A stretch of DNA of 26,024 bases from the IMG/VR virus record IMGVR_UViG_3300037153_000163, positions 1 to 26,024 of that record; one strand, given 5' to 3'. The DNA is from a virus. Positions 1 to 26,024 of the stretch are shown piece after piece; positions within the stretch are counted from its first letter, which is position 1, and each line of letters opens with the position of its first letter. Made by a program: the position numbers and the translations under genes. The notes under the pieces were generated by a model, which was not told the origin of the DNA, searched no databases, and was given only the letters and a program-made list of their open reading frames with translations.

Positions 1-805
1 CCGCGGGGGCCCGGCCAGCGGCGGCCGCGCCCGCGCCGACAGCGGAGGCGTCGCCTGGCCGGACAGAGGGCGGCGGCGCGTCCGCGTGCGTGGCCTCCTC
101 ACCGGGCAGCGGCGGCGGTGGGGTGGGTTCCAGCGCGGGCGCCACCACCGGGGGGACTTCGGTGGCGGCGCCCTGCTTGCGCCCGCTGCGGCGCCGCTGG
201 ACGGTGGTGGTGCTGGTGGCTGCTTGGGAGGGTGCGGTGCCGCCCTCGGTCTGGAGGTCTTCGAGTTCTTCGACGGAGCGGAAGCCGTGGATCACGTCGG
301 GGAAGACCATGCGGCACAGTGCGGTCGAGCAGCGGGCGATCAGCATGTCGCGCGGGTACTTCTTCCAGTTGTCCTTGCCGAGCAGCCCAGCGGCGCGCGC
401 CATGTCGAGGGTCCAGGTCAGCGGCGTCCACTCGCTGGAGCCGGAGCGGCGGGCACGCATCCGGCAGATCGCCCCGGTGGTCTCATCGAAGACCAGCTCG
501 TGCCCTGCGGCGACCACGAGTGCGCGCATCCCCTCGGCGTACATGCCGGGGCGTCCTTCGATGACGTGGATCTGGGTGAGCGCGGTCATCGGCGGCAGCC
601 CGACCTCGCGTCCGTAGAGCATGGCGGCAGCTGTAGCGGGGATGCTGTTGCGGATGCCCTTGGGCACAAAGTCGGTTCCGGCGATGTGCTGGGCGAGTTG
701 GACGACCTCGCCGAGCACGCCGATCCAGGAGTCGGTGTCTTGGGCGGCGCGTGGCGCGAACACGGCGGGCGCCAGGTCGTCGCGGCTGATCTGCGCGATG
801 CTCAT
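1..805 (-). CDS. recT: RecT-like single-strand annealing protein, N-terminal part (cut by window edge)
   Basis: The reading frame opens at ATG 805 and stays open to base 1, giving about 268 residues with no stop. RecT-family proteins bind single-stranded DNA and anneal it to complementary strands in phage recombination. The conserved core is visible: YGREVGLPPMTALTQIHV near residue 62, then GRPGMYAEGMRALVVAAGHE, and a later segment with KYPRDMLIARCSTALCRMV. From about residue 205 the chain becomes a low-complexity Pro/Ala linker. The upstream nuclease gene overlaps the start by four bases, the usual pairing of a 5'-3' exonuclease with an annealing protein. The C-terminal part appears to be the open frame at 25545-26024, so the gene seems to span the junction of a circular molecule. 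A direct join of the two ends leaves the frames off by one base. The family call is from motif memory. Confidence 0.85.
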   Translation of the reverse strand, partial: MSIAQISRDDLAPAVFAPRAAQDTDSWIGVLGEVVQLAQHIAGTDFVPKGIRNSIPATAAAMLYGREVGLPPMTALTQIHVIEGRPGMYAEGMRALVVAAGHELVFDETTGAICRMRARRSGSSEWTPLTWTLDMARAAGLLGKDNWKKYPRDMLIARCSTALCRMVFPDVIHGFRSVEELEDLQTEGGTAPSQAATSTTTVQRRRSGRKQGAATEVPPVVAPALEPTPPPPLPGEEATHADAPPPSVRPGDASAVGAGAAAAGRAPA

Positions 806-1593
806 GCGACAAGCTCCTTCTCCAGGTCGGTGAGCTGGCTGGGCAGCGCGGCTTCCCCGATCACCGGGTCCCAGCCCTTGAAGCCGTGGACGGCCAGCCA
901 GCGGTGGGTCTGCTGCAGGTACAGGAATTGGCGGAACTCCTCCGGTCCGGCCTTGACCGGAAGCATCCGTACGTCGTCGGGGAGGATGTGTGCGACGTAG
1001 ACGGCTTGCACGTCGGGGAGCGGCTGCTCGCTGTCGGGTCCGTTGGGCTGCCAGATGTCGGCGTGCCTGTAGGCGGCTGCCTGCAGCGCGGTGGCCTCGT
1101 AGACGGTCTTCCCGGTCTTCAGGTCGATGAGTGCCCGGATCCCGTCGCGGGCGCCGATGGTGGCCCACAGGTCGGCGGTGCCGCCGTAGCTGTGCTTCAG
1201 CGACGCGAGCGGGGTCTCGACGGCGACCGGCTGGATGTCCCAGGCGTCGAGGAACCGGGCGTATGCCTCGGCGGGTCCTTGGTACTCCTCGGGGATCTCG
1301 ACGGGGTCGCCGTGGACGAGCTGTTCGCCGTAGCCGTGGATGCGGGTGCCGCGCAGCGCGGCGGCGGAGAGCTGGTCGCGGTGGGCGAACCGGATCCGGT
1401 CCAGCCGCTTGGTGAGCGGTTCCTCGGAGAGTTCGGCCCAATGCTCGACGGCGTAGTTGGCGGCGGAGTCGGCTGCCCATTGCTTGAGCTGCTTGGGGAG
1501 CGCGTCGAGGATGGAGGTGACCCCGTCGACCTTCTCGCCGTCGAGCTGGTAGCCGTGCCCGCGCCCGTAGTTGCGGCGCACCAGCCGGTTCAT
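802..1593 (-). CDS. PD-(D/E)XK exonuclease (RecB/Cas4-like)
   Basis: This 263-residue protein has the active-site layout of phage PD-(D/E)XK nucleases. A His lies in RGTRIHGYGE (H86), an acidic residue in VETPL (E126), D141 in YGGTADLWA, then D157 and K159 in ALIDLKTGK, followed by the QxxxY helix (Q171 and Y175 in ALQAAAYRHAD). Such enzymes resect double-stranded ends and feed single strands to the annealing protein encoded directly downstream. The ATG at 1593 follows GAGGAG at normal spacing and overlaps the stop of the preceding MerR-like gene by four bases. Its own stop overlaps the recT start, so nuclease and annealing protein are probably translationally coupled. It lacks the helicase and the Cys cluster of full RecB or Cas4 proteins. 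Fold and role are well supported; the substrate is inferred. Confidence 0.9.
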   Translation of the reverse strand: MNRLVRRNYGRGHGYQLDGEKVDGVTSILDALPKQLKQWAADSAANYAVEHWAELSEEPLTKRLDRIRFAHRDQLSAAALRGTRIHGYGEQLVHGDPVEIPEEYQGPAEAYARFLDAWDIQPVAVETPLASLKHSYGGTADLWATIGARDGIRALIDLKTGKTVYEATALQAAAYRHADIWQPNGPDSEQPLPDVQAVYVAHILPDDVRMLPVKAGPEEFRQFLYLQQTHRWLAVHGFKGWDPVIGEAALPSQLTDLEKELVA

Positions 1594-2036
1594 CGGAACG
1601 CTCCTCGACGCAGCGTGTACCCACCGACCTGCGCCGACCCGCTGGTCATGATCTCCTCGGCGATGCGCGCGGCGCCGTCGTGGTTGTAGGCGAACAGCTT
1701 GGCCAGCGACCCCATGATCCGCGCCTTCACGATCTGGTCGACGGGGTAGGCGCGTGGGTACCCCTGGCCGGTGTGGCCAGGCAGCGGCGTGAGGTAGCCG
1801 TGCCGGGTCCAGTAGTCGACCTGTCGGTAGGTGACCCCAGCACGCTCGGCGAGCTGGGTGGTGGTGACGGTGCGCTGCCCTTCGGCGGCGGTGGCGACCT
1901 GGTCGAGCAGGTCGACGTCGGCGAGGTCGGCGGCGAGCCGGACGATCATCGTCTTGACCCGGTCACGGTTCTCCGGGCCGGGCGCGAGGGCGACCAGCAG
2001 CCGGTCCTCGGGTGTCGGTGTGCGGGGTACGGGCAT
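1590..2036 (-). CDS. MerR-like helix-turn-helix DNA-binding protein
   Basis: The start ATG 2036 follows GGAAGGGA at good spacing; a longer open frame upstream is not needed. The 148-residue product has a MerR-type winged helix at about 57-110: VTTTQLAERAGVTYRQVDYW, then RHGYLTPLPG and the wing with GYPRAYPVDQI. The YRQVDYWTRHGYL stretch is the recognisable MerR signature. About 55 residues precede the helix-turn-helix (HTH) and a 40-residue tail follows; no effector-binding Cys cluster or large sensor domain is present. It sits in the early operon just before the nuclease and recT genes. It may be an early-gene activator, or an excisionase-like architectural protein, since Xis proteins share the MerR-like fold. 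Neither role can be chosen from sequence alone. Confidence 0.75.
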   Translation of the reverse strand: MPVPRTPTPEDRLLVALAPGPENRDRVKTMIVRLAADLADVDLLDQVATAAEGQRTVTTTQLAERAGVTYRQVDYWTRHGYLTPLPGHTGQGYPRAYPVDQIVKARIMGSLAKLFAYNHDGAARIAEEIMTSGSAQVGGYTLRRGAFR

Positions 2037-2086
2037 CGCGGGATTCCCTTCCAGCAGGGGTGAGGGGGGTGGCGGGGAGGGGAAGG

Positions 2087-2350
2087 TCAGCTGGCGCGGC
2101 GACGCGCCCTGGCACGCCGGGCACGCGCGGCCCGGAGCCGAGCGCCGAGCGCCTTCGCGGCGTTCTCCACAGCTGCGGCACGCTCGGCGGGATCCATCAC
2201 CCCGTCCGGGTCGACCTGCGCCTCCAGCCGACGACGTACGGCGTCGCGGATGGTGGCGGACTGCTCGGCGCGTGCCCCAGGCTGTGACCAGCGCATGTTC
2301 GCGGCGATCCGGGCGCGCTCGCGGCGCTCCTCCGGCGTCATCGCGGTCAC
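2087..2350 (-). CDS. Small basic conserved actinobacterial protein, function unknown
   Basis: An 87-residue frame starts at GTG 2350, which overlaps the TGA of the preceding cro-like gene in the GTGA arrangement used throughout this genome; ATG 2341 is a possible later start. The protein opens with TPEERRERARIAANMRWSQ, has a middle with VDPDGVMDPAERAAAVENAA, and ends in a run rich in Arg and Ala. This pattern (RIAAxxxW near the start, then VDPdG.l.PaERa, then a basic tail) is one I recognise from small uncharacterised proteins common in Streptomyces genomes and phages. The strongly basic C terminus suggests nucleic-acid binding, but there is no recognisable domain. Its position second in the early operon suggests an early function. 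Confidence 0.65.
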   Translation of the reverse strand: MTAMTPEERRERARIAANMRWSQPGARAEQSATIRDAVRRRLEAQVDPDGVMDPAERAAAVENAAKALGARLRAARARRARARRRAS

Positions 2351-2577
2351 GACGCGGCCTCGACAACCCTGGTGATGTCGGCGAACGCTTCCTCGCCGAG
2401 CACGTACCGCATCGCAGCGAGCAGCTCGTGGCCTGGGCTGGTCTTGCCGTTGATCACCCGCGAGAGCGTGGAGGGTGCGACCCCGAGACCGAGGGCGATC
2501 TCGTTGAGGTTGTACCAGTCGTGCTCCTTGCCCCACCAGCGGAGCTTGCGTTCATCGATGACCCAGATAGCCGTCAT
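2347..2577 (-). CDS. Cro-like helix-turn-helix protein
   Basis: A 76-residue protein starts at ATG 2577, preceded by a purine-rich GGGGAGGGGA at suitable spacing. It carries one XRE-type HTH at about 23-44: LNEIALGLGVAPSTLSRVING, with the typical T/S-L-S-R recognition helix, and little else. It is the first gene of the leftward early operon and is transcribed divergently from the immunity repressor (start 2715), with a 137-bp control region between them. Size and position are those of a Cro protein or early lytic regulator. An N-terminal WVIDERKLRWW segment precedes the HTH. It could alternatively be an Xis-like factor, but the XRE fold favours Cro. Confidence 0.75.
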   Translation of the reverse strand: MTAIWVIDERKLRWWGKEHDWYNLNEIALGLGVAPSTLSRVINGKTSPGHELLAAMRYVLGEEAFADITRVVEAAS

Positions 2578-2714
2578 TGGCGTCCCCTCCCCGAGACGGT
2601 CGGCGTTCGGTTCTGGCGTACCGTCCGTGGGTCCGAGCCGAGGGGGAAGTCGTCGTCGTGCGCGCCTCGGGCGGTAGGAGAAAGCCTGCCAGACACGCCG
2701 ACTACTGTCGTTGC
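2578..2714. promoter_or_regulatory. Divergent control region between cro-like gene and repressor
   Basis: This 137-bp non-coding stretch separates the cro-like gene (minus) from the repressor (plus), so it must hold the promoter of the long leftward lytic operon and that of the repressor. On the plus strand TACTGT at 2703-2708 is a fair -10 box seven bases before the A of the repressor ATG (2715), with no clear -35. No convincing -10/-35 pair was found for the minus strand, although TTGCAC within the dyad at 2710-2725 could act as a -35. No ribosome-binding site (RBS) precedes ATG 2715; the nearest purine-rich stretch (AGGAG near 2676) is too far upstream. Confidence 0.5.
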
Positions 2715-2725
2715 ATGCGTGCAAC
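2710..2725. promoter_or_regulatory. Operator O1, perfect dyad over repressor start codon
   Basis: The 16-mer GTTGCATGCGTGCAAC is a perfect 6-bp inverted repeat with a 4-bp spacer. The A of the repressor start codon is base 2715, inside the dyad. A site agreeing at 13 of 16 positions occurs at 5060-5075, and weaker relatives at 2763, 4704 and 4964. The most likely ligand is the repressor encoded immediately downstream or the divergent Cro-like protein; this is inference from position. Confidence 0.65.
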
Positions 2726-3185
2726 CGATCTGGGATCATCCGCCGCCGATCCGCGCAGAGTGGTTGCTTTTGCGCATGCGCCTCAGCCTGGTGGGGTGGT
2801 CAGCGACGAGGTGCGACGTCAGCTGCTGATGCAGCTGGTCCTCGGCCTGCGCGCGAAGTACGGCACCGATTCGGCGATCGCCCGGAAGGCTGGGATCGAC
2901 AAGTCGCGAATCAGCCGGTGGGCGCGCGGTGACATCGCGGGCGGGATAACGCTGACGAACCTGGTGCGGCTCGCCGACGTCGCCGACCACAGCCTCGGGG
3001 ACATGTTGATGCTGCTCTACGACGTGAAGCCGGAGCAGCTGATGCCGACCGTCGATCCCGCGACGGTGGACGCGGTGGTCGCTGGGCCGGATGGTCCGCG
3101 TGAGCGGGTGGCGCGGCTGCCGGGGTCGCGGTACCGGATGCTGCTGTTGCTGCGCGAGGACGAAGAGGCGGACGCCGAGGACTAG
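2715..3185 (+). CDS. Immunity repressor (XRE-type HTH)
   Basis: The 156-residue protein is the only plus-strand gene in this half of the immunity region and diverges from the cro-like gene. A helix-turn-helix lies at about residues 51-73 (TDSAIARKAGIDKSRISRWARG), followed by helices matching the Cro/CI fold and a short C-terminal part of alternating charged and hydrophobic segments that may mediate dimerisation. It has no LexA/CI-type autoprotease domain, so simple RecA-triggered self-cleavage is not expected. I chose ATG 2715 because a -10-like TACTGT lies seven bases upstream, giving a probable leaderless mRNA. GTG 2796 and GTG 2811 would still keep the HTH and cannot be excluded. A perfect dyad overlaps the start codon, suggesting autoregulation. 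The stop codon is the loop of a 12-bp hairpin. Repressor is an inference from fold, strand and neighbours. Confidence 0.75.
   Translation: MRATDLGSSAADPRRVVAFAHAPQPGGVVSDEVRRQLLMQLVLGLRAKYGTDSAIARKAGIDKSRISRWARGDIAGGITLTNLVRLADVADHSLGDMLMLLYDVKPEQLMPTVDPATVDAVVAGPDGPRERVARLPGSRYRMLLLLREDEEADAED
2763..2778. promoter_or_regulatory. Degenerate operator-like site inside repressor gene
   Basis: GTTGCTTTTGCGCATG matches GTTGCATnnGyGCAAC at 11 of the 14 defined positions. It lies 53 bp from the centre of O1, about five helical turns. It lies in coding sequence, so chance is a real alternative. Confidence 0.3.
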
Positions 3186-3197
3186 GTCCTCGGCGTC
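3171..3197. terminator. Bidirectional hairpin terminator with repressor stop codon as loop
   Basis: Bases 3171-3182 and 3186-3197 are perfect reverse complements (12 bp), and the three-base loop is exactly the TAG stop of the repressor. There is no T-tract on either side; T-less terminators are common in high-GC actinobacteria. It is placed to end the repressor transcript and also leftward transcripts from the integrase operon, whose last gene stops at 3250. Confidence 0.7.
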
Positions 3198-3249
3198 GGC
3201 GGGAAGCGCCTACCCCGCCCACCGGGACGGATCAGCACTTGGTACGACC

Positions 3250-3597
3250 CTAGGACTTATCGGGCGGTGTGACGCGGGCGGCGTCGCGGTCCTGACACTG
3301 TTGGCACGCGGCCATGCCGCCACAAGTACAGCCGTCCTCAATCGCCGTGACACCGGACGGAATGACGCGCCGGTACGGGTGGTCGGGCATCGCCTCACGG
3401 ATCGCACCAGCAAGTGCCCACGCCCGGTTAGCCAACTCGGGGACGCCGATGCTGTCCCCGATGCCCTCGGCGCGATCCGCTAGTTGTCGCCACGGGTGAT
3501 AGTCCGGGTGACGCGGGCAATAGCGGCGATGGGCGCCGATGCCACGGCACCCCCCGCACCCCGCGTCATTCTCGGCGGTGTGGTCCATGCCGGTCAC
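3250..3597 (-). CDS. Cys/His-rich small phage protein, function unknown
   Basis: A 115-residue frame begins at GTG 3597, overlapping the integrase stop as GTGA; ATG 3588 is an alternative. It has an N-terminal cluster CGGCRGIGAHRRYCPRHP followed by HPWRQLADRAEGIGDSIG, and a C-terminal cluster CTCGGMAACQQCQDRD. Both clusters have the CxxC spacing of zinc-binding sites. The middle, ELANRAWALAGAIREAMPDHPYRR, resembles small uncharacterised proteins I know from Streptomyces and its phages. It follows integrase in the same transcript and ends just before the shared hairpin terminator, so it may be co-expressed with integrase. No enzymatic motif is visible. A small excisionase or directionality factor is possible from position only; the sequence does not show one. 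Confidence 0.6.
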   Translation of the reverse strand: MTGMDHTAENDAGCGGCRGIGAHRRYCPRHPDYHPWRQLADRAEGIGDSIGVPELANRAWALAGAIREAMPDHPYRRVIPSGVTAIEDGCTCGGMAACQQCQDRDAARVTPPDKS

Positions 3598-4721
3598 GCT
3601 AGTCCAGCGCGGCGCACAGCCTCGATGGCGCGCGCGTTCTTCAGGTTCCGGCTGTACCTATCGATCATCGTCCGGTCCTTCCAGCCGAGCACACCCATCA
3701 CGTCGCCCTCCTCGATCCCAGCCGAGAGCAGCTCGTGGGCGCGGGTGTGCCGGAAGGCGTGCACGTTGATCGACGCCGGGTCGTACCCGGCCTGCTCGGC
3801 GCGGCGCTTGATCATCCGCAGGATCCCGTTCCCGGTCATCTTCCCGCGTCCTCGGGTGGCGTACCACAGCGGCCCGCTGTCGGCGTTCACCCCTGGCGCG
3901 GTGCCGCGCGACTTGGCGATCAGCTTGTGCTTGGCGCGCACCCGCAGCCAGCGGTGCAGGGCGCGCATCGCCTCATCGGAGAGCGGCACCAGCCGACCGG
4001 CCCGGTGCTCCTCGCCGTCCACGATCCGCAGGGTGGTGGCGCGGCGCCGGGAGTCCTTGAGCGCGCGGACCTGGATCACCCGGCTGGCGAAGTCGACGTC
4101 CTCGACGTAGAGGCTGGCCAGCTCGCCTCGGCGTACCCCGGTCATCAGCAGCCGGAGGATCGCGGTGTCACGGATGTCCTCGTAGTCCTTGCCCGCGCAG
4201 ACGGCCAGCAGGTCCTCGGCGACCCCAGCGCCCAGCGTGGACGGCGGCGGCTCGGAGGGCGCGTAGTAGGACAGCTTCCCGGTCCGGTACGGGTTCGGGG
4301 TCTCGTAGCTGGACTCGAGCCAGTTGAAGAAGGGGCGCAGCCTGCGCAGCTTGGTGTTGGTGCCGCCTTGGGTGTGGCCGCGTCGGTAGTCGGCGAGGAA
4401 GCCGTTGAGGGTCTCGACGTCGACGTCGGCGTAGTCGCCCTCGAACCGGATCCGGGTCAGGTACCGGCCCAGCATGTCGACGGCCTCTAGGTAGGACTCG
4501 GTGGTGCGGGTGGAGTAGCTGTCGCCTGCGCGGGTGGTCGCGGAGGCGAGGTGGACGGCGTACAGCTCGCGGGTGCCTGCCCGGTGCCGGAGGTGGGTGG
4601 CGCCGATCCTGGCGACGGTGCCGCCTGCGGTGGCGCGGGCGTCCTTGAGCGGACGGACGGTCGCGGTTGCGGCGGTGGCGGACCTGGCGGCGGTCTGGGG
4701 GTGGTTGCGTTCGCGCATCAT
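3594..4721 (-). CDS. int: Tyrosine site-specific integrase
   Basis: The 375-residue protein is a lambda-integrase-family recombinase that would join attP to a host tRNA gene. Catalytic residues can be placed: R197 in TGVRRGELASLY, K222 in RALKDSRRR, the HxxR box H321-R324 in VHAFRHTRAHELL, W347 in VLGWKDR, and the nucleophile Y356 in MIDRYSRN. Residues about 60-160 form the core-binding SAM-like domain (TTESYLEAVDMLGRYL, LRRLRPFFNWLE). The N-terminal 55 residues are basic and may bind arm sites. There are two possible starts, ATG 4721 and ATG 4718, with AGGAG about 12 bases upstream. The attP region lies directly upstream, with tRNA-like core and repeated arm motif, so gene and site form a standard integration module. 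An operator-like dyad overlaps the start codons, suggesting control by the phage repressor. Confidence 0.95.
   Translation of the reverse strand: MMRERNHPQTAARSATAATATVRPLKDARATAGGTVARIGATHLRHRAGTRELYAVHLASATTRAGDSYSTRTTESYLEAVDMLGRYLTRIRFEGDYADVDVETLNGFLADYRRGHTQGGTNTKLRRLRPFFNWLESSYETPNPYRTGKLSYYAPSEPPPSTLGAGVAEDLLAVCAGKDYEDIRDTAILRLLMTGVRRGELASLYVEDVDFASRVIQVRALKDSRRRATTLRIVDGEEHRAGRLVPLSDEAMRALHRWLRVRAKHKLIAKSRGTAPGVNADSGPLWYATRGRGKMTGNGILRMIKRRAEQAGYDPASINVHAFRHTRAHELLSAGIEEGDVMGVLGWKDRTMIDRYSRNLKNARAIEAVRRAGLA
4704..4719. promoter_or_regulatory. Operator-like site over integrase start codons
   Basis: GTTGCGTTCGCGCATC matches GTTGCATnnGyGCAAC at 12 of 14 defined positions and covers the integrase ATG codons. 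It is partly coding (RERNH), so it may be fortuitous, but it falls where a repressor site would be expected. Confidence 0.35.
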
Positions 4722-4775
4722 GAGGGGAGGGTGCTCCTAGCATCTCGACGGGTGTCAAACGTGGTTTGTCCGCCG

Positions 4776-4785
4776 CTACGCACCC
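4776..4785 (-). repeat. Integrase arm-type site P1 (inverted)
   Basis: On the minus strand this reads GGGTGCGTAG, identical to the three other copies at 4803, 5001 and 5024. Location flanking the att core suggests binding by the integrase N-terminal domain. Confidence 0.6.
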
Positions 4786-4802
4786 GTTAGGTCCGGGAAT
4801 CC

Positions 4803-4813
4803 GGGTGCGTAGG
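4803..4813 (+). repeat. Integrase arm-type site P2
   Basis: GGGTGCGTAGG, same 10-bp core as the other copies. It lies in opposite orientation to P1, the centres 27 bp apart, on the integrase-gene side of the core. Confidence 0.6.
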
Positions 4814-4875
4814 TTGAGATGCTATCCGGGGCACCGGCCTCAAAACCCGCGTTTCCGCAGGTCAGAGGCGGTTTG

Positions 4876-4923
4876 CGCCCCCGGTAGGATTCGAACCTAC
4901 GCTATCCCGCCTCCGGAGAGCGG
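4876..4923 (-). other. attP: attP core: 3' half of tRNA-Arg(CCG)
   Basis: Read on the minus strand, 4923 to 4876 folds as the 3' half of a tRNA. An anticodon stem CCGCT/GGCGG closes the 7-base loop CTCCGGA (anticodon CCG, arginine). Then come a 6-base variable region, a perfect T-arm (GTAGG, loop TTCGAAT, CCTAC), the acceptor 3' strand CGGGGGC and discriminator G. The sequence before the anticodon stem cannot supply a matching acceptor 5' strand (GCCCCCG expected) or a normal D-arm, so this is not a functional tRNA gene. It is the identity segment by which integrase would restore a host tRNA-Arg(CCG) gene. Because it lies mid-genome with phage genes on both sides, the molecule is unintegrated. 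Confidence 0.85.
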
Positions 4924-4946
4924 TAGCGACTGATCGACATGCTACC
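4922..4946. repeat. Inverted repeat at the core boundary
   Basis: GGTAGC (4922-4927) and GCTACC (4941-4946) form a perfect 6-bp inverted repeat with a 13-base spacer, at the outer edge of the tRNA-like segment. It might be a pair of integrase core-binding sites, but this is weak. Confidence 0.3.
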
Positions 4947-4963
4947 CGCGCAAAACCGCAGGT

Positions 4964-4979
4964 CGTGCATCCGCGCAAC
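4964..4979. promoter_or_regulatory. Operator-like site beside attP core
   Basis: CGTGCATCCGCGCAAC matches GTTGCATnnGyGCAAC at 12 of 14 defined positions, with the right half perfect. It lies between the core and the right arm sites, where bound repressor could also affect recombination. Confidence 0.4.
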
Positions 4980-4994
4980 GGCCAGGAATCGCTC

Positions 4995-5020
4995 AAGGGC
5001 GGGTGCGTAGTTCCGCCCTT
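4995..5020. repeat. 8-bp inverted repeat around arm site P3
   Basis: AAGGGCGG (4995-5002) and CCGCCCTT (5013-5020) are perfect inverted repeats around a 10-base loop that contains most of arm motif P3. As RNA it would be a hairpin, possibly insulating integrase from the plus cassette; as DNA it may be an accessory protein site. Confidence 0.4.
5001..5010 (+). repeat. Integrase arm-type site P3
   Basis: GGGTGCGTAG, identical core to P1, P2 and P4. It lies on the far side of the core from integrase, in direct repeat with P4 at a 23-bp period (about two helical turns). Confidence 0.6.
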
Positions 5021-5023
5021 AAA

Positions 5024-5034
5024 GGGTGCGTAGG
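5024..5034 (+). repeat. Integrase arm-type site P4
   Basis: GGGTGCGTAGG, in tandem with P3. The shared sequence continues to GGGTGCGTAGGTT in P2 and P4, so these two copies are the best match to each other. Confidence 0.6.
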
Positions 5035-5059
5035 TTCTGGACACGACGTCGGTGTTCCT

Positions 5060-5075
5060 GTTGCATTAGCGCAAC
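5060..5075. promoter_or_regulatory. Operator O2 upstream of plus-strand cassette
   Basis: GTTGCATTAGCGCAAC agrees with O1 (2710-2725) at 13 of 16 positions, differing only in the spacer region, and keeps GTTGC/GCAAC symmetry. It lies 69 bp before the first gene of the plus cassette and suggests that cassette is controlled by the immunity repressor or Cro. Confidence 0.6.
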
Positions 5076-5143
5076 GAACGCGTCGCGATGTGCAAGAGTG
5101 CGAACCGTTCAATCCGGGTAAGAGCGGGAGGGATTCACGCGCG

Positions 5144-5485
5144 ATGGCAGACAAGGACGCGGCGGTGATGTCGCCGGAGACGTTCGCGGCAACGCTGAGT
5201 CAGCGGCAGCTTCACTGTCGCGAACTCGGGCACAACTGGAAGCCGTTGACGGTGAGCTGGGATCGGAAGGCGCGCGCCTACGACCGGCAGCTGCGCTGCT
5301 CGATGTGCCGCACGATCCGGCGTCAGGTGCTGGATTCCTCGGGGCATGTGCTGCGCAACGGGTACGCCTACCCGGATGGCTATCTGGCGACGGGGGTGCA
5401 GAAGGGCATCACCCGCGATGTGTTCCGGCTGGAGGCGATCACCCGTTTCCTGGAACCGCATGAGCAGACGAAGGAGGCGTCCTGA
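5144..5485 (+). CDS. Zinc-ribbon-like phage protein, function unknown
   Basis: A 113-residue protein starts at ATG 5144, after GGGAGGG about 12 bases upstream. It contains CRELGHNW near residue 25, then RQLRCSMCRTIRRQVLD with a CxxC pair near residue 50, followed by GHVLRNGYAYPDGYLA. I recognise this order (a G-H-x-W start, a CxxC, then Y-x-Y-P-D-G-Y) from small actinophage proteins of unknown role. One zinc site made of the CxxC and upstream Cys/His residues is plausible. It is the first gene of the plus-strand cassette next to attP and has operator O2 upstream, so it is likely expressed under repressor control. Its TGA overlaps the ATG of the next gene by one base (TGATG). Confidence 0.7.
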   Translation: MADKDAAVMSPETFAATLSQRQLHCRELGHNWKPLTVSWDRKARAYDRQLRCSMCRTIRRQVLDSSGHVLRNGYAYPDGYLATGVQKGITRDVFRLEAITRFLEPHEQTKEAS

Positions 5486-5925
5486 TGGCGCAGGTGATCG
5501 AGACCTACTGCGACCAGCACCTGGAGAACGGGGAGCAGGTGCGTGGGCAGACGTGGCGGGTGGAGGTGAAGGTGCCGGGCAGCCGCGCGGTGGCCTACGA
5601 GGTGGATCTGTGTGTGGACTGCGCGAAGCCGATCGTGGCGTTGCAGGAGGCGTTGGCCGATCAGGGGCGGCGCCCGTCTGCGAAGCGTGGCCCGGTGCCC
5701 GCTGAGGCGTTCGAGGCGCAGCAGCGTGGGGAGAACCAGTGCCCGGTGTGCGACAAGGTGCTGGCCAACCACAAGTCGCTGCAATCGCATGTGCGGCAGC
5801 AGCACGAGCAGACGTTGGCTCAGGCGCTGGGCGAGGAGACGCCGTACGTGTGCTCGTGCGGTCGGGAGTTCACCACACCGCAGGGGTTGGGGGTTCACGC
5901 GGCCCGGATTCACGGAGCGGCGTGA
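5485..5925 (+). CDS. Tandem C2H2 zinc-finger protein
   Basis: The 146-residue protein starts at ATG 5485 in a TGATG overlap with the previous stop. The N-terminal part (1-60) has CDQH (C9, H12) and CVDC (C43, C46), a possible zinc knuckle around a beta-rich segment (QTWRVEVKV, AYEVDLCVDC). After a basic linker comes a classical C2H2 finger: C86-x2-C89-x12-H102-x4-H107, starting CPVCDKVLANHKSLQSHVRQ. A second finger follows with C123/C125-x12-H138-x4-H143, in which the first Cys pair is C-x-C instead of C-x2-C. Both fingers keep the hydrophobic spacing of the fold. Sequence-specific DNA binding is likely, though C2H2 fingers can also bind protein. The location in the repressor-linked cassette suggests a regulator or host-interaction factor. 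The target is unknown. Confidence 0.75.
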   Translation: MAQVIETYCDQHLENGEQVRGQTWRVEVKVPGSRAVAYEVDLCVDCAKPIVALQEALADQGRRPSAKRGPVPAEAFEAQQRGENQCPVCDKVLANHKSLQSHVRQQHEQTLAQALGEETPYVCSCGREFTTPQGLGVHAARIHGAA

Positions 5926-6203
5926 CGTCAATGCGGATGGCGGTCGGCGCGTCGCTGCTGGTTGCGGTGCTGGCCACGGCCAGCCTCGCGATCGCGATCG
6001 CGGACGGTGACTGGTGGCGGGCGAGCGCCTGGGGCACGGCGATGGCGTGCGCGGTGGGGGCGGCGTTGAGCACGCGGGCGATGGAGGACTGGCGGGAGAT
6101 CGCGCAGCTGTGGCGGCAGGCTGCGGAGCGGTGGCAGGAGCACGTGGACCAACTGGAGCGCGCGGTCGATGACGTGTTTGGGGAGGACCGTCGTGGCGAC
6201 TGA
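5922..6203 (+). CDS. Small membrane protein with two predicted helices
   Basis: GTG 5922 overlaps the previous TGA as GTGA and has GGAG four bases upstream; ATG 5931 is an alternative start that loses three residues. The product of about 93 residues begins with a hydrophobic helix (VGASLLVAVLATASLAIAIA), then a charged turn with DGDWWRAS, a second hydrophobic helix (WGTAMACAVGAALS), and a C-terminal amphipathic or coiled-coil segment rich in W, E, R and Q that ends acidic. Size and topology fit a class II holin, but it lies in the plus-strand cassette, away from the lysin and on the other strand. A lysogeny-expressed membrane protein, for example superinfection exclusion, is equally likely. 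Function is not assigned. Confidence 0.6.
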   Translation: MTSMRMAVGASLLVAVLATASLAIAIADGDWWRASAWGTAMACAVGAALSTRAMEDWREIAQLWRQAAERWQEHVDQLERAVDDVFGEDRRGD

Positions 6204-6369
6204 CGGGTCCTGGATCTGGGTGTCGTTGCCGTGGGCGACGTTCGGGCTGCTGGTCGAGGATGGCGTGGTGGTGCATGCGCCGCCGATCGCGCGGTGGGCG
6301 GTAGGCAAGGACGAGCGCACGGTCGCGGACTATTACCGGCGCCACGGCGCCACGTTCGACCGCCTGTAG
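6193..6369 (+). CDS. Conserved small actinobacterial/phage protein, function unknown
   Basis: The 58-residue frame starts at GTG 6193 with a strong RBS (GGGAGG, seven bases spacing), inside the last 11 bases of the upstream gene. The sequence WVSLPWATFGLLVEDGVVV, then APPIARWAVGKDERTVADY and YYRRHGATF, belongs to a pattern I recognise from many small Streptomyces and phage proteins: a beta hairpin followed by a helix ending in a Y-Y-R-R-x-G-A motif. No function is known to me. It is the fourth gene of the repressor-linked cassette. Confidence 0.65.
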   Translation: MATDGSWIWVSLPWATFGLLVEDGVVVHAPPIARWAVGKDERTVADYYRRHGATFDRL

Positions 6370-6462
6370 GGTGTGTGCCCGCGCGGCGCGTGTTCGGGCG
6401 GGAGCGGCCCGTTTCTGCGTCGCTGGTGGCGGCGTACGGTGGCTAGCGGAGGTGGCAGGGCG
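6370..6462. other. Gap before last plus-cassette gene
   Basis: A 93-bp GC-rich gap. TACGGT at 6435-6440 could be a -10 box for a separate transcript of the next gene, but no good -35 was seen. GCCCG and CGGGC near 6378-6400 could form a weak hairpin. Nothing else is supported. Confidence 0.3.
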
Positions 6463-6600
6463 ATGGGTCTGTTCTTCAACCACAAGTGTCGGGTGTGTGG
6501 GGTGAAGTACCCCAACAACAAGATGCGCCGGAAGCGCGGCTGGATCTGCGAGACGTGTCTGCGTGAGGAGAATCTCGCGAAGCGGGAGCGGCGGCGTTAG
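6463..6600 (+). CDS. Very small zinc-ribbon protein
   Basis: This 45-residue frame begins at ATG 6463, with GGAGG ten bases upstream. It is highly basic and carries two CxxC pairs: CRVCG near residue 9 and CETC near residue 29, with NHKCRVCGVKYPNNKMRRKR between start and middle. The spacing fits a four-Cys zinc ribbon, probably nucleic-acid or RNA-polymerase binding. Its stop TAG shares three bases with the TAA stop of the convergent membrane-protein gene, so the plus cassette and the long minus operon end exactly tail to tail. It is shorter than most gene callers accept and would be easily missed. Confidence 0.65.
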   Translation: MGLFFNHKCRVCGVKYPNNKMRRKRGWICETCLREENLAKRERRR

Positions 6601-6725
6601 CTGCTGCGTACCAGCAGGACGGCGATCCCGATGGCGATCCCGATGGGAACGCCGAGCGCGATCCCCACGAGCCACCAGCGGCGCCGCTGCTCGCCGTCGT
6701 CGTCGTAGACGATCACCAGTCTCAC
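6597..6725 (-). CDS. Single-span membrane protein, candidate holin
   Basis: GTG 6725 overlaps the stop of the nuclease-like gene as GTGA and opens a 42-residue frame ending at TAA 6597-6599. The N terminus is polar and charged (VIVYDDDGEQRRR). It is followed by one strongly hydrophobic segment of about 22 residues (WWLVGIALGVPIGIAIGIAV) and a short LLVRSS tail. It is the last gene of the lytic operon, two genes after the peptidoglycan hydrolase, where holins or spanin-like accessories are often found. A single transmembrane span with the N terminus in would match class III holins, although these are usually longer. No other holin candidate exists near the lysin. Evidence is position and hydrophobicity only. 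Confidence 0.55.
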   Translation of the reverse strand: MRLVIVYDDDGEQRRRWWLVGIALGVPIGIAIGIAVLLVRSS

Positions 6726-7444
6726 GACAGCGTGTAGGAGACCCAATAGGCGTCGTGGTCGGACCCGGTGCGGATCTGGCCTTGCTTGTAGACGGCGGCG
6801 TTGCGCCACCACTGCTGGTCCGGGGTCCAGTTGCCGTGGGTGTGGCACACGTAGCCGTCGCAGCCCTGGGAGGGCTTCCAGTGCTGGTTGCGCATCGGGT
6901 CGAGCAGGTCGTTGTCCCAGCTGGTGTTCCAGTCGCCCGCGATCACCATCGGCCCGACCGGGAACGTGCCGTCTGCCTTCCGCCACATCGTTGAGGCGTT
7001 CACGATCTCGTCGTGGGCGAGGTCGTGGCGCTTCTGGTTGTCCTTCCCGGAGTCGGAGACCAGGTGCAGGCAGCCGACCCGGACCTGGTGTTGATAGTTG
7101 GGGTAGTCCCAGGCGCAGCCGATCAGCCACTTGGCTTTGACGTCGTCTGGGCCGGTGCCGGGGGCGTGGGTCTTCGGGGACAGCTGCTTGCAGTAGTGCT
7201 GGTTCACCGGCCCCATCGCCTTCGGGTCCCAGGCGATCGGGGTCGAGTGCCGCCCGTTGTCGCCTCCGGCGTCGTAGGTCTTCCAACCGTGGTCGTGGAG
7301 GCAGTCGTAGAACCCGTCGCGGTCGCCCATCTCCTGCAGGCAGAGCACGTCGCAGCGGTCGAGCATGCCTTTGAGGTCAGCTTGGGTGCCGTGGTCGCCG
7401 ACGTTCCAGTCGATCACGACCAGCCGGTCGCCACCGGATCCCAT
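6722..7444 (-). CDS. Endonuclease/exonuclease/phosphatase (DNase I-like) superfamily protein
   Basis: The 240-residue protein starts at ATG 7444, just after the lysin stop, with only a weak RBS. It has the full set of DNase I-fold active-site motifs in order: N14 in VVIDWNVG, E38 in LCLQEMGD, H127 in GCLHLVSD, D171 and N173 in VIAGDWNTSW, and D229-H230 in the terminal SDHDAYWVSY. Such enzymes are Mg2+-dependent phosphodiesterases acting on DNA, RNA or phospholipid and inositol head groups. There is no signal peptide or membrane segment. The position between lysin and candidate holin is unusual for this family. It may degrade nucleic acid released at lysis, be virion-associated, or be a captured host gene. 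All catalytic residues appear intact, so it is probably active; substrate unknown. Confidence 0.85.
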   Translation of the reverse strand: MGSGGDRLVVIDWNVGDHGTQADLKGMLDRCDVLCLQEMGDRDGFYDCLHDHGWKTYDAGGDNGRHSTPIAWDPKAMGPVNQHYCKQLSPKTHAPGTGPDDVKAKWLIGCAWDYPNYQHQVRVGCLHLVSDSGKDNQKRHDLAHDEIVNASTMWRKADGTFPVGPMVIAGDWNTSWDNDLLDPMRNQHWKPSQGCDGYVCHTHGNWTPDQQWWRNAAVYKQGQIRTGSDHDAYWVSYTLS

Positions 7445-7449
7445 GACTA

Positions 7450-8019
7450 CTACTTCAGCTTTTCGAGGATCTTGTTGACGGTGTCGTTGATGTGGGCGAC
7501 CTGGCGGCGCAGGTCGGTGACGTGCTGCTGCAGGTTCTCCGGGTCGTCTTCGCCGGACTTGGCCCACTCGTGGCCGTGCAGGACGGCGCTGGAGAGCTCT
7601 TCGTCGTTGTCGTACTTGGCCAACGGATCGTCACTTCCTTCGGTGATGGGTAGGTCCACGCCGTTGAGGTCCTCGGTCCAGCCCAGGTAGGTGTATCCCC
7701 AGGCGCGTTCGGGCCAGCCGAGGTCGGTGTCGTTGACGTGGGTGGCGGTGGTGCAGTCGGTGGAGCGGATGCCGCCTCCTCCGGTGGAGATGACGGCATG
7801 CCCGTAGCTGCCGCCTCGGTAGTAGCAGGGGGCGCCGACCGGGGGCTTCCGGTCGCCTGGGTGCTTGTGGCGGGCGCCGTTCCAGGCTTCGATCGCGGAG
7901 CCGTAGAGGGACCCGACTTCCCAGCAGGGGAGCCGTACGTATTGCTGGCAGTAGCCCTGGCTGTAGGTGTGGACGGCGCGTCCGTTGGCGACGGCTTCCT
8001 TGCCGGATGCGGCGGTCAC
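7450..8019 (-). CDS. Endolysin, CHAP/NlpC-P60-like cysteine peptidase
   Basis: A 189-residue protein starts at GTG 8019 with a strong GGAGGAGGA just upstream and a GTGA overlap with the previous stop. The N-terminal 110 residues look like the small CHAP-type domain of actinophage lysins: a catalytic Cys in SQGYCQQYVR (C24), a conserved YGSAIEAWNGA, PPVGAPCYYRGG, and the His in SYGHAVISTGGGG (H74), then IRSTDC and a closing YLGWTEDLNGVDLP. It would cleave cross-bridges or amide bonds in peptidoglycan. The tail (about 150-189) is a predicted coiled coil ending in VNKILEKLK and could multimerise or bind the wall. No secretion signal is present, so it needs a holin. No separate amidase or LysB gene was found. 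Confidence 0.8.
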   Translation of the reverse strand: MTAASGKEAVANGRAVHTYSQGYCQQYVRLPCWEVGSLYGSAIEAWNGARHKHPGDRKPPVGAPCYYRGGSYGHAVISTGGGGIRSTDCTTATHVNDTDLGWPERAWGYTYLGWTEDLNGVDLPITEGSDDPLAKYDNDEELSSAVLHGHEWAKSGEDDPENLQQHVTDLRRQVAHINDTVNKILEKLK

Positions 8020-8234
8020 GACTCCTCCTCCCGGTGCTGGTGTTCGAGGTGGCGGCGCAGCCGGGTGAGCGCGGAGCGGAGCGCGACCAGGCGGAGCAGC
8101 TCGTCAGGGTGGTCCTCGCGGCGCAGGATCGGGTGCAGGTCGTTGAGCAGCCGGATGGTGGCGAGCACGGCGAGGCGTACGTCGGGCGGATCTGGGTCTT
8201 GCCCGGTGAGGGGTTCGGTCGGGGGTTCGGTCAT
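8016..8234 (-). CDS. Small helical protein upstream of endolysin, unknown
   Basis: ATG 8234 follows GGAGGAGA at eight bases and overlaps the previous stop as ATGA; the stop overlaps the lysin GTG. The 72-residue product starts with a Pro-rich segment (MTEPPTEPLTGQDPDPPD) and continues as a predicted helix: RLAVLATIRLLNDLHPILRR, then LVALRSALTRLRRHLEHQ. It is soluble-looking, without a transmembrane span, so it is not a clear holin. A structural or lysis accessory role is possible from position only. Confidence 0.6.
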   Translation of the reverse strand: MTEPPTEPLTGQDPDPPDVRLAVLATIRLLNDLHPILRREDHPDELLRLVALRSALTRLRRHLEHQHREEES

Positions 8235-8410
8235 GGCTGGGTCTCCTCCAGCGGCGGTTGAATGTCGGTGATCGGCTGGCCGCATGGCCCGCAGCTGACG
8301 GAGCCGACGGTGTAGGTGTCGCCGGTATCGGGGTCGGTCCAGGTGAGTTGCATCTCCAGCGGGATGTCTTCGTTCTCGCATCCCTCGGTGTGGCAGGTGA
8401 CGGTCGACAT
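8231..8410 (-). CDS. Small zinc-ribbon-like protein in tail/lysis block
   Basis: The 59-residue frame starts at ATG 8410, with GAGAGGGGA upstream. It has four Cys in two pairs: CHTEGC near residues 6-11 and CGPC near 40-43, spaced by a beta-rich segment (PLEMQLTWTDPDTGDTYTVG). That is a typical small zinc ribbon found after minor tail genes in actinophages. It overlaps the next gene as ATGA. Role unknown; it may be a minor virion component or regulator. Confidence 0.65.
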   Translation of the reverse strand: MSTVTCHTEGCENEDIPLEMQLTWTDPDTGDTYTVGSVSCGPCGQPITDIQPPLEETQP

Positions 8411-8424
8411 GGCGGTCCCCTCTC

Positions 8425-8778
8425 TCAGATCTGGATCGCGATCCACGCGACCGGCACGGTTCCGGCGTTCGGACGCACAGCGGCCAGCAGGCATCCGGTG
8501 GCGGTGACGTTCAGGCAGCTGCCTGGGTACTTCGACGGGTCGCCTACCTGGCTGTTTGCGACGACCGTGGGCACGGCGCTGAACAGCCCTGCGGGGAAGG
8601 TGATCGCGGCGGTACCGCTGCCCCCCGAGCCGCCGACTGTGACGGTCCCGACCCCGGCAGCCGCGACCCCAGCCTTGGTGTCGATGGCTTCGGCGAGTGC
8701 CTGGATGGCGTTGTCGCCGTCCATGACGCGGTCGGTGCCGATCGGGTACGGGTAGCCCTTCGCGGTCTGGCTTCCCAT
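8425..8778 (-). CDS. Short minor tail / tail-tip protein
   Basis: The start ATG 8778 has an excellent AAGGAGG seven bases upstream and shares one base with the stop of the large minor tail gene. The 117-residue product has an N-terminal GYPYPIGTDRVMDGDNAIQA, a motif I recognise at the start of many actinophage tail-fibre proteins. A Gly/Ala/Thr-rich linker follows, then a beta-rich C-terminal domain (AAITFPAGLFSAVPTVVANS, GTVPVAWIAIQI) like the H-type lectin/receptor-binding heads of phage fibres. It is probably a compact receptor-binding or tail-tip protein. It is the only fibre-like gene here, so it is the best candidate for determining host range. Confidence 0.7.
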   Translation of the reverse strand: MGSQTAKGYPYPIGTDRVMDGDNAIQALAEAIDTKAGVAAAGVGTVTVGGSGGSGTAAITFPAGLFSAVPTVVANSQVGDPSKYPGSCLNVTATGCLLAAVRPNAGTVPVAWIAIQI

Positions 8779-10058
8779 CAGCTGCCTCCTTCGTAGTCGT
8801 TCCAGGTGTCCCAGGTGACCGCAGCGGGGACGAGGTCCCAGCGCAGCGAGGCGGATACGTCGTCCCAGCGGGCGAGGTCGACTAGCGGGCCGAGGCAGGA
8901 GGCGCCGTCCCAGGTCAGCGAGGGGGGCTGGATGGTGTCCCAGCTGTAGGCGGGGTCGACGTCGTCCCAGCGGGGTGCGGGGACGGTGCGGCAGTAGCCG
9001 GAGACGGCCAGCTCGATCTCGTGGGTGTCGTAGGCGAGCCGTTCGGTCCATCCTTCGACCCACAGCAGCGCGCTGGTGGGTGCGGCGGCGACGGCGGGTA
9101 GCCCGGTGAGGTTGACCAGCTGGTGCATCTCCAGCCCGAGCAGCGCGGCGGTCTGGGTGGCGTCGAGTCCTGCGACGTCGATGGGCAGGGTGGGCATCTC
9201 CCAGGCGGGGGTGACATTGCGGGTGAGCAGCAGCTGCCCCATCGCCAGGGCGTCGGCGAGTTCGGCCAGCTCGGTGGAGAAGCTGTAGTCGTACGTGCCG
9301 TACTTCCCGATGGAGTCGTCGCGTTGGGCGAGGTAGCGCGGCTGCTCGCCTTCGTCGGGGGTCGGTCCGTAGCCGATCGAGACCTTGTTGATCAGCCCGG
9401 ACAAGTCGCGGGACCAGGTGGGGGTGACCAGCACGTCGCAGGCGTCGAGGGCGAGGCTGACCGGGATGTTGCGGCGGTGCTCGGCGTCGGCGTACCCGAC
9501 CCTGCCGTCGCGGGTCTGCCAGATGATGCCGCGCGCGGATTCGGCGGTGGAGGAGGCGACGTCGAGCGCGGCTTGGGAGTCGATGTCGCGGGGCAGGATC
9601 TGCACGGTGCCGGGGTCGAGCAGGAAGGGGTCGGTGGGGGCGGCGGCGAGGTCGAGGATCCGGGTGACGCGGGTTCCGTCGTTCTCTTGGGGGAACGGGG
9701 TGTCGCCGACGACGCGGCGGCCGAGGTCGGCGAGCGGCCCGACAGCGACCAGCTGCGCGGTGGGTGTGTCGGGGGTGTCGGTGCCGGTGTCGTCCCAGCC
9801 GTAGGCGGCGTCGGTGATGGCTCCGGAGAATCGGGGGTAGGTGGTGCCGTCGAGGTCGGTGTAGACGTCGACGGCGGCGCCGACTTCGACCACGGAGGGC
9901 AGCGGGTCGTCGTAGTCGAGGTCCCAGGACAGCTCGATGGTGGCTGAGGACGCTTCGGGCTGGGTGGTGGTGTCGTCGCGTCCGTGCTGGATGGTGACCT
10001 CATCGACCCAGCAGGAGATGTCGGCGTCGGCGACCAGGACGCGGTGGGTTCCGATCAT
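8778..10058 (-). CDS. Minor tail protein with C-terminal W-D repeats
   Basis: ATG 10058 overlaps the tape-measure stop as ATGA, giving 426 residues; the open frame extends further upstream only as a shadow of the tape-measure gene. Immediately after the tape measure, this is the place of the distal tail or tail-associated baseplate protein. The N terminus (VLVADADISCWVDEVTIQHG, then EASSATIELSWDL) matches the beta-sandwich start of actinophage minor tail proteins. The last 64 residues hold six W-D units (RWDDV, SWDTI, TWDGA, RWDDV, RWDLV, TWDTW) spaced about 9-16 residues apart, a recognised feature of these proteins. It should form part of the tail tip and link to the short fibre encoded next. 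Exact ring position is inferred. Confidence 0.8.
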   Translation of the reverse strand: MIGTHRVLVADADISCWVDEVTIQHGRDDTTTQPEASSATIELSWDLDYDDPLPSVVEVGAAVDVYTDLDGTTYPRFSGAITDAAYGWDDTGTDTPDTPTAQLVAVGPLADLGRRVVGDTPFPQENDGTRVTRILDLAAAPTDPFLLDPGTVQILPRDIDSQAALDVASSTAESARGIIWQTRDGRVGYADAEHRRNIPVSLALDACDVLVTPTWSRDLSGLINKVSIGYGPTPDEGEQPRYLAQRDDSIGKYGTYDYSFSTELAELADALAMGQLLLTRNVTPAWEMPTLPIDVAGLDATQTAALLGLEMHQLVNLTGLPAVAAAPTSALLWVEGWTERLAYDTHEIELAVSGYCRTVPAPRWDDVDPAYSWDTIQPPSLTWDGASCLGPLVDLARWDDVSASLRWDLVPAAVTWDTWNDYEGGS

Positions 10059-12631
10059 CGGACGGTCACCCCCATGCGGCGCTGGTGGCCCTGGAGGATG
10101 CGTTGGATCTGGCGCGCGGTGTTCTCCGGGTCGACGGCGCCGTTGACGGTGATGTGGACGCCACCGGGGGCGGCGAGCGCGGTGGCGCCGAGTCCGCGCC
10201 CCATCGGCACGGCTGGCGCGCCGTACCCGCCACGTCGCGCCGTCGTCGGGATCGGGGGCGCGACCGCGCCCAGGTGCAGCTTGTTGAACCAGGACGGCGG
10301 GGAAGGCCAGTTGATGTGCGGGGTCGGGATGCTGCGCAGCTTGCTGATGAGCGAGGAGACGGCGGAGATCACCCGGTCGATCGCGGAGCCGATCGCGTCG
10401 ATCGCGGACTTGATCGTTCCGGGCACGCTGATGCTCTTGAACTTCGAGACCAGCGAGCCGACCTTGCTGATCACGGTCGAGATCTTCGACGCGATCGCGG
10501 ACCACACCGACAGCAGCGTGGACTTCATCGCCCTAGCTGCGGAGGTGATCGCCGACCAGGCGGTCTTGAACAGCGACTTGATCCTGCCGACCGTGCTGGA
10601 CGCGGCGGACCGCAGCGCGTTGAAAACCGCGCGCACCGTGGCGCCGTAGGCGCGTACCGCGCCTCGGAGCACGCTCCAGGCGGCGCGGAAGGCGGCGACG
10701 ATCGCTCGGGTGGTGGCGCGGGCTGCGGCTTTGATCGCGTTCCAGGCGGCGGCGAACGCGGCGCGCAGCCCGCGCCCGGTCGCGGTGGCGACACGTCGGA
10801 TCGCCTTCATCGCGGCGGCGAGCGCTTTCTTGACCTTGGCCCAATTCTTGATGATCAGCGCGGCGGCGATCCCGAACGGTCCGAACAGGACGCCGATCAG
10901 GATCGGCCAGTTGCCCTTGATCCAGTTGAGGACGGCGGAGGCGCCGGTCTTGATGCCGGACCAGATCGCGTTGATGACTGCGCCCGTCGTGCGCACCACG
11001 GCGGCTATCGCACCGAACACGGCCTGGCATGCGGCGCGGAACCAGGCGACCTTCTTGTAGGCGCTGACGACGGCGACGATGAGCAGCGCGACCCCTGCCA
11101 CGATCAGCCCGATTGGGTTCGCGGCCATAGCTGCGTTGAGCGCCCACTGCACCGCGACCCAGGCGCCGATGGCGGCGACGATGACCTTCACCGGCCCGGA
11201 GAACTTCATCAGCCAGCCGACGACGTCCCCGATCACGCCGACGACGGTGTTCAGTCCTGGCGCGAGGAACCCGACGATCTGTGCGGCCATGTTGGCGATC
11301 TCGGGGATGAGCGGCGCGATCGCGGTCACGAGGTCGCCGATGGCGGGCGCGAGCGAGGTGACGGCGTTGACGAGGACTCCGCCGAGCGCGGTCACGATGG
11401 AGGCGATCGCGGGCATCGCGGACTTGATGGCGGCGCCGAGCGTGGCGCCGATGGTCTTCGCTAGCGCGAGCAGCGGCGGGACGATCTGCATCACGACGGT
11501 CCGCAGCTCCGGCATGGTGGCGACCAGGGCGGCGATGATCGCGACGACCGGGCTGATCTCCGGTACGAGCGCGCCGAACGGGCCGAGGAGTCCGGCGATG
11601 TTCGCGCTGCCCATCGCGGTCAGCCCTGCGGCGACGGCGGCGACCAGCGGGCCGAGTCCGGACAGTGCGCTGCTGGCGCGGTCGAAGACCGACGCCAGGT
11701 CGACCTTGGACAGCGCTTTCGTGATGGCGTCGAAGACCGGCGTCAGCTTGGCCAGGATGCCGGTGAGGATCGGGGTGATCGTGGCTTGCAGCTGCCGGAG
11801 GATGTCGGCGATCTGGTTGGCCCAGACGACGGCGTACCCGCCGCCCTTGACGCTGATGAACGGCTCGACCAGCGCGGATCCGATATCGCGGGTGGCGCCC
11901 TTGATCCGGTCCATCGCACCGATCCAGGTGCTCTTGAGTCCTGCGGCGGCGCCCGCGAAGTTCTTGGCCATCCCGGCTGTGAGCGCCTTGATCGCGGCTT
12001 GGGCGCCGAGGGTGCCCTTGCTGATGCTGTCGCGGATCTGGCCTGCGGTCTTGCCCATCTGCTGGCCGATGATCTTCGCGGCGTCGATGCCCCGGTAGCC
12101 CAGCTCGTTGAGCGTTTCGGCGGTGATCTTCCCGGTCGACTGGACCTTGGAGAGGACGTCGACAATCTCCAGGATGTCGGTGGCGCTGCCTCCGGTGGCG
12201 GCGACCGCGTTCTGCACCGCGTCGAGGGTGGGGATGACGTCCTTGGCGGCGAAGCCGAAGGACAGCATCTGCTGGGTTGCCTCGATGAACGCTTGCCGGG
12301 GGAACGGGCTGGTCGAGGCGAACTTCGTCAGCTGGGAGAGCATCTTGTCGGCTGCCTTCGCCGACCCCAGGACGGTCGTGAAGGCGGCGCGCGCCTGCTG
12401 GTTGAGCACGTTGTACGCGACACCCTGGGCGACCACGCCAGCGGTCGCGGTTGCGGTGAGTCCGACGACGGTGGCGGTGGCGGTGGCGACGGCGTTGATG
12501 CCCTTGCCGATCCCGGAGGCGAGACGGGAGCCGACCGAGCGGGCGGAGTCGGCGACCTTCGACAGTGAGGCGGCAGCGTTTTGGGCGTCTCCGACGATGC
12601 GGACGACCAGGGTGGCGGTGGTGTCAGCCAC
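10055..12631 (-). CDS. Tape measure protein
   Basis: The longest gene of the window gives 858 residues from GTG 12631; AAGGAGG lies about 12 bases upstream, and the start overlaps the second chaperone reading frame. The N terminus (TLVVRIVGDAQNAAASLSKV) is typical of phage tape measures. The body is long, Ala/Ile/Val-rich and helical, with hydrophobic blocks (LLGPFGALVPEISPVVAIIA, AANPIGLIVAGVALLIVAVV) and repeated basic segments. The C-terminal part (SISVPGTIKSAIDAIGSAID, GAVAPPIPTTARRGG) is the tail-tip end. At about 0.15 nm per residue, the length predicts a tail near 130 nm. It follows the frameshifted chaperone pair and precedes minor tail genes, the canonical order. No lysozyme or peptidase motif was noticed inside. 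Confidence 0.95.
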   Translation of the reverse strand: MADTTATLVVRIVGDAQNAAASLSKVADSARSVGSRLASGIGKGINAVATATATVVGLTATATAGVVAQGVAYNVLNQQARAAFTTVLGSAKAADKMLSQLTKFASTSPFPRQAFIEATQQMLSFGFAAKDVIPTLDAVQNAVAATGGSATDILEIVDVLSKVQSTGKITAETLNELGYRGIDAAKIIGQQMGKTAGQIRDSISKGTLGAQAAIKALTAGMAKNFAGAAAGLKSTWIGAMDRIKGATRDIGSALVEPFISVKGGGYAVVWANQIADILRQLQATITPILTGILAKLTPVFDAITKALSKVDLASVFDRASSALSGLGPLVAAVAAGLTAMGSANIAGLLGPFGALVPEISPVVAIIAALVATMPELRTVVMQIVPPLLALAKTIGATLGAAIKSAMPAIASIVTALGGVLVNAVTSLAPAIGDLVTAIAPLIPEIANMAAQIVGFLAPGLNTVVGVIGDVVGWLMKFSGPVKVIVAAIGAWVAVQWALNAAMAANPIGLIVAGVALLIVAVVSAYKKVAWFRAACQAVFGAIAAVVRTTGAVINAIWSGIKTGASAVLNWIKGNWPILIGVLFGPFGIAAALIIKNWAKVKKALAAAMKAIRRVATATGRGLRAAFAAAWNAIKAAARATTRAIVAAFRAAWSVLRGAVRAYGATVRAVFNALRSAASSTVGRIKSLFKTAWSAITSAARAMKSTLLSVWSAIASKISTVISKVGSLVSKFKSISVPGTIKSAIDAIGSAIDRVISAVSSLISKLRSIPTPHINWPSPPSWFNKLHLGAVAPPIPTTARRGGYGAPAVPMGRGLGATALAAPGGVHITVNGAVDPENTARQIQRILQGHQRRMGVTVR

Positions 12632-13078
12632 GGTGCCGCTGCGCCTCCTTCTCCTGCTGCTGGAGGATGTCGATCACGGTTGCCAGGGTTTTGTCGTCTT
12701 CCTCGATCCAGTCGCGTGGTGCGGTTTGGGTCGCGAGCGCGATCTCGACAATCAGTCGGGCGCGGGACCCGGCTGGGTAGGGGTGCCGACCTCCTCCTCG
12801 TCCTCCTCCTCGTCGGTGACGGCGGTGACGGCGAGGACGGTGGACTCCCAGACCTCGTACTTCAGATCCGGTGGGATGGCGCCGGTTCGTCGGGCAGCTG
12901 CCCAGGCGACGAACGTGAGCATCAGGAACGGCGCTTCCTCCAGGCTTGGCCACTTGTGCTTCCAGCGGGTGCGGTCCCAGAGGACGAGGTCGATGTTGGT
13001 GGTCTGCAGCTCCAGGTCCTCGTGTCCGTCGCGGGTGACGCGGACGCGTGGGCTGGCGAGCTTCGGAGGGGTGTTCAT
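12624..13078 (-). CDS. Tail assembly chaperone, predicted frameshift product
   Basis: Siphophages make a longer chaperone by ribosomal frameshifting near the end of the first chaperone gene. Here the -1 frame relative to 12752-13078 is open through the overlap and continues to a stop at 12624. It encodes a C-terminal extension with ARLIVEIALATQTAPRDWIE, EDDKTLATVIDILQQQ and a charged end, a pattern typical of the actinophage extension. That frame has no RBS or credible start of its own. The slippery site is not certain: candidates between 12770 and 12815 include GGGTCCC and ACCCCT. The extension would recruit the tape measure, while the first part binds tail-tube subunits. The exact shift position, and -1 versus +2, are inferred. 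Confidence 0.7.
12752..13078 (-). CDS. Tail assembly chaperone (unshifted form)
   Basis: ATG 13078 opens a 108-residue frame; the longer frame upstream is a shadow of the next gene. The protein begins MNTPPKLASPRVRVTRDGHE and carries TNIDLVLWDRTRWKHKWPS, then APFLMLTFVAWAAARRTGAI, and ends in an acidic run EEEDEEEVGTPTQPGPAPD. Its place between the tail-tube/gp10-like genes and the tape measure, and its overlap with a second open frame, are hallmarks of the first tail chaperone. The acidic run is encoded by repeated GAG codons just upstream of the presumed frameshift. Confidence 0.75.
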   Translation of the reverse strand: MNTPPKLASPRVRVTRDGHEDLELQTTNIDLVLWDRTRWKHKWPSLEEAPFLMLTFVAWAAARRTGAIPPDLKYEVWESTVLAVTAVTDEEEDEEEVGTPTQPGPAPD

Positions 13079-13082
13079 GGGG

Positions 13083-13451
13083 TCAAGCTCCTTTGACGGT
13101 CCCGATCGCGTTGACGACCCGGTCGGCGAATCCGGCGACCACGGCTTGCTGCTCTTGGCCGAAGGCGTCGGCGAGGAACGGGTTGGCCCGGATGTGGTGG
13201 GCGGGCCAGCCGTTGTGGATGACGGGCGCATAGATCAGCCCGGATCCGACCAGCGCCTCGGAGCGGGACTGTTGGGCGTGGATCGATCCGGCGAGCCGTC
13301 CGGTGCGTCGTGGCGCGTTGCTGCGGGCGCGTAGCCAGATCCGCTTGGCGCCCTCGGTGAGCGGCTTGCTCAGGTCGCCGATCTTGTGGGCGGCAGCGGC
13401 GAGGGTGGCTGCCAGTCGGTCGGCGCCGACGACGTCGACCTGGAAGGTCAT
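13083..13451 (-). CDS. HK97 gp10-like head-tail / tail completion protein
   Basis: The 122-residue protein starts at ATG 13451 in a TGATG overlap with the tail-tube gene. It has the features of the HK97 gp10 family: an N-terminal VDVVGADRLAATLAAAAHKI helix, then RIWLRARSNAPRRTGRLAGS (the A/NAP-x-x-TG-x-L-x-x-S signature), IYAPVIHNGWPAHHIRANPF, and a terminal helix. Such proteins act in head-tail joining or tail completion. In most relatives the gene precedes the tail terminator and tube; here it lies after the tube gene and before the chaperones, an altered order. Confidence 0.8.
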   Translation of the reverse strand: MTFQVDVVGADRLAATLAAAAHKIGDLSKPLTEGAKRIWLRARSNAPRRTGRLAGSIHAQQSRSEALVGSGLIYAPVIHNGWPAHHIRANPFLADAFGQEQQAVVAGFADRVVNAIGTVKGA

Positions 13452-13912
13452 CAGGCGTACGCCTCGGTCCGCTCCTCGGTCGAGGAGGTCGCCTGCTGGG
13501 TGTCGTCGGGGTAGGTGTACTCGGGCTTACCGACGAGCGCGAACTCGAAGTCCGAGGTCATCGGGGCGCCGACCTCGTCGCCACCGAAGTCGAGCGGGTC
13601 GATGATGAGCGTCCCCTTCGCGGACGTGCCGACGTCGGTGTTCGGCACGAACTCGAAGGGCAGCTCCGTCCCAGGTTCGGCTTGGGAGAGCGCAAACAGC
13701 CCAGCGTTGGTCTCGATGTCGGTGTCGAGGTTGCCGGTGAGGGTGTAGGTGTAGGTCACTGCACCGGGCACCACGGTCCCGCAGAGCTTGGTGGTCGAGT
13801 CGCCCTGGTCCTTGTCGGCGGAGATGACGGCGTTATTGATCAGGCACGAGGCGTCGACCTCGGTGCCGATCGCGCCGATCGTGAGGGTTCCGTCCCCTAG
13901 CTTGGTGGCCAT
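13451..13912 (-). CDS. Major tail tube protein
   Basis: ATG 13912 follows GAAAGGA at nine bases. The 153-residue, beta-rich and acidic protein has an N-terminal MATKLGDGTLTIGAIGTEVD, then ISADKDQGDSTTKLCGTVV and AVTYTYTLTGNLDTDIE, and FALVGKPEYTYPDDTQQ near the C terminus. The phrase V-x-G-x-x-T-Y-T-x-T-G-x-L and the tail-tube fold of small siphophage major tail proteins fit. It would polymerise as hexamer rings around the tape measure. It lies after the probable tail terminator and close to the chaperones, as expected. It lacks an added Ig-like domain. Confidence 0.85.
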   Translation of the reverse strand: MATKLGDGTLTIGAIGTEVDASCLINNAVISADKDQGDSTTKLCGTVVPGAVTYTYTLTGNLDTDIETNAGLFALSQAEPGTELPFEFVPNTDVGTSAKGTLIIDPLDFGGDEVGAPMTSDFEFALVGKPEYTYPDDTQQATSSTEERTEAYA

Positions 13913-13934
13913 CTGGGTTGTCCTTTCCGTGGTG

Positions 13935-14333
13935 TCAGCAGGTGTCCGGGATGACGTGAACCTGGAAGGCGGGCATGGTCTGCGCGCGTGCCTGGTCGAA
14001 GGCGACCTGGATCGGCAGCGCGGTGGTGACCTCGCCGATCTCCCAGAGGGCGGTGACGACCTGGTCGAGCAGTGAGTCGCCCGCCTCGACGGTCTCCGGT
14101 TCGTAGCCAGCGGGCAGGGTGACGATCACGTCGTACTCGTGGATCGCGGGGTGGGCGAGGCGTCCGCCCACGAACCCGGAGGTCGACCACTTGGGCCAGG
14201 CGCAGAACGCGACCGGGTTGTCCGGTGCCGCCCTGGTGACGGTCAGCTGGTCGACGGCTTGGAGCGCATCGCAGATCGCGGTGCGCGCGTCGGCGGCGGG
14301 TCCGATGATCGCGGGTGCGGTGCCGAGCTTCAT
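13935..14333 (-). CDS. Probable tail terminator / neck protein
   Basis: ATG 14333 overlaps the previous stop as ATGA; the start at 14447 of the longer frame would run into the upstream gene. The 132-residue product has an alpha/beta pattern: MKLGTAPAIIGPAADARTAI, LTVTRAAPDNPVAF, HEYDVIVTLPAG, a helix with SLLDQVVTALWEIGE and a last strand PAFQVHVIPDTC. The helix-strand order and the site just before the tail-tube gene match phage tail terminators (lambda gpU-like/HK97 gp9-like). The family is too divergent for motif proof; the call rests on gene order and predicted fold. Confidence 0.6.
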   Translation of the reverse strand: MKLGTAPAIIGPAADARTAICDALQAVDQLTVTRAAPDNPVAFCAWPKWSTSGFVGGRLAHPAIHEYDVIVTLPAGYEPETVEAGDSLLDQVVTALWEIGEVTTALPIQVAFDQARAQTMPAFQVHVIPDTC

Positions 14334-14776
14334 GGGTTCACCGCTACGACGAAGTTCGTGTAGACGTCGTGCAGTCCAGCGTGCTGCGTCGAATAGATGC
14401 CGTACGTGAACGAGTCCTCGTCTATGGCGTCGACGCCGGGTGCCCACCCGTCGATCGCGTGAGCGAGCGGCGTGATCGTGACGGAGTAGTCCTCCGTGAC
14501 GTGCAGATTGTGGGTGACCTTGTAGACACCGGCCTCAAGCCGCTCGGAGGTCCAACCGTCCGGCCCGTATACCAGGGTGCCGTCGCTGGCGACCTGCCCT
14601 GCCTTCGCGGAGCGCGCTTCCAGGGCGGGGACCGAGTTCACGACGACGCCGTTGAGGGTGGCCTGCACCGAGGCTGTGTAGTTCCAGAGTTCGGTGACGA
14701 TGGTGCGCAGGTCGGCGGCGCTGATCTCGCCACTGGTGTTGTCGGGCAGGAGTGCGAGCAGATCGTCCAGGGTCAT
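14330..14776 (-). CDS. Head-tail region structural protein, unassigned
   Basis: ATG 14776 overlaps the connector stop as ATGA. The 148-residue protein begins MTLDDLLALLPDNTSGEISA and continues ADLRTIVTELWNYTASVQAT; this L-P-D-N-x-x-G-x-I-S-x-A-D-x-R phrase is one I recognise from N-termini of phage structural proteins, including fibre-like ones. The rest is beta-rich (VYGPDGWTSERLEAGVYKVT, LHVTEDYSVTITPLA). It occupies the slot where a head-completion or stopper protein is expected, but the sequence looks more like a small decoration or fibre protein. If so, a separate stopper is missing. Confidence 0.55.
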   Translation of the reverse strand: MTLDDLLALLPDNTSGEISAADLRTIVTELWNYTASVQATLNGVVVNSVPALEARSAKAGQVASDGTLVYGPDGWTSERLEAGVYKVTHNLHVTEDYSVTITPLAHAIDGWAPGVDAIDEDSFTYGIYSTQHAGLHDVYTNFVVAVNP

Positions 14777-15135
14777 GCGATCACCGGGATCCGATAGGAG
14801 GCTTCGAGCCGCGCGATCTCGGCATCCCAGGCGGGCAGCCGGACCTGCCCGTACTCGGCTGCCTCGCTTCCGACCAGCCCGAGCGGGACGTTGCGCGCGG
14901 CCACTTCGCGTTGGCAGCGGCGCAGGCAGGCGCGGGACAGCGCGGCTGGGTAGTCGTCGTCCCCGAAGGCGTCGCTGAAGCTTGCCCCGAACGCGGAGCC
15001 TGCGGTCACGCGCAGGAGCCGCGCCTGGATCGCCAGCTCGGCGTCGAGGATCTGCTGGAGATCCTCGTCGCTGAGTTGGCTGGCTGGGACCTTGATCCAG
15101 GCGCGGACCTGCTCCAGCGTCGGGGGTCCGGTCAC
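14773..15135 (-). CDS. Head-tail connector (HK97 gp6-like adaptor)
   Basis: GTG 15135 overlaps the capsid stop as GTGA. The 120-residue helical protein starts PPTLEQVRAWIKVPASQLSD, followed by a helix EDLQQILDAELAIQARLLRV, PAALSRACLRRCQREVAARN and a C-terminal EAAEYGQVRLPAWDAEIARL. An N-terminal P-T-x-x-x-V-R-x-W, then D-x-x-L-x-x-x-L-x-A-x, and an R-R-x-A-R-x-x-P segment are the usual plan of adaptor proteins that sit below the portal. It follows the major capsid gene directly, the common position. Confidence 0.75.
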   Translation of the reverse strand: MTGPPTLEQVRAWIKVPASQLSDEDLQQILDAELAIQARLLRVTAGSAFGASFSDAFGDDDYPAALSRACLRRCQREVAARNVPLGLVGSEAAEYGQVRLPAWDAEIARLEASYRIPVIA

Positions 15136-16376
15136 GACGAGGACTTGCTCGTGCTCGTCTTGGATGCGGTCGTGGTGAGTCCGCCGTCGACGGTGACCTC
15201 TGCGATCGCTGCGCCTTCGGTGACCGCGAACGCGGCACGCGCCTCGGCCAGGATCACGAGCTGGTTGCGCAGGAAGAAGTCGGCGTGGGAGTCGGACATG
15301 AACACGTCGGTCACGCCACGGTCGAACCAGGTCACGCCCTGGGAGAAGTCGCCGACGTAGGCGGTGCCTGCCGGGATCGCGCCAGCGGCGACGATTGGGA
15401 GACCCCAGGCGTTGCCGTTGCGGACCGGCCCAGAGAAGGAGGCGCCCATCGCGGCCAGGTCCAGGTCGGCGGCGTCGGCGGGGTTGACCAGGATCGCGTT
15501 CGGCGAGTACCCGTCTTCCTCGACGGTGGCGATGCCGACGCGGATGCCGGAGAGCAGGTCGTCTCCGGTCGCGGTCTGGAAGCTGCCGCCCTGGATCACG
15601 GTCGCAGCTGCGGTCTCCAGCGCATCGCGGACTCCGCCGAGCAGCTTGTTCTGCACGATCGACTGGATCTGCGGCACGTCCTCCAGCGCCTGCCGGGTGA
15701 TCGCCTTGTAGTGCGCATAGGTCGACAGCGGTACCGAGTTCTCGGTCGGCGTGATCGGCGCCTCGGGCTTGAGCTCGCCTTCGGCGACGACCGCTGCCTG
15801 CGGGTCGGTGGTGCCCCAGGTCAGGTAGAGGACGGCGCTGGCGTTGGTCTGGACCCGGCCCAGCGTGTCGAGCAGCGGGGTGCGGGTGACGTAGCCGGAC
15901 GGTCCCGCCCAGGTCATGGTGGGCGGCGGGTCGAAGTCGGAGGTCATGATCGCGGCGCGGAACTCCCGTGATGCGGGACCCGGCAGCGGCACCCGCTCGG
16001 AGGATCCGGCGCCGTGGTAGTTGCGGAACGCGGTCGACTCGACAAACCGCTTGCCGAAGTCGACGCGGCCACGCGCCTCGGCTGGCTCTCGCTCCTTCGT
16101 GCCCTCCTTGGCGGCCTCGTGGGCGCGGTCGGCTTCCTCCTCGGCCTCCTTCTGCGCGCCGATCAGCTCGGCGAACTTCGCGGCGCCCTCATCGAAGTTC
16201 TTGATCCGCTCGACCTCGGCGTCGAGCTCCTTGAGGCGCTCAACGATCTCGTCAAACGTCTTCCGCTCGGACTCGGTGAGATCGCGCTTCTCGTCGGCGG
16301 CGCGGGTCTGCAGGGTCTTCAGGACGGCGGACTGTGAGGCGCGTTCCTCGATCTTGTTCCGCAGGTAGGGGTTCAT
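15132..16376 (-). CDS. Major capsid protein (HK97 fold) with N-terminal delta domain
   Basis: ATG 16376 has GAGGAGA at suitable spacing. Of 414 residues, about 1-100 form a charged coiled coil (KTFDEIVERLKELDAEVERI, QKEAEEEADRAHEAAKEGTK), which is the scaffold-like delta domain removed by the prohead protease. The HK97 fold follows with TRTPLLDTLGRVQTNASAVL, the E-loop and spine region, SVPLSTYAHYKAITRQALED (the common K-I-T-x-Q-x-L/A-E-D motif) and ADFFLRNQLVILAEARAAFA near the end. The C terminus is a Thr/Ser/Lys-rich tail (TTTASKTSTSKSSS). The protease gene is directly upstream, separated by a 173-base leader with three hairpins. Cleavage site not determined. Confidence 0.95.
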   Translation of the reverse strand: MNPYLRNKIEERASQSAVLKTLQTRAADEKRDLTESERKTFDEIVERLKELDAEVERIKNFDEGAAKFAELIGAQKEAEEEADRAHEAAKEGTKEREPAEARGRVDFGKRFVESTAFRNYHGAGSSERVPLPGPASREFRAAIMTSDFDPPPTMTWAGPSGYVTRTPLLDTLGRVQTNASAVLYLTWGTTDPQAAVVAEGELKPEAPITPTENSVPLSTYAHYKAITRQALEDVPQIQSIVQNKLLGGVRDALETAAATVIQGGSFQTATGDDLLSGIRVGIATVEEDGYSPNAILVNPADAADLDLAAMGASFSGPVRNGNAWGLPIVAAGAIPAGTAYVGDFSQGVTWFDRGVTDVFMSDSHADFFLRNQLVILAEARAAFAVTEGAAIAEVTVDGGLTTTASKTSTSKSSS

Positions 16377-16417
16377 CGTGCGTCTCCTCGGGCACGGTCG
16401 CGATTGCTAGGTGATCG

Positions 16418-16504
16418 CGTCCCCTACCGGGACGACTTCGGGTCCCCTACCGGGACCTCGGGTGCTGCTGTTCGGTTGTGCGGGAGATCCCCTACCGGGA
16501 TCTC
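16418..16504 (-). repeat. Three covarying hairpins between protease and capsid genes
   Basis: Hairpins at 16418-16434, 16441-16457 and 16484-16504 share the plus-strand 13-mer TCCCCTACCGGGA. In each, CCC/GGG close an identical loop, CTACC on the plus strand or GGTAG in the mRNA. The outer stem differs but stays paired: CG with CG, GG with CC, GAGA with TCTC. Stems are 6, 6 and 8 bp. This compensatory change points to structure under selection. They are in the leader of the capsid gene, ending about 40 bases before its ATG. Possible roles are transcript stabilisation or processing, translation control, or protein binding. Confidence 0.75.
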
Positions 16505-16549
16505 AGAACCGCTCTGGTCGACAAGGTACGGCTGGGCCAGTCGGTTCGT

Positions 16550-17119
16550 CTACCGTCCCCACACCAGGCGGGAGAGGTCGACCTCCTCGGGCATGTCCTC
16601 GATCCGATAGTCGACGGCGAGCAGCTCCGAGACATCGGGGAGCGCGTGTCGCACGGCGAGGACCTTCGCTTCGTCGTAGGCCGGTTCGTCCACCAGCGAG
16701 ACGTGGAACAGCCGCGCCTTGACGATCTCGCGTGCCCCATCGGCGGCGCGGCGCTCGGTGACGGGCACGAACCCGACCGAGAGTCCGCCGTAGGTCCCCT
16801 CAGTGACGTTCTCCCACGCCCCGCGCCCCTCGGGGGTGTTGTAGAACCGGAAGGTCCCGAACAGCCCGCTGCTGGTGTCGCGCAGCTCGGTGGCGATCCC
16901 GACCGGCCTTCGCGCATCCCCCTCGATGTGGGAGTCGGTGAGCCGGATCCGGGTCTGCCCGGACCGGGTGGTGACGTCGGCGAACGCACCAGGCAGGAAC
17001 CGCTCCCCGTGCGGGTATCCGGCCTTCATGGTGGTGCGGTCGTAGGGGACGCAGAGACCTTCGAGCGTGTGGTCACCTGCGCGACGCAGCTCCAGCGGGA
17101 GGACTGTTGAGTCGGTCAT
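16550..17119 (-). CDS. Prohead protease (HK97 U35-like)
   Basis: ATG 17119 overlaps the portal stop as ATGA; a much longer open frame upstream is a shadow of the portal gene. The 189-residue product has the herpesvirus-assemblin-like prohead protease motifs: the N-terminal EGLCVPYDRTT and GERFLPGAF, the catalytic His in LTDSHIEGDARRPVG (H64), the catalytic Ser in GTYGGLSVGFVP (S114), and LFHVSLVDEPAYDEA supplying the acidic residue. It cleaves the delta domain of the capsid protein and itself during maturation. The C-terminal 40 residues are acidic (PDVSELLAVDYRIEDMPEEV). Confidence 0.9.
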   Translation of the reverse strand: MTDSTVLPLELRRAGDHTLEGLCVPYDRTTMKAGYPHGERFLPGAFADVTTRSGQTRIRLTDSHIEGDARRPVGIATELRDTSSGLFGTFRFYNTPEGRGAWENVTEGTYGGLSVGFVPVTERRAADGAREIVKARLFHVSLVDEPAYDEAKVLAVRHALPDVSELLAVDYRIEDMPEEVDLSRLVWGR

Positions 17120-18378
17120 GAGACTTCCTTTCGGGCGCGCAGGGTCGCGGCGTAGTCGAGCGCGCGGCGCGCTTCGACTTCGTTCATCGGCGGCAGGTCC
17201 TCTAGGGTGCGGACCTCGTCGGTGGTCATGAATCCGTTGCTGAGGGCGATCGCATAGGCGTCGTATCGGGTCTTGGTGTCGGCGCGGCGCAGCCCGTCGA
17301 GGTTCAGCTTGAGGGTGGTGCCGCGTGGGAACACGGCGTCGAAGGCGGACTCGAGCCGTCGCGACCAGGGCAGCAGCGCGTCTTGGACGTAGTCGATGCT
17401 GGCGGACTCGATGTTGGCGTAGGTGTTGCTGTAGCCCATCGAGATCGCGAGCTTGTAGGGCGGGATCCCGTAGATGAGCGCGATCTCCCACGCGGAGAGA
17501 CGCAGCAGCTCCACCAGCTGCAGCGCCTGCGGGTCCAGCTGCAGCGGATGGAACTCCGTGGTCGCGTTCAGTACCGCGATGCGGCGGGTGGTGCCGCCGT
17601 GCGCGGCCATCCAGCGCTCCTTGAGCCGATCCGCCTCGTCCTGCTCCAGGTCGGGGGCATTGACCTTCAGGTACCCGGCTGGGATGCCACGCCCGAGCAT
17701 GTTCGAGGCGTAGCCGCGCACCGCTGTCCCGAACCCGATGTCGGCGGCAAACTGTGTCCACACGCCGACTCCGCGCTTCTTGCCTGGCCAGACCCGGTTG
17801 CGGACGACCAGGATGTTCTCCGGTGGGATGCGTTCCTGCTGCACCCAATACGAGCCGTGCTCGACGCGCACATCGCGCGGGTTGAGCTGGAACAGCGGCG
17901 GCGCTGGGCTGCCGTCCGCGTTCAGGTTCGGGCAGTAGACGATCCCCTCGCCCAGCTCGACGGCGGAGACCAGGAACGCGGACCAGAACTCGACCGCTGA
18001 GAGGCGCACGTCCTCGACGGTGGGTCCGACGCGGAGGTCCTCGCGCAGCCCTTGCGGGTCGAGGATCCAGTCCGGTGTGGTCAGCTTGTCCCGATCTCGG
18101 TGGACCTCCCAGGGGACTCCGGCGAGCGCGTCACAGATCAGCGACCGGCAGCGCGCCATCGCCGGGAGCGCCCCGCGCCCGCCCATACCGGGCACGTCCG
18201 CGCCAGGCGGTGGGTTGCCGAACGGTCCGCCCGTACCGTCCCCACCAGCGGGTCCGTCCCACCACAGCCACGGCTGCTCGACCTCCCACCCGTCCGGGGT
18301 GTTCTGCAGGATGTCGCGCCCGTCCGTCGCGTACAGCAGCCGGCCCGCCCGCACCGTGTCGCGCTGCTCGATCGTCAC
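17116..18378 (-). CDS. Portal protein (HK97 family)
   Basis: GTG 18378 follows AAGGGG at suitable spacing, 15 bases after the terminase stop. The 420-residue protein has the portal plan: MARCRSLICDALAGVPWEVH near residue 73, YCPNLNADGSPAPPLFQLNP (wing), RIPPENILVVRNRVWPGKKR, and the central PAGYLKVNAPDLEQDEADRL with ERWMAAHGGTTRRIAVLNAT. The stem region is RLSAWEIALIYGIPPYKLAI with SYSNTYANIE-like text (SMGYSNTYANIESASIDY). The C-terminal helices end RALDYAATLRARKEVS. It forms the dodecameric channel through which terminase packages DNA. The N terminus contains a Gly/Pro-rich insertion (residues 43-70). Confidence 0.92.
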   Translation of the reverse strand: MTIEQRDTVRAGRLLYATDGRDILQNTPDGWEVEQPWLWWDGPAGGDGTGGPFGNPPPGADVPGMGGRGALPAMARCRSLICDALAGVPWEVHRDRDKLTTPDWILDPQGLREDLRVGPTVEDVRLSAVEFWSAFLVSAVELGEGIVYCPNLNADGSPAPPLFQLNPRDVRVEHGSYWVQQERIPPENILVVRNRVWPGKKRGVGVWTQFAADIGFGTAVRGYASNMLGRGIPAGYLKVNAPDLEQDEADRLKERWMAAHGGTTRRIAVLNATTEFHPLQLDPQALQLVELLRLSAWEIALIYGIPPYKLAISMGYSNTYANIESASIDYVQDALLPWSRRLESAFDAVFPRGTTLKLNLDGLRRADTKTRYDAYAIALSNGFMTTDEVRTLEDLPPMNEVEARRALDYAATLRARKEVS

Positions 18379-18393
18379 GACTCGCCCCTTCGC

Positions 18394-20262
18394 CTAGAAG
18401 ACCTGCGGGCGCGGCAGCGGCACCGGAGGTCCGCCCGCGATCACCGCTTGCACAGCCCACGCCATCGCCCGCACCAGGTCCTGCCGGACCGTGGTGTGCG
18501 GCAGCACCAGCCCACCTTCGCGTGGGGAGACCCGGCAGGAGCGGACCTGGGTGTCGAGCGCTTCCACCCCTCCGTGGGCCAGGCGCCCCTGCCGGACCAG
18601 CACCCGAGTCAACGGCAACGCGATCCGAAGGTCCGCGTTGGTCGCCTTGCCGATCGTGATGTTCGGGCACGCCTCTGCTACCGAGGCAGAAGGCAGCGAC
18701 GTGCCCGCGTACACACCCGACTCGGGGCGATCGCCGATCGTCCACGCAGCCCACGCCAGCGCGGACTCCCGATCGGTGAACTCGTCACCCCACACCAGCA
18801 CCCGCCCGTCCGGGAGCAGCCCAGCAGCGCACGCTGCGGCGCCGCGCCCAAACCAGTCCTCCACCCCAACCTGCACCGGCCCGGTCGGCAGCTGCGCGGC
18901 GAGATCCGCTGCCGCCGTCCACTCCGCTGGCTCCACCAGCGGCTCCTCGCGCGCCGAGGTGACCAGCTGTCGGCGCGGCCAGATGTTCAGGTACTGGCTG
19001 CGGAAGGACTCGATCGGGTCGTCCTCATCCGGGTCCTCCGAGACCCCCGTCTGCACCCGCGCCAACTTCGCATCCAGCAGCCGCTCACGCTGCCTCGTCC
19101 AATGCGGCGACGCGGCACGCCACGCCTCCCGATCCTCCAACCCGGTCGCACGCGGCGCCGACCACTCCATGAGCAACGTCGACCCCGGATCGGCCAGCCG
19201 GTCGATCGCCGTGGCACGACGCAACGGGAACAAGCCAGTCGCCTTCCGGTGCGCCGTCGATACCAGCCACAGCTGCGGATCAACCCGATCCCCCATCGTC
19301 GGCTCCACCCCGTCCTCGACCACATCCGGCGCCACCCCCCACGCCTCATCGATCAACCCAAGCGAAGCCGGATACCCGTACACGCTGCCCCGCCCACGCA
19401 CAATCCACCGCGACTCCCCGAACTCGATCTCCTCGCTGCCGTTCTGCTCCCGAACCCGATACCCGCCACGCGCACGCGCCCACGCACGCGCCGGACGCTG
19501 AATCTGCTTGCACACCGGCAGGTCCTTCCCGGTGTGCAGCACCAGCTGCTCCTCACCGAACCGGCCCGCCTGATGCAGACGCCACGTCGCCATCCCCCGC
19601 ATCGCCCACGACTTCCCCACCTGACGCGGCGTCGACACGTCCACCTCCAGCCACACCAGCCGCCCATCGACGTCGTGCTCCAGAGTCCGCACCATCACCA
19701 GTTGCTGCCACCACCGCAGCCGAATCCCAGCCTCCGACCGCAACCACCCGATCGCCTCCGCGCCATACGAACCCACCGCCTCCGGATGCGGACCCGACAT
19801 CAGGCGCGGCCACGCACCCGACTCAGGCACCACCCGCAGCTCCGCCAACCACGGACACGCATCCCACACCGAATCCGCTGGCCCAGCACACGACGGCTCC
19901 TCCTCGACCGTGTCCAGCGGGTTCACCCCGAGACCGCGCGAGAGGGTACCTAGGGGGGGTACATCTTCGCTGGGGAGGTCATCGCGCTCGGAGTCGGCTG
20001 CCAGAAAACGGCGGGCTTGGTCGCGTCCGAGTTGCATGAGTTGGGCGCCGAGTTTGCGTCCTGCGTGTTGGTTGCAGGCGGCGTGGCTTGGTCGGGTGTC
20101 GTTGTCGGTGCCGCCGAGTGCGAGGGGTGTGGTGTGGTCGAGGTCCCAGTTGTCCCAGGGTTGGATGGGTTGTCCGCAGCGGTAGCAGGGTTGGGGGAGG
20201 CGGGCTTGCCAGCGTTTGCGGCGTTGGGTCCAGGCGTGGGTGGTGGTGCGGTGGGTGGACAC
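18394..20262 (-). CDS. terL: HNH endonuclease fused to large terminase subunit
   Basis: One uninterrupted frame of 622 residues from GTG 20262 contains two normally separate packaging proteins. Residues 1-95 are an HNH domain: C26-x2-C29, DLDHTTPLALGG (H43), NDTRPSHAACNQHAG (H60, C63, N64, H66). After a linker encoded partly by seven consecutive C (19953-19959), the TerL ATPase follows, with VSTPRQVGKS (Walker A, 210-218), LGLIDEAWG (Walker B, D305-E306) and the coupling STAH (335-338). The RNase H-like nuclease starts at VGVEDWFG and continues at WGDEF. Family knowledge says HNH proteins beside TerL aid cos cleavage. GAGGAG lies about 13 bases before GTG 20262. With six C, the HNH part would end at TAG directly after the run. 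No small terminase gene was identified. Confidence 0.85.
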   Translation of the reverse strand: MSTHRTTTHAWTQRRKRWQARLPQPCYRCGQPIQPWDNWDLDHTTPLALGGTDNDTRPSHAACNQHAGRKLGAQLMQLGRDQARRFLAADSERDDLPSEDVPPLGTLSRGLGVNPLDTVEEEPSCAGPADSVWDACPWLAELRVVPESGAWPRLMSGPHPEAVGSYGAEAIGWLRSEAGIRLRWWQQLVMVRTLEHDVDGRLVWLEVDVSTPRQVGKSWAMRGMATWRLHQAGRFGEEQLVLHTGKDLPVCKQIQRPARAWARARGGYRVREQNGSEEIEFGESRWIVRGRGSVYGYPASLGLIDEAWGVAPDVVEDGVEPTMGDRVDPQLWLVSTAHRKATGLFPLRRATAIDRLADPGSTLLMEWSAPRATGLEDREAWRAASPHWTRQRERLLDAKLARVQTGVSEDPDEDDPIESFRSQYLNIWPRRQLVTSAREEPLVEPAEWTAAADLAAQLPTGPVQVGVEDWFGRGAAACAAGLLPDGRVLVWGDEFTDRESALAWAAWTIGDRPESGVYAGTSLPSASVAEACPNITIGKATNADLRIALPLTRVLVRQGRLAHGGVEALDTQVRSCRVSPREGGLVLPHTTVRQDLVRAMAWAVQAVIAGGPPVPLPRPQVF

Positions 20263-20402
20263 GGTGGGGGGTGTGCTCCTCGGGTGGTGCTGGGTGTCCG
20301 GCCCTGGGTTGAGTGTGCGTCGGGGGTGGGGTGGTTGGCCAGTGCGAGTGGGGATCGTGGTTGCTTCGCGCGCGTCGCACGTTCGGCCAGTTAGCGAGAT
20401 GA
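20263..20402. other. Gap upstream of HNH-terminase
   Basis: 140 bp without a supported gene. The plus strand is G/T-rich (many GGTG and GGGTG words), with a GC-rich cluster GCTTCGCGCGCGTCGCACG near 20364-20382. GAGGAG for the terminase start lies at about 20276. Together with the tandem repeats at 20429-20545 it is a candidate for the cos/pac region, which in relatives lies near the terminase gene. Confidence 0.35.
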
Positions 20403-20951
20403 TCACGTCTTGGGTTTCTCCGTTAGTACGTTCGTCCGTTCGTTCGTCCATTGCGGTTGGCATTGCGGTTGCGCATGCGGTTCGGTGTGCGTTGCGGATG
20501 CGGGATGCGATGCGTGTCGTGCATGCGTGATGCGATGCGGTTGGCATGGGGTCGGGTGGGTCATGGGTGGGGACCAGTTGCGGTCGGTGGGTGCGTAACG
20601 GACGGGGATGGGTTGGGTGGCGATCCACCAGTGGGCGGGGCGGGCGCCGGGTGTCTGCTCGACGGCGTCGCGCATGGTGCGGGGGAGGCGTCGGGCGAAC
20701 ATGGTCCAGGGGTAGGCGTCGCTGTCGTCGGTGACTTGGTATCGGTGGGTGGTGCGGTCGCAGTGGATGAGGTTGCTGGTCCAGCCGAGGGCGTCTCGGA
20801 TGGGGATGCGTAGGTCGGTGAGCCAGATGACGTGGCCGGTCCAGGGCATGCGCTTGCCGTCGCGGACGAGCCGGATGGCGGGGAGTAGTAGCCCGGTGTC
20901 GCCGATGGCGGCGTGGCCGTGGTGGCAGGTGTAGTGGAAGAGGTCAGGCAT
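20403..20951 (-). CDS. Conserved actinophage protein with repeat-encoded tail, unknown
   Basis: ATG 20951 overlaps the upstream stop by eight bases; no strong RBS is seen. The 182-residue frame has a clear conserved part (1-125): MPDLFHYTCHHGHAAIGDTG, LLLPAIRLVR, WTGHVIWLTDLRIPIRDALG, LIHCDRTTHRYQVTD, PGARPAHWWIATQPIPVRYA. I recognise this H-Y-T-C-x-H-G start with W-L-T-D and A-H-W-W from uncharacterised Streptomyces and phage proteins. The N-terminal H-Y-T-x-x-x-G phrase recalls ADP-ribosyltransferase-like folds, but no catalytic Glu motif could be assigned. The last 45 or so residues are low complexity (rich in H, T, P, Q) because they are read through tandem repeats, so the functional end may be earlier. 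Confidence 0.6.
   Translation of the reverse strand: MPDLFHYTCHHGHAAIGDTGLLLPAIRLVRDGKRMPWTGHVIWLTDLRIPIRDALGWTSNLIHCDRTTHRYQVTDDSDAYPWTMFARRLPRTMRDAVEQTPGARPAHWWIATQPIPVRYAPTDRNWSPPMTHPTPCQPHRITHARHASHPASATHTEPHAQPQCQPQWTNERTNVLTEKPKT
20429..20545. repeat. Imperfect tandem repeats upstream of terminase
   Basis: CGTTCGTC (20429-20436) is followed by CGTTCGTTCGTC (20437-20448). Then about eight units of 11-13 bp run from 20450 to 20545: ATTGCGGTTGGC, ATTGCGGTTGCG, CATGCGGTTCGG, TGTGCGTTGCGG, ATGCGGGATGCG, ATGCGTGTCGTG, CATGCGTGATGCG, ATGCGGTTGGC. The period close to one helical turn resembles iterons or terminase-binding sites. Confidence 0.65.
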
Positions 20952-21330
20952 CGCGGCTGCATCCGTTGGGTCCCCAGCAGTCGGGTCCGTGCCAGCGGAT
21001 GCAGGCGGCGCGTTGTGCTTCGCGGCGTTTGCCTTCGGTGACGCGGCTGGTTTGTTGGCGTAGGGCGAAGTTGTGGATGCGCCAGCCGGGTGGTTCTTGG
21101 TGCCAGAGGTCGTACTTGACGAGTAGCTGTGCGGTGCCGGTGGTGGCGTGGATGAAGGGGAGTGCGGTGGTGGGGATGCGTCCGTCGGTGTCGTGGTCGG
21201 CGGACCAGCAGATGGCGCAGATGTAGGCGGCGAAGGCTTGCCAGCGGCGTGGGCTGCGGTCGTTGAGGAGGGCGAGGATCTTGTCGTGGCTGGGGATGTC
21301 GGTGTCGATGCGGACCCAGGGCAGTGTCAT
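20944..21330 (-). CDS. Replication-type winged-helix protein (DnaD-like N domain)
   Basis: ATG 21330 follows AGGAGGTG at good spacing and overlaps the methyltransferase stop as ATGA. The 128-residue protein begins MTLPWVRIDTDIPSHDKILA, followed by RRWQAFAAYICAICWSADHD, DGRIPTTALPFIHATTGTAQ, LLVKYDLWHQEPPGWRIHNF and a basic end. The plan W-x-R-I-D-x-x-x-x-x-H-x-K, then A-x-x-x-x-W-x-x-D-G-x-I-P and W-x-I-H-x-F is that of phage replication-initiator or DnaD-like winged helices. A C-terminal CIRWHGPDCWGPNGC adds possible zinc ligands. It is the only replication-like gene noticed; helicase and primase are absent, so host enzymes may be recruited. Confidence 0.65.
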   Translation of the reverse strand: MTLPWVRIDTDIPSHDKILALLNDRSPRRWQAFAAYICAICWSADHDTDGRIPTTALPFIHATTGTAQLLVKYDLWHQEPPGWRIHNFALRQQTSRVTEGKRREAQRAACIRWHGPDCWGPNGCSRDA

Positions 21331-22016
21331 GCGAACAGCACCTCCTGCTGTAGGCGGCGGGCGGCGCGTTCGGCGTACTGCTCCTCCAGCTCGACGCCGA
21401 TGGCTTGGCGTCCGGCGTGCTTGGCGGCGGCGAGGGTGGCGCCGGATCCGGTGAATGGGTCGGCGATGGTGCCGGGTGGTGCCTTGCGGACGAGGGTGCC
21501 CATGAGCGGCAGCGGTTTGGGGGTGGGGTGTCCTTCGTCGCGTGCGTGGTGGGTGACGTGCTGGACGCGGAGGATGCTGGAGCTGCGTTTGTCGCCGTCG
21601 GTGTGCCAGCCGGGTCCGTTGACGTAGATGAGCTCGTAGGACCGTCCCCAGGGGAAGTCGGTGTTGCCCATGCCGACGTTGAGCTTGTCCCAGACGAGTG
21701 GGAACTCGCGGTAGGGGAGGGCGCCGTCGAGTCGGGCGGGGGAGCCGAAGACGGCGTACGGGCGGGTCGTGCCCCAGAGGTTCATCGCTTGGTCGCGCAC
21801 GTCGAGGTTGCTGTCCCAGGTGGGTTTGTCGTGGACGACGGCGGCGCGTGCCTTCTCGTGGCGGCGTTTGCGGGATGGGGTCTGGTTGGAGAGTTGGCTG
21901 TTGAGTCCGTACGGCGGGTCGGTGATGAGCACGTCGGCGTGGAGCCAGTCGAGGATCTGTAGGCAATCCCCGAGGTAGAGGGTGACGTAGTCGTCCTCGT
22001 AGTACGGCTCGGTCAC
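21327..22016 (-). CDS. DNA methyltransferase (N6-adenine/N4-cytosine, beta-class order)
   Basis: The frame may start at GTG 22016 (GTGA overlap with the upstream stop, chosen here) or at ATG 22028; neither has a strong RBS. The product of 229 residues has the catalytic motif IV DPPYGLNS (33-36) near the N terminus and the SAM-binding motif I DPFTGSGATLAAAKHAGRQA with IGVELEEQY near the C terminus. This is the order of beta-class amino-methyltransferases. HPTPKPLPLMGTLV before motif I is also typical. It has no restriction partner in sight, so it is probably an orphan phage enzyme protecting DNA from host restriction or marking it. The recognition sequence cannot be inferred. Confidence 0.9.
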   Translation of the reverse strand: MTEPYYEDDYVTLYLGDCLQILDWLHADVLITDPPYGLNSQLSNQTPSRKRRHEKARAAVVHDKPTWDSNLDVRDQAMNLWGTTRPYAVFGSPARLDGALPYREFPLVWDKLNVGMGNTDFPWGRSYELIYVNGPGWHTDGDKRSSSILRVQHVTHHARDEGHPTPKPLPLMGTLVRKAPPGTIADPFTGSGATLAAAKHAGRQAIGVELEEQYAERAARRLQQEVLFA

Positions 22017-22840
22017 GTGAAGCACCATCCCGAGTCGCAGCTGCCGTCGCCGTCATCGAGCGGGAGCACCGGCTGGTCGGTGTCGATGGCGTCGCGCAGC
22101 GGGATCAGCGCGCTGGAGAGCCACACCGGGGTCTTGCCTTGTTCGGCGCGGCGGGCATTGAGGGTGTCTTCGATCTCGGCGGAGGCTTCGAACAGCTCAG
22201 GGTTCTGCCGTGCGAGGTCGGCCCATGCGGCTCGGGTGTGGAAGGGGCAGAACCAACAGGCGCTCTTGGGTGGCACCGGGAGACCGGCTTCTCGGATGAC
22301 ACGGGCGCAGTCGTCGCGGCGCATCTTGAGTCCGGTGTCGTCGCCGATGCTGATGAGTGGGTAGACGACGCGTTCGTGGGGGTTGGTGCGTCGGTTGGCG
22401 GCGCGGTGGATCTCGTCCAGGCTGATGCCCATCGCGAGTGTTGCGGGGTGTTCGGTGTTGGCGCCGCGCCGTTTCAGCTCCTTGGCGATGACGCTGATCT
22501 TGAAGTCGCTGGTGCAGGATCGTCGGCCCGGTGCGCCGTCCGCGCCCATGCGGACCGGGATGCCGAGGAATCGGGAGCCGTCGCGCATCAGGCGTCCGTA
22601 GAGGGTTTCGACGCTGCCGTCGCGGCGGCGCCGGTCGAGGAGCTGCAGCTCGATGTCGTGGTCGGCGGCGTAGGGTGCGGCGACGTCGCGGACGTAGGTG
22701 AGCGTGTCGGGGTGTTCGCTGTCGTCGCCGACGTTGGCCATCAGGAAGAGCGGGTAGTCGATGCGTTGCTGTGCGGCGAGCACCAGCAGCGACGTCGACT
22801 GGATGCCTCCGCCGTAGGCGACGGCCCGCAGCTCGGTCAT
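22013..22840 (-). CDS. PAPS reductase-like PP-loop ATPase-fold protein
   Basis: ATG 22840 overlaps the RusA stop as ATGA and has GAAGG nine bases upstream; ATG 22846 is an alternative. The 275-residue protein has a PP-loop variant, AYGGGIQSTSLLVLA, near the N terminus. It continues with LFLMANVGDDSEHPDTLTYV, the RRSCTSDFKISVIAKEL motif (C-T-x-x-F-K), MGISLDEIHRA, YPLI, and a CxxC in PKSACWFCPFHTRAAW. This is the phage phosphoadenosine-phosphosulfate-reductase-like family, related to DndC. True sulfate assimilation is unlikely in a 26-kb phage; nucleotide or DNA modification is more plausible. It directly precedes and overlaps the DNA methyltransferase gene, which supports a link to DNA modification, but the reaction is unknown. 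Confidence 0.85.
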   Translation of the reverse strand: MTELRAVAYGGGIQSTSLLVLAAQQRIDYPLFLMANVGDDSEHPDTLTYVRDVAAPYAADHDIELQLLDRRRRDGSVETLYGRLMRDGSRFLGIPVRMGADGAPGRRSCTSDFKISVIAKELKRRGANTEHPATLAMGISLDEIHRAANRRTNPHERVVYPLISIGDDTGLKMRRDDCARVIREAGLPVPPKSACWFCPFHTRAAWADLARQNPELFEASAEIEDTLNARRAEQGKTPVWLSSALIPLRDAIDTDQPVLPLDDGDGSCDSGWCFT

Positions 22841-23331
22841 GTCCATTCGCCTTCGATGGGGTAGAGGCGGATGCGGACGCCGAGGTGGTCGAGCGCGTCG
22901 GGGACGGGCGTCTCGGGGTATGCCTTGCGTGAGACCACCTCGATCACTTGCGCGTCGTCGTGGAGCACGTCGGCGTCCTGGAGGGCGTCGAGGATGAGGC
23001 GGGCGAGCTTGTCGACGTCGCCTGTGCCGCCCGTTGCGGGGTGCTGTGGCGCCGTTGGGCGTGGGGTGTGGGTGTTCTTCCCGGTGCCGAAGTGTCGGGC
23101 CGGACGGGGCAGCGTGGAGGTGATCTCGACGCCGATGGGCTGGTGCTTGTCGGCCTGGTTGGGCCAGGTCGCGTGGCGTACGGCGAGGGCGACGGTGCGG
23201 CGCCATTCGTCAGTGGCGGGGTTGTCTTCGATCAGCTGGTGGCGGCGCCCGCCTCGGGTGCCGACGCACTTGAGGGACCCTTTGGGGACGGGGGTGCCGC
23301 CGATGGTGATGACGTGTTCGCGGGTGATCAT
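22837..23331 (-). CDS. rusA: RusA-like Holliday junction resolvase
   Basis: ATG 23331 overlaps the upstream stop as ATGA. In 164 residues, the RusA signature is clear: GDVDKLARLILDALQDADVL with D105 and D107, then DDAQVIEVVSRKAYP (D125, D126, K136). The N terminus, TIGGTPVPKGSLKCVGTRGG, also fits (G-x-P-x-x-K-x-R/S). RusA dimers resolve four-way junctions made by recombination; with RecT and the PD-(D/E)XK nuclease this forms a phage recombination set. Resolvases also remove branches before packaging. Confidence 0.9.
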   Translation of the reverse strand: MITREHVITIGGTPVPKGSLKCVGTRGGRRHQLIEDNPATDEWRRTVALAVRHATWPNQADKHQPIGVEITSTLPRPARHFGTGKNTHTPRPTAPQHPATGGTGDVDKLARLILDALQDADVLHDDAQVIEVVSRKAYPETPVPDALDHLGVRIRLYPIEGEWT

Positions 23332-23822
23332 GAGTCCTGCTCGCCACCGAAGGTCGCCCGGTTGTGCGAGCGCATGTATGCCACTGCGCGTTCAGCGGTT
23401 TTGTCCCAGAGGCGCGCCGCCTCGGCTGCCTCGGCTGCCTTGCGGTAGGTCATACGGACGGAGGTGTGGAAGTCCTCCTCGGTCCAATAGCGGAGAGTCT
23501 TGACCTCGCCGTCCGTGGTGCCGACCGGGAAAGCCAGGTCGAGGACCGGGTCGATGTAGGCGCCGTCTTCGGTGAAGGCGTCGAGGTAGTAGTCGACGGA
23601 TGTGCGGAGGACCTGTCGCCGGACGCGGCGGGTGTCGGTGGCAACGCTGCGGATCAGCTCGGCTGCTTCGGCACGGGTGTCGCGTTCGAAGTCGTTGAGC
23701 AGGTCGACCACGGCGTCGAGGATCGCGTCTTGAACATCGCGGGTCTTCGCGCCGTCTGGGTGTCGGGCGGTCTCGGCGTCGAGGAGTTCGAGGATCCGCG
23801 CGCGGAGTTCGTCTTCGGTCAT
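23328..23822 (-). CDS. Helical acidic phage protein, function unknown
   Basis: ATG 23822 follows GAGAGGA at seven bases and overlaps the previous stop. The 164-residue protein is mostly helical and charged (TEDELRARILELLDAETARH, VQDAILDAVVDLLNDFERDT, FHTSVRMTYRKAAEAAEAAR). The middle YLDAFTEDGAYIDPVLDLAF has a short beta section. I do not recognise a family. It lies between an HTH protein and RusA in the early operon. Confidence 0.7.
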   Translation of the reverse strand: MTEDELRARILELLDAETARHPDGAKTRDVQDAILDAVVDLLNDFERDTRAEAAELIRSVATDTRRVRRQVLRTSVDYYLDAFTEDGAYIDPVLDLAFPVGTTDGEVKTLRYWTEEDFHTSVRMTYRKAAEAAEAARLWDKTAERAVAYMRSHNRATFGGEQDS

Positions 23823-24427
23823 GGCAGGTCCTCTCGTTCGAGGACGCGGTTGAGGAAGGTGCGCGCGGCGAGGCAGCGTTCGCGGGTGAGCTGCATGCCG
23901 GTGGCGACCGTGTCCTGGTGGCGCGGGTAGAAGTCGCGGAGGAAGGTGTCGGGGGTTTGCCAGGCGAGGAGGTGGACGGCTTCGGCGACGTGGACGTTGG
24001 TGTCGCGGATGCCGCGTTCGATCTCTTCAGCTGCGCGGCGCTCGGCGGCACGCCTCTCCGCTTCGGGGGAGGGTGGTCGGTAGGTCTTCCCATCCAGCCC
24101 AACCACGTTCGAGGCAGGTGGGCCACTTGTCCCACGTGCGGCATCGCGGCGTGCGGTTCGATCGGGGACACCTAGCGCGGTACCGATGGCTCTAGTCGAC
24201 ATGCCTGCTTCGGTGAGTTCGCCGACGAGTTCGCGGCGTTGCTCGCGTGGCAGCAGACGACCCACCGCGACGGACCCGAACTCCGTTTCGCACATGTCAG
24301 CCCAGGTGCCATAGCCGAGCGCCAGCCAACCGCGCCCGTCGTACAGCTCGACCAGCCGGTCGCGGATGCCATCGACCGAGACCGAGATCTCGGCGACAAG
24401 CTCCCGCGCGCGTTCTTCAGTGATCAC
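23819..24427 (-). CDS. HTH DNA-binding protein of the actinophage ParB-like type
   Basis: GTG 24427 overlaps the previous stop as GTGA. The 202-residue product begins with a helical domain (AEISVSVDGIRDRLVELYDG, RGWLALGYGTWADMCETEF, GSVAVGRLLPREQRRELVGE). A helix-turn-helix follows at about 76-95 (MSTRAIGTALGVPDRTARRD), then NVVGLDGKTYRPP. Similar proteins in actinophages and plasmids combine an L-G-Y-x-x-W start, an HTH and a V-x-G-x-D-G-K-x-Y motif, and are often annotated as ParB-like. The N-terminal ParB nuclease box is absent. A regulatory or replication role in the early operon is more likely than partition. The C-terminal 75 residues are helical and unassigned. Confidence 0.7.
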   Translation of the reverse strand: MITEERARELVAEISVSVDGIRDRLVELYDGRGWLALGYGTWADMCETEFGSVAVGRLLPREQRRELVGELTEAGMSTRAIGTALGVPDRTARRDAARGTSGPPASNVVGLDGKTYRPPSPEAERRAAERRAAEEIERGIRDTNVHVAEAVHLLAWQTPDTFLRDFYPRHQDTVATGMQLTRERCLAARTFLNRVLEREDLP

Positions 24428-24636
24428 CAGGGCGGCGCTTCCGCTTGGGTGAACCCGACCTCCAGCGCGTTGACGTCTACGTCGACGTCTGTGACGTGGA
24501 AGTCGAGTTCGACGGTGATGGAGGCGCGGTCGCGTTCGAAGTGCAGGTCGGCGGAGAGCGCGTGGTTGGCGAGTTCGACGCCGTCGATGGTGAGGGACTT
24601 GTCGCGGATCACAACGCGGCGGGTCTCGCGGGTCAT
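24424..24636 (-). CDS. Small beta-rich early protein, unknown
   Basis: ATG 24636 overlaps the upstream stop as ATGA. The 70-residue product alternates hydrophobic and charged residues: RRVVIRDKSLTIDGVELANH, ALSADLHFERDRASITVELD, FHVTDVDVDVNALEVGF. It is predicted all-beta. The coding bases around 24470-24500 are repetitive (GACGTC and ACGTCGACG words). No family recognised. Confidence 0.6.
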   Translation of the reverse strand: MTRETRRVVIRDKSLTIDGVELANHALSADLHFERDRASITVELDFHVTDVDVDVNALEVGFTQAEAPPW

Positions 24637-24854
24637 GCGTCCTCCTCGGCGAAGCTGTCGACCAGCGCCGGGTCGAGCGTGTGCGCTGCCTGCAGGAGCC
24701 GCGCGGCCAGCTGCAGCGCGTCCATCGCCTCGGGGGTGGCGAGCACGAACGTCCCCTCGGAGGTGCGGATGCGGACCATCAACATCGGCCCACAGTCGGT
24801 CTCCTCAACGCTGATCCGGACGCGGTCGGCTTGTCCGATGAGCCGCATGGTCAC
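24633..24854 (-). CDS. Small early protein, unknown
   Basis: GTG 24854 overlaps the upstream stop as GTGA; ATG 24848 is an alternative start. The 73-residue protein has an N-terminal beta part (RLIGQADRVRISVEETD, GPMLMVRIRTSEGTFVLATP) and a helix AMDALQLAARLLQAAHTLDP with an acidic end. No recognisable motif. Confidence 0.6.
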   Translation of the reverse strand: MTMRLIGQADRVRISVEETDCGPMLMVRIRTSEGTFVLATPEAMDALQLAARLLQAAHTLDPALVDSFAEEDA

Positions 24855-25201
24855 GTCGTCTCGGGGACCAGCGACAGCTGGTCGGGGTCGTAGCCCTCGA
24901 CCTCGACCAGCGCGAACGGGATCGCCTTCCTGCCGGTGCGCTTCTCCACAGCTGCGGCGACCGCGTTGGCGATGGCGGGGTCGACCTGGTCGGCGGTGCC
25001 GAGCGGTTCGATGCGGCGTACTCGGATGGTGGGGATCAGCTCGTGGCTGTCTACGAGGTCGGTGATCTTGGAGACGTCGAACCAGATCACGGCGTACCGG
25101 ATGACGTCGGGGTTGTCGATGAGGGTGGCGGCGAGGGCGTCGACGCCGTTGGTTTCGGGGTCGCCTGGCATGGCGGACCCGAGCTTCACGAATGCGCTCA
25201 T
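24851..25201 (-). CDS. Conserved phage protein, unknown
   Basis: ATG 25201 has AGGAGA at the right distance and overlaps the upstream stop. The 116-residue alpha/beta protein contains PDVIRYAVIWFDVSKITDLV, SHELIPTIRVRRIEPLG, VDPAIANAVAAAVEKRTGRK and IPFALVEVEGYDPDQLSLV. The segment with IPTIRVRRIEPLG and the final F-x-L-V-E is shared, from memory, with small early proteins of actinophages. It has no catalytic motif. Possibly a DNA-metabolism accessory by location. Confidence 0.65.
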   Translation of the reverse strand: MSAFVKLGSAMPGDPETNGVDALAATLIDNPDVIRYAVIWFDVSKITDLVDSHELIPTIRVRRIEPLGTADQVDPAIANAVAAAVEKRTGRKAIPFALVEVEGYDPDQLSLVPETT

Positions 25202-25548
25202 GGTGTCTCCTGTGGGGTTGGGGTGGTGGTGTCGAAGAGGTGGAGCAGGTCGTCGGGGACGTCGGTGAGCAGGTCGTCGCCTGTGAGTCCGACGATGAGG
25301 ACGGGTCCGTGGAGCGGGTGCAGGGGGCGGCGTCGGGATCCGTAGAGGAGCAGCGAGACGGGGAGGTTGAGCCGGGTGTTCGCCACGAGGGACAGCTCGT
25401 CGTAGAGGATCGCGCAGCCGAGTTCGGGGAGCCGGAAGACGTCGGTTTGGCCGGTGCCGAGGACGCTGTGCAGCAGGTCGGCGCGTTCGAGGTCGAGGTC
25501 GAGGTGGCGTACCTCGCCGTCAGCGTGGAAGGCGAGCGCGCTGGTCAT
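25198..25548 (-). CDS. DUF3846-like phage protein
   Basis: ATG 25548 overlaps the recT stop as ATGA. The 116-residue protein has DLERADLLHSVLGTGQTDVF, AILYDELSLVANTRLNLPVS, HPLHGPVLIVGLTGDDLLTD and DVPDDLLHLFDT. The order L-Y-D-E, then x-N-x-x-x-x, then G-P-V-x-x-x-G-x-x-x-x-D resembles DUF3846-type phage proteins (D-E-x-x-x-x-x-x-P-x-N, then G-x-V/A-x-x-x-x). The match is moderate. Function unknown even in the family. First gene after recT in the circular order. Confidence 0.55.
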   Translation of the reverse strand: MTSALAFHADGEVRHLDLDLERADLLHSVLGTGQTDVFRLPELGCAILYDELSLVANTRLNLPVSLLLYGSRRRPLHPLHGPVLIVGLTGDDLLTDVPDDLLHLFDTTTPTPQETP

Positions 25549-26024
25549 GACTCGTCGGCGGCGTCGGGGTCGACCTCGGGGTCGGGCAGCGGGTCGTCTA
25601 CCTGGTCGGCAGCTGCCCTGGCTTCGGCTTCGGCTTGCTCGGAGGCAGCTAGGAGCGCCCGCAGCTCATCGGCGGTCCGGGCACCGGAGGCGGCGACGAT
25701 GACCGTCTGCGCTTCGTCGTGGGTGAGGTCGTTGCTGGTGGTCAGCGGACGGTGGACCAGCCCGGAGATGAGGGCGAGCCGTTCGTCGCGGTCGTCGGCG
25801 AGTCCGAGCCGGTTCATCTGGCCGTGCATCATCCGGATCTGGGGGCGGGTCGCCATCCGGGGGCCGGGTTCCTCCTCGGCCTTCTCGCGGCGCGGTGGCG
25901 TCGGTGGGGGTGGTGCGACGGGTGGGTCCGCTTCGGGTGGGGTGTGGCCTCCCTCGGGCGACGGTGTTGGGGTCCCTTCGCCCGAGGGAGCGTCTGGGGT
26001 CGGCTCGGACGCTGGGGCGAGGTC
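25545..26024 (-). CDS. recT: RecT-like protein, C-terminal part (cut by window edge)
   Basis: The frame is open from base 26024 to a stop at 25545, giving about 159 residues with no start needed. It begins in a Pro-rich linker (DLAPASEPTPDAPSGEGTPT) and then carries a compact domain: RMATRPQIRMMHGQMNRLGL, DERLALISGLVHRPLTTSND, LTHDEAQTVIVAASGAR. This phrase (Q-x-x-x-x-x-x-x-x-x-x-G, then R-L-x-x-x-S-x-x-x-x-R-x-L-x-S/T-x-x-D-L-T, then E-A-x-x-x-I) is typical of the C-terminal end of actinophage RecT proteins. An ATG at 25856 would start a 103-residue protein but lies inside the domain and lacks context. Together with 1-805 it makes one gene across the circle junction. Confidence 0.8.
   Translation of the reverse strand, partial: DLAPASEPTPDAPSGEGTPTPSPEGGHTPPEADPPVAPPPPTPPRREKAEEEPGPRMATRPQIRMMHGQMNRLGLADDRDERLALISGLVHRPLTTSNDLTHDEAQTVIVAASGARTADELRALLAASEQAEAEARAAADQVDDPLPDPEVDPDAADES

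Follow-up and report, generated by a model that had tools for sequence, protein, structure and literature searches.

The gap between the head maturation protease and major capsid genes of this phage holds an array of small hairpins sharing one loop which, on comparison with related leaders, is a real and conserved RNA element and apparently an undescribed one. We consider it fairly probable that the capsid mRNA has a structured 5' UTR with the array as its conserved core, and that this leader acts as a two-state translational switch. The novelty of the element lies in the family and in the gene targeted; its kind, a leader RNA that controls a ribosome-binding site (RBS), is known. Each virion of a tailed phage needs hundreds of capsid subunits, and it is largely unexplained how these are supplied, without excess, by a gene in the middle of a late operon; if our reading is true, a promoter-like site, loop-marked hairpins and an RBS-hiding fold would together provide a concrete post-transcriptional mechanism.

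The window, by which we mean the whole 26,024-nt stretch of viral DNA that was analysed, carries late genes on its minus strand that encode the terminase large subunit, portal, head maturation protease, HK97-type major capsid protein, connectors, major tail protein and tape measure. Since a tyrosine integrase is also encoded (3594-4721, minus strand), the phage is probably temperate; a C2H2-like zinc-finger protein, under the Pfam cut-off, lies at 5485-5925 on the plus strand. The protease stop (16550) is separated from the capsid start (16376) by 173 nt, and this gap contains, as the preliminary description had reported, three copies of TCCCCTACCGGGA; they are exact and share one orientation (16420-16432, 16443-16455 and 16488-16500). 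No further exact copy was found elsewhere in the window, and the sole copy with one mismatch lies inside a methyltransferase gene (21706-21718). On the minus strand, which corresponds to the mRNA, we recovered the three hairpins and the identical GGUAG loops that had been described (Table 1). When the gap was shuffled with its dinucleotides preserved, sets of three hairpins with one loop and stems of 6 bp or more never arose (0/5000) and sets of two arose twice (2/5000), and a scan of both strands of the window revealed no second cluster of three same-loop hairpins. The distance from the array to the capsid gene downstream is 42-128 nt; its spacing is irregular, at 22-49 nt. The likening of the GGGGA run to a Shine-Dalgarno sequence did not hold up: no start codon lies at Shine-Dalgarno distance from any GGGGA run, and the Shine-Dalgarno of the capsid gene is GAGGAG at 16384-16389, separate from these runs.

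Table 1. Features in and around the protease-capsid gap (window coordinates), with the relatives that carry the GCAC type of leader.
Feature	Positions	Strand	Details
Major capsid gene (HK97-type), proposed regulated gene	15132-16376	-	PHROG_10 major head protein, E 6.6e-37
CCCCUACC in capsid codons 2-5	16364-16371	-	perfectly complementary (8 nt) to GGUAGGGG of every hairpin
RBS-side partner strand of hairpin 3	16380-16402	-	holds GAGGAG; duplex -19.5 kcal/mol
Hairpin 4, apex stem CGCGAU/AUCGCG of alternative long hairpin	16399-16419	-	
Hairpin 3, candidate switch hairpin	16418-16434	-	CGUCCC GGUAG GGGACG, 6 bp; 25.8 bits
Hairpin 2	16441-16457	-	GGUCCC GGUAG GGGACC, 6 bp; covariance model 28.1 bits
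Hairpin 1	16484-16504	-	GAGAUCCC GGUAG GGGAUCUC, 8 bp; covariance model 26.5 bits
-10-like TACCTT, 18-nt spacer	16523-16528	-	transcript start predicted near 16516
-35-like TAGACG	16547-16552	-	overlaps protease stop codon
Upstream gene, head maturation protease (part searched)	16550-17110	-	PHROG_80, E 7.3e-27
GCAC-type capsid leaders			L120, L157, L218, L230, L232, L233, L244, L266, L272, L103

Since a promoter-like site lies directly upstream of the array, a capsid mRNA with the array as its 5' UTR is probable. Two relatives (L002 and L004) have TTGACG-18-TACCGT at the matching position, and promoter-like TTGAC-N17/18-TANNNT sites with a score of at most 2 were found directly upstream of the arrays in 72% of 68 leaders versus 21% of shuffles, a conservation that may be partly coding at some loci, where the -35 part overlaps protease codons. 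In three relatives (L003, L057 and L099) hairpin 1 starts ~7 nt past the -10-like site, which is the predicted 5' end. This placement would suit hairpins that stabilise the capsid mRNA by blocking 5'-end-dependent decay, with the loops being incidental; as such a role leaves the conservation of the loop, the repetition of the hairpins and their complementarity to the RBS (see below) unexplained, we regard it as quite improbable.

Relatives were gathered by a capsid search of viral contigs, which returned one identical copy (L001) plus many homologues. Those with 61-66% capsid identity and an available leader have three to four hairpins in the equivalent place (L002, L003, L004, L057, L096, L097 and L099). 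Their loops are GGUAG in L002, L003, L057 and L099, with one GACAG (L003) and one GAUAG (L057) in addition; GACAG and GCUAG in L096; GGUACG in L097; and GGUCG, GUUCG and GUCG in L004. When the sister leaders L004:5815-5890 and L002:5955-6035 were compared, hairpin positions were equal and the stems still paired, and all three GGUAG loops were replaced in L004 by loops containing UCG. Many of the phages with capsids 39-50% identical also carry arrays, the loops of which are either related, GNYAG or GUAG (L166, L104, L100, L123, L107, L105, L134, L138 and others), or different, being a GCAC tetraloop within long outer stems (L103, L120, L157 and others). This second array type has the core GCCC(C/A)GCAC(G/U)G, outer stems that covary, and two to four repeats. 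On a quick tree of the capsids, array type required 16 changes versus 40 with shuffled labels and thus tracks the tree. Most loops read G-N-Y-A-G (alignment A2), and in hairpins of the form AGCC-loop-GGCG the third pair down from the loop is replaced by a conserved A.G mismatch or a bulged A. The capsid leaders of another capsid group (L125, L133, L135, L136, L158 and others) have repeated (G/U)CACCCG motifs without clear hairpin arrays.

The carriers of the array are a large group of mostly uncultured soil phages. Their hosts are probably Actinomycetota, since two clade members sit in bacterial genomes of that group: one, L103, is a Xylanimicrobium pachnodae prophage, and the other, L166, comes from a Promicromonosporaceae MAG. 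A relative of the GCAC type (L174) is carried by X. pachnodae NBRC 107786. The median protease-capsid gap in the clade is 146 nt. Six cultured actinophages with capsids 27-30% identical have a gap of 24-66 nt in which the array is absent, and a DNA search of the leader against named phages turned up nothing beyond a weak match of 29 nt in Marshawn (E 0.6). In the cultured Arthrobacter phages MargaretKali and Maja (L168:1423-1488 and L170:1374-1434), a terminator-like GC hairpin with a T run replaces the array in the protease-capsid gap.

The stems differ between copies and remain paired, and this could be quantified with 34 hairpin instances. The search pattern used to gather these prescribes the two inner pairs and most loop positions, such that the outer five pairs constitute the independent evidence; 83% of stem cells were standard pairs versus 63% after shuffling, 44 cells were changed on both sides versus 15.5, and the covariation score was 0.504 versus 0.202 (0/500 shuffles), being best at slide 0 with a sharp drop on register slides. 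Each of the outer five pairs has two-sided changes. In an alignment-free test, the left flank of a hairpin fitted its own right flank better than those of the other copies in the leader (p = 1/3000 for GNYAG, 16/3000 for GUAG and 2/3000 for GCAC). At the second pair, over half of the instances have U.G and the rest C-G, which favours mRNA-sense RNA since the other strand would have an A.C mismatch, although the search pattern admits only C or U at this pair and the point is supportive, not decisive. Covariance-model matches above 18 bits in 0.52 Mb all lie in the capsid leader except one, a result whose informative part is the absence elsewhere, as members of the model match by construction. 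The exception among these capsid-clade loci is a single match on the minus strand of L101 (12503-12523).

A leader position on the mRNA strand and compensatory changes are thus both found, as in structured cis-regulatory 5' UTRs. The internal covariation on which the preliminary description had based its case for structure extends between copies and across dozens of relatives, the covariance model that it had proposed to apply to related phages gave a positive result nearly confined to the capsid leader, and the placement in the capsid-gene leader recurs in the relatives. Its alternative of RNA or cruciform can be narrowed: structure stands, and the evidence favours RNA, given the U.G changes and the complementarity of the last hairpin to the RBS of its own mRNA. 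The same evidence bears on whether the repeats are instead double-stranded DNA operators, or stoperator-like repeats, for a repressor or late activator. They are short and lie near a promoter-like site, and phage stoperators exist (PMC3203893), but these consist of one motif conserved over the full site, whereas the outer arms of the array vary between copies yet stay complementary. As the C-G to U.G changes, the irregular 22-49 nt spacing and the RBS complementarity also speak against DNA operators, we consider them very improbable.

Since RNAfold of the window leader displaced hairpin 3, we carried out a complementarity test across relatives, in which the last hairpin was scored against its own RBS region (-30 to -1) and against the RBS regions of other loci. 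The last hairpin scored -19.46 kcal/mol with its own RBS versus -15.60 kcal/mol when permuted (own versus swapped 0/5000); the relatives are not independent, and this and the following permutation values overstate significance. It was also the best RBS partner among the copies in 13/18 loci, where 6 were expected. Control regions were flat (capsid codons +60 to +105 and +300 to +345, and protease sequence). With one locus per lineage, the test gave 4/5000 for the last hairpin and 646/5000 for non-last hairpins. Changes in the loop are matched near the Shine-Dalgarno in L100 (GAUAGGGG/CCCCUAUC), L096 (GCUAGG/CCUAGC), L097 (CCUCGGU/ACCGAGG), L134 (CAAG/CUUG) and also L123. Exceptions to the rule are L104, L107 and L003. 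In leaders of the GCAC type all copies pair with the RBS, not only the last; in GNYAG leaders, the non-last copies keep the loop without RBS pairing.

The complementarity was also seen without any hairpin definition, as leader positions -100 to -36 scored against the RBS gave z = -9.9 over 68 leaders, and leaders without recognised arrays gave z = -6.5 as a set. For 12 loci fetched later, the leader-RBS value was 0/5000, with one control, the protease end, at 97/5000. Over 78 loci, leader-RBS complementarity reached z = -11.8 for the capsid gene versus -0.6 to 0.5 for other genes of those contigs. Structure sampling preferred the alternative fold in 18/19 loci, mostly by 2-12 kcal/mol, in a setting where GC-rich RNAs fold strongly in silico. 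The predicted local and alternative folds exclude each other. This sampled alternative is usually a long hairpin with hairpin 4 at its apex; the sequence of hairpin 4 is not conserved, and many relatives have a similar stem in the equivalent position.

At the level of the family, the RBS is therefore complementary to an upstream leader strand, as in the T4 genes e, soc, 49 and I-TevI, where the RBS is hidden in a leader helix (PMC3014915). In these genes the Shine-Dalgarno or start codon is paired with an upstream mRNA strand, as predicted for the array, but no tandem same-loop hairpins have been described for them. What opens them is a promoter within the structure, and the one promoter-like site found in the window leader is upstream of the array. 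A sequestration of this kind, dependent on promoter choice or processing, would keep read-through late transcripts silent, and translation would come from transcripts whose 5' end arises, by initiation or cleavage, downstream of the last hairpin. RBS sequestration specific to the capsid gene would agree with it, and one of the T4 precedents, soc, is a capsid gene (PMC3014915); with the promoter-like site where it is, however, the transcript would retain the sequestering strand, and the conserved loops of the non-last hairpins are left unexplained. We therefore judge this explanation unlikely.

The conservation of the loop while the stem changes could alternatively reflect a protein operator without a switch, in which an RNA-binding protein, perhaps the capsid protein or a cleaved N-terminal domain, represses directly and the RBS helix is a by-product of composition. 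T4 gp43, the DNA polymerase, binds such a conserved-loop hairpin ~40 nt upstream of its own start, together with RBS sequence (PMC3014915). The gp43 operator has one hairpin and serves a replication gene, whereas there are three to four hairpins before the capsid gene here and the ligand is putative. Control regions and other genes lack such complementarity, so composition is not the explanation, and in our estimation a direct operator is improbable.

We accordingly return to the two-state switch, the steps of which are set out here as a model. Transcription would start just upstream of hairpin 1, as the promoter-like sequence suggests, to give a leader of ~140 nt, and hairpins 1-3 would fold during transcription. 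Their shared GNYAG-type loop would be a mark read by a ligand acting in trans, for which an RNA-binding protein encoded by the phage is the likeliest candidate. We infer such a ligand because the loop is conserved while the stems change, and the main argument for it is the retention of the loop in those GNYAG copies that do not pair with the RBS. On unfolding, the last hairpin would pair with the downstream RBS region and a longer hairpin would close over hairpin 4, a predicted fold that, going by the statistics across relatives, would hide the Shine-Dalgarno or first codons. The RBS would then be free when the hairpins are folded and hidden when the last hairpin is unfolded. With ligand on the array, the last hairpin would stay in its local form and the RBS would stay open, and capsid synthesis would follow ligand supply. 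That the direction is activation, not repression, is a guess, made because the ~40 nt from the hairpin to the start downstream are more than simple occlusion would bridge.

For the window itself, the switch would follow by homology from what is a statistical property of the family, because its own duplex is unexceptional and its alternative fold pairs codons 2-5. The hairpin 3-RBS duplex alone was equalled by 14.5% of shuffles, and own versus swapped pairing within the window's clade was not significant (507/5000). In the predicted MFE fold, CCCCUACC pairs with hairpin 3; in the sampled alternative, GGUAGGGG pairs mostly with CCCCUACC and the Shine-Dalgarno is ~90% unpaired. This complementarity may be incidental to the (T/P)YL codons conserved at the N-terminus. 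Pairing between loop and capsid codons was rejected as a general rule, as coding positions +1 to +30 showed no last-hairpin preference and TYL/PYL codons can yield the motif. Pairing between the loop and 16S rRNA was dropped on reasoning, as the loop variants GAUAG, GACAG and GUUAG would break it.

A tentative and rather doubtful extension of the switch is a family-wide, capsid-specific sensor, in which free capsid precursor, its N-terminal scaffold-like domain or another late protein would bind the loops and set RBS opening via the last hairpin, matching shell synthesis to assembly, with each lineage having its own loop code. The array recurs over many capsid lineages of actinophage-like type, each with loops of its own. 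These lineage-specific loops suggest that RNA and protein partners co-evolve, and such pairs could also be used as orthogonal translation tools.

Small hairpins with a conserved loop on phage mRNA are familiar from the coat-protein operators of RNA phages (MS2 type), which have the loop consensus R-N-Y-A. The GNYA part of the array loop resembles this consensus, a resemblance of the loop only, and the array differs in belonging to a dsDNA tailed phage with an unrelated capsid fold and in having tandem copies. In ribosomal-protein leaders and translational riboswitches, a ligand-binding structure is exclusive with an RBS-sequestering helix, as is proposed here. In contrast to these, the array has no Rfam family match, precedes a viral structural gene, and has a repeated simple hairpin as its putative ligand site. 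A search of Rfam 15 with the window and eight relatives returned nothing at gathering score and two chance-level matches on the opposite strand, and in the open-access literature searched we found no account of a capsid gene preceded by tandem hairpins with a marked loop, although this does not prove that none exists; both agree with the initial remark that no described element of this shape was known. The SAS/ESAS of cluster K mycobacteriophages are likewise short repeated actinophage elements near translation starts with a suggested role in translation; they consist of the 13-bp GGGATAGGAGCCC, contain AGGAG and lie 3-7 bp before the starts of non-structural genes (PMC3203893), whereas the repeat here is TCCCGGTAGGGGA, 42-128 nt before the capsid gene and without a Shine-Dalgarno.

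Lastly, a tandem-pattern scan of viral contigs gave 85 matches. Six of the best matches outside the capsid clade were inspected and look unrelated, being intragenic repeats, tandem repeats or AT-rich palindromes. In an unrelated AT-rich viral contig, three tandem ACCCGG(U/C)AGGGGU hairpins lie upstream of a 156-aa ORF (L042:7311-7377) and are probably convergent. Four 35-bp tandem repeats with CCCCCCGGTAGGGGGG palindromes were found at a contig end (L067:8146-8271).
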